From Acetobacter fabarum (lineage in GTDB: Bacteria > Pseudomonadota > Alphaproteobacteria > Acetobacterales > Acetobacteraceae), in NCBI RefSeq assembly GCF_011516925.1, contig NZ_WOTG01000001.1:558001-622000 (forward strand): 64,000 bases of DNA, read 5' to 3'. Each line of letters opens with the position of its first letter. Within the stretch, counting starts at the first letter, position 1. Shown one piece after another: positions 1 to 64,000 of this stretch. The notes under the pieces are model-generated. The model searched no databases. It saw only the letters and a program-made list of their open reading frames with translations, and had not been told where the DNA came from. The translations under genes were made by a program, and so were the position numbers.

Positions 1-737
1 ACCCCACCCTGCGCACGCCGGAAGCTGGCCAGTGTGGCCAGTGGTTCCTTGGGGTTAGGCACCTGCGCCGTATTCTGGTCGATGGATGTGACCACGCAGC
101 GCGAGCACGGGGCGAGCACACGCACCACAACACTCCCGCCAATGGATAAACGCCGCCACCCGTCCTCCGCCCAGGGTTGTGCGCCACTCAGCACAATATT
201 GGCCCTGAAGCGGGTCATGGGCACTCCCTGCCCTGCGGGCAGGCGTGTATTCAGGTCATCCAGCGAGGCAGTATTGGCCAGCAGAAGCGGGTAGCCATCA
301 GCAAAAGAAACGGGGCGTGGCTGTGCGCCAAGCTGGCGGATACGCGCCAGCTCTGGCCGATGCATCCACACCATCCGGCACGGCTGCCCCAATGCCTGCT
401 CCAGCCATGCTGCGGCCGTATCGCCCGCATCACGCGCCTGTACCTGATCCTTCCAGACCGTTACCACCGCCATGGGGGCCTCGGAGCCGGGAAAACGCAC
501 CGGGCAGGGCGGCATGCCAGCACGGGTAAGCGTCAGTCCTTCCGCTGTGGGAATGGGCGTTACCAGCGCCATGGCGCGGCAGGTGCGCTGGGTTATAAAC
601 CGGCCATCGGGGGCCACCACCATCCACCGGCGGTCACCCTCCAGCCCCCACGGGCTGAGCATGGCGGCGGGAGGAGAAAGCCCATGCAACCCCTTGACCG
701 GGTAGATATGCACGCTGGCCACGCATAGTTCGCTCAC
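1..737 (-). CDS. MOSC domain protein, YcbX-like (3' end cut by window)
   Basis: The minus strand reads through without a stop from a GTG at 735-737 to the window edge, about 245 residues. The N-terminus (YPVKGLHGLS, then LEGDRRWMVV) matches the MOSC N-terminal beta-barrel. Near the visible end LAPCSRCVVTSIDQNTAQ is the typical MOSC segment holding the sulfur-binding cysteine. A GGAG sits 7 bases before the GTG and supports this start. MOSC proteins carry sulfur or molybdenum-cofactor-linked chemistry, such as reduction of N-hydroxylated compounds by YcbX. The substrate cannot be told from sequence. The C-terminus lies outside the window. Confidence 0.8.
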   Translation of the reverse strand, partial: MSELCVASVHIYPVKGLHGLSPPAAMLSPWGLEGDRRWMVVAPDGRFITQRTCRAMALVTPIPTAEGLTLTRAGMPPCPVRFPGSEAPMAVVTVWKDQVQARDAGDTAAAWLEQALGQPCRMVWMHRPELARIRQLGAQPRPVSFADGYPLLLANTASLDDLNTRLPAGQGVPMTRFRANIVLSGAQPWAEDGWRRLSIGGSVVVRVLAPCSRCVVTSIDQNTAQVPNPKEPLATLASFRRAQGG

Positions 738-759
738 ACCCTATCTCCAGTTCAGGTAA

Positions 760-1080
760 TCAGGGCTGCTGCGCCGCAGCTCCCGGCAAAACCGGGGGAG
801 CCGCCACAGCCAGCGGTGGCGGCGGAAGCATGGTTATGGGGGGTGCCGGTGGCGCAGCTAGCCTGGGCGGGGCCACAACGGTTACCGGAATATCCACCCG
901 CTCCATGACCGGGCGAATTTTCTGGTGTGTCACATGCCACATAAAGCCGCCATACAACGCCACAAGGGCCGCAAGGCACCCCAGCTTGATCTGCCACCCC
1001 CAGCCACGCGGCATTTTGGGCATATGCTCAGGTGGAGCGGAACGTAAAAGCATGGTGGGCAAATATCCGGATAACAACAT
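760..1080 (-). CDS. small Pro/Ala-rich single-pass membrane protein, unknown function
   Basis: The frame encodes about 106 residues if it starts at the ATG at 1078-1080. In-frame ATGs at 1053, 1023 and 1014 are alternatives, and only the first has a weak AGG 6 bases upstream. A positively charged segment (PKMPRGWGWQIK) precedes one hydrophobic helix (LGCLAALVALYGGFMW). The remaining C-terminal half is rich in Pro and Ala (for example PPPPLAVAAPPVLPG), as in periplasmic linkers of small inner-membrane proteins. It lies 22 bases upstream of the MOSC gene on the same strand and may be cotranscribed with it. I do not recognise a family. Confidence 0.5.
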   Translation of the reverse strand: MLLSGYLPTMLLRSAPPEHMPKMPRGWGWQIKLGCLAALVALYGGFMWHVTHQKIRPVMERVDIPVTVVAPPRLAAPPAPPITMLPPPPLAVAAPPVLPGAAAQQP

Positions 1081-1375
1081 GTAAGGCCTGCACATCCTGT
1101 GTAGGCACAGGGTGGGGCTGGCGACAAGCCTGCCATGCGCCTTTATATTTTTATCCAACACATCGGCCATGCAACCAGCGGGCAAAGCTTTGCATTATAT
1201 CTGTAACAAAGGCATGGACATAAACACCTTACCCATGCCCAAATACAGGATGAAACATTGCAGACCCTGCCTGCAATGCAACACAGGCCAGTCCATTGCT
1301 CCGCAGTGCCGCCTGAACGGGTACTGAGCTGTTTGGAGGGTGGACCGTCCTGCCAGTCGCAAGGAACGATGTCCT

Positions 1376-1987
1376 ATGCATATTCAGGTTTCCGGTAAAC
1401 AGATTGATCTTTCCGACGCCTTGAAACATCGGGTTAACACCCATCTGGGTAATCTTGCGGAGCGATATTTTGATACAGGGCTACAGGCGCAGGTCACCTT
1501 TGGTAAGGCCCGCTCCTTTTTTACATGCGACATCAACGTAAAAGCCGGCCGGGGTCTGGTCCTGCGCGGAGAAGGCGAGGCCGCGGATGCCAATGCCGCT
1601 TTTGATGATGCCGCCGAGCACATTGCCAAGCGCCTGCGCCGTTACCACAAGCGCGTCACCTCCCATGCCCGTTCCACCACCCGGCAGGAACTGCCCGAAC
1701 GCGCACGCTCCTACGTTCTGCAACCCATAGAAGAACACGAGACAGACGCAGCCCCCTCCGCCCCCCTGACAACGGAGGAGGAGACCTTTGCCACCATTAT
1801 TGCCGAACAGCCTGCGGATATTCCCGTGCTCTCGGTCGGTGAGGCCGTGATGCGGCTGGACCTGTCGGGCCAGAACTTCCTGCTTTTCCGCAATTCGGCC
1901 AGCCGCCATATCAGCCTTGTTTACCGCCGAGACGATGGCAACATCGGCTGGCTGGACACAGCCCCGCTGGATCCCCCCCCAGCCTGA
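1376..1987 (+). CDS. hpf: long-form ribosome hibernation promoting factor
   Basis: A protein of 203 residues starting MHIQVSGKQIDLSDALK; AAGGA lies 10 bases before the ATG. The N-terminal ~100 residues are the S30AE/HPF fold, which binds in the decoding region of the 30S subunit. After an acidic linker, the C-terminal ~60 residues (IPVLSVGEAVMRLDLSG through SLVYRRDDGNIGWLDT) form the dimerisation domain found only in long HPF. Long HPF joins two 70S ribosomes into an inactive 100S particle in stationary phase or stress. A strong intrinsic terminator follows. It stands apart from rpoN and ptsN, its frequent neighbours in proteobacteria. Confidence 0.93.
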   Translation: MHIQVSGKQIDLSDALKHRVNTHLGNLAERYFDTGLQAQVTFGKARSFFTCDINVKAGRGLVLRGEGEAADANAAFDDAAEHIAKRLRRYHKRVTSHARSTTRQELPERARSYVLQPIEEHETDAAPSAPLTTEEETFATIIAEQPADIPVLSVGEAVMRLDLSGQNFLLFRNSASRHISLVYRRDDGNIGWLDTAPLDPPPA

Positions 1988-2009
1988 TCTGGCAGGCCAT
2001 GCCCCTAAC

Positions 2010-2043
2010 AAAAAAGGACCGGCGCAAACCGGTCCTTTTTTTA
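2010..2043. terminator. bidirectional intrinsic terminator between hpf and the DUF1150 gene
   Basis: AAAGGACCGG at 2013-2022 pairs with CCGGTCCTTT at 2029-2038 around a 6-base loop. A-rich and T-rich flanks lie on both sides, so it can stop convergent transcripts from hpf and from the Hsp20/DUF1150 operon. Confidence 0.85.
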
Positions 2044-2061
2044 TAATCCCATCAACACGGG

Positions 2062-2328
2062 TTACTGGAGAGAAGCTGGCACCATGTCATTCTGCACAAT
2101 GGCGCCCCATGCTGTTTCCATGTCATCCACCACGGCCAGCAGCGACCCGTCGGCTGCGTAAATGGCGCAGCCTTCCTCTCCGTCCTCCAGAGTAGCCGGG
2201 CGCGTATAGGCGACCTTGCTCAACCCAAGGGAGCGGAACTGCATATCCGAAAGTTGCCGCACATCCGCCACACGTTCGGCCTGCGGCAGACCAGCTGGCA
2301 TGTAACCACCCTGCATGCTGCTTTTCAT
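2062..2328 (-). CDS. DUF1150 family protein
   Basis: A protein of 88 residues starting MKSSMQGGYM, with AAGGAGGAC ending 3 bases before the ATG. The core (MQFRSLGLSKVAYTRP, then CAIYAADGSLLAVVDD) matches the alphaproteobacterial DUF1150 family. These short proteins are regularly encoded just after small heat-shock proteins, as here: 19 bases separate it from the Hsp20 gene. Cotranscription and a role linked to protein quality control are inferred from that context. The molecular function is unknown. Confidence 0.82.
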   Translation of the reverse strand: MKSSMQGGYMPAGLPQAERVADVRQLSDMQFRSLGLSKVAYTRPATLEDGEEGCAIYAADGSLLAVVDDMETAWGAIVQNDMVPASLQ

Positions 2329-2347
2329 TGCGTCCTCCTTCCGGGTT

Positions 2348-2848
2348 TCAACTACCATCCACATCCATAACCGGATGCAGCATACGCGGCGTGGGCCGGG
2401 GCTTAACGCCGGTGCTCGCACCAACCTGCCCTTTTTGCCCACCCTGCATAATTTCGATCTGCTTGACCCTGACCTCGGGCTGAGGGCGGAACAGGTCAAT
2501 GTGCAACAGCCCGTTATCCAGCCATGCACCGCCGATTTCTATGCCCTCGGCCAGCACAAACGCCTTCTGGAACTGGCGGGAGGCAATACCACGATGCAGG
2601 TAAACACGCTCCTCCCCCTCTTCCGCCTGACGCCCACGGATAACAAGCTGGTTGTCCTCTTGCGTGATCTGGAGATCTTCCATCCGAAAACCGGCAACCG
2701 CAAGGGTAATACGCAGGCCGTTGGGGGCTATCTGCTCTATGTTGTAAGGTGGATACCCGTCACCCGAACCCTTGCTGGCGCGCTCCAGCATCTGTTCCAG
2801 ATGATCAAAACCCAAAAACATGGGCGAGCCAAAAAGCCTGCCTGACAT
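2348..2848 (-). CDS. Hsp20/alpha-crystallin small heat-shock protein
   Basis: A protein of 166 residues from the ATG at 2846-2848, preceded by AGGAGGAGG. The N-terminus MSGRLFGSPMFLGFDHLEQM is typical of alphaproteobacterial IbpA/HspA-type proteins. The alpha-crystallin domain spans about residues 35-130: YPPYNIEQ, the hydrophobic core LRITLAVAGF and LVIRGRQ. The C-terminal tail is unusually long and Pro/Gly-rich, and no clear I-X-I anchor motif is visible in it. It holds unfolding proteins in a refoldable state. It forms an operon with the DUF1150 gene and has a possible heat-shock promoter at 2919-2945. Confidence 0.92.
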   Translation of the reverse strand: MSGRLFGSPMFLGFDHLEQMLERASKGSGDGYPPYNIEQIAPNGLRITLAVAGFRMEDLQITQEDNQLVIRGRQAEEGEERVYLHRGIASRQFQKAFVLAEGIEIGGAWLDNGLLHIDLFRPQPEVRVKQIEIMQGGQKGQVGASTGVKPRPTPRMLHPVMDVDGS

Positions 2849-2918
2849 CGTACAAGCCTCCTCCTTTCTGAGCGAGACGTATAAAACCGGACCCGCCACG
2901 GCATCCGATCTCTTCACG

Positions 2919-2945
2919 ATATGGGATAGAAGCGGGCACACGCAA
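2919..2945 (-). promoter_or_regulatory. possible RpoH (sigma-32) promoter of the Hsp20 operon
   Basis: On the minus strand TTGCG (2941-2945), a 15-base gap and CCCATAT (2919-2925) resemble the heat-shock consensus of a CTTGAA-like -35 and a CCCCAT-type -10. It lies about 70 bases upstream of the Hsp20 start. The -35 match is weak. Confidence 0.35.
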
Positions 2946-3097
2946 CCCTGTGTCCCGCTTCATTATGGCCTGATGGGCACACACTGTGGTCTGCACGCCA
3001 TATTGTGGCGGCAAAGTTACAGGTTTTTTGTGCATGAAAAGCTTTTCTTGCCGTTTTGTGCTGGCATCCACCACAACGGAACGCTAAATCGGGCTGT

Positions 3098-3658
3098 ATG
3101 ACAAACGCAGCCCTGACAGACGCCGCATTTTCCGCTGCCTCGGATAAAGCGGCCCCCATGACCATCCTGACGCCGCCCCACCCCGTGCTGCGCCAGAAAG
3201 CCAGACTGGTCAAACCCGAAGACATGGCGGAAATCCAGAAGATTCTCCCCGGCATGTTTGCCGCCATGTACCAAGCCCCCGGCATTGGGCTGGCCGCCCC
3301 GCAGGTTGGCCTGAGCCAGCGGTTTGTTCTGATTGATCTGGGCGAAAAAGAAAACCGCGAGCCCATGATCCTGATCAACCCGGAAATTGTGGCCGAAACG
3401 GAAGAAATGGCCACGCGGGAGGAAGGTTGCCTTTCCCTCCCCAGCCAGTACGCCGAAGTGGTCCGCCCCGAAAAAGTGCGTGTGCGCTGGCAGACCATTA
3501 ATGGCGACAAACAGGAGCGTGATGTGGACGGGCTGCTGGCCACCTGCATCCAGCACGAACTTGACCACCTTGATGGTGTTCTGTTTGTGGACCACCTGTC
3601 CGCCCTGCGCCGCAACATGATCCTGCGCCGTCTGGCCAAGGACCTGAAGCGCAACTAA
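3098..3658 (+). CDS. def: peptide deformylase
   Basis: A protein of 186 residues with all three deformylase motifs: GIGLAAPQVG (62-71), EGCLSLP (109-115) and HELDH (153-157). The Cys and two His residues bind the catalytic Fe/Zn and the Glu is the general base. It removes the formyl group from nascent proteins. The ATG at 3098 adds about 20 residues before the conserved MTILTPPHPVLR. The ATG at 3158 is an alternative start, and neither has a strong ribosome-binding site. It is directly followed by fmt and truA on the same strand. The def-fmt pairing adds and removes the same formyl group. Confidence 0.95.
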   Translation: MTNAALTDAAFSAASDKAAPMTILTPPHPVLRQKARLVKPEDMAEIQKILPGMFAAMYQAPGIGLAAPQVGLSQRFVLIDLGEKENREPMILINPEIVAETEEMATREEGCLSLPSQYAEVVRPEKVRVRWQTINGDKQERDVDGLLATCIQHELDHLDGVLFVDHLSALRRNMILRRLAKDLKRN

Positions 3659-3676
3659 GTGGAAAAATCCCGCCCG

Positions 3677-4672
3677 ATGCGTCTTGTTTTTATGGGTACG
3701 CCAGATTTTGCCGTACCCGCCCTAAAGGCACTCCATGCCGCCGGGCACGACATTGCTGCCGTCTATTCCCAGCCCCCCCGCCCGGCCGGGCGGGGCAAGG
3801 CACTGCGTGCATCCCCCGTGCAGCAGGCCGCACAGGAGCTTGGTCTACCAGTGCGTCACCCGCTCTCGCTGCGCAATAATCCGCAGGAATGGGAAGAGTT
3901 TGCAGCACTAGGGGCCGATGCCGCCATTGTTGCAGCGTATGGGCTGATCCTGCCCCAGACCATGCTGGACGCTCCCCGGCTGGGCTGCCTGAACATCCAT
4001 GCCAGCCTGCTCCCCCGCTGGCGGGGAGCATCCCCGATCCAGAGTTCCATTCTGGCCGGAGATACCCAAAGTGGTGTGACCATCATGCAGATGGAAGCCG
4101 GGCTGGACACAGGTCCCATGCTACTGCGTGAGGCCGTACCCATTACAGACAAAACAACCGCTTTCACCCTGCACGACGCCCTGAGTGCTCTGGGGGGCGA
4201 AATGGCGCTGCGGGTGTTGCAGGACTTCCCCCCGGCCAGCGCCAACACGGCAGATACACAGGCCCGCATAGCCGCAAACCGCCCGGCACGGCAGGTACAG
4301 CCAGATACAGGCGTAACCTACGCCCCCCGCCTGACGCGCGAAGACGGCCGTATTGACTGGACGCAGGACGCCACAACCATCGACCGCCAGATTCGTGCCC
4401 TCACACCTTGGCCCGGCACGTTCACCACACTGGAAGATGGCACTGTTATCAAAATCGGGGGGGGCATACCGCTGCCCGGCAACCCGGTTGCGCAGCAGCC
4501 CGGTACGGTTGTGGACGACCAGCTAACCGTGGCCTGTGCCACAGGCTGCATCCGCCTGACCCGCCTGCAACGCCCCGGTCGCGGCATGATGGAAGCCGAT
4601 GCGTTCCTGCGCGGGCAACCCCTGCCTGCGGGCACCCGCCTTGGCACCCCTGCGCCTGACAGCCCCCCATGA
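3677..4672 (+). CDS. fmt: methionyl-tRNA formyltransferase
   Basis: A protein of 331 residues starting MRLVFMGTPDFAVPAL. The formyltransferase N-domain holds the formyl-THF site NIHASLLPRWRG (106-117) and the C-terminal domain binds tRNA. It formylates the initiator Met-tRNA. A GTG at 3659, immediately after the def stop, would add 6 residues. I prefer the ATG at 3677 because the family begins at MRLVF. The gene overlaps truA by 4 bases (ATGA), which suggests translational coupling. Confidence 0.95.
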   Translation: MRLVFMGTPDFAVPALKALHAAGHDIAAVYSQPPRPAGRGKALRASPVQQAAQELGLPVRHPLSLRNNPQEWEEFAALGADAAIVAAYGLILPQTMLDAPRLGCLNIHASLLPRWRGASPIQSSILAGDTQSGVTIMQMEAGLDTGPMLLREAVPITDKTTAFTLHDALSALGGEMALRVLQDFPPASANTADTQARIAANRPARQVQPDTGVTYAPRLTREDGRIDWTQDATTIDRQIRALTPWPGTFTTLEDGTVIKIGGGIPLPGNPVAQQPGTVVDDQLTVACATGCIRLTRLQRPGRGMMEADAFLRGQPLPAGTRLGTPAPDSPP

Positions 4673-5472
4673 CCACCCCCGCCATCCAGCGCTGGGCTGT
4701 TCAACTGGAATATGACGGGCGTGGGCTTGTCGGCTGGCAAAGGCAGGCTTCGGGCCTGTCTGTTCAGGCCTTGCTGGAAGAAGCCGCTTTTCGCCTTGCC
4801 GGTGGCAGGCCTGTACCCAGCATTACAGCGGGGCGCACGGATTCTGGTGTGCATGCGCTTGCGCAGGTCGCGCATTTGGACTTCCCGGCAGATGCCAGTT
4901 TTTCCAGCTATTCCGTGCGAGAGGGGTTGAGCTACCACCTTAAACCCCATGCCGTGGTTGTGCTGGATGCGGCCCCGGTCAGCCTGGACTGGAGCGCCCG
5001 GTTTTCTGCCACATGGCGCTCTTACCGCTACCGCATTCTCAACCGGCGCACACGCCCTGCACTGGCCGAAGGCCATGTCTGGCACGTTAAATCCCCGCTG
5101 GATGTGCAACGCATGCAGCAGGCCGCCAACATGCTGCTAGGCCTGCACGATTTTACATCCTTCCGCGCCGTGGCCTGTCAGGCCAACAGCCCTGTCCGCA
5201 CACTGGACCAGCTGGACATTACGCGTGAGGGGGATGAAGTGGTGGTGTTTGCCAAGGCCCGCTCATTTTTGCACCATCAGGTCCGCAACATGGTGGGGAC
5301 ACTCAAAAAGGTGGGAACCGGCGCATGGGAGCCCGAACGGGTGGCTCAGGCTCTGGCGGCGCGCGACCGGAGTGCCGCTGGCCCCACAGCCCCGCCAGAC
5401 GGCTTATATTTAAATGGTGTTGGCTATGAGCCAGACCCGTTTGCCAGCCCGACCCCACAAAACCGCACATAA
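4669..5472 (+). CDS. truA: tRNA pseudouridine(38-40) synthase
   Basis: A protein of 267 residues with the TruA hallmark AGRTDSGVHA, whose Asp58 is the catalytic nucleophile, followed by FSATWRSYRYRI and HHQVRNMVG near the C-terminus. It converts uridines 38-40 of the tRNA anticodon stem-loop to pseudouridine. It is the last gene of the def-fmt-truA operon, overlaps fmt by ATGA, and faces the leftward dapE operon. Confidence 0.95.
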   Translation: MTTPAIQRWAVQLEYDGRGLVGWQRQASGLSVQALLEEAAFRLAGGRPVPSITAGRTDSGVHALAQVAHLDFPADASFSSYSVREGLSYHLKPHAVVVLDAAPVSLDWSARFSATWRSYRYRILNRRTRPALAEGHVWHVKSPLDVQRMQQAANMLLGLHDFTSFRAVACQANSPVRTLDQLDITREGDEVVVFAKARSFLHHQVRNMVGTLKKVGTGAWEPERVAQALAARDRSAAGPTAPPDGLYLNGVGYEPDPFASPTPQNRT

Positions 5473-5526
5473 GCCACCTTACTGGCGGCTTACATCCAGC
5501 CTTAAAGCAAAAAAGGGGATCCCCCC

Positions 5527-6150
5527 TTACTTTGCCTTAACGTTCACCATAGGCTGGAGCAGGTCGTGAATAACCATGTAATGCGGGGGCAGCAGCGCAG
5601 CCAGCCCATAAAGCGTGGCTGATGCCACCAGAATGGACACATACAGCAACGCAGCCCGGCCACCGGAAATACCCAGCCCCACCTTGGCCACAAACCATTG
5701 CAGCCAGAGCTCGTACGCTGCGGCACACAATGCCAGCGCCCCGATAAAAACCTGCTGGCGCGCGATATCCGGCGTGATAACCGCCGCAATAACCGCACAG
5801 GCCAGCGAGATCAGCACCACAACCCAACCACACCATGTTGCAGCCGTTATGTAGCGCAGCCAGAGTGCGCCACGCCCCCAGCGCTGGGCATAAAATTGGG
5901 AAATAACCGCAGGGAGCAACAGCACGCAAAAGGAAAGGAGCAGTTTGGTCGCGGACATGACCTTATCAGGCAGTAGGAAGATCTGAATCCCCCCTACCAG
6001 TATGCAGGCCATCTGTGGCGCAAGGGCTGCACCAAAGGCGTCTGGCGTGCCTTCAAAGCAGGCCAGCCCTTCCCGCTTGCCAGCGGCCAACTGCAACATG
6101 CCCTGCACTATGCGCCTAGCCGCGCCCAGCTTGCCTGTATCTGGGATCAC
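5527..6150 (-). CDS. multi-pass inner-membrane protein downstream of dapE
   Basis: The frame gives 207 residues from a GTG at 6148-6150 that overlaps the dapE stop (GTGA). Four hydrophobic segments are clear: KLLLSFCVLLLPAVIS, GWVVVLISLACAVIAAVIT, VFIGALALCAAAYELW and AALLYVSILVASATLYGL. A weaker segment lies near the N-terminus. I do not recognise a family. The overlap implies coexpression with dapE, but a role in lysine or DAP synthesis does not follow from that. Confidence 0.7.
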   Translation of the reverse strand: MIPDTGKLGAARRIVQGMLQLAAGKREGLACFEGTPDAFGAALAPQMACILVGGIQIFLLPDKVMSATKLLLSFCVLLLPAVISQFYAQRWGRGALWLRYITAATWCGWVVVLISLACAVIAAVITPDIARQQVFIGALALCAAAYELWLQWFVAKVGLGISGGRAALLYVSILVASATLYGLAALLPPHYMVIHDLLQPMVNVKAK

Positions 6151-7322
6151 ACCCCTACCCCTTTTAAAAAGGCTTCATAAATCCGGGTCAGTTTTTCCAT
6201 GTCAGCAACAGCGGCATGTTCATCCACCTTGTGGATACTGGCCCCGACCAGACCAAACTCCGCAACCGGGCAATAACGGGCAATAAAGCGCGCATCTGAC
6301 GTGCCTCCGCCCGTGTCCAGTTTGGGAGAAAGCCCGGTCACGCTTGTAATGGCCTCTTGCAGCACGGCCATTTCCGCCCCCGGGGGAGCAAAAAAGGATT
6401 CGCCGCTAATACTGATCTCTACTTGTGCGCGCGGTGCATGCTGGGCGCATACGGTTTTGATCCACCCAGCCAGGGCAGCACCGGTGTGCAGGTCATTGAA
6501 CCGGATGTTCAGCCGTGCTTCCGCCCGTGCAGGAATAAGGTTGGTGGCCGTATTCCCCACATCCAGACTGGTGACCTGAAGGCTTGAAGGCTCAAAATAC
6601 TCCGAACCATGGTCCAGCGGTGCAGCGCGCAGGACCGCCAGCACTGCAAGCAGGCGATGCACGGGATTGTCCGCCCGGTGCGGGTAGGCCACATGCCCCT
6701 GCGTGCCCTCGACCACAATACGGGCATTCAGGCTGCCACGGCGGCCGACCTTGACCATCTCACCCAATGTCTGGGGGTTTGTGGGCTCCCCCACCAAGCA
6801 GTAATCGGGAATCTGGCCCTGTACGGCCATCCATTCCAGCACCTTCTGGGTGCCGTAGGTGGCTGGGCCTTCCTCATCCCCTGTAATCAGCAGGCTGATG
6901 GAGCCTTTGCCAACCCCGCTCTGTACCCGGCGGGCAATGGCAGCCACGCAGGCGGCAATGCCGCCTTTCATGTCGCACGCACCGCGGCCGTAGAGTACAC
7001 CATCCACAACATCTGCGGCAAAGGGAGGGTGCGTCCAGTCTGCTTCGTTCCCGGCGGGCACCACATCCGTATGGCCTGCGTAGCAGATATGGGGGGCACC
7101 TTCGCCCAGACGGGCAAACAGGTTGGGGGTACGCTCCGCCCCTTCGCCAAAAGGCAGGTGGGTTACGGTAAAACCAAGGCGCTCGAGCATGGCCCCCAGC
7201 AGGTGCTGGGATTCACCGGGATCGGGAGAAACAGACGGTTGACGGATGAGCAAACGGGCCACACCCAGCGGGTCTGTCAACGCCAGATCAGCGGGAAGGG
7301 AGCCGGATGTGGCCTTTGTCAT
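6147..7322 (-). CDS. dapE: succinyl-diaminopimelate desuccinylase
   Basis: A protein of 391 residues of the M20 metallopeptidase family. Visible zinc and catalytic motifs are CYAGHTDVVPAGN, GRGACDMKGG, TGDEEGPA and the C-terminal SIHKVDEHAAV; DTGGGTSDARF binds substrate. It hydrolyses N-succinyl-LL-diaminopimelate to LL-DAP and succinate, a step toward meso-DAP for peptidoglycan and toward lysine. It lies 31 bases downstream of dapD, the enzyme that adds the succinyl group, so the two form an operon. Confidence 0.96.
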   Translation of the reverse strand: MTKATSGSLPADLALTDPLGVARLLIRQPSVSPDPGESQHLLGAMLERLGFTVTHLPFGEGAERTPNLFARLGEGAPHICYAGHTDVVPAGNEADWTHPPFAADVVDGVLYGRGACDMKGGIAACVAAIARRVQSGVGKGSISLLITGDEEGPATYGTQKVLEWMAVQGQIPDYCLVGEPTNPQTLGEMVKVGRRGSLNARIVVEGTQGHVAYPHRADNPVHRLLAVLAVLRAAPLDHGSEYFEPSSLQVTSLDVGNTATNLIPARAEARLNIRFNDLHTGAALAGWIKTVCAQHAPRAQVEISISGESFFAPPGAEMAVLQEAITSVTGLSPKLDTGGGTSDARFIARYCPVAEFGLVGASIHKVDEHAAVADMEKLTRIYEAFLKGVGV

Positions 7323-7353
7323 ACGTCAGTCTCGTCCTTTACGTCTGGCGTGC

Positions 7354-8202
7354 TTAGTCGCGCAGCAGTTCGTTGATGGAGGTTTTGGAGCGGGTACGCT
7401 CATCAACACGCTTGACAATAACCGCACAGGCCAGTGCCGGGTTAGGGCGACCATCCGGACCAACCGGGTTGGAAGACGGCATGGTGCCCGGCACCACAAC
7501 GGAATAGGCCGGTACGCGACCCATGTAGATTTCGCCTGTTGCGCGGTCCACAATCTTGGTGGAGGCCCCAAGGAACACACCCATGGACAGAACGGAACCC
7601 CGTTCAACAATAACGCCTTCGGCCACTTCGGAGCGGGCACCGATAAAGCAGTTGTCCTCGATAATAACCGGGGCAGCCTGCAACGGCTCCAGCACGCCAC
7701 CAATGCCTGCGCCACCGCTGATATGGCAGTTCTTGCCAATCTGCGCACAGCTGCCAACAGTTGCCCACGTGTCCACCATGGTCCCGCTGTCCACGCGAGC
7801 ACCAACGTTGACAAAGCTCGGCATCAGCACGGCCCCAGGGGCAATAAAGGCAGAGCGACGCACAACTGCACCCGGCACTACGCGGAACCCGGCCTTGTCA
7901 AAACGGGCCTGATCCCAGCCAGCAAACTTGAGGGGCACCTTATCGTAAGCCGGAGCGCCAGCTGCACCACCGGGCTGAACAATGCTGTCATTCAGGCGGA
8001 AGGAGAGCAGCACGGCTTTTTTCAGCCATTCATGCACAACCCAACCATCTTCCTGCGGGGCAGCCACGCGCAGGCGACCAGAATCCAGCGCTTCAAGCGC
8101 TGTTTCAATGGCGTCACGGTCTTTGCCCACGGTTGCGGAAGAAATGCGATCGCGCTCTTCCCACAGGGTTTCAATGTGAGCGCGGAGGGTTTCGTCTGTC
8201 AT
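7354..8202 (-). CDS. dapD: tetrahydrodipicolinate N-succinyltransferase
   Basis: A protein of 282 residues. An N-terminal helical domain ([20 protein letters not shown]) is followed by left-handed beta-helix hexapeptide repeats from about residue 110 ([20 protein letters not shown], then [19 protein letters not shown]). It uses succinyl-CoA to succinylate tetrahydrodipicolinate in the DAP/lysine pathway. It is first in the dapD-dapE-membrane protein operon and is separated from argB upstream by a likely terminator. Confidence 0.97.
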
Positions 8203-8220
8203 GGCACACCAATCAGAAAC

Positions 8221-8254
8221 ATGAAAAATAAACCCGGGCGACAGGCCCGCCCGG
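8221..8254 (-). terminator. likely terminator after argB
   Basis: On the minus strand CCGGGCG and CGCCCGG pair around a 7-base loop (8234-8254), followed by GTTTATTTTT. It separates the rpmH-argB block from dapD. A second GC hairpin, GGACAG/CTGTCC, lies at about 8278-8295. Confidence 0.6.
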
Positions 8255-8336
8255 CAACAAAAGAGGAAAAGACCATGCGGACAGGGGCCTGTCCTGTCAA
8301 CGCAGGTCTTGTTCTGTTACCCCTGCCCGCGCAGCC

Positions 8337-9254
8337 TTATTCCGCACGGATAAGCGTGCCCGAGCCGGAAGCCGTAAACAGTTCCAGCAGGCAGGCATGG
8401 GGCATGCGACCATCAATAATAACAGCCCCGCGTGCACCACCCTGCACAGCCTCGATACAGGTTTCCACCTTGGGGATCATGCCGCCGGTAATCACCCCTT
8501 CCTCAATGGCCTGACGCGCCTGTGCGGCGGTCAGTTCGGGAATAAGGTTACCCTGCTTGTCCAGCACACCGGGAACATCAGTCAGCATCAGCAGGCGGGT
8601 CGCATGTACGGCCCCGGCCACTGCACCGGCTGCGGTGTCGGCATTGATGTTATAGGTCTCGCCATCTTCACCAAGGCCTACCGGCGCAATAACCGGAATA
8701 AGCCCCGAACCGGAGAGGGCGTAGATCACACGCGGGTCAACCTTGACTGGCTCCCCCACAAACCCCAGATCCAGCACGCGCTCGATCTGGCTGTCCATGT
8801 CACGCACGGTGCGCCGCATCTTGCGGGCGGTGATCATTTTACCATCTTTGCCCGAAATCCCGACGGCAAGGGCTCCGGCCTCGCAGATCAGCTCCGCCAC
8901 CTGCTTGTTGACCGAACCGGCCAGAACCATCTCGATCACATCCACCACATTGGCGTCCGTAACCCGCAGCCCGTCAATGAAGTGGGAGGGAATATCCAGC
9001 CGTTTGAGCATCTGGTTGATCTGCGGACCACCCCCATGCACCACAACCGGGTTAATGCCCACCTGCTTGAGCAGGGCAATATCCCGCCCAAAGGTTTTGG
9101 CCAGCCCTACATCCCCCATTGCGTGGCCACCGTACTTGACCACAATGGTATCCCCCGCGTAGCGCCGCAGGTACGGCAGGGCATTGGCCAGCACGGCAGC
9201 TTCATGCAAAGCATCATGCTTGTCGCCGGTAGAAGGAAGTCTCGGTTCAGTCAT
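8337..9254 (-). CDS. argB: acetylglutamate kinase
   Basis: A protein of 305 residues of the amino-acid kinase family. VVKYGGHAM near residue 40 is the phosphate-binding Lys-Gly-Gly loop, [13 protein letters not shown] binds N-acetylglutamate, and [13 protein letters not shown] and [10 protein letters not shown] are typical of the nucleotide domain. It phosphorylates N-acetyl-L-glutamate in arginine synthesis. The ATG at 9254 (MTEPRLP) is taken as start. An in-frame ATG at 9284 would add 10 residues and lies closer to a ribosome-binding-like AGGGA. Confidence 0.95.
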
Positions 9255-9293
9255 GCTGTGAAAATCCTGCCGTCGTCTGTCCATAATCCCTGA

Positions 9294-9965
9294 TCACGCC
9301 AGGGCAAACTCTGCCAGTTCCGCCCGCAATGCCTCAATACCCAGCCCGGTCTGGCTGCTGGTAAGAGAAAGATGCGGAAAAGCGGCTGCATGGCGTGCAA
9401 TTTCAGCCTCTACATCAGCCTGCTTGCGGGCCAGTGCGGTGGGCTTAACATCATCACACTTGGTCAGCACAACCTGAAAGCTGACAGCGGCACGGTCCAG
9501 AAGCTTCATAACTTCCTGATCATGCGTTTTCATTTCCACACGTGCATCCAGCAGCAGCACGACCCTGCGCAGGCTGGGGCGGCCACGCAGGTAATCGAAC
9601 ATCATCTCCTGCCAGTCTTCCTTTACGGATTTGGCAGCGCGGGCATAGCCGTAGCCGGGCATGTCCACCAGCATCAGGCGCTGTGCAAGATCGAAGAAGT
9701 TGAGCTGCTTGGTCCGCCCCGGCTCGGAGGAGGCACGGGCCAGTGTCTTACGCCCCGTGAGGGCATTGATCAGGCTGGACTTGCCCACATTGGAGCGTCC
9801 GGCAAATGCAATTTCAGGCAGTGCCTGCGGTGGCAGTTGGCCCAGCTTCTGGGCACCAAACACAAAATCGCATGAACCGGCAAAAAGCCGCCGCCCTTCT
9901 TCCAGAGCGGCGGCGATGTCTGCTTCGTCCTTCAGTTCGCGGAAAGAAGGCTCTTGATACGTCAT
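9294..9965 (-). CDS. engB: ribosome biogenesis GTPase EngB/YihA/YsxC
   Basis: A protein of 223 residues with ordered GTPase motifs: G1 GRSNVGKSSL, the switch region EPGRTKQLNFF, G3 DMPGYGYA and G4 TKCD. YihA GTPases act in late assembly of the 50S subunit. The start overlaps the yidC stop by 4 bases. An engB-yidC-rnpA-rpmH grouping is common in alphaproteobacteria. Confidence 0.95.
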   Translation of the reverse strand: MTYQEPSFRELKDEADIAAALEEGRRLFAGSCDFVFGAQKLGQLPPQALPEIAFAGRSNVGKSSLINALTGRKTLARASSEPGRTKQLNFFDLAQRLMLVDMPGYGYARAAKSVKEDWQEMMFDYLRGRPSLRRVVLLLDARVEMKTHDQEVMKLLDRAAVSFQVVLTKCDDVKPTALARKQADVEAEIARHAAAFPHLSLTSSQTGLGIEALRAELAEFALA

Positions 9966-11734
9966 TTTTTGGCAACCAGTTGGGGCTTGGCGTCCGCCGC
10001 CTTAAGCCGACCCATGATGATAATCTGCTGTATGGCGGTCAGCACGTTGCTCCAGCAGTAGTAAATGACCAGACCCACGGGCTGCCGCGCCATGAAGAAG
10101 GTGAACAGCAGCGGAATGAACATCATCACCTTCTGCTGCGCGGGGTCCATGCTGGTGGAGCTGGCACTGACCTTCTGCATGACAAACATGGTCGCACCGT
10201 AAATGATGGGCCACGCCCCAAGCGTGAGAATGGGCAGGATCTGCGCCGGATCAAAGGGGATCAGACCGAACAGATTGAAGATATTGGTCGGGTCCTGAGC
10301 AGAAAGGTCCTTCACCCAGCCAATAAAGGGCGCATGCCGCATTTCAATCGTGACATACAGGTCCTTGTAAAGGCACCAGAACACGGGAGCCTGAATAAAC
10401 AGGGGCAGAAAGCCGCCGAACAGACTGACATTTTCCTTGCGGTACAGCATCATGATCTGCTGCTGCATCACCACCGGATCATCCTTGTGGCGTGCCCGGA
10501 TCAGGTCCACCTGCGGCTTCAGGCGGGAGGTCTTCCAGGTCATGCGCATCTGCTTGATGGTCAGCGGCAGGAAGGCCACCTTCACGATAACCGTAAAGGT
10601 CAGCAGTGCCAGACCAAAGCTGCCCAGATGGCTGTTCAGCCAGTCCAGCACAAAAAACACAGGACGGGTCAGGAAGGAAAGCCACCCGAAGTCCACGGCC
10701 TTCCAGAACATGGGGATATGCAGGTCGTGTTCGTACTGCTCAAGCAGCCGCACTTCCTTGGCACCAGCAAACACATGCGCCTGAGTGGAGATGGTCTGCC
10801 CCGCCCCCACCTGCATGGGAGCCGTTGCCGTAAACCCGACCTGATACTGCGTTTGCGCAGCCTGCCACGCATACGTCCCCACCACGCTGGCAGCCTGATC
10901 GGGCACAATGGCCATAAGCCAGTATTTGTCGGTAATCCCGGCCCAGCCGCCTGTACCCTGATGGCTCCAGGCCACGTTTTCAGGCGGCACACCATCATTA
11001 CGGACGGACTTGTAGGACCCTTCGTTCAGGCGGCCATCAATGACCGAAATCGGGCCTTCGTGCACCAGCATACCGCCGGTTTCTTCCGGGGTGTAACCAC
11101 GGTTCACACGGTAGTAGGGGTACAGGGCAATGCTCTGCCCCGTTGCATTGTGCACGCGCTGGGTGACCGTGAACATATAGTCCTTGTCCACCCCAAGAGC
11201 GACTTCAAACGTCAGCCCTGCACCGTTGTCCCAACTCAGGGTCAGCGGGTGTTCGCCATCAAGCAACGTGCCGGAGGCTTTCCACAATGTGTGGGCGTTC
11301 GGCAGGGCGACCGGCACATCGGACGATGCCGCGCGCCAGCCGAAATCCACATAATCAGCCCGCTTGGTATCCACAGGGCTGAGAACGCGTACGTCCGGGC
11401 TGTTGGGCTTTACGGTTTCGCGGTACTGCTTGAGCACCAGATCATCCAGCCGGGCACCACGCAGGTTGATGCTCCCCTGAACGGACGGTGCATTAATGGC
11501 AATGCGGGTATCCGGCCCATCGGGCACATCCGCGACCGCCGCAGTAGCAGCCTGTGCAGTGGCTGCCTGACCCGCGCCAGCGACTGCTGCCGAGGCTGGA
11601 GCCGCCTGGCTGGCTACAGTCTGAGTTACCTGCGGAGCAGGCTGATGTGCCGGAGTCTGGGGAAAGAAGTAATCAAACCCGATAAGAACCAGAGCTGACA
11701 ACAGCGTTGCCAGTATGAGACGTTTTGAATCCAT
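9962..11734 (-). CDS. yidC: membrane protein insertase YidC
   Basis: A protein of 590 residues starting MDSKRLILATLLSALVLIGF, an uncleaved N-terminal anchor. An Ala/Gln-rich linker and a large periplasmic beta domain (about 65-360) follow. The conserved insertase core begins near FLTRPVFFVLDWLNSHLGSF and carries the rest of the transmembrane helices and a basic tail (LKAADAKPQLVAKK). It inserts and folds inner-membrane proteins alone or with SecYEG. A GTG 27 bases upstream is an alternative start. No yidD reading frame is present in the ~125 bases separating it from rnpA. Confidence 0.96.
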   Translation of the reverse strand: MDSKRLILATLLSALVLIGFDYFFPQTPAHQPAPQVTQTVASQAAPASAAVAGAGQAATAQAATAAVADVPDGPDTRIAINAPSVQGSINLRGARLDDLVLKQYRETVKPNSPDVRVLSPVDTKRADYVDFGWRAASSDVPVALPNAHTLWKASGTLLDGEHPLTLSWDNGAGLTFEVALGVDKDYMFTVTQRVHNATGQSIALYPYYRVNRGYTPEETGGMLVHEGPISVIDGRLNEGSYKSVRNDGVPPENVAWSHQGTGGWAGITDKYWLMAIVPDQAASVVGTYAWQAAQTQYQVGFTATAPMQVGAGQTISTQAHVFAGAKEVRLLEQYEHDLHIPMFWKAVDFGWLSFLTRPVFFVLDWLNSHLGSFGLALLTFTVIVKVAFLPLTIKQMRMTWKTSRLKPQVDLIRARHKDDPVVMQQQIMMLYRKENVSLFGGFLPLFIQAPVFWCLYKDLYVTIEMRHAPFIGWVKDLSAQDPTNIFNLFGLIPFDPAQILPILTLGAWPIIYGATMFVMQKVSASSTSMDPAQQKVMMFIPLLFTFFMARQPVGLVIYYCWSNVLTAIQQIIIMGRLKAADAKPQLVAKK

Positions 11735-11860
11735 GAGCTCTGGCCTACAGGCCCCCTGCACATAACAAAAATGGAAAACTCAACACCCACCCCAAAGGGC
11801 GGTCTTGAACGGCACAACCGTGTTCCAGCGCAGGATTGACAGGAATGCAAGACGGGACAT

Positions 11861-12241
11861 TCACGACTCCCGCATACAGAGCTTCAACGCTTTCCGAAAA
11901 TCGGCCACCAGTGCGTCAAAAGAGCGGTCGCGCGTGGCACCCCGCCCTATCAGCACCAGATCAAGCCCATTTAGCGGTGTATCGGCTTCCACTCTGCGCA
12001 CAACCTCACGCAGCCTGCGGCGCACCCGGTTACGCACCACGGCATTCCCGACTTTTTTGGTCACCGTGAAGCCAACACGCGCAGGGTCCGAATCGGGCCG
12101 CCTGAAAAGCTGAAGGACAAGACCAGACACCGGGGCTTTTCGCCCCTTGGCCGCCATAAAGAGAAATTCTTTTCTCTTTTTTAGCCGCATGGACGCTTGC
12201 GTCCCTGCTGCTGGCTGCTCCTGACCTTCAGACCAGTCCAT
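11861..12241 (-). CDS. rnpA: ribonuclease P protein component
   Basis: A protein of 126 residues from the ATG at 12239-12241. The family core begins MRLKKRKEFLFMAAKG, and that ATG (12190) is an alternative start giving 109 residues. The RNR signature region VGNAVVRNRVRRRLREVVRR contacts the RNase P RNA and assists 5' maturation of tRNA precursors. It lies just downstream of rpmH, the classic rpmH-rnpA pair. Confidence 0.94.
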   Translation of the reverse strand: MDWSEGQEQPAAGTQASMRLKKRKEFLFMAAKGRKAPVSGLVLQLFRRPDSDPARVGFTVTKKVGNAVVRNRVRRRLREVVRRVEADTPLNGLDLVLIGRGATRDRSFDALVADFRKALKLCMRES

Positions 12242-12265
12242 CAAAACCGGACTGCCGGACAACGC

Positions 12266-12400
12266 TTACGCGGAAAGACGCTTGCGGCCCTTGGAACGAC
12301 GGTTTGCCAGAATACGACGGCCGCCAACGGTAGCCGAACGGGTGCGGAACCCGTGACGACGCTTGCGGACCAGCCGGGACGGTTGATAAGTGCGCTTCAT
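12266..12400 (-). CDS. rpmH: 50S ribosomal protein L34
   Basis: A protein of 44 residues, [18 protein letters not shown] with the C-terminal [11 protein letters not shown], the full length of L34. AGGGAG lies 7 bases before the ATG. A near-consensus promoter at 12474-12502 drives it. Confidence 0.98.
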
Positions 12401-12473
12401 GGCTGCACTCCCTTCAGTTTGAATATGCTTCGCCAGTGGCCGCAGTACGAGCCACTCTCTCTTGAAGTCGCGG

Positions 12474-12502
12474 CTTATAAAGTTCAGATAGAAGAACGTC
12501 AA
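12474..12502 (-). promoter_or_regulatory. promoter of the rpmH-rnpA-yidC block
   Basis: On the minus strand TTGACG (12497-12502) and TATAAG (12474-12479) are separated by exactly 17 bases. This is close to the sigma-70 consensus and lies about 75 bases upstream of rpmH. Confidence 0.75.
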
Positions 12503-12561
12503 TGTGCAGCGCAGAGTCGCATGCCCATTCCCGCACGATCACCCGCATGATGGAACGCCGC

Positions 12562-12951
12562 ATGCCCCTCTCCCCCACCCGCTTCTGGACCATTCTGGCC
12601 ATCATTGGCCTGCCTGCGCTGGCCTGCCTGCTGGCTGTGGGTTTGGGGGCGCCGCATATGCTCACCCCAGCGTTTGTGGGGCTTGCAGGGGCCTGTGCGG
12701 CATGGATAGCGGTGCGTCAGCCCAAAGCAGCTCCCGCACCGCAGGCAGACACCCCACCACCCCCTACGGCACCAGTGGGGGAAAACGATCCCAAGCTGCG
12801 CCATGACATACGTGGTATTATTTCACCCGTTATGCTGGTTGCGGACCAATTAGCGCTCAGCCCCGACCCTGCCACCAAAAAAGCGGCCGAAACCATTAAT
12901 GATTCGCTAGACCGGCTGACTGCCCGCCTCAAACAACGTAAAACGGATTAA
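12562..12951 (+). CDS. small membrane protein with histidine-kinase-like H-box, no ATPase domain
   Basis: A protein of 129 residues starting MPLSPTRFWTI; GGAA lies 6 bases before the ATG. In-frame ATGs at 12547 and 12550 are alternatives. Two hydrophobic helices (about 9-30 and 36-51) and a Pro-rich linker lead to LRHDIRGIISPVMLVADQL (79-97). That segment resembles the phosphoacceptor H-box of sensor kinases, with His81 at the equivalent place. The following helix (TKKAAETINDSLDRLTARL) would complete a two-helix DHp hairpin. The frame stops there, with no catalytic ATPase domain. It could be a phosphotransfer or dimerisation module. The resemblance is by eye, so function is inference. It is divergent from rpmH. 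Confidence 0.65.
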   Translation: MPLSPTRFWTILAIIGLPALACLLAVGLGAPHMLTPAFVGLAGACAAWIAVRQPKAAPAPQADTPPPPTAPVGENDPKLRHDIRGIISPVMLVADQLALSPDPATKKAAETINDSLDRLTARLKQRKTD

Positions 12952-12959
12952 GCCCTGCT

Positions 12960-13349
12960 TTACGGGCGTTCGATCAGTTCCACCTTGTAGCCGTCCGGGT
13001 CTTCCACAAACGCAATAATGCTGGTTCCAAACTTGACTGGCCCGGCAGGCCGCACAACCTTGCCACCGCCTACGCGAACACGCTCCACAACAGCGGCAAC
13101 GTCGGCCACGCCTATGGCAAAATGCCCGAACCCAGTGCCAACCTCGTACCCATCATCCTGACCCCAGTTATAGGTCAGTTCAATTTCCGCCTGCCCAGCA
13201 GCGTTATCTGCAAAGCCAATAAAAACAAGGGTGTATTTGCCTTCTGGCACATCACGGCGGCGCAACTCGCGCATACCAAGCAGCGCATAGAATGCCAGGC
13301 TCTGCTCCAGATTACGAACACGCACCATAGTATGCAAAAAACTGGACAT
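12960..13349 (-). CDS. gloA: lactoylglutathione lyase (glyoxalase I)
   Basis: A protein of 129 residues with the paired beta-alpha-beta-beta-beta metal-binding halves of glyoxalase I: FLHTMVRVRNLEQSLAFY with a metal-binding His near the start, AEIELTYNWG with a Glu, GFGHFAIGV with the second His, and DPDGYKVELIER with the last Glu. It isomerises the methylglyoxal-glutathione hemithioacetal to lactoylglutathione in the cytoplasm. The gene stands alone between lpxI and the H-box protein. Confidence 0.95.
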   Translation of the reverse strand: MSSFLHTMVRVRNLEQSLAFYALLGMRELRRRDVPEGKYTLVFIGFADNAAGQAEIELTYNWGQDDGYEVGTGFGHFAIGVADVAAVVERVRVGGGKVVRPAGPVKFGTSIIAFVEDPDGYKVELIERP

Positions 13350-13391
13350 AGCGTTTCTCCCCTCAGCTCAACAAAGAACTCATTTACGCTG

Positions 13392-14240
13392 TTATTCTAC
13401 GGACTGTATTTCTGCCGGGTCTATGGCGATCAGGAACAAACCCAGTTTTTCGGCCTCTGCCACACAGGCGGCGCGGTCTGTTAACAGGGTGTTCCCCGCC
13501 TCAAACGCAATTCCACGCAAACCTGCGGCATGCGCGTTTCGCAGAGTTGTCGGCCCTATGGTGGGCATATCGGCTCTTTTTTCCTGCCCCGGCTTGAGCA
13601 GCTTAACCAGCACACCGCCATCCCCGGGCTGGCGGCATGCCCCCGAGCGCGCCAGCATGGCATCCGTGCCTTCCATAGCCTCTACGGCCAGCACAACGCC
13701 GTTCTGCACCACACAGCCCTGCCCTATATCCAGCCGGCCGAGCGCCTGAGCAACGATAACACCGTGCTTTATATCCGCCAGAGCCTGCTCATCTGGCCGT
13801 AACTGACCTAACACACCGGCCTCAGCCACGGAGTGGGATAAAAATTCATGTGCGCCACGCACCTGAAAACCCTCTTCCCCCAGAATACGCACTAAAGCTG
13901 CCAGCAGGCCATCATCCCCCGCAAACAGGGCTTTGCCAAGGCGCGCCAGAATACGCGCCCCTTCGGCATCGGGGTAAAGGCTACGCAGGGAAGGACGGCG
14001 GATAGGGCCGATAAGCACCAGATCGGAGCAGGCATGGGCACGTAACAGGCTTAACATGCGGCCCGCGGCCCCCAGACGCACACATTCATGCGGCCAGGGG
14101 GCTAGTGTGGCAGGGTCGGCAAACCCTTCAAATCCAATAATAAAAACAGGTCGGCCTGCGGCGTGTGCTGCCTCTGCCACTCTGGCTGGCAGAGGGCCTC
14201 CCCCCGCCAGAATGCCAACCGCTGTTGGCGCGGCACTCAC
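13392..14240 (-). CDS. lpxI: UDP-2,3-diacylglucosamine diphosphatase LpxI
   Basis: A protein of 282 residues of the LpxI (former DUF1009) family. The N-terminus GILAGGGPLPARVAEAA, the central FAGDDGLLAALVRILGEEGF and the C-terminal KLLKPGQEKRADMPTIGP with GIAFEAGNTLL are typical. LpxI cleaves UDP-2,3-diacylglucosamine to lipid X in lipid A synthesis and replaces LpxH in alphaproteobacteria. It overlaps lpxA by 4 bases at the end of the lpxD-fabZ-lpxA-lpxI run. An lpxB gene is not next to it. Confidence 0.95.
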   Translation of the reverse strand: MSAAPTAVGILAGGGPLPARVAEAAHAAGRPVFIIGFEGFADPATLAPWPHECVRLGAAGRMLSLLRAHACSDLVLIGPIRRPSLRSLYPDAEGARILARLGKALFAGDDGLLAALVRILGEEGFQVRGAHEFLSHSVAEAGVLGQLRPDEQALADIKHGVIVAQALGRLDIGQGCVVQNGVVLAVEAMEGTDAMLARSGACRQPGDGGVLVKLLKPGQEKRADMPTIGPTTLRNAHAAGLRGIAFEAGNTLLTDRAACVAEAEKLGLFLIAIDPAEIQSVE

Positions 14241-15097
14241 GCGCCTTCGGTTTCCGCCTGATCAGCAGCTCCACCGCGTGCGGGGCGCACGAGCCCACGG
14301 TGGCTGGGAGCATCTATAAAGTCCAGAATTTCCTTAATCCGGGCGTTACCCGCAAAAGTCTCACGCACATGTGCCAGCCGCGCCTGAAAAGACACATCGC
14401 CACAGACCTTGGGGTACAAAGTAAAAAAGGCTTTGCGCATCAGCTGGATTTCGGCCGACTGCACGCCGTTGCGGCGCAGCCATATCCAGTGCAGGCCAAT
14501 CAGCCGAGCACGGTTACCCAGCACGCTCCCATAAGGAATAACATCGGCTTCAACACCAGCCACCCCACCCACAAGAGCAGCGTGCCCGATCCTGACAAAC
14601 TGGTGGATGGCGGCAGAGCCCATAACGCGAGCATCGTTGCCAATTGTCACATGGCCACCCATGACCACGTTGTTGACAATGATCACACGGTCACCCAGCA
14701 CACAGTCATGGGCGACATGCGCATTGGCCATGATGAGCACATCCTGACCCACACGCGTGACCCCAGCGCCTGTAGCCGTTCCCCGGTGAATGGTCACATG
14801 CTCACGCACAACCGTACGGGCACCGACCTCGCACCGGGTGGGTTCGCCTTTGTATTTGAGATCCTGCGGCGCCATACCCACCGTGCAGAACGGAAAGTAG
14901 CGCGAATGCGCACCCAGATGGGTATGCCCATCCACAACAACGTGGGAGATCAGCTCCACCCCGTCATCAAGAACTGCATTTGGCCCAACAGAGCACCACG
15001 GACCAATAACCACGCCTTGCCCAAGCTTTGCCCCCGGGGCAACCAGAGCCGTTGGATGAACAAGCGTCTGCCTGGCTTCCTCTACAGCGTGCACCAC
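14237..15097 (-). CDS. lpxA: acyl-ACP-UDP-N-acetylglucosamine O-acyltransferase
   Basis: A protein of 286 residues. Left-handed beta-helix repeats (VHPTALVAPGAKLGQGVVIG onward) cover about residues 10-190. GMAPQDLKYKGEPT and the catalytic-His region NAHVAHDCVLGD are LpxA signatures, and a helical C-terminus follows. It transfers a hydroxyacyl chain to UDP-GlcNAc, the first step of lipid A synthesis. It is followed by lpxI with an ATGA overlap. The last ~20 residues (SHRGLVRPARGGAADQAETEGA) are a low-complexity tail. Confidence 0.96.
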   Translation of the reverse strand: MVHAVEEARQTLVHPTALVAPGAKLGQGVVIGPWCSVGPNAVLDDGVELISHVVVDGHTHLGAHSRYFPFCTVGMAPQDLKYKGEPTRCEVGARTVVREHVTIHRGTATGAGVTRVGQDVLIMANAHVAHDCVLGDRVIIVNNVVMGGHVTIGNDARVMGSAAIHQFVRIGHAALVGGVAGVEADVIPYGSVLGNRARLIGLHWIWLRRNGVQSAEIQLMRKAFFTLYPKVCGDVSFQARLAHVRETFAGNARIKEILDFIDAPSHRGLVRPARGGAADQAETEGA

Positions 15098-15224
15098 TTC
15101 AGTTCCTTATATTCCGCCTGACTTGCAACACAGAGTCACTGGGCCCTGCCCCAGAATGTCGGCCGGTAAAAGCGAACAGAACTGGAGCATATCTTGAGCC
15201 AACCGGCACACCAAGCGTAAAAAA

Positions 15225-15701
15225 TCAGCCCATGATCATGGCGCTAAAGGTTGCTTCTGCAACCACAACACCATCAACGCGTGCTTCCCCACGGAACTTC
15301 CATACATTGGAGCGGTGCCGTTCCTTGACCACATGAATACGCAGCTGGTCACCCGGCTCTACCGGACGGCGGAACTTTGCCCCTTCGATCGTCATGAAAT
15401 AGACGAGCTTGCCCTCAAAGGCTTCCCCGAGCGACAGAACAACAAGCGTTGCCGCGGTCTGGGCCATGGCTTCCACAATAAGGACGCCAGGCATAACGGG
15501 CCGTCCGGGAAAATGCCCCGGAAAAAACGGTTCGTTAACCGAGACATTCTTGATACCGGTCGCTTCTTCCCCCAGGACAATATCTTCCATCCTGTCGATC
15601 AGAAGGAAAGGATACCTGTGAGGAATCGCCTGCATGATACGGTTGACATCAATCCGTGCGATTGTCTTGCCGTCCTGCTGGGATTCTTGTTGTGTCTCCA
15701 C
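15225..15701 (-). CDS. fabZ: 3-hydroxyacyl-ACP dehydratase FabZ
   Basis: A protein of 158 residues if it starts at the GTG at 15699-15701; a TTG at 15734 would add 11 residues. IPHRYPFLLIDR and the active site PGHFPGRPVMPGVLIVEAMAQ carry the catalytic His63 and Glu77 of the hot-dog dehydratase. It dehydrates 3-hydroxyacyl-ACP in fatty acid synthesis. Its place between lpxD and lpxA is conserved because LpxA/LpxD and FabZ compete for hydroxyacyl-ACP. Confidence 0.95.
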   Translation of the reverse strand: METQQESQQDGKTIARIDVNRIMQAIPHRYPFLLIDRMEDIVLGEEATGIKNVSVNEPFFPGHFPGRPVMPGVLIVEAMAQTAATLVVLSLGEAFEGKLVYFMTIEGAKFRRPVEPGDQLRIHVVKERHRSNVWKFRGEARVDGVVVAEATFSAMIMG

Positions 15702-15746
15702 GTCCCCTAAACCACCCTCTGTACCGGACCGCAATCCGGGATAAGT

Positions 15747-16832
15747 TCATACCTTGTCTGAATCGCCCTTGGCCGACCCAGACGCTTTTTTTGCCAACTT
15801 GCGCAGCACCGCCACGTTACGGAAAAACTCCCGGAACGGCATGGCAGGGCTACCTATGACATCTGCACCGCTCTCAACATCCGACATAACACCACACTGC
15901 GCACCAATGCGCGCCTTGGCACCAATACGGATATGGCCAATAAGGCCAGCCTGAGCAGCAACCGTTACATAGTCCTCGAGTACTGTGGAGCCAGAAATAC
16001 CCGCCTGGGATACCACAATACAGCAACGCCCAAGCTGGGCATTATGCCCGATCTGGACCAGATTATCGAGCCGAGACCCCGCACCAATAACCGTGTCATT
16101 AACCGAGCCGCGGTCAATGGTGCTGTTGGCACCAATCTCCACATCATGCTCGATGATAACACGACCAAGCTGGGGAACGCTCTCAAACCCCTCAGGCCCG
16201 ACCGCAAACCCAAAACCTTCCTGCCCAATGCGCGCACCGGGCAGAATGGTAACACGGTCCCCCACCAGAGCATGAGACAGCGTAACCATGGAGCCAATAC
16301 GGCAGTCCGCACCAAGCTGCACGCCGTGGTCCAAAACGGAATGAGAGCCAATAATGCAGCCGGCCCCAACCTGCACATCAGGCCCGACAACCACAAAAGG
16401 CCCCACCTCTGCCGTAGGGTCCACAACAGCAGAAGGATCTACCACTGCAGAAGGGTGAACACCACCCTTGCCAATCTGGCGCGGGTGGAACAGCCGCGCA
16501 ATGCGCGACCACGCCAGATACGGCGTGGTGGTCACAAGGGCTGCGGAATGTTCTGGCACCTTATCTGCAAAAGCAGGGGCAACAATAACCAGACCAGCCT
16601 GCGTATGCTCCAGCAGGGGAGCATAGCGACGGTTATCCAGAAAACTCACATCACGCGCACGGGCCACCTGCAAAGGCGCTATGCCGGTATAACCATCCTG
16701 CGGAAAACTCCCCTGCCGGGGAGGCAGCAGCTCGGCACCGGCTGTTTCTGCCAGTACCGATGCATCAAATGGTCCGACACGCGTAAAAAAACGCGGATCA
16801 GCCGGGCCGGAAGACGCCCTGCAATCCACCAT
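15747..16832 (-). CDS. lpxD: UDP-3-O-acylglucosamine N-acyltransferase
   Basis: A protein of 361 residues. An N-terminal uridine-binding domain (FTRVGPFDASVLAETAGAEL, then DVSFLDNRRYAPLL) is followed by hexapeptide repeats from about residue 125 (VHPSAVVDPSAVVDPTAEVG) and a C-terminal helix rich in Lys and Ala. The catalytic His lies in QIGHNAQLGRCCIV. It adds the second hydroxyacyl chain, to the amino group, in lipid A synthesis. It starts 2 bases after the ompH stop and is part of the bamA-ompH-lpxD-fabZ-lpxA-lpxI run. Confidence 0.96.
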   Translation of the reverse strand: MVDCRASSGPADPRFFTRVGPFDASVLAETAGAELLPPRQGSFPQDGYTGIAPLQVARARDVSFLDNRRYAPLLEHTQAGLVIVAPAFADKVPEHSAALVTTTPYLAWSRIARLFHPRQIGKGGVHPSAVVDPSAVVDPTAEVGPFVVVGPDVQVGAGCIIGSHSVLDHGVQLGADCRIGSMVTLSHALVGDRVTILPGARIGQEGFGFAVGPEGFESVPQLGRVIIEHDVEIGANSTIDRGSVNDTVIGAGSRLDNLVQIGHNAQLGRCCIVVSQAGISGSTVLEDYVTVAAQAGLIGHIRIGAKARIGAQCGVMSDVESGADVIGSPAMPFREFFRNVAVLRKLAKKASGSAKGDSDKV

Positions 16833-16834
16833 GC

Positions 16835-17704
16835 TTATTTTTTCCCGGCAGGAGCCGCAGGTGCCGCCGGAGCTGGGCCGGATGCTGCCATCTGCGGGTC
16901 CCCATCAGCCGTTGTGGGCATCTTGCCGGATTTTGCCAGCTCTTCGGGGTCTACGTTGGCTTCAGGAATGAAAACGTTGGGCAGAACCTTGTTCAGGTTT
17001 GCTGCCACTTCGTTCGTAATGTCCTGACCATCCACATGCAGGGCAACCTGCTCGCTATGCAGCACAAGGTTCATGCCATGTGCGGCAGCAACCTTCTGGA
17101 TAACCTGCACCAGCTCACGCTCGATCTGCCCCAGAGAAACCTGAGCCGCTTCCTGAATAATCCGGTTGCGGTTACGGAAGTCGCGCTGTGCCTTCATGAC
17201 CTTGGCCTGAAGGCTGCGTTCACGAGTCTGGATCTGGTCAGATGTCAGGGACTTGGCCTGAGCCTGCAGCGTCTGCTGCTCGTCACGCCAGCCAGCCTGT
17301 TCACGCTGGAGGTCCTGCGCCAGCGCATCGCGGCGGGCACCCAGAACACGCTCCACCTGCATGGCAGCAGAGGTCTGACGCATAACGCCAGATACGCTGA
17401 TCACACCAATAATGGTGGTGGGCGGGGGTGCCTCCTTGGCAACTTCAGGTGCGCTGGGAATGGGCGGCAAAGGCAGAACCGGAGGAGCCTGATCTGCTGC
17501 TTCCTGACTATCAGCTGCGGGAGCAGGCAGTGCTACGGGTGCAGGGGCGGCATTACGAGCAGCAGGATGCGGAGCCTGTGCAGCAGGCTGGGTTTTGGGA
17601 ACGAACCAGCCATTCCCACCTTCTGCCTGAGCAGCGGGCATGAGGGCTGCGGAAAAAGAAAGGCAAACAGCCCCCAGAAGGGCAGCTTTTGAACTGAAAC
17701 GCAT
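16835..17704 (-). CDS. OmpH/Skp family periplasmic chaperone
   Basis: A protein of 289 residues from the second of two adjacent ATGs at 17702-17707, since GAGG lies 5 bases upstream of it. A signal peptide (MRFSSKAALLGAVCLSF, cleavage near AQA-EGG) and a Pro/Ala-rich linker precede the OmpH domain. That domain has a long heptad-like helical segment (REQAGWRDEQQTLQAQAKSL to RDFRNRNRIIQEA) and ends in VIQKVAAAHGMNLVLHSEQ. Skp carries unfolded outer-membrane proteins across the periplasm to BamA, its neighbour. A Pro/Ala-rich C-terminal extension makes it longer than the usual ~170-200 residues. Confidence 0.9.
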   Translation of the reverse strand: MRFSSKAALLGAVCLSFSAALMPAAQAEGGNGWFVPKTQPAAQAPHPAARNAAPAPVALPAPAADSQEAADQAPPVLPLPPIPSAPEVAKEAPPPTTIIGVISVSGVMRQTSAAMQVERVLGARRDALAQDLQREQAGWRDEQQTLQAQAKSLTSDQIQTRERSLQAKVMKAQRDFRNRNRIIQEAAQVSLGQIERELVQVIQKVAAAHGMNLVLHSEQVALHVDGQDITNEVAANLNKVLPNVFIPEANVDPEELAKSGKMPTTADGDPQMAASGPAPAAPAAPAGKK

Positions 17705-17711
17705 CATTACC

Positions 17712-20162
17712 TCAGAATTGCTGGCCGAAGCCGAAGCGAAGGAGCTGTGTACGGTCATTATAACTGCGCCTGACCGGCACACCAAGGTCAATATTCAGCA
17801 GGCCAAACGGGCTTTTCCATGAAAAACCTGCACCCGCACTGATACGCGGGCTCACCATATCACCCGATACTGCCGTATAGTTCGCCCCGGCGGTAGCGCG
17901 GTTGGTGTAAAGGTGCTTCACGCGCAAACCTGCCACGGACCCCATATCCACAAAGGCACGACCACCCACGCCCATTTCCGTCAGGAAGGGGATCGGGAAG
18001 TTCACCTGCGCCGTCGCGTTGTACATGAACCGCCCACCGATCAGATCTTCGGAGTGATGGGCTGCGTTACCCACGCTTCGTGGGCCGGCACCACCATCAA
18101 GGAAGCCGCGCAGGTTGTTACCACCCAGATAGAAGTTATCGATAATATCGTGGCGGCCGTTACTGCCCCAGTCCGCAAGGTACCCGGTGCCGCCACGGAA
18201 GATGATTGTCCAGTTGTGGCTGTTGGTCAGGTCATCAAGCGGGATGTAGTAACCACCGTTAATCTTGCCGCGAACGTAGTTTTCATCCCCGCCAATACCG
18301 GCAAAATCACCTCCGACAGAGACAAAATACCCGCTATGCGGCTGCATGCGGTTATCACGCCGGTCATACATAACCGTGGTGCTCAGCTGGGAAAGAAGCG
18401 ACTTGCCCTTCTGCTCCTGAACATAGGGAGAAGATTCACTCCACATATCCCCCACCCAACGGCGGATCAGGCTGTAGTTCCACGACTGCGAAAGGTAGCG
18501 GTTATACGAATACCCCATACGCAGGGTAATACCGTACCGCCCTTCCGAGTAGTTCTGATACGTCTGGTAATTGTTTTCGATGAAGAAGATATCCGCACCG
18601 ACAACCAGATTGCGCCCGAGGAAGACCGGGTCCGTAACAGAAAGGTCGGCCTGCTTCTGGTAGTACGAAACCGTACCCGAGAACCCGGCATCCACCCCTG
18701 TACCCAGCAGGTTGTGCTGCTTGAGCCCTACGTTACCAATAATACCTACGTCGGTGGAGTAACCACCACCAAGCGAGAACTCGCCCGTTGGTTTTTCCAC
18801 AACGTTAACGGACACGTTGGCACGGTCGGGGGAGGAACCCGGAGCGTCCTTTACATCCACCGATTTGAAGTAGCCCAGATCCTGGACCCCTTCCTTGGCG
18901 TATTTCTTGTAGCTGCTTGTGTAGGGGTCACCCTCGGCAAACGGAAGCTGCCGGCGGATAACGTTATCCTGCGTAATGGTGTTGCCGTTAATATCGATCC
19001 GCTCAATATACCGGCGCGGGCCTTCGCTTACGTCAAACAGCAGATTGACAATATGCTTTTCGGGGTTGCGGGCAATAACCGGACGCACCACGGCAAAAGG
19101 ATGCCCTTCCGACTGGAGCAGTTCTTCCATGTCGGTCGCGTTATCCTGCACGGCCTTGCCATCGTACCACTGGTGCGGGAACAACTCGACATACTTACGC
19201 AGCGACTTGGCCGGCACGTGCCGCAGGCTGGAGCGGATGTCCACCTTGCCCAGACGGTAACGGATGCCTTCGTCCATTGTGATGGTGATGTAGAAGGATT
19301 TGCGGTCAGGCGAAAGTTCGCCCTTGATATCCTTGATCTGGAAATCAACATACCCGTTGTGCAGGTAAAACCGACGCAGGAGTTCCCCGTCGTACTTCAC
19401 ACGTTCGGGGTTATATTCATCAGACGAACCCAGAAAATGGTACCAGGCCGTTTCCTTGGAGGAAATCGCGCCAGCCAGTTCGGCCTCGTTGTAAGCCTTG
19501 TTGCCAACAAACGCGATTTTGCGGATTTTGGTGTTCGGGCCTTCATTGATCTGAAAGATCACATCCACACGATTATGCGCAAGGCGCACGATCTGAGGCG
19601 TCACCACCGCTGCAAAGCGGGACTTCTGGGCATAGACTTCCAGAATACGCTGCCGGTCATCCGCCGTTGTTTCTGCCGAGAAAACCGCACGCGGACGCAG
19701 GGAGAGCACCTTGCGCAGGTCCTCATCCTTGGCGGCATGATTGCCCTCGAACACGATCCGGTTGACGATCGGGTTTTCCTTGAGCTTGACGAGGAGGGTA
19801 TTCCCCTCACGCCGCAAGGTTACATCCTTGAACAGACCGGTCGCATACAGGGTCTTCAGGGAACGATCGAGGTCATCCTGCGTAAACGGATCACCCGGGC
19901 GGACAACCATGTAGGACAGGACCGTGTTGGTCTCGATGCGGGTATTGCCTGAGACGCGGATCTCATCAATCACCCCCACGGGTGCTGGCTGAGCATCCGG
20001 CAGAGGTGCTGGAGGACTTTCGGCATCACCCTCGGGCGATGCAACAACAGCTGCTGGTGCCTGTGTGTCCTGGGTCTGGGCGGCCATAGCCCCCCGTCCC
20101 TCGAGCAGGAAAAAAGGCAACATGCAGACAGAAACGAACAGGGCCGAACGTTTACCCGCCAA
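17712..20162 (-). CDS. bamA: outer membrane protein assembly factor BamA
   Basis: A protein of 816 residues. A signal peptide (MLPFFLLEGRGAMAAQ) and an acidic Pro-rich linker precede POTRA domains over about residues 60-415 (IDEIRVSGNTRIETNTVLSY onward). The 16-stranded barrel follows, with the Omp85 region NFYLGGNNLRGFLDGGAGPR and a C-terminal LRFGFGQQF ending in Phe. It folds and inserts outer-membrane beta-barrels. rseP lies 126 bases upstream and ompH 7 bases downstream, an arrangement widely conserved in proteobacteria. Confidence 0.97.
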   Translation of the reverse strand: MAGKRSALFVSVCMLPFFLLEGRGAMAAQTQDTQAPAAVVASPEGDAESPPAPLPDAQPAPVGVIDEIRVSGNTRIETNTVLSYMVVRPGDPFTQDDLDRSLKTLYATGLFKDVTLRREGNTLLVKLKENPIVNRIVFEGNHAAKDEDLRKVLSLRPRAVFSAETTADDRQRILEVYAQKSRFAAVVTPQIVRLAHNRVDVIFQINEGPNTKIRKIAFVGNKAYNEAELAGAISSKETAWYHFLGSSDEYNPERVKYDGELLRRFYLHNGYVDFQIKDIKGELSPDRKSFYITITMDEGIRYRLGKVDIRSSLRHVPAKSLRKYVELFPHQWYDGKAVQDNATDMEELLQSEGHPFAVVRPVIARNPEKHIVNLLFDVSEGPRRYIERIDINGNTITQDNVIRRQLPFAEGDPYTSSYKKYAKEGVQDLGYFKSVDVKDAPGSSPDRANVSVNVVEKPTGEFSLGGGYSTDVGIIGNVGLKQHNLLGTGVDAGFSGTVSYYQKQADLSVTDPVFLGRNLVVGADIFFIENNYQTYQNYSEGRYGITLRMGYSYNRYLSQSWNYSLIRRWVGDMWSESSPYVQEQKGKSLLSQLSTTVMYDRRDNRMQPHSGYFVSVGGDFAGIGGDENYVRGKINGGYYIPLDDLTNSHNWTIIFRGGTGYLADWGSNGRHDIIDNFYLGGNNLRGFLDGGAGPRSVGNAAHHSEDLIGGRFMYNATAQVNFPIPFLTEMGVGGRAFVDMGSVAGLRVKHLYTNRATAGANYTAVSGDMVSPRISAGAGFSWKSPFGLLNIDLGVPVRRSYNDRTQLLRFGFGQQF

Positions 20163-20288
20163 GATCTGCCTCCCTCCATCCGGGTCGGTTCAGCACGGAA
20201 GCCTATCTCCCGTTCTTGTCTCGCCCGCAAGGGACGTATCCGAAATTACCCTTGTCACGCAAGCCTTCCCTTCACGCCCAGTTCACTA

Positions 20289-21398
20289 TCACCCTGCGAG
20301 CGTTGCAACCCACCTGAACAACCCGAAGCTGGACAGATCATTGAACGTCGAAAACAAGAACAGACCCGCCAGCAATGCAAACCCGGTCTGGAAACTAACC
20401 TCTTGCACCCGCTTGGAAACCGGGCGCCCTCTTATTGCCTCTATGGCATAAAAAACCAGACGTCCACCATCAAGAAGCGGAACGGGAAAGAGATTGATCA
20501 GACCCAGATTAACAGACAGCAGCGCCATGAAAGAAAGCAGGCTGGCAAACCCGTATTGAGCGACCTGCCCGGAGAGCTGCGCAATCTTGAGCGGACCGCC
20601 CAAATCCCGCGCGGTATGCTGCCCGCTAAAAATCTGCCACACGCCATTGAGCGTCTGCACAACGGTGTTCCATGTTGCCTTGGCCCCGGCAGAGACAGCC
20701 TGCGGAAGCGGCAGGGCCTTGCCCGGCTCAACCGCAAAGACCACACCCAGCAGCCCGCGCGCGGGCCCACCACGCGAATCCTGCGTAGAGCCAATGGTCA
20801 GGGGAACTTCCAGCGACTGGCCATTACGCTGCACCAGCAGTGTTGTTTTCTGCCCCGGTGTCTGGGCCACTGTGGCCTGTGCGTCCTCAACCCCCGCAAT
20901 ATCGTGCGTGCCTATACGCAGGATAACGTCACCCTTCTGCAGGGCAGCATTTTGCGCGGCACTGCCGGGCAGGACGGATGCAACCTCGTTCCGCACATGC
21001 GGCTGGCCCGCCGTTGCAAACAGCAGCACAAACAGCACAAACGCCAGAATGAAGTTAAAAACCGGGCCGGCCAGAATAACAATGGCGCGTGACCATACGG
21101 ATTTATCGTGGAAAGTCCGGCCCGGAATCCACGCGGCTTTCTGTTCTTCGGTCGCATCTTCGGGGTCATCAAACCCGTGCGGGCGCACATAACCGCCCAA
21201 GGGAATCGGGCAGATGCGCCATTCTGTCCCGCTCTTGTCACGCCATTTGAACAGGGCGGGACCAAAGCCGAGCGAAAAGACCTCCACATGCACACCGCGC
21301 CAGCGGGCTGCAAGGTAATGCCCCAGCTCGTGAAAGGTAACCAGAACGCCCAGCACGAAAACGAAGGAAATCAGGGTGCGCAGATATTCGTGTATCAT
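20289..21398 (-). CDS. rseP: RIP zinc metalloprotease RseP
   Basis: A protein of 369 residues from the second of two adjacent ATGs (GGAGG lies 4 bases before it). HELGH at 23-27 in the first membrane helix is the zinc site. A PDZ domain (NEVASVLPGSAAQNAALQKG, DVILRIGTHDI) occupies the middle, and NLFPVPLLDGGRLVFYAIEA near the C-terminus gives the third zinc ligand. Site-2 proteases cut anti-sigma factors within the membrane in envelope stress and clear signal peptides. It sits between dxr and bamA. Confidence 0.96.
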   Translation of the reverse strand: MIHEYLRTLISFVFVLGVLVTFHELGHYLAARWRGVHVEVFSLGFGPALFKWRDKSGTEWRICPIPLGGYVRPHGFDDPEDATEEQKAAWIPGRTFHDKSVWSRAIVILAGPVFNFILAFVLFVLLFATAGQPHVRNEVASVLPGSAAQNAALQKGDVILRIGTHDIAGVEDAQATVAQTPGQKTTLLVQRNGQSLEVPLTIGSTQDSRGGPARGLLGVVFAVEPGKALPLPQAVSAGAKATWNTVVQTLNGVWQIFSGQHTARDLGGPLKIAQLSGQVAQYGFASLLSFMALLSVNLGLINLFPVPLLDGGRLVFYAIEAIRGRPVSKRVQEVSFQTGFALLAGLFLFSTFNDLSSFGLFRWVATLAG

Positions 21399-21432
21399 CA
21401 TTCCTCCGATATCGGGGCTGAAGGCGGTTTTC

Positions 21433-22590
21433 TCAAGCAACCACGGTAGAAATCTGCTGGGTCGCAACGCGCCGGGCTTCTGCATCCCAATGGAGCACGG
21501 CATCGAGCGTATCGGCCGGGGGAGCGCCGAGAGCGTTCATGGTATCTTCAACCACGCGCGCAATGTCCAGAAAACCGATCTGTTCTTTCAGGAACGCTTC
21601 AACTGCAATCTCATTTGCCGCAGACAGAATGGCCGGAACAGCCTTGCCTGCCCGCAGGGCCTGCCGCGCCAGACGCAGTGCGGGAAAACGCACTTCATCT
21701 GGTGCAATAAACTCTAGCGTGCCAAAGGCGGCAAGGTCCAGACGACTGGAGGTCGTGGCCATACGCCGTGGCCATGCCAGTGTATGGGCGATGGGAATAC
21801 GCATGTCAGCCGAACCCATCTGCGCGATCAGGCTGCCATCGGTGTACTGCACCATACCGTGTACCACGGACTGGGGGTGCACCAGCACATCAATCCGGTC
21901 TTCGGTCAGGCCAAAAATACGTGCCGCTTCAATAACCTCCAGCCCCTTGTTGAACATGGTGGCGGAATCGATGCTGATCTTGGCCCCCATGCTCCATGTC
22001 GGGTGCTTGAGTGCCTGAGCCGGTGTGGCCGCACGCATGACATCAACCGAAGCATTGCGGAAAGGACCGCCAGATGCGGTAAGAATTATTTTTTCAACCT
22101 GATCAGCCTGCCGGTCCGCCATGGACTGGAAAACCGCATTATGCTCGGAATCGACCGGCAGCAGCGTTGCCCCGGCATCCTGCACCGCACGGAGCATGAC
22201 ATCCCCCGCGCAGACCAGTGCTTCCTTGTTGGCCAGCGCAATGCTGTTGCCGTTCTTCACAGCGGCCAGTGTAGGTTCCAGCCCCGCAGCGCCAGTAATG
22301 GCTGCCATGGTCCAGTCCGCTGGCAGCCCCGCTGCCTCTATGACCGCCTTGCGGCCACAGGCGACCTCAACACCACTCCCGGCCAGAAGCGCCTTGAGTT
22401 CAGCATAGGCACTCTCATCAGCCAGCACGGCCAGTTCGGCCTTCAGGCTGCGGGCCTGCTCGGCCAGCTTGGCAGCATTTTTACCACCCACAAGCGCACG
22501 CACCCGATACTGGTCACGCGCCTGCTCCAGCAGATCCACGGTAGAGCAGCCAATGCTGCCGGTAGTTCCCAGAACGGTTACGGTTCTCAT
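21433..22590 (-). CDS. dxr: 1-deoxy-D-xylulose 5-phosphate reductoisomerase
   Basis: A protein of 385 residues starting MRTVTVLGTTGSIG, the NADPH-binding loop. Further family motifs are NKEALVCAG, LLPVDSEHNAVFQ, LTASGGPFR and HPTWSMGAKISIDSATMFNKG. It makes 2-C-methyl-D-erythritol 4-phosphate, the committed step of the non-mevalonate isoprenoid pathway. That pathway feeds uppS upstream in the same cluster. Confidence 0.97.
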   Translation of the reverse strand: MRTVTVLGTTGSIGCSTVDLLEQARDQYRVRALVGGKNAAKLAEQARSLKAELAVLADESAYAELKALLAGSGVEVACGRKAVIEAAGLPADWTMAAITGAAGLEPTLAAVKNGNSIALANKEALVCAGDVMLRAVQDAGATLLPVDSEHNAVFQSMADRQADQVEKIILTASGGPFRNASVDVMRAATPAQALKHPTWSMGAKISIDSATMFNKGLEVIEAARIFGLTEDRIDVLVHPQSVVHGMVQYTDGSLIAQMGSADMRIPIAHTLAWPRRMATTSSRLDLAAFGTLEFIAPDEVRFPALRLARQALRAGKAVPAILSAANEIAVEAFLKEQIGFLDIARVVEDTMNALGAPPADTLDAVLHWDAEARRVATQQISTVVA

Positions 22591-22658
22591 GTCTTGTCTT
22601 TCCAAACCCGAAAAATAACACAAGCCCCGATCACGCAGGGCAAAAGCCAAAAACTGGA

Positions 22659-23489
22659 CTAACCAGGCATGCCAGAAACAAGGCTATAAACAAGATCGTG
22701 CAGGCCAGCGCTCCAGAAGGGTGCATCAGGCACGGTAACGGAAACGGCGGCAGCAACAGGTGCGGCCACCACCAGACCATCAAACCGGTCGAGCAGACCG
22801 CCATGGCCGGGCAGCAGCGTGCCGGAATCCTTAACGCCGAGTGCCCTCTTCATGGCGCTTTCGGCCAGATCTCCAAGCTGGGCGGACACGCCCAGAATGC
22901 CTCCCCAGACCAGCGCCATATGCGTGCTTCCCAAACCAGAGAGAAGCGCTATGCCACCCCCCATAAGCACAGCCCCCACAAACCCGCCCAGAGCACCTGA
23001 GCGGGTTTTGCCGGGGGAAATGCGCGGGGCCAGTTTGGGCCCGCCAATCAGGCGGCCTGCCATATAGGCTGATGTATCACTCGCCACCACAACGGCGACA
23101 ACAAACAGAACAGGCCAGATACTTTCCACCCGTAGCCAGAGCAGAGCCGTACCCGCCATGATGATCACGCACATCATGGCGCACAACTCCGCACCGAATA
23201 CGCACGAGCCGACACTGAACATGATAAAATAACGCCAGTGCTCGGTTGCGGCAGAAAACCCACCACAAACCGCCCACAGCACATACAGCCTGCCCTGCCA
23301 GCTCTGGGCAGGTAACTTGAGAAGGCCCGCAGCCTCAAACGCCATACCGCCCATGGCCACAAGCACCATCAGGATATAGGCAACCCCGCCTACCCCGATG
23401 CATCCACCCGCAACCGCGATCATGACCATGGCAGACAGCACGCGCGGCCGCAGGTCCCGCCATGCGGAGGATTGTCCGGTCGTTGTCAT
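22659..23489 (-). CDS. cdsA: phosphatidate cytidylyltransferase
   Basis: A protein of 276 residues with multiple membrane helices. The CDP-diglyceride synthase signature reads ISPGKTRSGALGGFVGA and then SAQLGDLAESAMKR, GVKDSGTLLPGHGG and LLDRFDGL. It converts phosphatidate and CTP to CDP-diacylglycerol for phospholipid synthesis. It overlaps uppS by 4 bases (ATGA). Confidence 0.96.
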   Translation of the reverse strand: MTTTGQSSAWRDLRPRVLSAMVMIAVAGGCIGVGGVAYILMVLVAMGGMAFEAAGLLKLPAQSWQGRLYVLWAVCGGFSAATEHWRYFIMFSVGSCVFGAELCAMMCVIIMAGTALLWLRVESIWPVLFVVAVVVASDTSAYMAGRLIGGPKLAPRISPGKTRSGALGGFVGAVLMGGGIALLSGLGSTHMALVWGGILGVSAQLGDLAESAMKRALGVKDSGTLLPGHGGLLDRFDGLVVAAPVAAAVSVTVPDAPFWSAGLHDLVYSLVSGMPG

Positions 23490-24226
23490 GCGGAAGCCAC
23501 CGGCCGCGCACCAAAGCGCCGCTCACGGCGGGCGTAAAGATCCAGCACCGTTGCAAAATGCCCTTCATTGAAGTCTGGCCAGAACACATCCAGAAAAACA
23601 AGTTCCGCATATGCGCTCTGCCAGAGCAGAAAGTTGGAAAGCCGGTATTCCCCGCTCGTGCGCACGACCACATCGGGGTCAGGCACGCCAGCGGTCCACA
23701 AATGGTTGGCAAACAGGCTTTCATCAATCTGTTCGGGGGTTAGCCAGCCATCGCGCACTTCCTGCGCAACACGACGGACCGCCTGCATAATATCCCCCCG
23801 CCCCCCGTAGGACAGGGCAAGCAGCAGCACCAGCCGTCCGTTATTGCGGGTCATGGCTTCGGCACGGGCCAGTTCTTCGCGCAGGCTCGTATCAAACCGG
23901 CTCAGATCACCAATAAAGCGGAGACAGACGCCCTCGCTATGCAGTTCCTTGACCTTGTGGCGCAGGTAGTAGCGCAAAAGGCCGGTCAGGTCTGAGACTT
24001 CCTTGGGGCCGCGTGACCAGTTTTCGGATGAAAACGCATAAAGGGTCAGGTAGGGCACACCACGCTGAATAGCCGCCTTGATGCACCGCGCCACGGCATC
24101 TGCCCCGGCACGATGCCCCGCTAGGCGCGGCAACCCCCGCTCACACGCCCAGCGCCCGTTGCCATCCATGATAATGGCGACATGCGAAGGAACGACCGCT
24201 TTTCTGTCGGCTGGCAAGGAAGACAT
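23486..24226 (-). CDS. uppS: undecaprenyl diphosphate synthase (cis-prenyltransferase)
   Basis: A protein of 246 residues. HVAIIMDGNGRWACERGL holds the catalytic Asp21 and the diphosphate-binding region. LTLYAFSSENWSRGPKEV and the C-terminal DVVVRTSGEYRLSNFLLWQS are conserved family blocks. It extends farnesyl diphosphate to the C55 lipid carrier for peptidoglycan and O-antigen. The order pyrH-frr-uppS-cdsA-dxr is conserved. Confidence 0.96.
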   Translation of the reverse strand: MSSLPADRKAVVPSHVAIIMDGNGRWACERGLPRLAGHRAGADAVARCIKAAIQRGVPYLTLYAFSSENWSRGPKEVSDLTGLLRYYLRHKVKELHSEGVCLRFIGDLSRFDTSLREELARAEAMTRNNGRLVLLLALSYGGRGDIMQAVRRVAQEVRDGWLTPEQIDESLFANHLWTAGVPDPDVVVRTSGEYRLSNFLLWQSAYAELVFLDVFWPDFNEGHFATVLDLYARRERRFGARPVASA

Positions 24227-24288
24227 AACAGGAAAAAATCCACCGTTTCAGTTCAGCGGGCATAAACCGGCCCCGTTCAGGCAGGTCT

Positions 24289-24852
24289 TCAGACCTGCTT
24301 GATTTCCTTCTCTTTTTCGGCAAGCATGTCATCTACTTTTTTGACATACTGATCAGTCGTTTTCTGAATAGCGTCAGACCATGTCTTGACGTCATCCTGA
24401 CTGATGTCGCCCTTCTTTTCAAAACCCTTGGCCTTGTCCATACCATCGCGGCGCACGCCACGTACGGCAATCTTGGCCCCTTCCGCATAACGTGCGGCAG
24501 CTTTTGCCAGTTCGTTACGGCGTTCTTCGGTCAACTGCGGAATAGGCACCCGGATGGTCTGGCCTTCACCGGCGGGGTTAAGGCCCAGCCCGGCATCGCG
24601 GATAGCGCGTTCCACGGCCCCGGCCAGAACACGGTCCCAGACCTGTACGGTAATCATGCGCGCTTCAGGCACGGCAATGGAGGCAACCTGCGTAAGCGGC
24701 ACTTCCCCCCCATAGGCTTCCACCCGAACGGGTTCGAGCAGAGCCGGGCTGGCCCGGCCGGAGCGCAGGCCCGAAAAATCACGACGCAGGCTTTCCAGCG
24801 CGCCATCCATACGGCGCTTGATGTCATCAAGCAGGTCATTCAAGTCAGACAC
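24289..24852 (-). CDS. frr: ribosome recycling factor
   Basis: A protein of 187 residues with the three-helix and beta-sandwich RRF pattern: MDGALESLRRDFSGLRSGRA, VEAYGGEVPLTQVASIAVPE and PIPQLTEERRNELAKAAARY. The C-terminus is the usual Lys-rich helix. With EF-G it splits the post-termination ribosome. It lies between pyrH and uppS. Confidence 0.97.
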   Translation of the reverse strand: MSDLNDLLDDIKRRMDGALESLRRDFSGLRSGRASPALLEPVRVEAYGGEVPLTQVASIAVPEARMITVQVWDRVLAGAVERAIRDAGLGLNPAGEGQTIRVPIPQLTEERRNELAKAAARYAEGAKIAVRGVRRDGMDKAKGFEKKGDISQDDVKTWSDAIQKTTDQYVKKVDDMLAEKEKEIKQV

Positions 24853-24943
24853 GGCGGTTTCTCCCGTTTTGTCGCGAAGGCACTGTCCTGCCCTCGCCTA
24901 GTTCATTCCGCGTGCTGCCTTAACGGGCAGCGGTTGCATGGTG

Positions 24944-25681
24944 TCAGGTTGCTTCAATAATGCGCGTAAACGCACCTTCGCCGCGCATAACGCGACCGAA
25001 CGAACCTTCCTCGCCAATATTGAAGACAATAATCGGCAGTTTATTCTCACGTGCCAGACTGATGGCCGCTGCATCCATGACACTCAACTGGTTGGAGAGC
25101 ACGGTCATGTATGTCAGCTCATCATACCGCGTGGCGCTGGGGTCGTGCTTGGGGTCGGCCGAATACACGCCATCGACCTGCGTCCCTTTAAGCAGAATAT
25201 CGCATTCCATTTCCGCCGCACGCAGGGCCGCTGCCGTATCAGTGGTAAAGAAGGGGTTGCCCGTACCGGCGGCAAAAATAACCACCCGGCCTTTTTCCAT
25301 ATGCCGGACCGCCCTGCGCCGGATATACGGCTCAGCCACGGAAGACATGTGAATGGCGGACATAACCCGCGTTGTTATCAGTTCACGTTCAAGCGCATTC
25401 TGGAGCAGCAGCGCGTTAATGACCGTTGCCAGCATACCCGCATAGTCACCCTGCGCGCGGTCCATGCCTTTGGCTGCGGCAGCCACTCCACGAAAAATGT
25501 TGCCACCACCCACAACAAGGCACACTTCCGTACCGCTGCGAACGACCTCGGCTACATCCTTGGCAATCCGCTCGACCGTCTTCTGTTCTACCCCAAAGGC
25601 GCCCTCACCCATCAGGGCTTCACCAGACACCTTGAGCAATACACGTTTACGCCTTGGCGTTTCAGAGACAGAAGCAGTCAT
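24944..25681 (-). CDS. pyrH: UMP kinase
   Basis: A protein of 245 residues of the amino-acid kinase fold: [32 protein letters not shown] and [20 protein letters not shown]. It phosphorylates UMP to UDP. It is the first gene of the long leftward envelope cluster. The 120 bases separating it from era hold a GC-rich inverted region and probably its promoter, though I cannot define the boxes. Confidence 0.96.
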
Positions 25682-25801
25682 AGGCCCTCAATCATGCAAA
25701 GTCCGACAAAAAACAGACCTCCGCCACGCGCAGGCGCGCAGCGTGTAAGATCGCTCTCTCTTATCCTCCAAGGCGCACGGCCACAAGCGCCAAGCCGTGC
25801 T

Positions 25802-26701
25802 TTATGGCACGTCATCCAGCCCGATGGCACGCAGGCGGGCCCGCTCTTCATCCCAGCCAGAACGTTCCTTGACATTCAAAAACAGGTGGCACGGGCGTTC
25901 CAGCAGGCCGGCAAGCTGCTTGCGCGCCCGCTCGCCTATCATTTTGATCTTCTGCCCGCCATTCCCAATAAGAATGGCTTTATGCCCGGTGCGGCCAACG
26001 TAAATTGTAACTTCAATCCGCACCGAACCATCTGGCCGTTCCTGAAAACTCTCGGTCTCGGCCGTAGTGCCATAGGGCACTTCCTCATGCGTCTGCATAA
26101 AAATCTGCTCACGCACCAACTCGGCTGCAAGCAGGCGGTCGGGCAGATCGGTCAGGTCATCTTCGGGATACAGGTATGGGCCTTCGGGCAGGCTGGCAGC
26201 CAGCTTGTCCAGCAGGTCGTCCACACCACCACCGGTGCGCGCACTGACCATGAACACATGCTCAACGGGCAGTTTTTCGGTAATGGCCGCCGTAAGGGGC
26301 AGCAGGGCAGATGCAGGCACAAGGTCCGTTTTGTTCAGCACCAGCCACGTAGTGCGCCCAGCCTGCGCCAGACGGGTAATAATGTCCTGCACGGCTTCGG
26401 TCAGGCCTGTGCGGGCATCCACCAGCAGCAAGGTTATGTCCGCATCATCCGAGCCAGTCCAGGCGGCGGCCACCATGGCGCGGTCAAGCTTGCGGCGTGG
26501 CTTGAAGATACCGGGCGTGTCCACCAGCAGAATCTGGCTGGCCCCGCGCATGAGAATACCCAGCACCCTAAAGCGCGTGGTCTGTGCCTTGGGCGAAACG
26601 ATGGAGAGCTTGGCGCCCGCCATACGGTTGAGCAGTGTTGATTTGCCTGCGTTTGGTGCACCCACCAGCGCAGCAAAGCCACAACGTGTTGTTTGTGTCA
26701 T
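25802..26701 (-). CDS. era: GTPase Era
   Basis: A protein of 299 residues. The GTPase domain has G1 GAPNAGKS (14-21), G3 DTPGI and G4 NKTD. The C-terminal KH domain contains IGNGGQKIKMIGERARKQL, which binds the 3' end of 16S rRNA. It acts in 30S maturation. It begins 10 bases after the rnc stop. The ATG at 26701 is chosen because the family starts shortly before the CGFAALVGAPN segment. Confidence 0.96.
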   Translation of the reverse strand: MTQTTRCGFAALVGAPNAGKSTLLNRMAGAKLSIVSPKAQTTRFRVLGILMRGASQILLVDTPGIFKPRRKLDRAMVAAAWTGSDDADITLLLVDARTGLTEAVQDIITRLAQAGRTTWLVLNKTDLVPASALLPLTAAITEKLPVEHVFMVSARTGGGVDDLLDKLAASLPEGPYLYPEDDLTDLPDRLLAAELVREQIFMQTHEEVPYGTTAETESFQERPDGSVRIEVTIYVGRTGHKAILIGNGGQKIKMIGERARKQLAGLLERPCHLFLNVKERSGWDEERARLRAIGLDDVP

Positions 26702-26711
26702 GCCTGTTGCT

Positions 26712-27452
26712 TCAGCCCTGATGGCTGCCTCCAAGTTTTTCCAGCAGGGTTGCCGCGGCAGAACTTTCTGCTGCCCGCTTGCTCCCTGCACATCCTTCTG
26801 CCGAATACCCACCAGCACTGACCCGCACCACAAACACGGGAGCATGCGATGGACCGTCGGCCCCTATTGTTTCGTAAAACGGCAAGCCCTGCCCACGCCC
26901 CAGAACCCATTCCTGCAATGCGGTTTTGGGGTCTTTGGGGGGGAGGGCCTGCGCATCGAGTATCCGCTTCCAGCAAGCACGCACAATCTTGCGTGCCGGA
27001 GCCAGCCCACCATCGAGAAAAACCGCACCAAGCACGGCTTCCAGTCCATCGGCCACAACATTGGCGGCAGTCTGCACACCGGCGCGGGCCTCATGCTCCG
27101 CTACGGACAGGGCTTCAGCAAGACCAAGCTGCTCGGCAATATCCGCAAGCGTTGCACGTGAAACCAGATGCGCAAGCCGCGAGCCCAAGGCCCCTTCCTG
27201 CTCGCCCGGAAACCGCTCCAGCAACAGTTCCGCCATAAGCAGGCCCAGAACACGGTCGCCAATAAACTCCAGACGCTCGTTGGAGCCTGCCCCTTTGGTT
27301 TTGTTCCGCCTGCGCCCACCCGCCTTCTGATGTGCGGCCGAACGGTGGGTCAGCGCTTCCTGCAACAGGGAAGGATTGGCAAACTGGTAGCCCAGACGCT
27401 CCTGCAACGCCATGGACGCCAGATATTGCGGCGTGGAGTGGCCCGCATTCAT
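26712..27452 (-). CDS. rnc: ribonuclease III
   Basis: A protein of 246 residues. The catalytic signature NERLEFIGDRVLGL is at 58-71 and the second acidic site is in VVADGLEAVLGAVFLDGG. A double-stranded-RNA-binding domain (TALQEWVLGRGQGLPFYE to ESSAAATLLEKL) ends the protein. It processes rRNA precursors and double-stranded RNA. Its ATG shares one base with the lepB stop (TAATG). A basic insert (KAGGRRRNKTKGAGS) sits just before the signature. Confidence 0.96.
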   Translation of the reverse strand: MNAGHSTPQYLASMALQERLGYQFANPSLLQEALTHRSAAHQKAGGRRRNKTKGAGSNERLEFIGDRVLGLLMAELLLERFPGEQEGALGSRLAHLVSRATLADIAEQLGLAEALSVAEHEARAGVQTAANVVADGLEAVLGAVFLDGGLAPARKIVRACWKRILDAQALPPKDPKTALQEWVLGRGQGLPFYETIGADGPSHAPVFVVRVSAGGYSAEGCAGSKRAAESSAAATLLEKLGGSHQG

Positions 27453-28255
27453 TACATCACGCCTTTTAACAGACGAGCCCAGCGGATTTCAGTCGGCCAG
27501 TACCAGACCTGCCAGATGGGATGTGCCGCCTCAACCGAGAAGAAAATACGCTGGGCCTTACCAACAAGGTTTTCCATGGGCACAAAGCCAAGGTCTTTGG
27601 GGCCATCCCCCACAAAACGACTATCTGCGCTGTCATCACGGTTGTCACCCATGGCAAAAAAGTAACCGGGGGGGACTACGTATTCGGGGGTGTCGTTCTG
27701 CGGGCCATCATTGGTCAATTTCAGAATATCGTGCCGGACTACTCCCTGCCCGTCGCGCAGGGGGAGTTCTTCCGTGCAGGCTTCGCCTTCCATGGGCATG
27801 CGCGTTTCATCCTGCGCCACGTAAGCATGCGGCTGCACGCAGGGAACCCGCACACCATTGAGGAAGAGCTGCCCCCCGGTTACCTGAATACGGTCCCCCG
27901 GCAGGCCAATAACCCGCTTGATGTAATCAATGGACGTATCTTTGGTAAACCGGAACACGGCCACATCGCCCCGGTGCGGCTGCCCCGCCCAGACCCGCCC
28001 GTTAAACAGGTCTGGCGAAAACGGCAGCGAAAACCGTGAATAGCCATAGCTGTATTTGGACACCCAGATGTAGTCCCCCACCTGCAGGGTGGGGATCATG
28101 GACCCGGACGGGATGACAAAGGATTCAAACAAAAACGTACGGACAAAAACAACAACGATCACGACCGTTAAAATTGTCCGCACATATTCCACCACAGCAT
28201 GTCTGACGGTAACAGCGTGCTGCGCTCCAGTTGGAGAAGTCTCCGGTTTACTCAT
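27452..28255 (-). CDS. lepB: signal peptidase I
   Basis: A protein of 267 residues from the ATG at 28253-28255; an ATG at 28282 would add 9 residues. One membrane helix (TILTVVIVVVFVRTFLFESF) precedes the catalytic Ser52 in IPSGSMIPTL. The catalytic Lys113 lies in DYIKRVIGLPGD and box E is GYFFAMGDNRDDSADSR. It cleaves signal peptides of exported proteins on the periplasmic face. It is coupled to rnc and era, an order conserved in alphaproteobacteria. Confidence 0.96.
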   Translation of the reverse strand: MSKPETSPTGAQHAVTVRHAVVEYVRTILTVVIVVVFVRTFLFESFVIPSGSMIPTLQVGDYIWVSKYSYGYSRFSLPFSPDLFNGRVWAGQPHRGDVAVFRFTKDTSIDYIKRVIGLPGDRIQVTGGQLFLNGVRVPCVQPHAYVAQDETRMPMEGEACTEELPLRDGQGVVRHDILKLTNDGPQNDTPEYVVPPGYFFAMGDNRDDSADSRFVGDGPKDLGFVPMENLVGKAQRIFFSVEAAHPIWQVWYWPTEIRWARLLKGVM

Positions 28256-28330
28256 GCGCTGCCCATCTGCTCCCATAATCATGCCAGAAAAATAAAATCC
28301 GCTGGATCAAGCCGTGCGCTTGGTGTGATG

Positions 28331-28738
28331 TCAACCCGCGCGGACCGAGATAAACACCTGTGCAAACGCATAAGGGGGCTCATCGGTCATGCTCAGCATC
28401 AGTTCAGGCTCATGGCCTGCGGGCACCAGTTCTGCCAGCCTCCGGGCCGCGGCCCCCGTTAACACCAGCACCGGTTGGCCCGATGCAAGGTTTTCCACCC
28501 CGATCTGGCTTTGCGCAACCCCGTGGGCAAAACCCGTACCCAGCGCCTTGGCGCATGCCTCCTTGGCCGCCCAGCGTTTGGCGTAGGTGCCTATTCTGGC
28601 AGCCCCCACACGCCGTTCAGCCTTGGCACGCTCATACGGCGTAAAAACACGGTCCAGAAAACGCTCCCCAAACCGCTCCATGACCTGCTCGATCCGCCGC
28701 ATGTCGCACAGATCCACACCAGTTGCCAGCAGGGTCAT
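28331..28738 (-). CDS. acpS: holo-[acyl-carrier-protein] synthase
   Basis: A protein of 135 residues: LLATGVDLCDMRRIEQVM with the Mg-binding Asp near the N-terminus, and YAKRWAAKEACAKALGTGF with the catalytic Glu-Lys pair. It transfers 4'-phosphopantetheine from CoA to ACP. Its ATG overlaps the stop of the RelA/SpoT gene by 4 bases. In many alphaproteobacteria pdxJ lies between those two genes; here it does not. Confidence 0.95.
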   Translation of the reverse strand: MTLLATGVDLCDMRRIEQVMERFGERFLDRVFTPYERAKAERRVGAARIGTYAKRWAAKEACAKALGTGFAHGVAQSQIGVENLASGQPVLVLTGAAARRLAELVPAGHEPELMLSMTDEPPYAFAQVFISVRAG

Positions 28739-31071
28739 GACTTGGCCCGATCCGCCTGCGCAATGCCCGATACAGCCCGCAACCCGGCAATAACAGAGGA
28801 CAGGTGGCGCAGGTCACGCACCTCCACATCCAGCAGAATTTCGGTAAAGTCGAGCTGGCGATGCACGATCTTGAGGTTGACCATAGCCGCATCGCACTTG
28901 GAAATCGTATTGGTAATGGATGCCAGCACAGAGCCCTCGTTTTCGGCTACAATGCTGATACGGCCAACACGCATCTGCCCGGTTCCACCCGCGCGGGCCA
29001 TGGCGTCGTAATCCCAGTCCACATCCAAAAAGCGCTCGGGCGTTGCGGCAAAACTTTCCAGCGTCTGGCAGTTGCGCGTATGCACGGTCACGCCCTTGCC
29101 TGTTGCCACCACGCCCACAATCCGGTCTCCCGGCAAGGGGTGGCAGCAGGCTGCGTAATGCACGGCAACACCGGCCCCAAGCCCAACCAGCGGCACCGCC
29201 CCACCCGATGGACGGCGCATGGTGGGCGCGCCGCGCGGCCGTGGCCCTGCCGTACCCAGCACACCGGGCAGGCCCGCCAGCATGCGCGGCACACGTTGCA
29301 CACGCCGCAGCTCGGGGTAGGCCGCATGCACCACATCCCGCGCGTTCAGGTTGCTGGTACCAACCGCAACATACAGATCCTGCAAGGAACTCTGCTTGAG
29401 CGCCTTGAGCGTGGTCTCCATGATTTTTTCGGAGCCATCCACACCTTCCTGACGGAAGGCCTTGGCCAATGCGGCACGTCCGTTATCCAGCGAAACCTGG
29501 CGCTGCTGCTGCGCCACATAACGGCGGATGCGCGCGCGTGCCTTACCCGTAACGACAAACCGCTCCCACGAGGGAGAGGGCGCGCCACCACGGGCGGTCA
29601 TGATTTCGACCTGATCGCCGTTTTCCAGCTCATGCCGCAGCGGCATAAGGCGACCGTTAACCTTGGCCCCTACGCAGGTATCCCCGATCTGGCTATGCAC
29701 CGCATAGGCAAAATCAACCGGGGTTGCCCCACGCGGGAGCGAGATAAGCTGCCCCTTGGGCGAAAAGCAGAAAACCTGATCCTGATAAAGCTCAAGCTTG
29801 GTGTTTTCCAAAAACTCATCAGGGGCGGATGAGGCCTCCAGAATTTCCAGCAGGTCCTGCACCCAGCGTGGGCGGCGCACGCCACCATACCCGCCCTCAT
29901 CAGGGCTGCTGGTACCGCCTTCCTTGTACACCCAGTGGGCTGCAACACCGTTTTCGGCCACGTCGTGCATGGCCTGCGTGCGGATCTGCACTTCTATTTT
30001 CTGGTTACGGGGGGAACGCAGCGTAACCCCCGTATGCAGGCTCTGATACCCGTTGGCCTTGGGGGTGGAGATATAGTCCTTGAACCGCCCGGCGATCATG
30101 GGGTAGGCGGCATGCACCGCGCCCAGCGCCATATAGCAGTCCTCACGCGTGTCCACGATCATGCGGAAAGCCATGATGTCGGACAACTGCTCGAACGCCA
30201 CATTCCGGCGCTGCATTTTTTCCCAGATGGAATAAGGCGATTTTTCACGCCCCGAAACCTGAGCGTCCTTCAGCCCCGCTTCGTGGCACAGGCGCAGCAG
30301 TTCGCGCCGCACGTCCTCAATAACATCCGCCCCCTGCCCGCGCAGATAGTTCAGGCGTGTGCGGATGGTTGTATCGGCCTCTGGCTCAAGCTGCGCAAAG
30401 GAGAGGTTCTGGAGCTCGGTCTTGACCCGGTCCATACCAATACGCTCGGCCAGCGGCGCATAAATATCGAGCGTTTCACGTGCGATGCGCTGCCTGCGGT
30501 CCTGCCGCTCCACAAAATGGAGGGTGCGCATATTGTGCAGACGGTCCGCCAACTTGACCAGAAGGACACGAATATCCTTGGACATGGCCAGCACAAGCTT
30601 GCGGAAGTTCTCGGCCTGCTTGGTGCGGTCAGACTGGAGTTCCAGCCGGGTCAGCTTGGTCACGCCATCGACCAGATCGGCCACAACCGGCCCAAAATCG
30701 GCCTTTAGCGTCTCATACGTAACGCCGGTATCTTCAATGGTATCGTGGAGCAGAGCGGTGCAGATGGACTGCACATCCAGCCTGAAGCGCGCCAGAATCA
30801 TGGCGACGGCCAAAGGGTGGGTTATGTAGGGGTCGCCATTATCGCGCATCTGGCTCTGATGTGCCCTGTTGGCCACATCAAATGCACGACGAATGGATTG
30901 TACATCGGCCTGCGGTGCATAACTCAGCACCTTGGCAACCAGCCGCTCGCAGCCGATTTCCCCCACACGACTGGTGGGAGATGCTGGCGCTACGGACGCC
31001 TCAACCGGGGCACCCCCCTCCCGCTCGGGGGAGGAGGTGTGAACGGGAATATCGCCGCCCGGTTGGTCCAC
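28735..31071 (-). CDS. bifunctional (p)ppGpp synthetase/hydrolase (RelA/SpoT, Rsh)
   Basis: A protein of 778 residues from a GTG at 31069-31071. The HD hydrolase domain has ICTALLHDTIEDTGVTYETL and LVKLADRLHNMRTL. The synthetase domain has YMALGAVHAAYPMIAGRFKD and TPKANGYQSLHTGV. TGS (RGATPVDFAYAVHSQIGD), a zinc-finger-like helical region (HYAACCHPLPGDRIVG) and a C-terminal ACT domain follow. Alphaproteobacteria usually carry this single long Rsh to make and break (p)ppGpp. It starts 7 bases after the rpoZ stop. The first ~35 residues are low complexity, so a later start is possible. Confidence 0.95.
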   Translation of the reverse strand: MDQPGGDIPVHTSSPEREGGAPVEASVAPASPTSRVGEIGCERLVAKVLSYAPQADVQSIRRAFDVANRAHQSQMRDNGDPYITHPLAVAMILARFRLDVQSICTALLHDTIEDTGVTYETLKADFGPVVADLVDGVTKLTRLELQSDRTKQAENFRKLVLAMSKDIRVLLVKLADRLHNMRTLHFVERQDRRQRIARETLDIYAPLAERIGMDRVKTELQNLSFAQLEPEADTTIRTRLNYLRGQGADVIEDVRRELLRLCHEAGLKDAQVSGREKSPYSIWEKMQRRNVAFEQLSDIMAFRMIVDTREDCYMALGAVHAAYPMIAGRFKDYISTPKANGYQSLHTGVTLRSPRNQKIEVQIRTQAMHDVAENGVAAHWVYKEGGTSSPDEGGYGGVRRPRWVQDLLEILEASSAPDEFLENTKLELYQDQVFCFSPKGQLISLPRGATPVDFAYAVHSQIGDTCVGAKVNGRLMPLRHELENGDQVEIMTARGGAPSPSWERFVVTGKARARIRRYVAQQQRQVSLDNGRAALAKAFRQEGVDGSEKIMETTLKALKQSSLQDLYVAVGTSNLNARDVVHAAYPELRRVQRVPRMLAGLPGVLGTAGPRPRGAPTMRRPSGGAVPLVGLGAGVAVHYAACCHPLPGDRIVGVVATGKGVTVHTRNCQTLESFAATPERFLDVDWDYDAMARAGGTGQMRVGRISIVAENEGSVLASITNTISKCDAAMVNLKIVHRQLDFTEILLDVEVRDLRHLSSVIAGLRAVSGIAQADRAKS

Positions 31072-31078
31072 GCGCCCT

Positions 31079-31450
31079 TTACCGCCGTGCGCGACCGGTC
31101 AGTGCCGCTTCAATAGCGCGCACGTCATCGGCGGCTTCTTCCTCGGCGGAAACTTCCTGCAGACCGAAAATGTTCTGTTCGGTCGGCACCAGATCCTGCA
31201 CTTCTTCTTCCACGGGCTCGGGTTCGGGCTCGCGGGCCTGCGAACGGATCAGATCGTTCCGCAGAGCGGGCAGTTGCACGGTTTCATCCGCAATTTCACG
31301 CAGGGCAACGACAGGGTTTTTGTCGTTGTCGCGGTCAATGGTCAGCTCCTCGCCACGGGAGATGTTGCGGGCGCGCTGCGCGGCGTACACCACCAGTTCA
31401 AAGCGGTTTGGAACCTTTTCAACGCAGTCTTCGACGGTGACGCGGGCCAT
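31079..31450 (-). CDS. rpoZ: RNA polymerase omega subunit
   Basis: A protein of 123 residues starting [20 protein letters not shown], with the core [14 protein letters not shown] and [12 protein letters not shown]. The C-terminal tail is acidic and low in complexity ([19 protein letters not shown]). Omega stabilises the RNA polymerase beta' subunit and forms part of a ppGpp site in proteobacteria. It stands directly before the (p)ppGpp synthetase gene, the usual rpoZ-rsh pairing. Confidence 0.96.
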
Positions 31451-31542
31451 TACGAAGAGCCTCCAGACAGTTCAGCACAGAAATAAGATAAAAAAGACAG
31501 AAAGGGCATATTACCGCATCCACCCCCGACAGGAAAGGCTTA

Positions 31543-32058
31543 TTACCCGATCACCCGGATTTCCTGCCCTTTTACGGCCTGAAGCATCTGCTCCAGTGGC
31601 TGGCCGGTGCGCGGATGCACCCAGCCAGGCAGCACATCATGCAGGGGGCAGAGCACAAAGGCACGCTCATGCGCCCGCGGGTGGGGCAGAACCAGCCGCT
31701 CCGTATTCTGGCACAGAGCATCCATATCTATAATGTCCAGGTCAAGCGTGCGTGCGGCATTGGGCACGGAACGCACGCGGCCCTGCTGCGTTTCTATGCT
31801 CTGAAGATGATCCAGCAAGGCCAGAGGAGGCAGACTCGTCACACCCAGCACAACCCCATTCACGTAAGGTGGCTGCCCTGAGGGCGGCATGGGGGCCGTC
31901 TCATACCAGCGGGAAACAGCCTGCACGCTCAACCCCGGCACACGGCGCAAAGCCTGCACGGCCTGCTCGCAGCTTTCCAGCGCAGGCTGCTCCCCCAGGG
32001 GCAGATTTGCACCTATTGCTATCAGGACCGATCTGGTATGAATTTTTTCTTCCGCCAT
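31543..32058 (-). CDS. folK: 2-amino-4-hydroxy-6-hydroxymethyldihydropteridine diphosphokinase
   Basis: A protein of 171 residues from an ATG with GAGG 7 bases upstream. VLIAIGANLP, YETAPMPPSGQPPYVNGVV and the signature ARTLDLDIIDMDAL followed by LVLPHPRAHERAFVLCPL identify HPPK. It pyrophosphorylates the pterin before dihydropteroate synthase in folate synthesis. It stands alone. No folB or folP is adjacent. Confidence 0.95.
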   Translation of the reverse strand: MAEEKIHTRSVLIAIGANLPLGEQPALESCEQAVQALRRVPGLSVQAVSRWYETAPMPPSGQPPYVNGVVLGVTSLPPLALLDHLQSIETQQGRVRSVPNAARTLDLDIIDMDALCQNTERLVLPHPRAHERAFVLCPLHDVLPGWVHPRTGQPLEQMLQAVKGQEIRVIG

Positions 32059-32240
32059 GTAACGCCTCACGCCTGAGTGGAATATCTTGTTTTGGACACA
32101 ATTGGGGCCTCTTTTATAAGGGCGCCCTGCAAACAAACAGCCAGAGGGGCTTTCATTCCGAACCGCATGATAAAAATTTCATTTCCACATAATCGAAACC
32201 CAAAAGAAACAACTTTGAATTTATTTAGAGGACCACGCTC

Positions 32241-32858
32241 ATGAACCTGAAAAAAGACGAAAAAACCTGTCTTTTCATTGACGGATCAAGCCTTTACTCA
32301 ACATCGCGCAGCCTTGGGTTTGATGTTGACTACAAAAAACTGCTCGAATTTTTTGCAGCCAAAACGCATGTGATCCGCGCCTATTATTACGCCGCCATTC
32401 TGGACACGGAGGATTACTCTCCGCTCAAACCGCTGACTGACTGGCTCTCCTATAACGGTTATTTTCTTGTAACCAAGCCCGCGCGCGAATTTACGGATTC
32501 GACCGGCAAGCGCCGCGTCAAAGGCAATATGGACATCGAAATTGCGGTGGACATGATGGAAATGGCCCCGCACATAGACCATGCCATTCTGTTCAGCGGA
32601 GATTCAGACTTCCGCCGGGTTGTCGAGGCCGTGCAGCGGCAGGGTACGCGCGTTTCCGTTGTGTCCTCCATGCGCTCCTCCCCCCCTCTGATCGGGGATG
32701 ACCTGCGCAGGCAGGCCGACCAGTTCCTTGAGCTGGCGTCTCTGGGAGCCAACTTTACACGCCGCCAGACCGAACCCAACCGCCCCCGCACCAACCCCGC
32801 ACCGATCCGCCACCCGGCTGACCAGATGAGCGAACCCGAGGATGATCCGCTAAGCTAA
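32241..32858 (+). CDS. NYN domain (LabA/DUF88) protein
   Basis: A protein of 205 residues; GAGGA lies 10 bases before the ATG. The PIN-like NYN fold shows its acidic clusters: CLFIDGSSLYS (first Asp), KRRVKGNMDIEIAVDMME (middle Asp residues) and HAILFSGDSDFRRVVEAVQR (Gly-Asp-Ser-Asp). NYN proteins are putative or proven metal-dependent RNases. The basic/Pro-rich C-terminus (RRQTEPNRPRTNPAPIRHPA) may bind RNA. It precedes the carbonic anhydrase gene by 136 bases. The substrate is unknown. Confidence 0.88.
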   Translation: MNLKKDEKTCLFIDGSSLYSTSRSLGFDVDYKKLLEFFAAKTHVIRAYYYAAILDTEDYSPLKPLTDWLSYNGYFLVTKPAREFTDSTGKRRVKGNMDIEIAVDMMEMAPHIDHAILFSGDSDFRRVVEAVQRQGTRVSVVSSMRSSPPLIGDDLRRQADQFLELASLGANFTRRQTEPNRPRTNPAPIRHPADQMSEPEDDPLS

Positions 32859-32890
32859 GCGCAATATTACAAAACAGAATTTTGCTCTAT

Positions 32891-32900
32891 GTTCTAGAAC
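32891..32900. promoter_or_regulatory. perfect palindrome upstream of the carbonic anhydrase gene
   Basis: GTTCTAGAAC is a 10-base perfect palindrome 95 bases before the carbonic anhydrase ATG, in an AT-rich stretch. It could be an operator half-site pair. No regulator can be assigned. Confidence 0.3.
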
Positions 32901-32994
32901 GTATCTGCCCCTCGCACGTTTGGCCTAAACACCACCCCATTGCGGGCCGTGTGCCTGCCACAGGCCAAACGTCAAGGTTTTCTGGAGTTAACTG

Positions 32995-33693
32995 ATGCCC
33001 ACTTGTTCCGAAGCCAGAAGCAAGCTGCTTTCTCTCCTGCGTGGTGTTGAACACTTCAACACCGAAATTTTCCCCGCGAAGGAAGCCCTGTTTGCCAGTC
33101 TGGCCAAAGGGCAGGCTCCCGGTGCGCTGTTCATTGCCTGCGCCGATAGCCGCATCAACCCCAACCTGATCACCCAGACCGAACCGGGTGATCTGTTTAT
33201 TCTGCGCAACATTGGCAACCTGGTTCCCGCATACGGGGAAATGCTGGGGGGTGTTTCCTCCGCCATTGAATACGCAGTTCTTGGGCTTGGCGTGTCCTCC
33301 ATTATCGTGTGCGGTCACTCCGACTGTGGCGCCATGAAAGCACTGCTCGAACCCGAAAAGAACGGGTTGGACAAAATGCCCACAGTGCGCAGCTGGCTCC
33401 GTAATGCGGAAGCCGCACGGGCTGCCACGGTGAACACCCTGCATTCCGAAGATGCCGGGCCTGCTACCGTGCGCTGCCTTGCCGAGCAGAACGTTCTGCT
33501 CCAGCTTGCGCACCTGCGCACCCACCCTGCCGTTGCCGCAGGGCTGGCGCGTAACACGCTCTTCCTGCAAGGGTGGTTCTACGATATTGGCACGGGGGAA
33601 ATCTCGGTGCTGGATGAACAGACCCGCACGAGTGTTCCGATCAGTGGTGTTATTGAAAAACTGCAAGAACAGACCGAACAGGAAACTGCCTGA
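32995..33693 (+). CDS. beta-class carbonic anhydrase
   Basis: A protein of 232 residues with the zinc ligands Cys49 (in CADSRINP, with the Asp51-Arg53 dyad), His108 and Cys111 (GHSDCGAM). It interconverts CO2 and bicarbonate in the cytoplasm. A ribosome-binding GGAG lies 8 bases before the ATG. The last ~80 bases overlap the likely start of the next gene. Confidence 0.95.
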   Translation: MPTCSEARSKLLSLLRGVEHFNTEIFPAKEALFASLAKGQAPGALFIACADSRINPNLITQTEPGDLFILRNIGNLVPAYGEMLGGVSSAIEYAVLGLGVSSIIVCGHSDCGAMKALLEPEKNGLDKMPTVRSWLRNAEAARAATVNTLHSEDAGPATVRCLAEQNVLLQLAHLRTHPAVAAGLARNTLFLQGWFYDIGTGEISVLDEQTRTSVPISGVIEKLQEQTEQETA

Positions 33694-34588
33694 CCTTTCA
33701 GGCTTACGCACGTCGGCACGCCGTCTGGGCTTGATAGCCCTTGCGGGTGCCGGCTTTTTTTTGCCCGGAGCCTGCCTTGCAACCCCTGCGCAAACCCTGA
33801 AAATCAGCACATGGAACGTGGACTGGCTGCTGGACAGCCAGATGCAGCACGCCCCGCAAATACCCCCCGATATTCCCCACAGAACAGCGGATGACCTTGC
33901 CGCCTTGGCAACCTACGCCAAACGCCTGCACCCCGACCTGATTGGCTTGCAGGAGGTGGGAGATACAGCAACTCTTGCCCGCCTGTTTGGCACGCAGGAG
34001 TATCAGCTTTTTCTTTCGGGGGATGATATTCCCCAACATACCGCGCTTGCCGTGCGCCAAGGCCTGCACGTAAAGCGCAACCCGGACGTAAGTGCTCTGG
34101 CACTCAGCCCCATCGCAACACGGCACCACCTGCGCAGCGGGTTAGACGTAACCATAAGCACTGACAGCGCAGATTTACGGGTGCTGGTTATTCATCTTAA
34201 AACCGGCTGCTGGGACAACCCGTTATCTGAAACACACCACGCCTGCCCCATTTTATTCCAGCAATTTCATGCCCTGCAGGACTGGCTGGCTCAACGGGCA
34301 AAAAATCGGGAATCCTTTGCCATCATAGGGGATTTTAACCGACGCCTCACGCGCACGGACCCTTTGTTTATCGCGTTAAATCAGATCACACCGCTGGAGC
34401 TTGTCACTGCCGGGCATGCCAGCCCCTGCCAGAACGGCAGCAGCTTTATTGATCACATTCTTCTTGGTGGAGGCGCCACCCAATGGGCACAGCCAGAGTC
34501 CCTGCGCGTTATGGTTCTGCCACAGAACAGCGCACGGATACTGAGCGATCACTGCCCCGTTTCCGTAACGTTAAAAATACCGCGTTAA
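33614..34588 (+). CDS. exported endonuclease/exonuclease/phosphatase-fold protein
   Basis: The frame holds the EEP nuclease fold: ISTWNVDWLL, DLIGLQEVGD, LVIHLKTGCW, FAIIGDFNRRL, SFIDHILL and ILSDHCPVSV, covering the metal and catalytic residues. A signal-like segment (RRLGLIALAGAGFFLPGACLA, cleavage before TPAQ) suggests export. No ATG lies between the carbonic anhydrase stop and this segment. The start at the ATG 33614, inside that gene, is the best ATG; GTG or TTG codons at 33629-33731 are alternatives. Nuclease or phosphodiesterase activity is plausible but unassigned. A strong terminator follows. Confidence 0.82.
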   Translation: MNRPARVFRSVVLLKNCKNRPNRKLPDLSGLRTSARRLGLIALAGAGFFLPGACLATPAQTLKISTWNVDWLLDSQMQHAPQIPPDIPHRTADDLAALATYAKRLHPDLIGLQEVGDTATLARLFGTQEYQLFLSGDDIPQHTALAVRQGLHVKRNPDVSALALSPIATRHHLRSGLDVTISTDSADLRVLVIHLKTGCWDNPLSETHHACPILFQQFHALQDWLAQRAKNRESFAIIGDFNRRLTRTDPLFIALNQITPLELVTAGHASPCQNGSSFIDHILLGGGATQWAQPESLRVMVLPQNSARILSDHCPVSVTLKIPR

Positions 34589-34600
34589 ACCTCGCCATAA

Positions 34601-34635
34601 AAAAAAGCCGCTACGGTTTGCGTAGCGGCTTTTTT
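34601..34635. terminator. bidirectional terminator between the EEP gene and the RhlE-like helicase gene
   Basis: AAAAAAGCCGCTACG (34601-34615) pairs perfectly with CGTAGCGGCTTTTTT (34621-34635) around a 5-base loop, so a U-tract exists in both directions. Confidence 0.93.
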
Positions 34636-34649
34636 ACAACGTAACACAA

Positions 34650-35954
34650 TCAGGCGTGAGCACCAGACCTGTGCGAGGCCCCCGAACGCCCACCACCGGA
34701 ACGGCGCGGCGGGCCACCACGGCCACCACCGCCACCATTACGCGGCGGACCACCACGGCCCCGACCACCACCGCCACCCAGCACAGGCGGACGCTGCGTG
34801 GAAAACTCCGCTTCTTCCGAATGCCACGGATGGTCGCGGACTACGGGGATGGACTTGCCGATTGTTTTTTCAATATCCTTCAGCCATGCGCGCTGTTCCG
34901 CATCGCAGAAGGAAACAGCCCAGCCATCGCGCCCGGCACGGGCCGTACGGCCAATACGGTGCACATAGCTTTCCGGCACATTAGGCAGATCGTAGTTGAA
35001 CACGTGGCTGACTTCATCCACGTCAATCCCACGGGCAGCAATATCCGTTGCCACCAGAACCTTGACCGAACCGGCACGGAATCCCTTCATGGCCCGCTCA
35101 CGCGCACCCTGAGACTTGTTGCCGTGAATAGCTTCGGCCGTAACGCTGTTCTTGTTCAGGAACTCGGCAACCTTGTTGGCTTCATGCTTCATGAGCGTGA
35201 ACACCACGGCACGGGCAACCTTGTCAGATTCCACCATGGTCAGCAGTGCATCGCGCTTGTCGCTGGTGCCGTTCACAAACATGATGGCCTGCTGGATACG
35301 GTCCACCGTGCTGGACGGCGGGGCCACTTCCACGCGGGCAGGGTTGCTTAGCAGGGAGGCGGCAAGGTCCTCAATGCTCTTGGGCATGGTGGCTGAGAAC
35401 AGCAGGGTCTGCCGCTGGGCAGGCACATAGCTCATGATCCGGCGAATATCGCGCACAAAGCCCATATCCAGCATGCGGTCGGCTTCGTCCAGCACCAGAA
35501 CTTCCAGGCCGGAAAGGTCGATATACCCCTGACCGATCAGGTCCAGCAGACGGCCCGGAGCAGCCACAAGCACATCCACGCCACGGCGCATGGCTTCAAC
35601 CTGCCGCCCCTGCCCCACACCGCCAAACACAACGGCCTGAGAAAACTTCATGTAACGTGCATAAGCTTTAAAGCTGTCGCTGATCTGGGCAACCAGTTCA
35701 CGCGTGGGCGCCAGCACCAGAACACGCGGCTGCTTGGGCGCTGCAGCCTTGGGGTTATTGTGCAGATGCTGCAGGATCGGCAGTGCAAAAGACGCGGTCT
35801 TGCCTGTGCCAGTTTGCGCAAGGCCTAACAGATCACGCCCTTCGAGCAGATGGGGAATGGAACCCGCCTGAATGGGTGTCGGTATTTCGTACCCTTGGTC
35901 CGTCAGCGCCTGCAACAGGGGTGCAGCTAGTTTCAGATCCGAAAAAGTAGTCAT
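34650..35954 (-). CDS. DEAD-box RNA helicase, RhlE-like
   Basis: A protein of 434 residues with the helicase motifs in order: Q motif (YEIPTPIQ), motif I AQTGTGKT, PTRELVAQ, motif II VLDEADRMLDMGF, SAT, and the C-domain ATDIAARGIDV and HRIGRTARAGRDG. The C-terminus is an RGG-type Gly/Arg/Pro tail (GGGGGRGRGGPPRNGG onward), a non-specific RNA-binding segment. RhlE-type helicases remodel rRNA precursors and structured mRNA, often in the cold. A sigma-70-like promoter at 36158-36186 predicts a leader of about 200 bases. Confidence 0.95.
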   Translation of the reverse strand: MTTFSDLKLAAPLLQALTDQGYEIPTPIQAGSIPHLLEGRDLLGLAQTGTGKTASFALPILQHLHNNPKAAAPKQPRVLVLAPTRELVAQISDSFKAYARYMKFSQAVVFGGVGQGRQVEAMRRGVDVLVAAPGRLLDLIGQGYIDLSGLEVLVLDEADRMLDMGFVRDIRRIMSYVPAQRQTLLFSATMPKSIEDLAASLLSNPARVEVAPPSSTVDRIQQAIMFVNGTSDKRDALLTMVESDKVARAVVFTLMKHEANKVAEFLNKNSVTAEAIHGNKSQGARERAMKGFRAGSVKVLVATDIAARGIDVDEVSHVFNYDLPNVPESYVHRIGRTARAGRDGWAVSFCDAEQRAWLKDIEKTIGKSIPVVRDHPWHSEEAEFSTQRPPVLGGGGGRGRGGPPRNGGGGGRGGPPRRSGGGRSGASHRSGAHA

Positions 35955-36157
35955 TTAGGGGCAACCTCTCCATGCACCTGAAAACGAGTCACATCCACCT
36001 TATTTTCAGTAACGCACTGCCAAACCAGAATTGAGAACAGAGCAGAACCGTCTCTAAGCCAGACCTTACGGACAGGTCAGCATGAATTTTATTACATTAC
36101 AGACAGAATAAGAAATTTTCGGAATCATGCATCCCGCGCAGACTGTCTTGGAAGAAT
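35955..36157 (-). promoter_or_regulatory. predicted long 5' leader of the RhlE-like helicase mRNA
   Basis: Between the likely promoter and the ATG lie about 200 AT-rich bases without a credible reading frame. They include a hairpin GACCT/AGGTC at about 36060-36080. GGAGAGG is placed about 10 bases before the ATG. Long structured leaders are typical of cold-induced DEAD-box helicase mRNAs. Regulation here is inference. Confidence 0.4.
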
Positions 36158-36186
36158 TATATAAAAGCAGTGTGAGCGCCCCGCAA
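36158..36186 (-). promoter_or_regulatory. candidate promoter of the RhlE-like helicase gene
   Basis: On the minus strand TTGCGG (36181-36186), 17 bases and TATATA (36158-36163), with an overlapping TATAAT two bases downstream. Confidence 0.5.
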
Positions 36187-36447
36187 GGGTTCCGTACCAT
36201 ATTGGTCCGAAAATAAGCAGCCCGCAGAACCGTTACAACATCTGCAAATCACGATTATCAGACGCCCGATATATACAGGATTTTTATCATATAACTAGTA
36301 TTTTTAATATATTTTTGCACATACGCCCCATGCGCCACCCACGCTTGGGGAAGTGATTGGCGTTCTCAAATCTAACATATTTTTTAGGCTACTGTTAATA
36401 ACCGCCCATCAATCCAGCTATTTGCGCAACTCCGGCACTGACCCGCG
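36187..36447. other. AT-rich intergenic DNA between the helicase promoter and metW
   Basis: No credible coding frame is seen. A hairpin of CCCCATGCG against CGCTTGGGG lies at 36326-36350, downstream of metW. It is not followed by a clear U-tract in either direction, so I do not call it a terminator. Confidence 0.5.
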
Positions 36448-37047
36448 CTAGCGCCTGCGCAGCAGAAACAGGGCCTGTTCACCAAACAGGTTGGCAAGCC
36501 GTATGGACCGCCGCCAAGGTGCGCGCTCGCCATCTTCATCCACCGCCAGCCATTTTTCCACGATATATCCGTCCTGACGACAGAGTTCGAGAAAATCCCG
36601 AATCGTACAGGGGTGGATATTGGGTGTCTCATACCACGGGGTATGCCATACGGCCGTCATGGGCATACGCCCGCCCAGCAGCAGGCGCAGCCGCAGTTGC
36701 CAGTGCCCAAAATTGGGAAAGGACACAATGGCGTACCGCCCTATGCGCAGCATCTGCCGCAGCACTTCCCTTGGGCGCTCCACAGCCTGCAATGTGCGCT
36801 GGAGCACAACATAATCAAACGAATGGTCGGGGTAATAGGCCAGATCGTGGTCCGCATCCCCGTGCACAACGGGCAGGCCGTGGGCTACGGAGCGGGTCAC
36901 CAGTTCCATGTTCAGTTCAATGCCACGGGCATCGCACCCACGTTCGCGGTATAAATGACCGATGAGTGTGCCATCCCCGCTCCCGATGTCGAGCACGCGG
37001 GTTTTGGGTTCGATCATGTCCGCAATCAGGCGTTGGTCAAGACGCAT
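36448..37047 (-). CDS. metW: methionine biosynthesis protein MetW
   Basis: A protein of 199 residues starting [20 protein letters not shown]; the ATG overlaps the metX stop (TGATG). VLDIGSGDGTLIGHL is a SAM-binding methyltransferase loop. DYVVLQRTLQAVERPREVL, SFPNFGHW and TPWYETPNIHPCTIRDF are MetW family blocks. MetW is needed with MetX for efficient homoserine acylation in several bacteria. A methyl acceptor is unknown. Confidence 0.95.
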   Translation of the reverse strand: MRLDQRLIADMIEPKTRVLDIGSGDGTLIGHLYRERGCDARGIELNMELVTRSVAHGLPVVHGDADHDLAYYPDHSFDYVVLQRTLQAVERPREVLRQMLRIGRYAIVSFPNFGHWQLRLRLLLGGRMPMTAVWHTPWYETPNIHPCTIRDFLELCRQDGYIVEKWLAVDEDGERAPWRRSIRLANLFGEQALFLLRRR

Positions 37048-38222
37048 CAGGACAACCCCGCATGTTCGGCCACACCGCACAGGAAGCCGCGCACCGTGCG
37101 GTCAAAATCCGGCTCTTCGAGCAAAAAGGCGTCATGGCCTTTATCTGTTTCAATCTCGACGAATGACACATTGGCAGCAGCCCTGTTCAGGGCGCGGGCC
37201 AGCGTACGCGCGGCCGAGGTGGGGAACAGCCAGTCCGAGGAAAAAGAGACAACACAAAACCGGACTGCCGTACCAGCAAAGGCCGGGGTCAGGTCCCCAT
37301 CATGGTCAGCCGCAATATCGAACCAGTCCATGGCCCGCGTAATGCTCAGGTAGGAATTGGCATCAAACCGGCGGACAAAGCTGGAGCCTTGATAACGCAG
37401 GTAGGATTCCACCTCAAAAATATCACCGAATGTAGAAACCGGGCCTTCCGGCCCCTGCCCGCCCGCTGGCCCACGCCGCATGCGCCGCCCGAACTTGCGG
37501 GTCAGCGCTTCTTCCGACAGGTAGGTAATATGCGCCATCATACGGGCCACGGCCAACCCGCGCGCGGGCACAACACCCGCCTCCCAGTAGCGCCCGCCCC
37601 GCCAGTCCGGGTCGGCTATAATGGCCTGCCGCCCGACCTCGTTAAACGCAATGTTCTGGGCTGAATGGAAAGGCGCTGTGGCTATGGGCATAACAGCCAG
37701 CATCATCTGCGGGTAGGTTACGGCCCATTCGAGCACCTGCATGCCCCCCATGGAACCGCCCACCACGGCAAACAGGCGTTCTATGCCCAGACTGTGCACC
37801 AACTTGTGCTGGGCGCGCACCATATCGCGGATGGTAATGGGGGGGAATGCGGTGCCCCATAACTCGCCCGGCGCTTCCTGCCCGTCGGTTCTGGGCGAGC
37901 GAGGACCCGTGCTGCCCATGCAGCCACCCAGAACATTGGAGCAGATTACAAAAAAGCGGTTTGTATCAATCGGCTTGCCCGGCCCGACCATGCGCTCCCA
38001 CCAGCCGGGCTTACCCGTAAGGGGGTGAGCTTCTGCCACATACTGGTCACCGGTAAAGGCGTGGCAGATGAGAATGGCATTGTCTTTGTTGGCCGAAAGC
38101 TGGCCATACGTACAATACGCAATATCAACCGGTGCCAGTGTTACACCACAGTCCAGTTCCACCCCTTCGGGGAAACTGGCATGCGGGTGGTCACCAACGG
38201 TAAGGGGCGTTGTGCTGTTCAT
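37047..38222 (-). CDS. metX: homoserine O-acetyltransferase
   Basis: A protein of 391 residues of the alpha/beta-hydrolase fold. The nucleophile Ser157 lies in [26 protein letters not shown] and [12 protein letters not shown] are MetX blocks, and the C-terminal [15 protein letters not shown] carries the catalytic His. It activates homoserine with acetyl-CoA or succinyl-CoA for methionine synthesis. The acyl donor cannot be assigned by eye. It is coupled to metW. No known SAM riboswitch consensus was recognised in the 120 bases upstream, though a hairpin lies there. Confidence 0.95.
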
Positions 38223-38243
38223 AAACCCGCTGCATTCTCCAAC

Positions 38244-38260
38244 CCGGACAAGCCGGGCAA
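38244..38260 (-). promoter_or_regulatory. hairpin in the metX leader
   Basis: CCCGG and CCGGG pair around a short loop about 20 bases before the metX ATG, just upstream of a GGAG. It could affect ribosome access. No named riboswitch class is recognised. Confidence 0.3.
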
Positions 38261-38344
38261 AAAACCGTGTGAGCCCCGATTACACCAGCACTGCCAGACC
38301 GGGGTTTACCGGCCACATATATGGCAGCAGCCGGTGTTGAATAG

Positions 38345-40150
38345 CTAGTGTTCCATTTTGAGGGCGGCAAGGAAGGCGCTCTGTGGGATTTCCACCTTAC
38401 CAAACTGGCGCATGCGCTTTTTACCTTCTTTCTGCTTTTCCAGCAGCTTGCGCTTACGCGAGATGTCCCCACCATAACATTTGGCGGTCACATCCTTGGA
38501 CAGGGCCCCAATGGTTTCACGCGCAATAACGCGGCTGCCAATGGCTGCCTGAATGGCAATTTTGAACAACTGCCGGGGGATAAGGTCTTTCAGGCGCGCG
38601 CAAATGGAGCGGCCCCGTGTTTCCGCCGCCGAGCGATGGGCAATGAAGCACAGCGCATCAACCGGTTCCTGATTAACCAGAATGGAAATACGCACGAGAT
38701 CACTCTCTTCGTACCCATCCATCTGGTAATCGAAGCTGGCATAACCACGTGTGAGCGACTTGAGCCGGTCGTAGAAGTCAAACACCACTTCGTTCAGGGG
38801 CAGACGGTAAACGGCCATGGCCCGGTTGCCAACATAGGTCAGGTCCACCTGAATACCACGTCGCTCCGTGCACAGGGTCAGCACCGCACCCAGATACTCG
38901 TCCGGCACCATGATGTTGGCCTTGATCCACGGTTCCTCGATTTTTTCAATCAGGGAGCCATCGGGCATATCGGCCGGGTTGTGGAGTTCTTCCATCTCTC
39001 CGTTAGTGCGGTAGACCTTGTACACAACGGACGGCGCTGTGGCGATCAGGTCAAGATCGAACTCGCGGGACAGACGTTCCTGAATAATTTCCAGATGCAG
39101 CAGGCCAAGGAAGCCGCAGCGGAAACCGAAGCCAAGGGCCGCCGATGTTTCTGCCTCGTAGTGGAAAGACGCATCATTCAGGCGTAGCTTGGCAAGGCTG
39201 TCACGCAGTTTTTCAAAATCATCCGAGACAATGGGGTAAAGGCCGCACCACACAACCGGAATGGAGGGCTTAAAGCCCGGTAGTGGTGTGGCAGCGGGGC
39301 GACGGTCATCGGTGATCGTGTCACCCACATTGCAGTCGGCCACGGTTTTGATGGCGGCGTTTATGAACCCCATCTCGCCCGGACCAAGGCTTTCCACCGA
39401 TGTCATGCGCGGGGCGAACACACCCACCTGATCCACCTGATGCACAGCACCAGAGGACATCATGCGCACCTTCATGCCCCGCTTCAGCCGGCCTTCCTTG
39501 ATCCGCACAAGCACGATCACGCCCAGATAGGGGTCGTACCAGCTATCGACCAGCATGGCCTGCAACGGTTTTTCCGCATCCCCGGTGGGGGGCGGCAGGC
39601 GGGTGACCACCGCTTCCAGAACACCTTCAATGTTCAGGCCGGTCTTGGCCGAGATTTCAACCGCATCATCGGCGGGAATGCCGATCACTTCCTCGATCTG
39701 TGCCTTCACGCGCTCAGGTTCTGCCGCAGGCAGGTCCACCTTGTTGAGCACGGGCACAATTTCGTGGTTGGCGTCTATGGCCTGATACACGTTGGCAAGG
39801 GTCTGGGCTTCCACCCCCTGGGAGGCATCCACCACCAGAAGCGAGCCTTCACACGCAGCCAGAGAGCGGCTGACCTCGTAGGCGAAGTCAACATGTCCGG
39901 GCGTGTCCATCAGGTTCAGCACATAGGTCTTGCCATCCTTGGCAGGATAGGTCAGCCGGACGGTCTGCGCTTTAATGGTAATGCCACGCTCCCGCTCCAG
40001 ATCCATGTTATCAAGAACCTGATTGGTCATCTCGCGGGCAGTCAGGGCTCCACACGCCTGAATCAGGCGGTCGGCCAGAGTGGACTTTCCATGATCGATA
40101 TGGGCGATGATGGAAAAATTGCGGATGAGCGAAAGGGGTACATCGGTCAT
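38345..40150 (-). CDS. lepA: elongation factor 4 (back-translocase LepA)
   Basis: A protein of 601 residues. GTPase motifs are [22 protein letters not shown] and NKVDLP. The LepA-specific C-terminal domain is seen in [39 protein letters not shown] and [20 protein letters not shown]. LepA acts on ribosomes in translation or 30S biogenesis at the membrane. It lies upstream of metX on the same strand, separated by 122 bases. Confidence 0.97.
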
Positions 40151-40273
40151 GCTGCCCCTTTACGGTAAATAAAGAGAAAAGTCAGCCTGTTCCTCTGCCT
40201 TGGGCACCACTTTCGCGCAATTTTTTAACGCACGGGTGCTTTGCCCTGCCAGCACCCCTCCCCCGCATGCAGG

Positions 40274-42314
40274 CTAGAGGGCGTGATTCATGGTGATCTG
40301 GCCATTTTTAACAATATCCGCCAGTGCCGCAGGCCGCCCGAGCAAAAAACCCTGTGCCTCATCACACCCGGCGGCGTTGAGCATGCTCAACTGGGCTGCG
40401 GTTTCAATCCCCTCTGCCATAACCGGAATATCAAACGCCTTGCCCAGAGCCAGCACAGCCCGCACGACTGCCTGCGTATGGTCGCTGGTTTGCGCGGCCC
40501 CAAAAAACGAACGGTCAATTTTTATGCGGTCAAACGGGAACCTGCGCAGCGTATCGAGCGAGGAATACCCCGTACCAAAATCATCCAGCGCCAGACTGAC
40601 CCCCATATCCTTGATCTGGTGCAGCACCTGCAGGGCACGGGCCTGATCGGCAATAATGGTCGATTCTGTCAGTTCGAGTTCAAGCCTCTGGGGGGGGCAA
40701 CCCGGTTTCTTCCAGAACATTGGCAACAATGCGGGCTATGTTGGAATGGACAAACTGCATGCCTGACAGGTTGACCGCAACCGTATAGGGCTGATGCCAC
40801 CGCACGGCCTCGGCACAAACGGAACGGAGCACCCATTCCCCGATCTGCAGGATCAGATCGCTCTCTTCAGCCAGCGGAATAAAGTCATCGGGCATAATGG
40901 TGCCCCGCGTGGGGTGCTGCCACCGCACCAGTGCCTCGTACCCACGGATTTCTCCCGTAGCGATCACCCTTTGCACCTGATAGCAGATGGTTAGCTGCCC
41001 CGCCTTGACCGCCTGCCGCAGGTCTGCAGAGAGCTTGCGCCGGGTGCGCACTTTTTCGTCCATCGAGGGTTCATAAAAACACGGATGCCGCCCCGGGTCA
41101 GCCTTGGCGCGATACATGGCCAGATCGGCATTGTTGATCAGGGTTTCCTTATCCGCTGCATGGTCGGGCCATATGGCCACCCCCAGACTGGCACCCGGCA
41201 GCACTTCCGATTCCTCAAACCGGATGGGCTTGAACAGCACCTCCTCCAGCCTGCGCAAAAACCCCTTGATCTGCTCGGCCGAGACAACACGGCACAGGGC
41301 CAGAAACTCATCCCCTCCAGTGCGGGCAATAAACTCGCCGCTATGATCATGCAGCAAACCGCGCAACCGCCGCCCCAGAATACGCAGAACTTCATCCCCT
41401 GCCCTGTGGCCACGCAGGTCGTTAATTTCCTTAAACCTGTTCAGGTCGATCCCGATCAGCGCCAGCCTGCCGTTGTTCTCCCGCGCCCAGTCCAGCTCAA
41501 GGTCGAGGCGTTGATGAAAGTTCAGCCGGTTGGGCAGGCCGGTCAACGTGTCGTTCAGGGCCATACGCCGGAGCTTTTCCACCGACTCTGCCCGTGAACT
41601 ATCGTCGATCATGCCGCTGACAAGCCCGCCCCCAAGAATAAGGAAGGACATGATGGCAATGGCTGCGGCCAGCACCAGCGAATCCTCGGAGTGGCCCATG
41701 CTTTCCAAAGCATGCGGCCCCGCCTGCACATGGTAGGCCGCCATACCAATAAAATGGACGGAAAGAACAGCCAGTGCCAGCACACCGGCCATACAGGCAA
41801 TGGCCCGCCGCCCGGGCCTGACCCCCGCACGCACAGCCAGCACACTCAGCACAATGGCGGCCAACACCGAAAGCACAAGGCAGGGCATGTTCCATGTTGT
41901 CTGCCCCTGCACCCGGTAGGCCAGCATGCCGGTATAATGCATGGCAACAATAGCCAGCCCGACAATACCCCCGCCCATTTCCGGCAGAAAGCGGGCAAAC
42001 CGGCAGGTCGCCAGCATAAAGCCAACTGTGCTGCCAAAAACGGCAATCAGCAGAGATATGCTGGTCAGCAAGGGGTCAAACCGTGCGGGCGTATCCCCCG
42101 CATAACCCAGCATGGCCACAAAATGTGTGCACCAGATTGCAACACCACTGGAAAGGGCGGTCAAAAAAAGCCACGCGTACCACTGGTTGTTTTTGGCCCG
42201 TAAAGCATGCCGGAACAAAGAGGCGGTAACTGCGGAGCCAGAGATGCATAGCAAGGCAGCTACACAGACCAGCCCGAGGTTATGCTGGCCAATAATGCAC
42301 CTTACAACCATCAT
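40274..42314 (-). pseudogene. MHYT-GGDEF-EAL cyclic-di-GMP protein, EAL split by a frameshift
   Basis: From the ATG at 42312-42314, seven-helix MHYT sensor motifs appear (THFVAMLGY, MHYTGMLAYR, VHFIGMAAYH). A GGDEF domain with intact NDTLTGLPNRL and RTGGDEFLAL follows, then the start of an EAL domain (YEALVRWQHP, AVNLSGMQFVHSN). The frame stops at 40680 right after a run of eight C. Another frame resumes LELELTESTIIA, LALDDFGTGYSSL, RIKIDRSFFG and VMAEGIE, and ends at 40274. Removing one C joins them into a complete EAL. It is therefore a frameshifted gene, a phase-variable gene or a sequencing error. The GGDEF part alone could still be made. Confidence 0.85.
40690..40697 (-). repeat. homopolymer tract of eight C (coding strand) inside the EAL domain
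   Basis: Eight consecutive G on the plus strand, eight C on the coding strand. Seven would keep the EAL domain in frame as ETGLPPQRLELELTES. Such tracts change length by slippage and can switch genes on and off, and they are also a common source of read errors. Confidence 0.95.
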
Positions 42315-42488
42315 CAGACGCACGCCCCACTTTTTAACATATTGATAAAACAATAAATTTTAAAAAATCTACTGCAATAAACTCAAAACTGACCAAACCC
42401 GCGACCAAAACCGCCGCCTTATGCAACATTATTCGGCACAGTTTTTTTAAAAATCAAACACTCTCTGTCCTTTTAAAAATAGTTTTTC

Positions 42489-43142
42489 TCAAACTGTCAT
42501 CATGACAATCCTGTGCAGCCATGCCTCCCCTTCCCGCGCAGGGGGCACGTGCACCTCCCCCCCGCGAAAAGAGCAGACGGCTGGCCCGTCCTGCATATCC
42601 AGCATCAACCCCATAACAGGCTCACGGCCTGGGCCGTGCATCAGAACCCGGTCCCCCTCCCGCAGCGGGAGAGAAGGCACCACAACAACTGCCCCACCAT
42701 CGCGCACGACCGGCTCCATGCCATCGGTGTCCACCCGCACAACATAGGCATCGGGCTCGCCCCACCATTGGCCGGGGGATGCCTCCTGCACCCACACCGG
42801 CCCGCAGGGCAGGCCATTCTGGTCGAAAACACCGGTCTGCTGGAGCATGGAATATGCAAGGGTGCGTAACAGCCCGGCCCCTTCGGCCGGCGCGGCCGGG
42901 TTCAGCCTCTCGCCCGCAACGGAGCGGGCAAAAACTGCCAGCGGCACCTGCAAAACCTCCAGCACCCGCAAAAGCGTGGGGAGCGATGGCCAGCGCATGG
43001 CACCATTTGCCCCCACCCTGCGCGAAGGATTGAGCGCCGTGGCATCCAGCCCCGCCGCCCGCGCAAGGGCGGAAGGTGTAAACCCGCGCTCACGCGCAAG
43101 CACGTCCAGCGTATGCCAGAAGACCTGCGACTGCACGATCAT
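42489..43142 (-). CDS. HTH and LexA/S24-fold regulator lacking catalytic Ser/Lys
   Basis: A protein of 217 residues. The N-terminal helix-turn-helix is FWHTLDVLARERGFTPSALA, followed by RAAGLDATALNPSRR. The C-terminal domain has the S24/LexA fold (YVVRVDTDGMEPVVRDGG, VVVVPSLPLREGDRVLM). Where LexA-type proteases have Ser in GDSMEP, this protein reads TDGMEP, and no Lys is seen at the partner position. Self-cleavage is therefore unlikely, as in the non-cleaving alphaproteobacterial S24-like repressors. It overlaps the upstream small gene (43139-43142, ATGA). The target is unknown. Confidence 0.82.
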   Translation of the reverse strand: MIVQSQVFWHTLDVLARERGFTPSALARAAGLDATALNPSRRVGANGAMRWPSLPTLLRVLEVLQVPLAVFARSVAGERLNPAAPAEGAGLLRTLAYSMLQQTGVFDQNGLPCGPVWVQEASPGQWWGEPDAYVVRVDTDGMEPVVRDGGAVVVVPSLPLREGDRVLMHGPGREPVMGLMLDMQDGPAVCSFRGGEVHVPPAREGEAWLHRIVMMTV

Positions 43143-43387
43143 GACCGGGAGGATGAATTGGGAGCAGGTTTGCCCTGATGCCTGAGCACTTCCTGCGCAT
43201 GGCGGGCCAGCCCTGCATCGGTTGCCACAAAGCGTGACTGCGCGGTGCGCTCTGCCAGCCCCATGCGCTCAAGCCGCTCAAGGCATGGACCATCCATCAG
43301 GCCACAGGGGCGGCCATATGCACCGGCAAGGTAGAGCCTGTGCAGGGCGGAGCGGCAACATGTTTCCAGGTAAGGGTCATTCCACAT
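43139..43387 (-). CDS. small winged-helix-like protein coupled to the S24-fold regulator
   Basis: A protein of 82 residues from the ATG at 43385-43387; a TTG at 43423 would add 12 residues. SALHRLYLAGAYGRPCGLMD, then CLERLERMGLAERTAQSRFV and TDAGLARHA, read like a helix-turn-helix with a wing. Its stop overlaps the regulator start by 4 bases, so the two are probably cotranscribed. The family is not recognised. It lies between gcd and the regulator. Confidence 0.55.
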   Translation of the reverse strand: MWNDPYLETCCRSALHRLYLAGAYGRPCGLMDGPCLERLERMGLAERTAQSRFVATDAGLARHAQEVLRHQGKPAPNSSSRS

Positions 43388-43449
43388 TCCATGCAGGATC
43401 ACCGATCCCGCATGGAACTGCAAGGCTTACTCCGTAGCTCTACCCGTTA

Positions 43450-45867
43450 TCAGCGGGGTGCTTCGGGCAGGGCATAAGCCACGATGTAATCCCCTTCTTT
43501 TGTGCCAAAGGAGCCATGCCCGCCATCAACCGTCACAACATACTGGCGGCCATTGGCCTCGTACGTCATGGGGGTGGACTGGCCACCTGCGGGCAGGCGG
43601 TCCGCCCACAGGACCTTGCCGGTCGTAACATCATAGGCACGGATGTAATAATCGGCAGTGGAGGTCAGGAACGCGACCCCACCCGCTGTGATGATCGGCC
43701 CGCCAAGGGAGGGAATACCCACCTTAAAGCCCAATGGCAGGGGGGAGCTGTCCCGCGTTGTGCCGTTCCGGTGCTGCCAGATAATGCTGTTAGTCTTCAG
43801 GTCCACCCCAGCCACATAGCCCCAGCCGGGCTGCTTGCACGGAATACCAAGGGGGGACAGGAACGGATGCAGCTCCACCCCGAACGGTGTGCCGTACTGA
43901 GGCTGCAACCCGTTCTCTCCCCCGCTTGCGGCAGGGTCATGCGTGGTTGGCGGCACAACCTGATTATCAGTCGGGCGCGGCACAAGGCGGGAGACAAAGG
44001 GAATGGCAATGGGGTTGGCAAACGCCACCTGCCGCACGGGGTCCACGGCCAGACCGCCCCATTCAAACATGCCCAGATTACCGGGGAAAACCAGCGTGCC
44101 CTGCACGGAGGGCGGCGTAAACGGCCCTTCGTAACGCAACTTCTTGAACATGATCCGGCACACCAGCTGGTCCAGCATGGTGGCACCCCACATATCCCCA
44201 TCCGTCAGCTTGTTTTTGGGACGGAAGGTCAGCTGAGAAAACGGCTGGGTTGCCCAGACATGGTCGCCCTGTGCGGCACCCTGCGGCACAGGCTGCTCGG
44301 GGGCAGGCACCAGCAGTTGCCCGTTACGGCGGTCGAGCACAAAAATATTGCCTGTTTTGGCCGGAGCATACAGCGCGGGAATAACCGTGCCATCTTCCTG
44401 CCTGAAGTCGATCAGGCTGGGCTGGGCCGGTACATCCATGTCCCACAGGTCGTGGTGGACCGTCTGGTAGAACCAGACCTTGTGCCCTGTCTGGGCATCC
44501 AGCGCCAGAATGCCTGATGCGTACCGTTCCTGCACATCTGTCCGTTTGCCACCCCATATGTCGGGCGTTGCCACACCGGTAGGAATGTAAAGCAGGCCCA
44601 GCTTGGCATCATAAGCTGAAACAATCCACGAATTGGGGGAATTGGGTGTGTATTCGTGGCTGTCGGAGGGGAGCTGGTTCGGGTCCTCATTCCCCGGGTC
44701 AAACGCCCAGACCAGCTTGCCGCTATACAGGTCATACGCCCGCGTCACACCCGAGGGTTCGTGCGTGGAGTAGTTATCCGTAACCGCGCCAGAGATAATG
44801 ACAAACTTGTCCGTCACCACAGGGGGGGATGTCGGTTCATAAAACCCAAGGACGCGCATGGGCATGCCCTCGGTCAGGTCCACAATACCCTTATTGCCAA
44901 ACGCCGGGCACACCTGACCCGTTTTTGCGTCCAGCGCCATCAGTCGCCCGTCATTGGTCGGCAGGAAAATACGCTCTGCACAGGACACAGGCGTTGCCGC
45001 ACCGTCCTGCACCTCTGCACCATCTGCGGCACGGGGGGGTGTTACCGCATAGGACACGCCACGGCAGGTCAGATGCTGGAATGTCGGGTTAACCACCAGC
45101 TTGGGGTCAAACCGCCAGACCTGCTTGCCGGTCGCTGCATCCAGCGCAAACACAACCTGATGCGGGGAACACAGATAGAGCGTGTTGCCAACCTTGATCG
45201 GGGTTGTCTCATCCGTGACTTCCACCGGATCATCCGGCCCGCGCAGGTCGTGGGTTCTAAAGGTCCAGGCAACCTTGAGCTTGTCTACATTACCCGTGGT
45301 AATCTGATTAAGGGGGGAATAACGGTCCCCCGCCTGCGTGCGCCCATAGGATGGCCAGTCCTGCGCTGGCACAGCCGCCGCATCCCCCGGAAGCTGCATA
45401 CCTGCGTAAACAGCCTGCGCACGGGGGAGCACGCCCGCCATATCCTGCGGGTCCTGCGTGAGTGCGTAACCATACACACCCAAACCGGCCACAATAACCG
45501 CCAGCAGGGGAACACGGTTCCAGATGGATGCCGGCTGCAACGCGCCTGCAACAAAAGGCAGCAGCAGCCATACCCCTAGCGGTAAAATAACATCCCCTCT
45601 GGGGGCGAGTGCCCAGAAGTCAAACCCCGCCTCGGCCACGGACCAGACCAGTGTGCCCGCGGCAACGGCCCCATAAAGCCACAATGCCTCGCGCCGCTGC
45701 GCCCAGAGCAGCCCACCTGTGGCCATAAGGGCCAAGCCGCATACTGCATAAAAAGCAGAGCCACCCAGCACGGCCAGCCAGCCGCCTCCCCCCGCCAGAA
45801 CAAAACCAAGCACAACGCAGAGCAGCGCCGTGATTTTTGACAGACTATGGGAACGGCCGCCTTGCAT
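43450..45867 (-). CDS. gcd: membrane-bound PQQ-dependent glucose dehydrogenase
   Basis: A protein of 805 residues. About five N-terminal membrane helices (residues 10-140) anchor it in the inner membrane. The quinoprotein beta-propeller follows: DWPSYGRTQAGDRYSPLNQI, VGNTLYLCSPHQVVFALDAA, PVSCAERIFLPTNDGRLMAL, YIPTGVATPDIWGGKRT and TVHHDLWDMDVPAQPSL. The end is GGHGSFGTKEGDYIVAYALP. It oxidises D-glucose to glucono-1,5-lactone in the periplasm and passes electrons to ubiquinone. GGAG lies 10 bases before the ATG; further in-frame starts exist at 45876 and 45900. A consensus TATAAT lies about 95 bases upstream. The gluconolactonase at 58.4 kb would act on its product. Confidence 0.95.
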   Translation of the reverse strand: MQGGRSHSLSKITALLCVVLGFVLAGGGGWLAVLGGSAFYAVCGLALMATGGLLWAQRREALWLYGAVAAGTLVWSVAEAGFDFWALAPRGDVILPLGVWLLLPFVAGALQPASIWNRVPLLAVIVAGLGVYGYALTQDPQDMAGVLPRAQAVYAGMQLPGDAAAVPAQDWPSYGRTQAGDRYSPLNQITTGNVDKLKVAWTFRTHDLRGPDDPVEVTDETTPIKVGNTLYLCSPHQVVFALDAATGKQVWRFDPKLVVNPTFQHLTCRGVSYAVTPPRAADGAEVQDGAATPVSCAERIFLPTNDGRLMALDAKTGQVCPAFGNKGIVDLTEGMPMRVLGFYEPTSPPVVTDKFVIISGAVTDNYSTHEPSGVTRAYDLYSGKLVWAFDPGNEDPNQLPSDSHEYTPNSPNSWIVSAYDAKLGLLYIPTGVATPDIWGGKRTDVQERYASGILALDAQTGHKVWFYQTVHHDLWDMDVPAQPSLIDFRQEDGTVIPALYAPAKTGNIFVLDRRNGQLLVPAPEQPVPQGAAQGDHVWATQPFSQLTFRPKNKLTDGDMWGATMLDQLVCRIMFKKLRYEGPFTPPSVQGTLVFPGNLGMFEWGGLAVDPVRQVAFANPIAIPFVSRLVPRPTDNQVVPPTTHDPAASGGENGLQPQYGTPFGVELHPFLSPLGIPCKQPGWGYVAGVDLKTNSIIWQHRNGTTRDSSPLPLGFKVGIPSLGGPIITAGGVAFLTSTADYYIRAYDVTTGKVLWADRLPAGGQSTPMTYEANGRQYVVTVDGGHGSFGTKEGDYIVAYALPEAPR

Positions 45868-45961
45868 GACCGGCATTCTCCTTGCGTTACAGAAAACCAT
45901 TTTGTGGGATGGAAACGGTTATTCAGAGTTGATCAATGTTATTTCCGAAAAAATCTATCAT

Positions 45962-45990
45962 ATTATAATCGAAAAATGAATAAGTTTTCA
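45962..45990 (-). promoter_or_regulatory. candidate gcd promoter
   Basis: On the minus strand a perfect TATAAT (45962-45967) lies 95 bases before the gcd ATG in AT-rich DNA. The -35 at 17-base spacing (TGAAAA) is poor, which would suit an activator-dependent or weak promoter. Confidence 0.45.
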
Positions 45991-46006
45991 TTTCAGGATA
46001 AATCAT

Positions 46007-46038
46007 AAAAAAAACGCGGCCCCCGTGTGGGAACCGCG
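46007..46038 (-). terminator. terminator after glnA
   Basis: On the minus strand CGCGG pairs with CCGCG around a partly paired CCC/GGG interior (46015-46038), followed by eight or more U. It separates the glnB-glnA operon from gcd. Confidence 0.85.
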
Positions 46039-46078
46039 CCTTTTATTCATCCATTCCTTAGCCCCTGAGGGCCAGGGA

Positions 46079-47524
46079 TTAGACGGAGTAGTACATTTCG
46101 AACTCAACCGGGTGCGGCGTGTGTTCAAAGCGGTACACATCATTCCATTTCAGGGTGATGTAGCTTTCAATCTGGTCTTTGGTGAACACGCCACCAGCCA
46201 GCAGGAACTCGTGATCAGCGGTCAGAGCTTCCAGCGCTTCACGCAGGGAGCCGGCAACTGTCGGGATCTGCTTCAGTTCTTCGGGCGGCAGGTCGTACAG
46301 ATCCTTGTCCATGGCATCGCCAGGGTGGATCTTGTTCTTGATACCGTCCAGACCCGCCATCAGCATTGCGGAGAATGCCAGGTAAGGGTTAGCCGTGGGG
46401 TCGGGGAAGCGCACTTCAACGCGCTTGGCCTTCGGGCTGGTTGCGTACGGAATACGGCAAGAAGCGGAGCGGTTGCGGGCAGAGTATGCCAGCAGCACGG
46501 GGGCTTCAAAGCCCGGAATCAGACGCTTGTAGGAGTTGGTGGACGGGTTGGTAAAGGCGTTCAGCGCCTTGGCATGCTTGATGATACCGCCGATGTAGTA
46601 CAGCGCCGTATCGGACAGGTCCGCATAGCCATTGCCAGCAAAGGTGGACTTGCCGTCTTTCCAGATGGACTGGTGGACATGCATGCCCGAGCCGTTATCG
46701 CCAAAGATCGGCTTCGGCATGAACGTGGCGGTCTTGCCATAGGAGTGCGCCACGTTGTGCACACAGTATTTGTAAATCTGCATGAAGTCGGCGGAGCGGA
46801 CCAGCGTTTCAAACTTGGTGCCAAGTTCGTGCTGGGACTGCGCAACCTCATGGTGGTGCTTTTCAATGGCCAGGCCCATTTCGCCCATGGTTGCCAGCAT
46901 TTCAGCGCGCAGGTCGCTTTCGCTGTCAACGGGAGCAACGGGGAAGTAACCACCCTTTACACCGGGGCGATGGCCCATGTTGCCTTCGGGGTAGTCCTTG
47001 AGGGACGCATCAGGCCCTTCGATGCTGTCGAGCTGGTAGGTGCCGTAGTTGGGGCCCGTGCCGAACTGGACGTTATCGAAAATGAAGAACTCGGCTTCGG
47101 GGCCAAAGAAGGCCGTGTCACCCAGACCGGAGGACTTCAGGTACTGCTCGGCCAGCTTGGCGGTGGAGCGGGGGTCGCGGTTATAGGGCTGCCCGGTGGA
47201 CGGCTCGATAATATCGCAGAACAGGATAAGCTGGGGACGGGCGGAAAAGGGGTCCATAACAGCCGATGTGGGATCGGGCAGCAGAACCATGTCGCTTTCG
47301 TTAATGGCTTTCCAGCCTGCGATGGAAGACCCGTCGAACATAAAGCCGTCGGTAAAGCTGTCTTCCTCAATGGTGCTGACGTGCTGGCACGTGTGCTGCC
47401 ATTTGCCGTGCGTGTCCGTAAACCGCAGGTCAACCAGTTCGACCGAATGTTCCTGAATCAGGTCAAAAACCTTGGCAATTGCAGCAGCCTTGCTGTCGCC
47501 CGCCGAAGCTGTTTTCTTCACCAT
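46079..47524 (-). CDS. glnA: type I glutamine synthetase
   Basis: A protein of 481 residues. [48 protein letters not shown] and [17 protein letters not shown] cover the ATP, glutamate and ammonia sites. KDLYDLP near residue 410 holds the Tyr that GlnE adenylylates, so the enzyme belongs to the GSI-beta, covalently regulated type. It makes glutamine from glutamate and ammonia. glnB lies upstream, separated by 103 bases. Confidence 0.97.
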
Positions 47525-47627
47525 GCTCTCTTCACCTAAAAAGCCTGTTTATGTTCCGCACCCTGCGGAAACATGCTGTGGAATTGTGGAGCCCGCCTTG
47601 CCCGAGCCTGCTGACATGCAGCAGGGA

Positions 47628-47975
<348 letters not shown>

Positions 47976-48207
47976 TCAACACACCGTTGCTGGACCCGCA
48001 TGGGGGCCTGTACTCTCTTGTTGTTTTGCCTGACCCGTTACAAACCTCAGGCACCAGACCCGAACACACTTGCACGGCTTGACCCGTCGGGCAATCGGGT
48101 AGATGCGGATTTGTATCGGTAAAGCATTAAACAGAAGTTTCATCCCGACCGTTTCGGTTCCGTCTCCTTCTTTCTTCTTTTCCGCCTGCCGGGCAAGGGA
48201 ATTTGTA

Positions 48208-49368
48208 ATGACAAAAGCTTTTAACAGGCAGTTTGCCGATCTTCCTGTTACAATTTTTACGGTCATGTCCGCTCTGGCCCGCCAGCATGGCGCCATTAAC
48301 CTCGGGCAGGGTTTTCCTGACCAGGAAGGCCCGCAGGACATGATTCGCCTTGCAGCCGATGCCCTGCTTGACGGACAGAACCAGTATGCACCCCTGACAG
48401 GACTACCCGAACTGCGCACGGCCGTGGCGCAGGCCAACCTGCGCTTTCAGGGCATTGCGGTCGATGCCGATTCGGAAGTCGTGGTCACGTCCGGCGCAAC
48501 GGAAGCACTGGCCGCATCCCTTATGGCCCTGATCGAGCCGGGGGATGAGGTGGTGCTGATGGAACCGTTATACGACACCTACCTGCCCGTTATCCGCCAG
48601 CTGGGCGGCGTGCCGCGCATTGTGCGGCTACAGGCACCAGACTGGGCATTGCCCCGGCAAGCACTGGCCGATGCTTTTTCCGACCGCACCAAGGCAATTA
48701 TCCTCAACTCCCCCATGAACCCGACCGGCAAGGTGTTCACGGCAGACGAGCTGGCCTTTATTGCCACGCTGGTACAGCAGCACGATACGTTCGCCATCTG
48801 CGATGAGGTTTACGAACATCTGGTGTTCAACACCCCGCATATCTCGCTCATGTCCCTGCCCGGCATGCGTGAGCGCTGCGTGCGTATTGGAAGTGCAGGC
48901 AAGAGTTTTTCCCTGACCGGCTGGAAGGTGGGCTACGCCACGGCCCCTGCCCCACTGGCTGCCGTTATTGCCAAGGCGCACCAGAACCTTGTGTTTGCCA
49001 CCCCACCCAACCTGCAACGCGCCGTAGCATTTGGGCTGAACAAGGATACAGCCTATTTTACCACCCTTGCGCAGGACATGGCCACGCAGGGGGCAATCCT
49101 TGCCTCCGGCCTGCAACGCCTGGGCTTTGGTGTGCTGCCTTATCAGGGGAGCTACTTTATCATGGCCGACATTACCCCGCTGGCCAACGGGCAGGACGAT
49201 GTGGCCTTTACCCGCATGCTTACGGAGCAGGCTCGTGTTACTGCCATTCCCGCCTCCGCATTTTATGCAGCCGAGCCGCCCCGCAACCTGATCCGCTTTG
49301 CCTTTTGCAAACGCCCCGAGGTGCTCATGGAAGCACTGAACCGTCTGGAGGCATGGAAAAACCGGTAA
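48208..49368 (+). CDS. PLP-dependent class I/II aminotransferase
   Basis: A protein of 386 residues from an ATG with AAGGGA 7 bases upstream. INLGQGFPDQEGPQDM, SEVVVTSGATEALAASLMAL, NSPMNPTGKVF, ICDEVYEHL and GSAGKSFSLTGWKVGYA are fold-type I blocks, with the PLP Lys in SAGKSFSLTGWK. This pattern is close to methionine (YbdL) or kynurenine/glutamine transaminases. The true amino-acid partner is not assigned. A hairpin overlapping the stop codon serves as a terminator. Confidence 0.92.
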   Translation: MTKAFNRQFADLPVTIFTVMSALARQHGAINLGQGFPDQEGPQDMIRLAADALLDGQNQYAPLTGLPELRTAVAQANLRFQGIAVDADSEVVVTSGATEALAASLMALIEPGDEVVLMEPLYDTYLPVIRQLGGVPRIVRLQAPDWALPRQALADAFSDRTKAIILNSPMNPTGKVFTADELAFIATLVQQHDTFAICDEVYEHLVFNTPHISLMSLPGMRERCVRIGSAGKSFSLTGWKVGYATAPAPLAAVIAKAHQNLVFATPPNLQRAVAFGLNKDTAYFTTLAQDMATQGAILASGLQRLGFGVLPYQGSYFIMADITPLANGQDDVAFTRMLTEQARVTAIPASAFYAAEPPRNLIRFAFCKRPEVLMEALNRLEAWKNR

Positions 49369-49380
49369 AACGGTTTTTTC
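49356..49380 (+). terminator. terminator overlapping the aminotransferase stop codon
   Basis: GAAAAACCG (49356-49364) pairs with CGGTTTTTTC (49371-49380). The TAA stop at 49366-49368 lies in the loop, so the coding end and terminator are merged. Confidence 0.7.
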
Positions 49381-49402
49381 CACCAATTCCGCAATTATCC
49401 AA

Positions 49403-49431
49403 TTGACGGACCACACTCTTTTCTCTAAACG
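49403..49431 (+). promoter_or_regulatory. promoter of tRNA-His
   Basis: TTGACG (49403-49408), 17 bases and TAAACG (49426-49431). Transcription would begin just ahead of the tRNA at 49446. Confidence 0.6.
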
Positions 49432-49445
49432 TCCGCTTGCTGTGC

Positions 49446-49522
49446 GGCGGACGTAGCTCAGCTGGTAGAGCGCCGGTTTGTGGTACCGGTGGTCGCGGGT
49501 TCAAGTCCCGTCGTTCGCCCCA
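49446..49522 (+). tRNA. tRNA-His (GTG anticodon)
   Basis: A full cloverleaf folds by eye. Acceptor GCGGACG (49447-49453) pairs with CGTTCGC (49512-49518). The anticodon stem CCGGT/ACCGG encloses TTGTGGT with anticodon GTG at 49480-49482. The T arm is GCGGG, TTCAAGT, CCCGT. The extra G at 49446 and the discriminator C at 49519 fit histidine tRNA, and CCA (49520-49522) is encoded. Confidence 0.95.
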
Positions 49523-49703
49523 GCATATTTCCTTTTAAAATCAGGTTTTCCAAAACCACCAGCCCCTAGGCTGCCATAACGGCGGCACAGGCGCTACCAG
49601 AACGCGCCCTGCACACAAAAAAATGCAGGCAACAGGCTGGTTCAGGCCAGAATCCCGGTTTGGTGTATTTTCCAACACCGTGGCAATGGCATAAAACCAC
49701 ACA

Positions 49704-50147
49704 ATGCAAAGCACGTTGCCCCCCATAAGCCTGCTCGCCCTGATCATGCTTCCGGCCTGCACTGCCCCTGTGGCCCCACCCAACACGCCACCGGCTGAAG
49801 CCGCATTGTATCGGGCCAAGCAGACCTGTCTGGATACCTACCAGACCCGCCCCGGACAGGTTGCCAAGGATAACATGAGCAAGCTGATGACCTGCCTTGC
49901 CAGAGCCACCCAAAAATACGGGCGACAGGCTTATGGTCCCTATGCCCCCATTTATATGGATGGTGCCTCAAAAGGGGTGGAAGCCGCCCGGCACCTGCGC
50001 GAAGGCATTTATACCCCCGACCAGTTCGGGAGTGAGATCGGGCTTATTCAGGAGCAGGAAAATTCGGCCCTTGTGCAACAAAAAGCACAGATGAACACCC
50101 CGATGGACCCTATTTTGCAGCCAGTCCCTGCCGCCCCAAACCGTTAA
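49704..50147 (+). CDS. putative lipoprotein
   Basis: A protein of 147 residues. The signal peptide ends in a lipobox-like LIMLPAC followed by TAPVAPPNTPP, so acylation of the Cys and anchoring in an envelope membrane are expected. The mature part is helical and has paired Cys (KQTCLDTY and LMTCLARA). I do not recognise a family. The ribosome-binding site is poor. It lies between tRNA-His and icd. Confidence 0.68.
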   Translation: MQSTLPPISLLALIMLPACTAPVAPPNTPPAEAALYRAKQTCLDTYQTRPGQVAKDNMSKLMTCLARATQKYGRQAYGPYAPIYMDGASKGVEAARHLREGIYTPDQFGSEIGLIQEQENSALVQQKAQMNTPMDPILQPVPAAPNR

Positions 50148-50418
50148 CCCGCACCCGGCCACAAGACCGGAGCCTTACGGAACCACCACTCCCTGCGGAC
50201 CTGACCGGAATGTGATGAACCGGGCCAACCGGGCATAAAAACGGCCTGTTCCCGCCAGATAACCGCATAAAGCCAATACCCCTGTCCCGAATGTGAAGTG
50301 CGGAGCTGTTTACGGCTGCGGCAAGCTGTTCAATCCATACAGTGCATGACGCTCATACATATTGCGCAGCATTTGTGAGAACGAACAAGAAAACCATGTC
50401 GGAAATGGATTGGTAATC

Positions 50419-51639
50419 ATGGCTAAAATCAAGGTCAAAAACCCGGTTGTGGAAATGGACGGGGATGAAATGACCCGCATTATCTGGCACTTCATCCGCG
50501 AGCGGCTGATCCTGCCTTATCTGGATATTGACCTCAAATACTACGATCTGGGCATTGAACACCGCGACGCCACGAATGATCAGGTCACCGTTGATGCCGC
50601 CGAAGCCACAAAGCGCTACGGCGTTGCAGTCAAGTGCGCCACCATCACACCGGACGAAGCCCGGGTGAAGGAATTCGGCCTGAAAAAAATGTATCGCTCC
50701 CCCAATGGCACCATCCGGAACATTCTGGACGGCACCATTTTCCGTGAGCCCATCATCTGCTCCAACGTGCCCCGTCTGGTGCCCCACTGGACAAAGCCGA
50801 TCGTGATTGGCCGCCATGCCTACGGAGACATCTACCGCGCAGCGGAAACAAAAATTCCCGGCCCCGGCAAGGTCACGCTGAACTATGTGCCAGATGACGG
50901 GGGAGAGCCCATTACGCTGGACGTGCACGACTTCAAGGGCCCCGGTGTAACGCTGGGCATGCACAACACCCGTGCATCCATTGAAGGGTTTGCCCGGGCT
51001 TCCCTCTCCTACGGGCGCGACCGCGGTCTGCCGGTTTACCTGTCCACCAAAAACACCATTCTCAAAGCCTATGACGGCATGTTCAAGGACGTGTTCGCCG
51101 AGGTGTATGAAAACGAGTTCAAGGCCGAATTTGAAAAACTGGGCCTGACCTACGAACACCGCCTGATTGATGACATGGTGGCCTGTGCCCTCAAATGGCC
51201 CGGTGGCTATGTGTGGGCCTGCAAGAACTACGATGGCGATGTGGAAAGCGACATTGTAGCACAAGGCTTTGGCAGCCTTGGCCTGATGACATCCGTCCTG
51301 CTCAGCCCCTCTGGCGATGTGGTGGAGGCCGAAGCCGCCCACGGCACGGTAACCCGCCATTACCGCGAACACCAGAAGGGCAACCCCACCAGCACCAACC
51401 CCATTGCTTCCATTTTTGCATGGACTCGCGGGCTGGCTTATCGCGGCCGGTTTGATAACACTCCGGACGTAGTGCACTTTGCCAACACACTGGAAAAAGT
51501 GTGCATTGATACGGTGGAAGCCGGACAGATGACCAAGGACCTTGCCCAGCTTGTTGGCAAAAACGCCCAGTGGCTCAACACTCAGGACTTCCTGGATGTG
51601 CTGGACGCACGGCTGAAAAAAGAACTGGCCAAAGCCTGA
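50419..51639 (+). CDS. icd: NADP-dependent isocitrate dehydrogenase
   Basis: A protein of 406 residues, [20 protein letters not shown]. Substrate and coenzyme segments are [40 protein letters not shown] and [19 protein letters not shown] (NADP adenine site). It belongs to the dimeric eukaryotic-like IDH subfamily common in alphaproteobacteria and oxidatively decarboxylates isocitrate to 2-oxoglutarate. A strong terminator follows. The 270-base region upstream holds no gene. Confidence 0.96.
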
Positions 51640-51650
51640 ACCCCATACCG

Positions 51651-51680
51651 GCAGGCCCGCAGTGTGCGGGCCTGCTTTTT
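51651..51680 (+). terminator. icd terminator
   Basis: GCAGGCCCGCA (51651-51661) pairs perfectly with TGCGGGCCTGC (51665-51675) around GTG, followed by five T. Confidence 0.95.
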
Positions 51681-51816
51681 ACTCCCCCCACCAGCAAGCA
51701 CCGCAGAGCCTGCCAAATATGCCAGAGGTCATGCCATTTGCCATTGCGTCCAAACCGGCGCTGACGCAAAACAGGGCTTTGAATCTTAGCATAACCTTAA
51801 GAGCAGGACCCTGCGC

Positions 51817-52836
51817 ATGTCAGTCATCCCCGCAGAAACAGACGTAGCCATTATAGGGGCAGGCCCAGCCGGGCTGTTTGCCGCTTTCCAATGCGCCATG
51901 CTGCGCCTGCGCTGCGTGCTCATTGATGTTCTGCCCGAAGTGGGCGGCCAGTGCGCAGCCCTTTACCCCGAAAAACCGATTTACGACATTCCCGCCTGCC
52001 CCGCCGTGGAAGGTGCCGAACTGATTGCCAGTCTGGAACGCCAGATTGCCCCGTTTGATATTCCCCGCCTGCTCAAGCACCGGGTCGAGGGGCTGAGCGG
52101 CCAGCGCGGGGACTTCTCGCTCACCACGGACAAAGGCGCTCAACTGCACGCCAAAGCCGTGATTATTGCCGCCGGTGCGGGTGCTTTTGGCCCCAACCGC
52201 CCCCCGCTGGATGGCCTTGGTGCGTATGAGGAAAGTGGCGCGGTACAATACTACGTGCGCCGCAAGGCAGACTTCCAGAACAAGCGCATCGTGATTGCTG
52301 GCGGCGGGGATTCCGCACTGGACTGGGCGCTCTCCCTCAAGGATACGGCTGCAAAGCTTTATCTGGTACACCGGCGCGACCGCTTCCGTGGTGCACCGGA
52401 AAGCCTGCGCCAGCTGGATGAAGCCGTAACCGCCGGGCAGATTGAAAAAGTGGTGCCCTACCAGCTCCACGGCCTGCAAGGCACCAATGGCGCGCTGAAC
52501 GGCGTGGATGTGATTGACATGGACGGCGCCACCCGCACGCTGGAAGCCGATGTGCTGCTGCCCTTCTTCGGTCTGGCAACCGACCTTGGCCCCGTTGCCC
52601 GCTGGGGAATGGATACCCAGCGCTCCACCATTCCCGTTACCCCCTCCAATTGCGAAACAAGCCTTGCTGGCATTTTTGCCATTGGGGATGTGGCAACCTA
52701 CCCCGGCAAGCTCAAGCTGATCCTGCAAGGCTTTAGCGAGGCTGCCATGGCCGCCCACGCCATTCATCCCATTATTTACCCCGAGCAGGCCCTGCATTTT
52801 GAATATTCGACCAGCAAGGGCGTTCCTGCCGCGTAA
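51817..52836 (+). CDS. ferredoxin/flavodoxin-NADP reductase, thioredoxin-reductase-like
   Basis: A protein of 339 residues. The FAD site is DVAIIGAGPAGLFAAFQCAM and the NADP site is RIVIAGGGDSALDWALSL. ADVLLPFFGLATDLGP and GIFAIGDVATYPGKLKLILQ close the FAD site. No redox-active CxxC is seen in the NADP domain (AGGGDSALDWA). That fits the YumC-type ferredoxin-NADP oxidoreductases rather than thioredoxin reductase. It transfers electrons between NADPH and ferredoxin or flavodoxin. The partner protein is not in the window. Confidence 0.9.
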   Translation: MSVIPAETDVAIIGAGPAGLFAAFQCAMLRLRCVLIDVLPEVGGQCAALYPEKPIYDIPACPAVEGAELIASLERQIAPFDIPRLLKHRVEGLSGQRGDFSLTTDKGAQLHAKAVIIAAGAGAFGPNRPPLDGLGAYEESGAVQYYVRRKADFQNKRIVIAGGGDSALDWALSLKDTAAKLYLVHRRDRFRGAPESLRQLDEAVTAGQIEKVVPYQLHGLQGTNGALNGVDVIDMDGATRTLEADVLLPFFGLATDLGPVARWGMDTQRSTIPVTPSNCETSLAGIFAIGDVATYPGKLKLILQGFSEAAMAAHAIHPIIYPEQALHFEYSTSKGVPAA

Positions 52837-52976
52837 TCTGCGCCATTCGACCTGCCGGGCAGCCTGCCATAATGCCACCGCCTTTGCCGGGTAGGGGGTA
52901 AAGGCAGGGTGTCCCGCAGGCCCCGCTTCCATACTGGCGGGAGAGTTCTCTCCCATCCTCTTATAAGGATGAAGCC

Positions 52977-54233
52977 GTGAAAATCATTATCCTTGGCGCA
53001 GGCGTGGTTGGCGTAACCTCGGCTTGGTACCTCAACGCTTTGGGGCATGACGTAACTGTTATAGACCGCCAGCCCGCCCCTGCCCTGGAAACATCTTTTG
53101 CCAATGCGGGTCAGGTTTCACCCGGCTATTCCTCCCCCTGGGCAGCACCCGGCCTGCCCTGGCAGGCCATGACATGGATGCTGCACCCCCGCCACAGCCC
53201 GCTGGTCATTCGCAAACGGCTGGATCTGGCCATGCTGCGCTGGTTGCGGCAACTGTTGAAAAACTGCAACGCGCAGTCTTACGCACTCAACAAGGCCCGC
53301 ATGCTCCGCGTGGCCGAATATAGCCGCGATTGCCTTGACGCCCTGCGCGAGGAAACCGGCATGACCTATGATGACCGGCAGCAAGGGCTGATCCAGCTTT
53401 TCCGGACGGACCAACAAATCAGCAAAAGCCAGCGCGACATGCGCCTGCTGGCCGAAAGCGGCATACCCCACCAGTTACTTGGCGTGGACGACATTCTGGA
53501 CCAAGAACCGGGGCTACGCCATTCAGCCCATCTGCTCAAAGGGGGGCTGTTCCTCCCCAATGACCAGTCGGGGGATGCGCATATCTTTACCCAAAGGCTG
53601 GCCCGCATGGCCGAAGCCAAAGGGGTGCGCTTTCTTTACAACACCACCATCAAGGGGCTGGATGCCACGGCAGGCACGGTTGTTTCCGTCAGGACCAGTG
53701 CCGGGCACCTGAGCGCAGATGCCTATGTTATGGCGCTGGGCAGCTACAGCGCCCGCCTGCTACGCCCACTTGGGCTACATCTGCCGATATACCCCGTTAA
53801 AGGCTATTCCCTGACTCTCCCCTTAACAGATGAGAGCCATGCCCCGGTTTCTACGGTGAATGATGCGTTCTACAAAGTATCCATCACACGGCTGGGCAAC
53901 CGGATACGGGTGGGCGGCACGGCGGAACTGACCGGGTATAACCTCAAGCTCAGCCCCGACCGGCGGGAAACACTGGAACTCTCTTTTTCCGAACTCTATG
54001 GCGGGGGCGACCTGAGTGCGGCCACATACTGGACCGGCCTGCGCCCCTGCACACCCGATGGCACACCCATTATTGGCCCGGCCACGCCCTTTGGGAACCT
54101 GTGGCTCAACACAGGCCACGGCACATTAGGCTGGACCATGGCCTGCGGCTCCGGCCGCCTGATTGCAGACATGATTGATGGCCGCAAAACCGATATTCCT
54201 GCGTTGGATCTGGCTTTAACCCGCTACGGTTAA
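52977..54233 (+). CDS. dadA: D-amino acid dehydrogenase small subunit
   Basis: A protein of 418 residues from a GTG with AAGGA 7 bases upstream. The FAD dinucleotide site is KIIILGAGVVGVTSAWYL. ETSFANAGQVSPGYSSPWAA and the C-terminal TYWTGLRPCTPDGTPIIGP with NTGHGTLGWTMACGSGRL match DadA. It oxidises D-alanine and other D-amino acids to keto acids, feeding electrons to the respiratory chain. No alanine racemase is adjacent. A terminator follows. Confidence 0.93.
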   Translation: MKIIILGAGVVGVTSAWYLNALGHDVTVIDRQPAPALETSFANAGQVSPGYSSPWAAPGLPWQAMTWMLHPRHSPLVIRKRLDLAMLRWLRQLLKNCNAQSYALNKARMLRVAEYSRDCLDALREETGMTYDDRQQGLIQLFRTDQQISKSQRDMRLLAESGIPHQLLGVDDILDQEPGLRHSAHLLKGGLFLPNDQSGDAHIFTQRLARMAEAKGVRFLYNTTIKGLDATAGTVVSVRTSAGHLSADAYVMALGSYSARLLRPLGLHLPIYPVKGYSLTLPLTDESHAPVSTVNDAFYKVSITRLGNRIRVGGTAELTGYNLKLSPDRRETLELSFSELYGGGDLSAATYWTGLRPCTPDGTPIIGPATPFGNLWLNTGHGTLGWTMACGSGRLIADMIDGRKTDIPALDLALTRYG

Positions 54234-54261
54234 ACGGCAGCCACCAGCCAGCAGACACAAG

Positions 54262-54295
54262 AAAAGGGCCGGAGAATTTCTTCCCCGGCCCTTTT
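54262..54295 (+). terminator. dadA terminator
   Basis: AAAAGGGCCGG (54262-54272) pairs with CCGGCCCTTTT (54285-54295); A- and T-runs flank both sides, so it may also act on the convergent minus-strand gene. Confidence 0.9.
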
Positions 54296-54367
54296 ACTTT
54301 AAGGCTCTTATGCCTCCACATCACCAGTGGGCTGGCTTATGCCACCCCACCGCTGGATATGGCAGAC

Positions 54368-54661
54368 TTACTGAGCGGATTCAGCAGCCGGAGCAGCTTC
54401 ACCTTCAGCAGCCTTCTTGGCGCCTTTTTTGGCGTGGTGCTTGCTGCCATGCTTGGCATGCTTTGCGTGCTTTTCAGCCTTCTTGCCTTCTTCAGCTGCT
54501 GCTGCGGGAGCTGCGGCTTCAGGAGCGGCAGGAGCTGCAACAGCCGGTGCGGAGGGAGCAGCAGGCGCTGCAGGTGCTGCGACTTCCTGTGCGAAGGAAG
54601 GAGCGGCAGCGCCCATCAGAGCGACTGTGGAAAGAGCTGCGAGCAGACGACGAGAAATCAT
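54368..54661 (-). CDS. exported Ala/Pro/Lys/His-rich low-complexity protein
   Basis: A protein of 97 residues; GGAG lies 9 bases before the ATG. A signal peptide (LAALSTVALMGAAAPSFA, cleavage before QEVAAP) is followed by Ala/Pro repeats and a basic His/Lys-rich tract (KHAKHAKHGSKHHAKKGAKK). The layout resembles acid-shock (Asr-like) periplasmic proteins, which are Ala/Lys/His-rich. Homology is not shown, since composition alone can mislead. A buffering or polyanion-binding role is inference. Confidence 0.7.
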   Translation of the reverse strand: MISRRLLAALSTVALMGAAAPSFAQEVAAPAAPAAPSAPAVAAPAAPEAAAPAAAAEEGKKAEKHAKHAKHGSKHHAKKGAKKAAEGEAAPAAESAQ

Positions 54662-54863
54662 TTCTTAAATCTCCAATACAACCGGCCAGAATTCCTTGAG
54701 TTTTACTGCACCATCCCGTGCAAAAAACATCAGCCGGTTTCTGACTACATGCATAACACGGCATAAACAGGCCGTCTGCGTTTAAAATTTGCGCAACATT
54801 TTCACTTATTATGAGTTTAACGCACTCGCGCCACATTTTTGCCTTATTGTGGGAGTCCCCAAC
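54662..54863. other. leader and promoter region of the Ala/Lys/His-rich protein gene
   Basis: AT-rich DNA with no further credible gene. TTGCGC and nearby AT-rich blocks could form the promoter on the minus strand, but no clear -10/-35 pair is identified. Confidence 0.4.
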
Positions 54864-54891
54864 AAAAAAACCGCACAAAAATGGCGGTTTT
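54864..54891 (-). terminator. second terminator downstream of typA
   Basis: On the minus strand AAAACCGC pairs with GCGGTTTT around a 9-base loop (54867-54891) followed by seven U. It lies about 95 bases beyond the first typA terminator. Confidence 0.75.
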
Positions 54892-54985
54892 CCTTGGTTT
54901 GATGAAGAAGCACCCAGTTTTCAGGTCTGTAATGCACCCGAAAAAAGTGATTCTTGCCACAGAGTAACCTTAGTTCGCCCGTGCC
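54892..54985 (-). ncRNA. possible small RNA between two terminators
   Basis: The 94 bases on the minus strand between the typA terminator and the strong terminator at 54864-54891 contain no credible protein. A terminator directly after the typA terminator would be redundant unless transcription starts in between. No promoter is clearly visible and no known RNA family is recognised. Confidence 0.25.
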
Positions 54986-54988
54986 CAC

Positions 54989-55021
54989 AAAAAACAAGGG
55001 CCACGCTTACGCGTGGCCCTT
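54989..55021 (-). terminator. typA terminator
   Basis: AAGGGCCACGC (54996-55006) pairs perfectly with GCGTGGCCCTT (55011-55021). On the minus strand it is followed by GTTTTTT and lies just after the typA stop. Confidence 0.93.
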
Positions 55022-55028
55022 GGGTCAA

Positions 55029-56849
55029 TCAGCCTTCGCGGCTTTTGGACCGCTTTTTACGCTCGTTCGGGTCCAGGTAACGCTTACGCAGACGAATGGC
55101 CGAAGGGGTCACCTCCACCAGTTCATCGTCTTCAATGTAAGCAATCGCCTGTTCCAGAGACATGCGGCGCGGCGGGGTCAGCATCAGAGCGTCGTCCTTG
55201 CCGGATGCGCGCATGTTGGTCAGCTTCTTTTCACGAACCGGGTTAACTTCCAGATCGTTTTCACGCGAATGCTCGCCAATGATCATGCCGACGTAAACTT
55301 TTTCGCCAGCATCCACAAACAGCGTGCCACGTTCTTGCAGGGAGAACAGGGAGTACGTTGTGGTGTTGCCATCTTCAGCCGAGATCAGCGAACCATTGCG
55401 GCGTCCTTCAATGCTGCCAGCATAAGACTGATAGCCATGGAACAGACGGTTCATGATACCTGTGCCGCGCGTGTCGGTCAGGAATTCGCCGTGGTAGCCG
55501 ATCAGCCCGCGTGAAGGGATGATGAAGGTCAGGCGTACCTTGTCCCCACCGGAGGGGCGCATGTCCTGCATCTGGCCTTTACGCAGAGACATCTTCTCCA
55601 CGACCACGCCGGAATAGGGCTCGTCCACGTCAATGGTGACTTCTTCGTACGGTTCTTCGCGTTCACCGGTTTCTTCGTTCGTACGGAACAGCACGCGCGG
55701 ACGGCCGATGGTCAGTTCAAACCCTTCACGGCGCATGGTTTCGATCAGCACACCAAGCTGAAGTTCACCACGGCCAGCCACTTCAAACGCTTCGCTTTCG
55801 GGGCTGTCGGTCACGCGAATAGCAATATTGCTTTCGGTTTCCTTGAACAGACGGTCACGAATCTGGCGGGACGTTACCTTTTTGCCTTCACGGCCACCCA
55901 GAGGGCCATCGTTCAGGCGGAAGGTCATGGACAGGGTCGGCGGGTCAACCGGAATGGCGTGCAGCGGTTCCACAATTTCAGGTGCTGCAATCGTATCCGG
56001 AATGGTGGCTTCGGACAGACCGGCCACGGCCACGATGTCCCCTGCTTCCACTTCTTCAACCGCAACGCGTTCAAGGCCACGGAAGGAGAGCAGCTTGGTC
56101 AGGCGGCCCGTTTCAACCACGGAGCCATCTGCGCGCAGCACCTTGACGGGCATGTTCACACGGGCACGGCCCTGTTCGACACGACCGGTGAGCACGCGCC
56201 CGAGGAAGTTGTCGTTTTCAAGGATTGTGGCCGTCATGGCGAACGGCTTTTCCTTGTCCAGCACGGGGGCGGGCACATGCTTGAGGATCAGGTCGAACAT
56301 GGGGCTGAGGTCCTTGCGGGCCCCTTCCAGTTCCAGATCGGCCCAGCCCTGACGGCCAGAGGCGTACAGCATGGGGAAGTCGAGCTGTTCGTCATTCGCG
56401 CCAAGGGCTGCGAACAGGTCAAACACTTCGTTATGAACTTCGTCGGGGCGGGCATCGCCACGGTCGATCTTGTTCACGACCACGATCGGCTTGAGCCCAC
56501 GGGCCAGAGCCTTGCCCACAACGAACTTGGTCTGGGGCAGAGCGCCTTCTGCAGAGTCGACCAGCACAACCGCGCCGTCCACCATGCTCAGAATACGTTC
56601 CACTTCCCCGCCAAAGTCGGCGTGTCCGGGGGTGTCAATAATGTTGATGCGGGTATCTTTCCACACAACAGACGTGCATTTCGCCAGAATGGTAATACCA
56701 CGCTCACGTTCCAGATCATTGCTGTCCATGGCGCGTTCAGCAACGTGCTGATGCTCGTGGAAAGAGCCAGACTGTTTCAGCAGTTCGTCAACGAGAGTGG
56801 TCTTGCCATGATCGACGTGTGCAATGATGGCGATATTGCGGATATCCAT
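55029..56849 (-). CDS. typA: ribosome-associated GTPase TypA/BipA
   Basis: A protein of 606 residues starting [20 protein letters not shown]. GTPase motifs are [25 protein letters not shown] and [10 protein letters not shown], and [12 protein letters not shown] is the switch. The TypA-specific C-terminus has [33 protein letters not shown] and [18 protein letters not shown]. BipA binds ribosomes and helps 50S assembly and stress adaptation. An upstream in-frame extension to 57149 does not look like the family N-terminus. Two terminators lie downstream. Confidence 0.96.
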
Positions 56850-57137
56850 GAAGTCGGCCTGATTGCTCCTGCGCGCCTTACCGCCTCCTCCGTGCTTGAA
56901 AGGGCGGTCAGCGATCGCTGTGGTGTTTGCGTGGCGCACAGATAGCCCTCCCCGCACCAGAATGCACGTAAAATTCTTATGTCTGCCCCACATGGGGGTT
57001 GACCTGAGCCCTGTGTGCGTCAGAACCAGAGCGCCACGGCACAGGCCCGATAGCCCGCTCCAACGGGTTCCCCCCTGTGCGACTCCGCTGGTCTTTTTTG
57101 TTTTACGCCGCACCCGCCAACAACCCGGAAGGACCGC

Positions 57138-58295
57138 ATGCCGGGCCACACCCCCCCTTTAAATCCGCGCATCCAGTTCTGGCCTACGGCCACACTGACG
57201 TTTATGGGCCTTGTTTTTGGGCTGGTCATGGGGTTGGGCGCTCCCCTTTTTACGCTCGACCTGACAGATCTGGGGTACAGCACGGGCATGGTGGCGGCCA
57301 ACAGCATGATGCATGCATTGGGCGCGCTGGGCATTGCGCCCTTCATGCCCCGTCTGGCCAGACGCCTTGGGCCGCGGCGTGCCATTTTTCTGGCCCTTAT
57401 GGGGGCTGGGATTACACTTCTGCTTTTTCCGCTAAGCCATTCCATCTGGCCGTGGTTTCCGCTGCGTGTGCTGCTCGGGGCCTTTTGCGAGGTCATTCTG
57501 GTTCTCTCTGAAAGCTGGCTGAACCAGATAACAGACAACCATGCACGCGGCCGGGTGATGGGGCTTTACAACACACTGCTTTTTATTGGCATTGCCATAG
57601 GCCCGGCCCTGCTCAGCCTGACCGGCCGACAGGGGAACCTGCCATTTTTTGCCACTGCGGCCCTCCTGCTGCTGGGAGCTGCCGTAACACAGGCCCCATG
57701 GATGGTGGCCCCACCTCCTGCGGCGCCGACGCGGCACCGGCTCTGGCGTTACCTGTGGCTGGCCCCCATTGCCATTACCGCAACATTGCTGATTGCCATG
57801 CTGGATGCCGCAGCCACCTCCTTTCTGGCACTTTATGCCATCCAGTCCGGCTGGAGCGAGCGGGCAGCCACCCTGCTGCTGAGCGTGATGCTGCTGGGGG
57901 CAACGGTCATGCAGGTGCCCATTGGCTGGATTGGAGACAGAACCAACCGGCGGTCCCTACAGATCATTCTGGCATTGCTGGCCTGTGGTGGCGCGTTGCT
58001 CTGGCCTTTGGCCATGCACCAGCCTGCTTTTGCCTACCCGCTTATGTTTGTGTGGGATGGAGCATTTGCCAGCCTGTATTCCGTTGCCATGGCCGCCGCA
58101 GGCAACCGCTACCGCGATGGAGACCTGATTGCCATATACGCCCTGTGCTCGCTGGCATGGGGGCTGGGCAGCTTTACCGGCCCGGCCATAAGTGCGGCAG
58201 CCATGCAGGCCAGCCCCCACGGGCTTGCCCTTTTTGCCGCCACTTTGTGCGGGCTGTTTGCCCTGCTGCCCCTGATTTTGAAAAAGAGCGTGTAA
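57138..58295 (+). CDS. major facilitator superfamily transporter
   Basis: A protein of 385 residues with about twelve hydrophobic helices. The loop between helices 2 and 3 reads RLARRLGPRRAIFLALMGAG, a typical MFS cytoplasmic loop, and a related loop is IGWIGDRTNRRSLQIILALL in the second half. The pattern resembles the YcaD group. The substrate is not known. It is divergent from typA; the 288 bases between the two starts hold both promoters. Confidence 0.85.
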   Translation: MPGHTPPLNPRIQFWPTATLTFMGLVFGLVMGLGAPLFTLDLTDLGYSTGMVAANSMMHALGALGIAPFMPRLARRLGPRRAIFLALMGAGITLLLFPLSHSIWPWFPLRVLLGAFCEVILVLSESWLNQITDNHARGRVMGLYNTLLFIGIAIGPALLSLTGRQGNLPFFATAALLLLGAAVTQAPWMVAPPPAAPTRHRLWRYLWLAPIAITATLLIAMLDAAATSFLALYAIQSGWSERAATLLLSVMLLGATVMQVPIGWIGDRTNRRSLQIILALLACGGALLWPLAMHQPAFAYPLMFVWDGAFASLYSVAMAAAGNRYRDGDLIAIYALCSLAWGLGSFTGPAISAAAMQASPHGLALFAATLCGLFALLPLILKKSV

Positions 58296-58372
58296 TACGC
58301 TCCCAACCCGCCGTGCCGCAGCTTATCCTGCCGCAAAGCCCTATTTACTGGCTTTAAAAAACAGAGGAGTGC

Positions 58373-59605
58373 TCAGGCCGGGCCAGCGCCTTGGGTATTC
58401 ACCTGAAGGCTGTAAAGAGCCCCCCCTGCGCACATGAACAGCCAGTCCCGCTTGGGGCCGCCAAAGGTCAGGTTGGACACACCATGTGGCAGGCGGATGC
58501 GCCCGATCAAATGCCCTTCGGGGTTGAAGATGAACACCCCGCACAGGCCAAGTAGCCCGCTTACGCCACACCAGAGATTGCCATAAATATCGGCCTTGAG
58601 CCCGTCGGGAATCATCTGGACCCCTTCAAAGCGCATATTGGTAAACAGCCTTGGATTGGAAAGGGGGAGTTCCTGCCTGTGCAGGTCAAACTCATGCACG
58701 GCCAGGTCCCCATCATGCCCGCCGGCCCCACTCTGCCGCCCTGTGGAAATAACGTACAGGTGCGAAAAATCGGGCGAAAAACACAACCCGTTGGGGTTGG
58801 GCAACTGATCCTGCGTTAACACGACATCAATCCGCCCCGAAGGATCAACCCGGAACGTGTGGTCGGGCTGTTTGTGCATGCCGCCCACAGCGCCGATCAG
58901 TTCTTCCCCCACCCGCCAGCGAATACGCCCATCGGGGTTGGCCTCCCCCCCGGCAGCATCAGCGTGGCCTTCTGCAACGCTGTCTCCGTACCCCGGGTCC
59001 GTAAACCAGATACTGCCATCGGGGTGGGCAATCACATCATTGGGGGAACTCAGGGGCTTGCCCTCAAAATGGTCAGCCACCACATGCACCGACCCATCAT
59101 GCTCCCAGCGCACAACGCGGCGTAAAAAATGCTCGCAGGAAATCTGGCGGCCCTGATAATCAAACGTATTGCCGTTGGAATGGTAGGATTCCGGGCGAAA
59201 AACCGTAACCTCGCCTGTCTCCCACAAATAGCGGTACTGTCGGCTTGTTACCGTATCGCTAAACAGCAGGTATCGCCCTTCGGAGGACCATGCCGGCCCT
59301 TCTATCCACGTCCCGCCATTCCACACACGGTGGATGGTCGCATTACCGCTGACCAGATCGCGGAAAGAACGGTCAATAACCACCACATCAGGGTCTGGCG
59401 CGTAGGAAGGAGGCGCTTCCGGCCCCCATTGCCGGGGTGGCTGGGTGGTTACATCTGGCGGGAAAGCAGTCGCAGCGGCACCTGCACTGGCGGCCAGAGC
59501 TTTCTGGGGCATGCTCAGGCGTGGCAGCAGCAGACCGGCAGACAGGCCGGACAACCCCCTGAGCACATTGCGCCTGACCAGCCTGTTCCGTACTGAGGTT
59601 ACCAT
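58373..59605 (-). CDS. Tat-exported SMP-30/gluconolactonase family protein
   Basis: A protein of 410 residues. The N-terminus has a twin-arginine signal (LVRRNVLRGLSGLSAGLLLP). The SMP-30 beta-propeller follows: WIEGPAWSSEGRYLLFSDTV, SSPNDVIAHPDGSIWFTDPG, NPNGLCFSPDFSHLYVISTG and DGLKADIYGNLWCGVSG, giving Glu, Asn and Asp metal ligands. A periplasmic gluconolactonase would hydrolyse the glucono-lactone made by the membrane glucose dehydrogenase at 43.4 kb. That link is inference. Other sugar lactones are possible. Confidence 0.88.
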   Translation of the reverse strand: MVTSVRNRLVRRNVLRGLSGLSAGLLLPRLSMPQKALAASAGAAATAFPPDVTTQPPRQWGPEAPPSYAPDPDVVVIDRSFRDLVSGNATIHRVWNGGTWIEGPAWSSEGRYLLFSDTVTSRQYRYLWETGEVTVFRPESYHSNGNTFDYQGRQISCEHFLRRVVRWEHDGSVHVVADHFEGKPLSSPNDVIAHPDGSIWFTDPGYGDSVAEGHADAAGGEANPDGRIRWRVGEELIGAVGGMHKQPDHTFRVDPSGRIDVVLTQDQLPNPNGLCFSPDFSHLYVISTGRQSGAGGHDGDLAVHEFDLHRQELPLSNPRLFTNMRFEGVQMIPDGLKADIYGNLWCGVSGLLGLCGVFIFNPEGHLIGRIRLPHGVSNLTFGGPKRDWLFMCAGGALYSLQVNTQGAGPA

Positions 59606-59733
59606 CCAAGTCCCCTGCGCCTTACCCTGCCAGCAGGCCGCCCATACGGCCCACGCCTGGCCCCGCTTTCCCGCACATACCCTGCAACGGGGGGGCTGTC
59701 ACCACCAGCAGGTTCCAGCATAGCGCATAGCGC

Positions 59734-61194
59734 TCAGGGGATTCTGGCAACCCTGAGCAGGTTGGTGGAACCACTCACGCCAAAGGGCACACCCGCAGCG
59801 ATCACGACCGAATCCCCCGGAGCGCCAACCTGTGCACGGGCCACAACAGCCAGAGCCTCTTCCACCATGCGTTCTACCGTGGTGGATGCCGTATGCGGTG
59901 GGCTGACAAACGCCCGCACGCCCCACACAAGCGCCAGCCGCCGTGCGGCCTGCGCCGTGGGCGTAACCCCCAGCACCGGGCAGGTCGGGCGTTCACGCGC
60001 AATACGCAGGGCCGTAGCCCCCCTGTGCGTGTACGCCACAATGGCGGGAGAGCGCAGAGTAGCCGCAACCTGCTGGGTAGCACTGGCTATGGCGTCGGCC
60101 ACATAGTCTTCCGGGGCAAGGCGGGCTGCGGCCATGTGGGCCTGCCAACCGGCATCCTGCTCCACCCGCCACAAAATACGGTTCATGATCCGCACCGCCT
60201 CACGCGGGTATTGCCCTGCGGCCGATTCTGCCGAGAGCATGACTGCATCGGCCCCATCAAACACCGCAGCGGCCACGTCCGATGCCTCGGCCCGTGTGGG
60301 GGTTGGCGCGGTTATCATGCTTTCCAGCATCTGGGTGGCCACCACCACCGGTTTGCCCAGCCTGCGGGCCTCGCGGATAATCCGTTTTTGAATAAGGGGC
60401 ACACTCTCTGGCGGCAGTTCCACCCCCAGATCCCCACGTGCCACCATAACCGCATCGCTCAGGGCCAGAATGGCAGACAGGTTTTCTACTGCCTGAGGTT
60501 TTTCCAGCTTGGCCAGCAATGCAGCCCGCTCACCCACAAGACTGCGGGCCTGCTCCAGATCTTCAGGCCGCTGCACAAAGGAGAGGGCCACATAATCCAC
60601 CCCCAGCTCCAGCGCGTAGGCCAGATCCACCTTGTCCTTTTCCGTCAGGGCCGGAATGGGCAGCGCCACATCGGGCACATTCACCCCTTTATGGTCGGAG
60701 AGCGGGCCGCCAATTTCCACCCGCGTTGCCAGCCAGTCCGGCCCGGCCTGCTCCACCACTACAGCCAGTTTGCCATCATCCATCAACAGACGGCTGCCCG
60801 GTGTGGCCACCTTGATAATTTCGGGGTGGGGGAGCTGCACGCGCGTGGCGTCCCCCAGTGTGTCGGACAGGTCAAACCTGAAAGGCGCACCCGGCACCAG
60901 TTCGACCTTACCATCCTTAAAACGCCCGACCCGCAGCTTTGGCCCCTGCATGTCAGCCAGAATACCAATCGGGCGGCCCAGTTCGGCCTCAACCTGCCTT
61001 ACAAACGCGTGGCGGCTGGCATGGTCGGCATGTGTACCATGGGAGAAGTTGAAGCGGAACACATCCGCCCCTGCCAGAGCAAGGTCACGGATGGTTGCAT
61101 AATCGGATGAAGCAGGGCCAAGTGTTGCAACAATTTTGGTGCGACAGGCCACTGCCTCTGTTTTTTTGCTATCCGGCGTTGTGACAAGAGACAT
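59734..61194 (-). CDS. pyk: pyruvate kinase
   Basis: A protein of 486 residues; AGGAG lies 10 bases before the ATG. KIVATLGPASSDY, FRFNFSHGTHADHA, MQGPKLRVGRF, VMVARGDLGVELPPESVPLI and VATQMLESMITAPTPTRAEA are the catalytic-barrel blocks. A C-terminal allosteric domain (AIVAYTHRGATALRIARERP) follows. It makes pyruvate and ATP from phosphoenolpyruvate. Acetic acid bacteria often lack phosphofructokinase, so it probably serves Entner-Doudoroff/pentose flux; this is general knowledge of the group. Confidence 0.96.
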   Translation of the reverse strand: MSLVTTPDSKKTEAVACRTKIVATLGPASSDYATIRDLALAGADVFRFNFSHGTHADHASRHAFVRQVEAELGRPIGILADMQGPKLRVGRFKDGKVELVPGAPFRFDLSDTLGDATRVQLPHPEIIKVATPGSRLLMDDGKLAVVVEQAGPDWLATRVEIGGPLSDHKGVNVPDVALPIPALTEKDKVDLAYALELGVDYVALSFVQRPEDLEQARSLVGERAALLAKLEKPQAVENLSAILALSDAVMVARGDLGVELPPESVPLIQKRIIREARRLGKPVVVATQMLESMITAPTPTRAEASDVAAAVFDGADAVMLSAESAAGQYPREAVRIMNRILWRVEQDAGWQAHMAAARLAPEDYVADAIASATQQVAATLRSPAIVAYTHRGATALRIARERPTCPVLGVTPTAQAARRLALVWGVRAFVSPPHTASTTVERMVEEALAVVARAQVGAPGDSVVIAAGVPFGVSGSTNLLRVARIP

Positions 61195-61229
61195 AAAGCA
61201 GCTTCTCCTTAACAATCCGCCGGAAAAAT

Positions 61230-62240
61230 TCAGGAGGGGCTGATCACGTCCTCAGCATCCACACCCCAGATGGCCCGGCGGGGCACCCATCCGTTATATT
61301 GCTTGACCGAGACCTTGCACCAGGCCGAGCCTGCTGCACACTCCCGGACCGAGCCAACCGTACCCGGCCGCAACACGGCCACTATGGCGGCATCTTCGCT
61401 GGCACCGGCGCGCATGAACACCACACCGGGCATTTTTGCCGCATCCTGCGCCGTGCCAACACTGGCAATAACCCGAGCATCCATATGCCCCGGTGGCAAG
61501 GCCTTCTCGCCTTCCTTGCTGGCCTGCGCGGGCAAGGGTGTTTCATCCCCCGGAGGTTCACCGGGGATCAGAAAATCGCGTCCGCCAGCCAATGTGGCCT
61601 GCTGCATCCAGCCTTTTTGCCCGCTGGGGTCTTCCACCAGACGCCAGACATCAAATTCCCGTTCCACCCGCACCGGCATACCCCGGCGGTGATAGACCCA
61701 CAGAATGGGAAAACGCTGCCCCGGCCCTGCCCGCATGTTCACTTCATCCGAACGCAGGGCAGCATAACGTGGCAGCGGCAGGCCGGTTACACTCCCCTTT
61801 GCAGGGTCGTTCTGCACACCTGCATCGGGTGCACCCATGTCGGGCGTGCCGGGAGCAGGCGCGGCCACAGCGGCACCTGCCGCAGCCGTTGCAACCGCCG
61901 CACCCGCGGCAGCAGCGGCAACATGATGGTGCGCAGGAGCATGGTGTGCGGGCTTGGCCTGCGCGGTAGCGATCTCATGTTTTTTGTGATGCGCGCCTTT
62001 TTTGCTGCTCCGCGTAGCAGCGGCCTCATGCTTGCCTTTGGTTTTGGCCTTACCGCTCCCGGCCTTGTGCGCGGCTGTGGCCTGTGGGGCCGTCAGGGCA
62101 TGTTTGTGGTGCTTGTGGAGCGGGGGTGCCACACCATCGGCCGCAACACCGGCAGACGCCGTGATGCCAGAAAAAGCTGCCATGCAGCCCGCCACGCAGG
62201 CAAGCAGACGAAACCGGAAAGAGGAACGAGTGCACATCAT
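61230..62240 (-). CDS. exported SH3-domain protein with His/Lys/Ala-rich linker
   Basis: A protein of 336 residues from the first of two adjacent ATGs, with AGGGA 9 bases upstream. A signal peptide (RLLACVAGCMAAFSGITASAG) is followed by a long low-complexity tract rich in His, Lys and Ala (HKHHKHAL to AAAGAAVAAPAPG). Two SH3-like repeats come next: RSDEVNMRAGPGQRFPILWV with WRLVEDPSGQKGWMQ, and GVVFMRAGASEDAAIVAVL with WCKVSVKQYNGWVPRRAIWG. Bacterial SH3 domains bind peptidoglycan or peptides in the envelope. The exact role is unknown. Confidence 0.82.
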   Translation of the reverse strand: MMCTRSSFRFRLLACVAGCMAAFSGITASAGVAADGVAPPLHKHHKHALTAPQATAAHKAGSGKAKTKGKHEAAATRSSKKGAHHKKHEIATAQAKPAHHAPAHHHVAAAAAGAAVATAAAGAAVAAPAPGTPDMGAPDAGVQNDPAKGSVTGLPLPRYAALRSDEVNMRAGPGQRFPILWVYHRRGMPVRVEREFDVWRLVEDPSGQKGWMQQATLAGGRDFLIPGEPPGDETPLPAQASKEGEKALPPGHMDARVIASVGTAQDAAKMPGVVFMRAGASEDAAIVAVLRPGTVGSVRECAAGSAWCKVSVKQYNGWVPRRAIWGVDAEDVISPS

Positions 62241-62374
62241 GGCTGCATCCCTGCCAAGAGAGTGACGCGGGGGCAAGAGGCCGCACACACTTCGCGCATG
62301 ACTTTACGTTTCACAGCAGAACAGACTTGCGCCACAACCCTGTTCAAACCGGCCTTTGCATGCGCGCTCGCCCT

Positions 62375-62770
62375 TTAAAACACGAGTTGTCTGGCACGGC
62401 CTGCGCGGTCAAAAAAACTCGGCAGCCCTACGGTTTCAACCCCTGCCAGCAGGTCCTGCGCATTTAAGCCCAGTGTTTTTACGCCGGAGTCGCACACCAT
62501 AAGGGTTGCCCCCATATCCACGACCGCATCACGCAGGTCATCCAACCCGGCAACACCTGCCTGCTCGCGCATACGCGCGCCTTCGGCAGCATCAAGCCCA
62601 TTCCATTCCCGGCAAAAGGCGCAAACCCCGGCCCCCATGCCAAACAGCAGAACAGTCTGCCCCATGGCCGCAGCCGTGGCCGCCAGCATGTAAGCCGCAT
62701 GAATACGCTCGTACCGGGACTCCACAACCAACAAGGCCAGATCGCAGGGGGGAGTATGCGCCTCAACCAT
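62375..62770 (-). CDS. DsrE-like protein with a CxxC motif
   Basis: A protein of 131 residues from the ATG at 62768-62770 (GGAGGG lies 7 bases before it). LALLVVESRYERIHAAYMLA, TAAAMGQTVLLFGMGAGVCA, MGATLMVCDSGVKTLGLN and the end GLPSFFDRAGRARQLVF fit the DsrE/DsrF-like (DrsE) fold. GVCAFCREW holds a CxxC pair and there is a further Cys at MVCDS. Such proteins move sulfane sulfur. The start overlaps the end of the E1-like gene, so the two are translationally coupled. Confidence 0.8.
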   Translation of the reverse strand: MVEAHTPPCDLALLVVESRYERIHAAYMLAATAAAMGQTVLLFGMGAGVCAFCREWNGLDAAEGARMREQAGVAGLDDLRDAVVDMGATLMVCDSGVKTLGLNAQDLLAGVETVGLPSFFDRAGRARQLVF

Positions 62771-63536
62771 GGGCGTGCCCTCCGCCACAGACGGTGCAGG
62801 CCGGGTCCGCGCTCAGGGTCATGGTTGTAAACTTCATGCGCAGGGCATCCCACATCAGCAGTTCCCCGGCACCAGTATTGCCTAAGCCCAGTATCTGCTT
62901 GAGCGCCTGCGTTGCCTGTAACGTGCCCATAACCCCTGTTACCGCGCCAAACACACCGGCATCACCACAGCTCAGGCCGGATGCCTGGCCGTCTGTTGCA
63001 GGGTACAGGCAGTTATAGCACCCGCCACCCTGCGTGGGGCTGAATGTGGCCAACTGCCCTTCAAACCGTTGTACTGCGGCGGAGACCAGCACCTTGCCAG
63101 CCTGCACGCAGGCAGCGTTAACCGCGTAACGGGTAGCAAAGTTGTCACACCCGTCACACACAAGGTCATACTGAGCGACAAGGTCGTGGGCATTGCCGGC
63201 ATTGAGCCGCATATCCCATGCCTCCACCACAATTTCGGGGTTCAGGGCGGCCAGTTGTTCACGCGCGGTGTCCACCTTTTTGCGCCCCACGGCACGCGTG
63301 GTGTGCAGCACCTGCCGCTGAAGGTTGGACAGTTCGACCACATCATCATCCACCAGACCGATTCGGCCCACGCCTGCGGCAGCCAGATACAAAGCCGCTG
63401 GCGCACCCAGCCCACCGGCCCCCACCACAAGCACGGAGGCGTTTTTTAACGCGACCTGCCCCGTGCCGCCGACCTCGGGCAACAGAATGTGGCGAGAATA
63501 GCGCTGGATTTCATTTTCGCTGAGGTCAAGCTGCAT
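62763..63536 (-). CDS. HesA/MoeB/ThiF family E1-like adenylyltransferase
   Basis: A protein of 257 residues. IQRYSRHILLPEVGGTGQ and the nucleotide loop VLVVGAGGLGAPAALYLAA, then GLVDDDVVELSNLQRQVLH and VCDGCDNFATRYAVN, define the E1 superfamily. Two CxxC pairs (GGCYNCLYP and PACTVCGGG) bind structural zinc. MoeB, ThiF or a related enzyme adenylates the C-terminus of a small sulfur-carrier protein. No moaD or thiS gene is in the window, so the carrier is unknown. It overlaps the DsrE-like gene. Confidence 0.92.
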   Translation of the reverse strand: MQLDLSENEIQRYSRHILLPEVGGTGQVALKNASVLVVGAGGLGAPAALYLAAAGVGRIGLVDDDVVELSNLQRQVLHTTRAVGRKKVDTAREQLAALNPEIVVEAWDMRLNAGNAHDLVAQYDLVCDGCDNFATRYAVNAACVQAGKVLVSAAVQRFEGQLATFSPTQGGGCYNCLYPATDGQASGLSCGDAGVFGAVTGVMGTLQATQALKQILGLGNTGAGELLMWDALRMKFTTMTLSADPACTVCGGGHAHG

Positions 63537-63727
63537 GGGTCTTTTGTATCCGCTCCTGAGTAGTCCGGGGGCATACACGCCCCCATACACGTTATGGACA
63601 CCCTAACACTGTGTAACAAAGGTCATATTTTTGTAATAACGCATGGAACCGTACACATTATTATCTGGTTAGAAGAAGGTAACTGGTTTATAAGAATTGC
63701 ACCAAACGCATATGAGGAATGTGTAAC

Positions 63728-64000
63728 ATGACAACCTTCACCCAGCCCGGACCCGCAGTCCGGCCAGCCAGTCTGCCCCGCCGCCAGACCGCGCGCCGGG
63801 TGTGTGTTGCCACGGCAGCTGCGTCGTTTGGCCTGTATCTGGCCTCCCCTTTTGTCACGTTGTGGTCTGTTGCTTCCGACCTGCAACGCCACGATGCCAC
63901 AGCCCTTGGGCGGATGATCAACTGGGGTGCGCTTGATGCCTCACTCAAACGGCAGACGCTGGCTGGCCTGCACCTGAACATCCAGCCCGCAGCGGATGAA
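63728..64000 (+). CDS. DUF2939 domain protein, 5' part (cut by window end)
   Basis: The ATG at 63728-63730 has AGGA 9 bases upstream. The frame stays open to the window edge (91 residues). After a basic N-terminus, a hydrophobic segment (VCVATAAASFGLYLASPFVT) leads to LWSVASDLQRHDATALGRMI, which matches the DUF2939 pattern of a short membrane-anchored periplasmic protein. Function is unknown. It is divergent from the E1-like gene, and the 190 bases between the two starts hold both promoters. Confidence 0.72.
   Translation, partial: MTTFTQPGPAVRPASLPRRQTARRVCVATAAASFGLYLASPFVTLWSVASDLQRHDATALGRMINWGALDASLKRQTLAGLHLNIQPAADE

Follow-up and report, generated by a model that had tools for sequence, protein, structure and literature searches.

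On its minus strand (42314-40274), the window, which is the whole 64,000-nucleotide stretch of DNA analysed here, carries a gene that by its domain content is a MucR-type membrane enzyme, with an MHYT sensor, a GGDEF cyclase domain and an EAL phosphodiesterase domain. Its reading frame changes within EAL at a run of eight bases, G8 on the forward strand and C8 on the coding strand, built from two adjacent proline codons (Table 1). Reading from 42314, the upstream frame stays open until a TGA shortly past the run; the downstream frame extends without interruption from the tract to the stop at 40274-40276 and holds the remainder of EAL. The start chosen for the first part matches that of the five closest Acetobacter orthologues.

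Table 1. Features of the interrupted MHYT-GGDEF-EAL gene, with positions in the window.
Feature	Position	Strand	Basis
First part: MHYT, GGDEF and first half of EAL, 544 aa	40680..42314	-	ends at TGA 40680-40682
Best-scoring MHYT stretch, aa 119-175	41790..41960	-	PF03707, whole-protein E 1.5e-30, 2 stretches
GGDEF domain, aa 253-406, motif intact	41097..41558	-	PF00990, E 1e-35
EAL, first half, profile 2-116 of 236	40692..41027	-	PF00563, E 6.8e-26
C8 run, site of the frame change	40690..40697	-	sequence read directly
EAL, second half, profile 118-236, in the other frame, with DDFGTGYSS and IKIDRSFF	40274..40687	-	PF00563, E 3.5e-40

An earlier note on this DNA had described a c-di-GMP gene split within EAL at eight cytosines, with GGDEF intact, the second half of EAL lost and key residues kept on both sides. 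The reading frames and the Pfam matches confirm this description: the EAL profile is divided between the two parts, the GGDEF motif stands upstream, and LELELTES, DDFGTGYSS and IKIDRSFF are retained downstream. In the A. lambici orthologue the same profile is matched from 2 to 236, unbroken and in a single frame. The A. lambici protein also matches, by sequence, two known structures: the GGDEF-EAL chain of a 'motility regulator' (4rnh, E 6e-95) and the MucR phosphodiesterase (5m1t, E 5.8e-61). NbdA and CdgB are further MucR-type proteins with the MHYT-GGDEF-EAL arrangement. The domain order is that of MucR-type proteins such as P. aeruginosa MucR, whereas the copy in the window is cut within EAL; the same order is described for Salmonella STM3388 and its P. 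aeruginosa paralogue (PMC10333796). Set against the MucR type, the gene has the MHYT sensor and the intact GGDEF motif and lacks a complete EAL in one frame. Like a pseudogene, it is disrupted in frame relative to intact orthologues; like a contingency locus, it has a mutable run inside the coding sequence.

The second half of the EAL barrel, which carries DDFGTGYSS and IKIDRSFF, is missing from the product, and phosphodiesterase activity should therefore be lost, as far as the anatomy of the gene indicates. Efficient translation of the second EAL half on its own would not be expected. The intact GGDEF domain may still make c-di-GMP, or the truncated protein may be unstable; a 'cyclase only' product is possible on this domain layout.

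The earlier note had linked the gene to cellulose. This link is unsupported: neither BcsB nor PilZ had a match in the genome, and for each the search control was positive in E. coli. The genome nevertheless holds eight GGDEF genes. The pellicles of many Acetobacter strains are described as heteropolysaccharides, and A. tropicalis is reported to require a pol gene cluster for them (PMC5553594).

The truncation might have been selected and fixed, leaving a membrane diguanylate cyclase in place of a dual enzyme. The GGDEF motif is intact and the break falls after it, and E. coli YciR is reported to become a diguanylate cyclase when cut just after GGDEF, a case which resembles the present one in that the EAL side is lost and GGDEF is kept (PMC10333796). 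In YciR the cut just behind GGDEF is reported to yield a protein that acts as a cyclase, whereas half of EAL is still attached here, and the removal is not clean. Against selection stand also the facts that no second strain displays fixation and that no output is known, BcsB and PilZ being without a match. We regard a selected truncation as quite improbable.

The genus is Acetobacter, and the best five named matches of the gene all come from it: A. lambici (93% identity), A. lovaniensis (89%), two strains of A. okinawensis (88%) and A. syzygii (87%). A genus-wide search found a match of at least 60% identity in 8 of 49 genomes, the own genome (G000) included. The others were G011 (A. garciniae), G012, G014 (A. 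lambici LMG 27439), G015 (A. lovaniensis DSM 4491), G021 (A. okinawensis JCM 25146), G022 (A. okinawensis DsW_060) and G045 (A. syzygii 9H-2). The same two neighbours, a gene that looks LepA-like on inspection and a gene of 217 aa, flank it in six of the seven relatives' stretches compared (L191-L196); in a more distant stretch (L197) the gene itself is the sole match and the shared neighbours were not matched. Across the family, 11 of 299 genomes had an MHYT match; the frame in one of them (G214; L238, C3:49295-50005) is 326 aa, and the open frames in the other ten are 559-796 aa, the own genome's 559 included.

The alignment of orthologues that the earlier note had called for was carried out. 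All five closest named orthologues (lambici, lovaniensis, two okinawensis and syzygii) read through the break site in a single frame, and the run itself varies in length and phase or is missing: it is interrupted in A. lambici, absent from A. syzygii and G012, seven long in both A. lovaniensis and A. okinawensis JCM 25146, though in a different phase in the latter, and six long in A. okinawensis DsW_060. The run is therefore not conserved at its site among relatives, as it would be in a contingency locus.

Constraint on the gene was estimated on both sides of the run. Ka/Ks between the own gene and A. lambici is 0.068 upstream and 0.068 downstream. Against A. lovaniensis, the nearest of the five by synonymous distance (Ks 0.37 for the upstream part), the values are 0.149 and 0.112, and for lambici-lovaniensis, where both genes are intact, they are 0.131 and 0.109. 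As to relaxed constraint, the other mark of a pseudogene, Ka/Ks resembles that of intact pairs, and either the break is too recent to have left a trace or the sequence would still be in use. Since downstream Ka/Ks is as low as in intact pairs, the break looks recent relative to the divergence of the species, with decay not yet begun. This agrees with the earlier note, which had called the break recent with little decay.

The gene could work at a low level despite the break if ribosomes shifted frame at the run and made some full-length enzyme. In phages and E. coli, +1 shifting is described at proline codons that include CCC (PMC5009743). The relatives show no conserved shift site, and we consider such a rescue barely credible.

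Homopolymers are a usual place for assembly and read errors, and the earlier note had named a read error at the run as a rival explanation, under which the gene would be intact in the organism. The genome is a draft assembly in 68 contigs, and the purifying selection still visible behind the break in Ka/Ks is what an intact gene would show. C8 is common in this genome, with 147 overlapping matches. We surveyed 79 distinct C/G runs of at least eight, taken from the window and from the first 100 listed places, on contigs C1-C7, and judged the frame by a codon-usage test of coding on either side. Coding was clear on both sides of 39 runs, on one side of 35 and on neither side of 5. The frame was kept at 38 of the 39 runs with clear two-sided coding, lengths 9, 11 and 14 among them, and the sole change was the EAL run. 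With 39 coding runs among 79, a run of this kind is not exceptional for the genome; the unusual feature is the change of frame, seen at 1 of the 39. The same DNA has 49 runs that are exactly seven long, 26 of them with coding on both sides, and the frame was kept in 26 of 26; among shorter runs, 5 of 293 at length 5 and 2 of 77 at length 6 were flagged as shifts.

Control genes were examined in the same genome. With A. lovaniensis as the reference, 3 of 89 were flagged as broken before filtering. All three were among four genes dropped as reference faults, so that 0 of 85 remained broken. Because runs elsewhere are in frame and the controls are unbroken, a systematic homopolymer sequencing error is unlikely, and the earlier note's rival is weakened by the runs of at least seven in the sampled DNA with clear coding on both sides. 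A single assembly error at the run is possible. Weighed together, a gene left intact in the organism and broken by error in the assembly is rather unlikely.

The earlier note had further suggested that the run may be a reversible switch. Slippage would then toggle the phosphodiesterase half and yield cells with differing c-di-GMP levels. The run does sit inside a catalytic domain, with no decay in the sequence that follows it. Rough and smooth colonies of A. pasteurianus are reported to interconvert by spontaneous mutation (PMC5553594). These points are opposed by the run's lack of conservation among relatives and by ordinary genes that accommodate longer runs without a change of frame, for example a purK-like gene with a run of 10 and a gamma-glutamyltransferase-like gene with one of 11 (named by inspection). 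No sign of a mutator background was found in the own genome, where mutS and mutL are each a single unbroken match, and the other c-di-GMP losses inspected in the own genome and in A. lambici are nonsense mutations. Reversible phase variation is thus unsupported, and we judge it unlikely; one sequence alone cannot separate a reversible state from a recent loss. Among the matches listed in the literature, we recognised no report of the gene or of an Acetobacter c-di-GMP homopolymer switch.

A spontaneous polE mutation in A. tropicalis is said to be a frameshift in a cytosine run. A two-component gene of Bordetella pertussis, reportedly bvgS, is likewise said to have been frameshifted in a run of cytosines. 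That frameshift in a signalling gene was reportedly termed phase variation (Stibitz 1989), whereas no sign of reversal is seen here. The Clostridioides difficile proteins PdcB and PdcC are c-di-GMP phosphodiesterases that are likewise altered by DNA variation; they are reported to switch by inversion of DNA upstream of the genes (PMC9286219), whereas here the coding frame changes and there is no evidence of reversal. In the own genome, a C14 run at L134 (1501-1514) and a C11 run at L167 (1521-1531) lie in frame in long coding sequences, the C11 run in the gamma-glutamyltransferase-like gene, and would be better sites at which to seek variation in tract length.

A second interruption lies in G012, where a G8 run within the GGDEF motif breaks the orthologue, which is 85% identical. 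In that genome 45 runs were surveyed (2 more, at stretch ends, were skipped); 10 were coding on both sides, and among these 10 runs of at least eight the GGDEF break was the sole frame change, which speaks for a switch. It would also fit a broader idea, in which the Acetobacter MHYT-GGDEF-EAL gene is a hot spot: C/G runs in both catalytic domains would lengthen to eight and separately abolish the phosphodiesterase (own species) or the cyclase (G012), and slippage would thereby decide, from cell to cell, which way c-di-GMP turnover runs. However, proB-, glyA- and helicase-like genes (named by inspection) are frameshifted in G012 as well, and its break may be an assembly error; we therefore dropped it as proof of a hot spot. 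We hold the hot-spot idea to be very improbable. The frameshifts in this three-contig assembly, at L348-L351, L191 and L323-L325, suggest residual indel errors.

GGDEF and EAL genes were then catalogued in seven genomes, and the short ones were inspected. The census relies on G000, G014, G022 and G045; G012 was set aside. G021 (A. okinawensis JCM 25146) was excluded because 6 of its 33 controls were broken, an isocitrate-dehydrogenase-like gene (by inspection) included, and its broken genes E and F were left out of the counts. For the c-di-GMP genes the verdict came from open-frame length and inspection, those without an orthologue being counted open on length alone, and for the controls it came from a script; the four control genes dropped as reference faults had been flagged in at least three of five tested genomes.

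On this basis, 4 of 40 GGDEF genes were broken, compared with 1 of 349 control copies of 91 genes (Fisher p 0.00045; length-weighted p 0.0037; against controls of at least 400 aa, 1/131, p 0.011), a comparison that may overstate how special the c-di-GMP genes are, the controls being conserved syntenic genes. The four broken genes are the EAL-split gene and gene D in the own genome, and genes D and H in A. lambici. In the own genome, an in-frame TGA interrupts gene D (L296, C7:96500-107500) at codon 274 of a 962-codon match; in A. lambici (L294, L295) gene D contains two stops in frame and gene H a single nonsense codon. Gene D is open in G015, G022 and G045. When the own genome is left out, the clean losses number two, both in A. 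lambici.

The outcome depends on which genomes and controls are admitted. A first census that included G012 gave 9 of 62 GGDEF genes against 1 of 165 control copies (p 0.00004) and is not relied on; without G012 it gave 4/52 against 0/132 (p 0.006), and without G000 and G012 2/44 against 0/132 (p 0.061). With the four reference-faulty genes kept and G012 included, 19/456 control copies were flagged, against 9/47 broken c-di-GMP copies (p 0.00045), and with controls of at least 400 aa from the same unfiltered set (15/178 against 9/47) p was 0.037. An initial control set had been spoiled by shadow ORFs and was replaced. The frame of gene E (L304, L291) breaks near the same adenine run, at about aa 120-130, in both G012 and G021; these breaks may be artefacts, both assemblies having frame breaks in housekeeping-like genes.

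Taken together, the gene is most likely a real and recent frame disruption of an enzyme of known kind. We think it probable that a recent slip truncated the enzyme and that this is one of several c-di-GMP turnover genes lost independently in this Acetobacter clade, not an evolved switch, in a comparison that covers one genome of the own species. Replication slippage in the cytosine run of the two proline codons would have caused the observed change of frame, and the changed frame would leave the 544-aa product without the second half of EAL. The loss would then belong with the repeated c-di-GMP gene losses in the clade, for which the census indicates enrichment within the limits given above.

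If the run did act as a switch, a mononucleotide run would be setting the balance of a dual c-di-GMP enzyme. If the gene has been lost, as we favour, then in an acetic acid bacterium without detectable BcsB or PilZ it would represent a small and recent case of c-di-GMP genes eroding.
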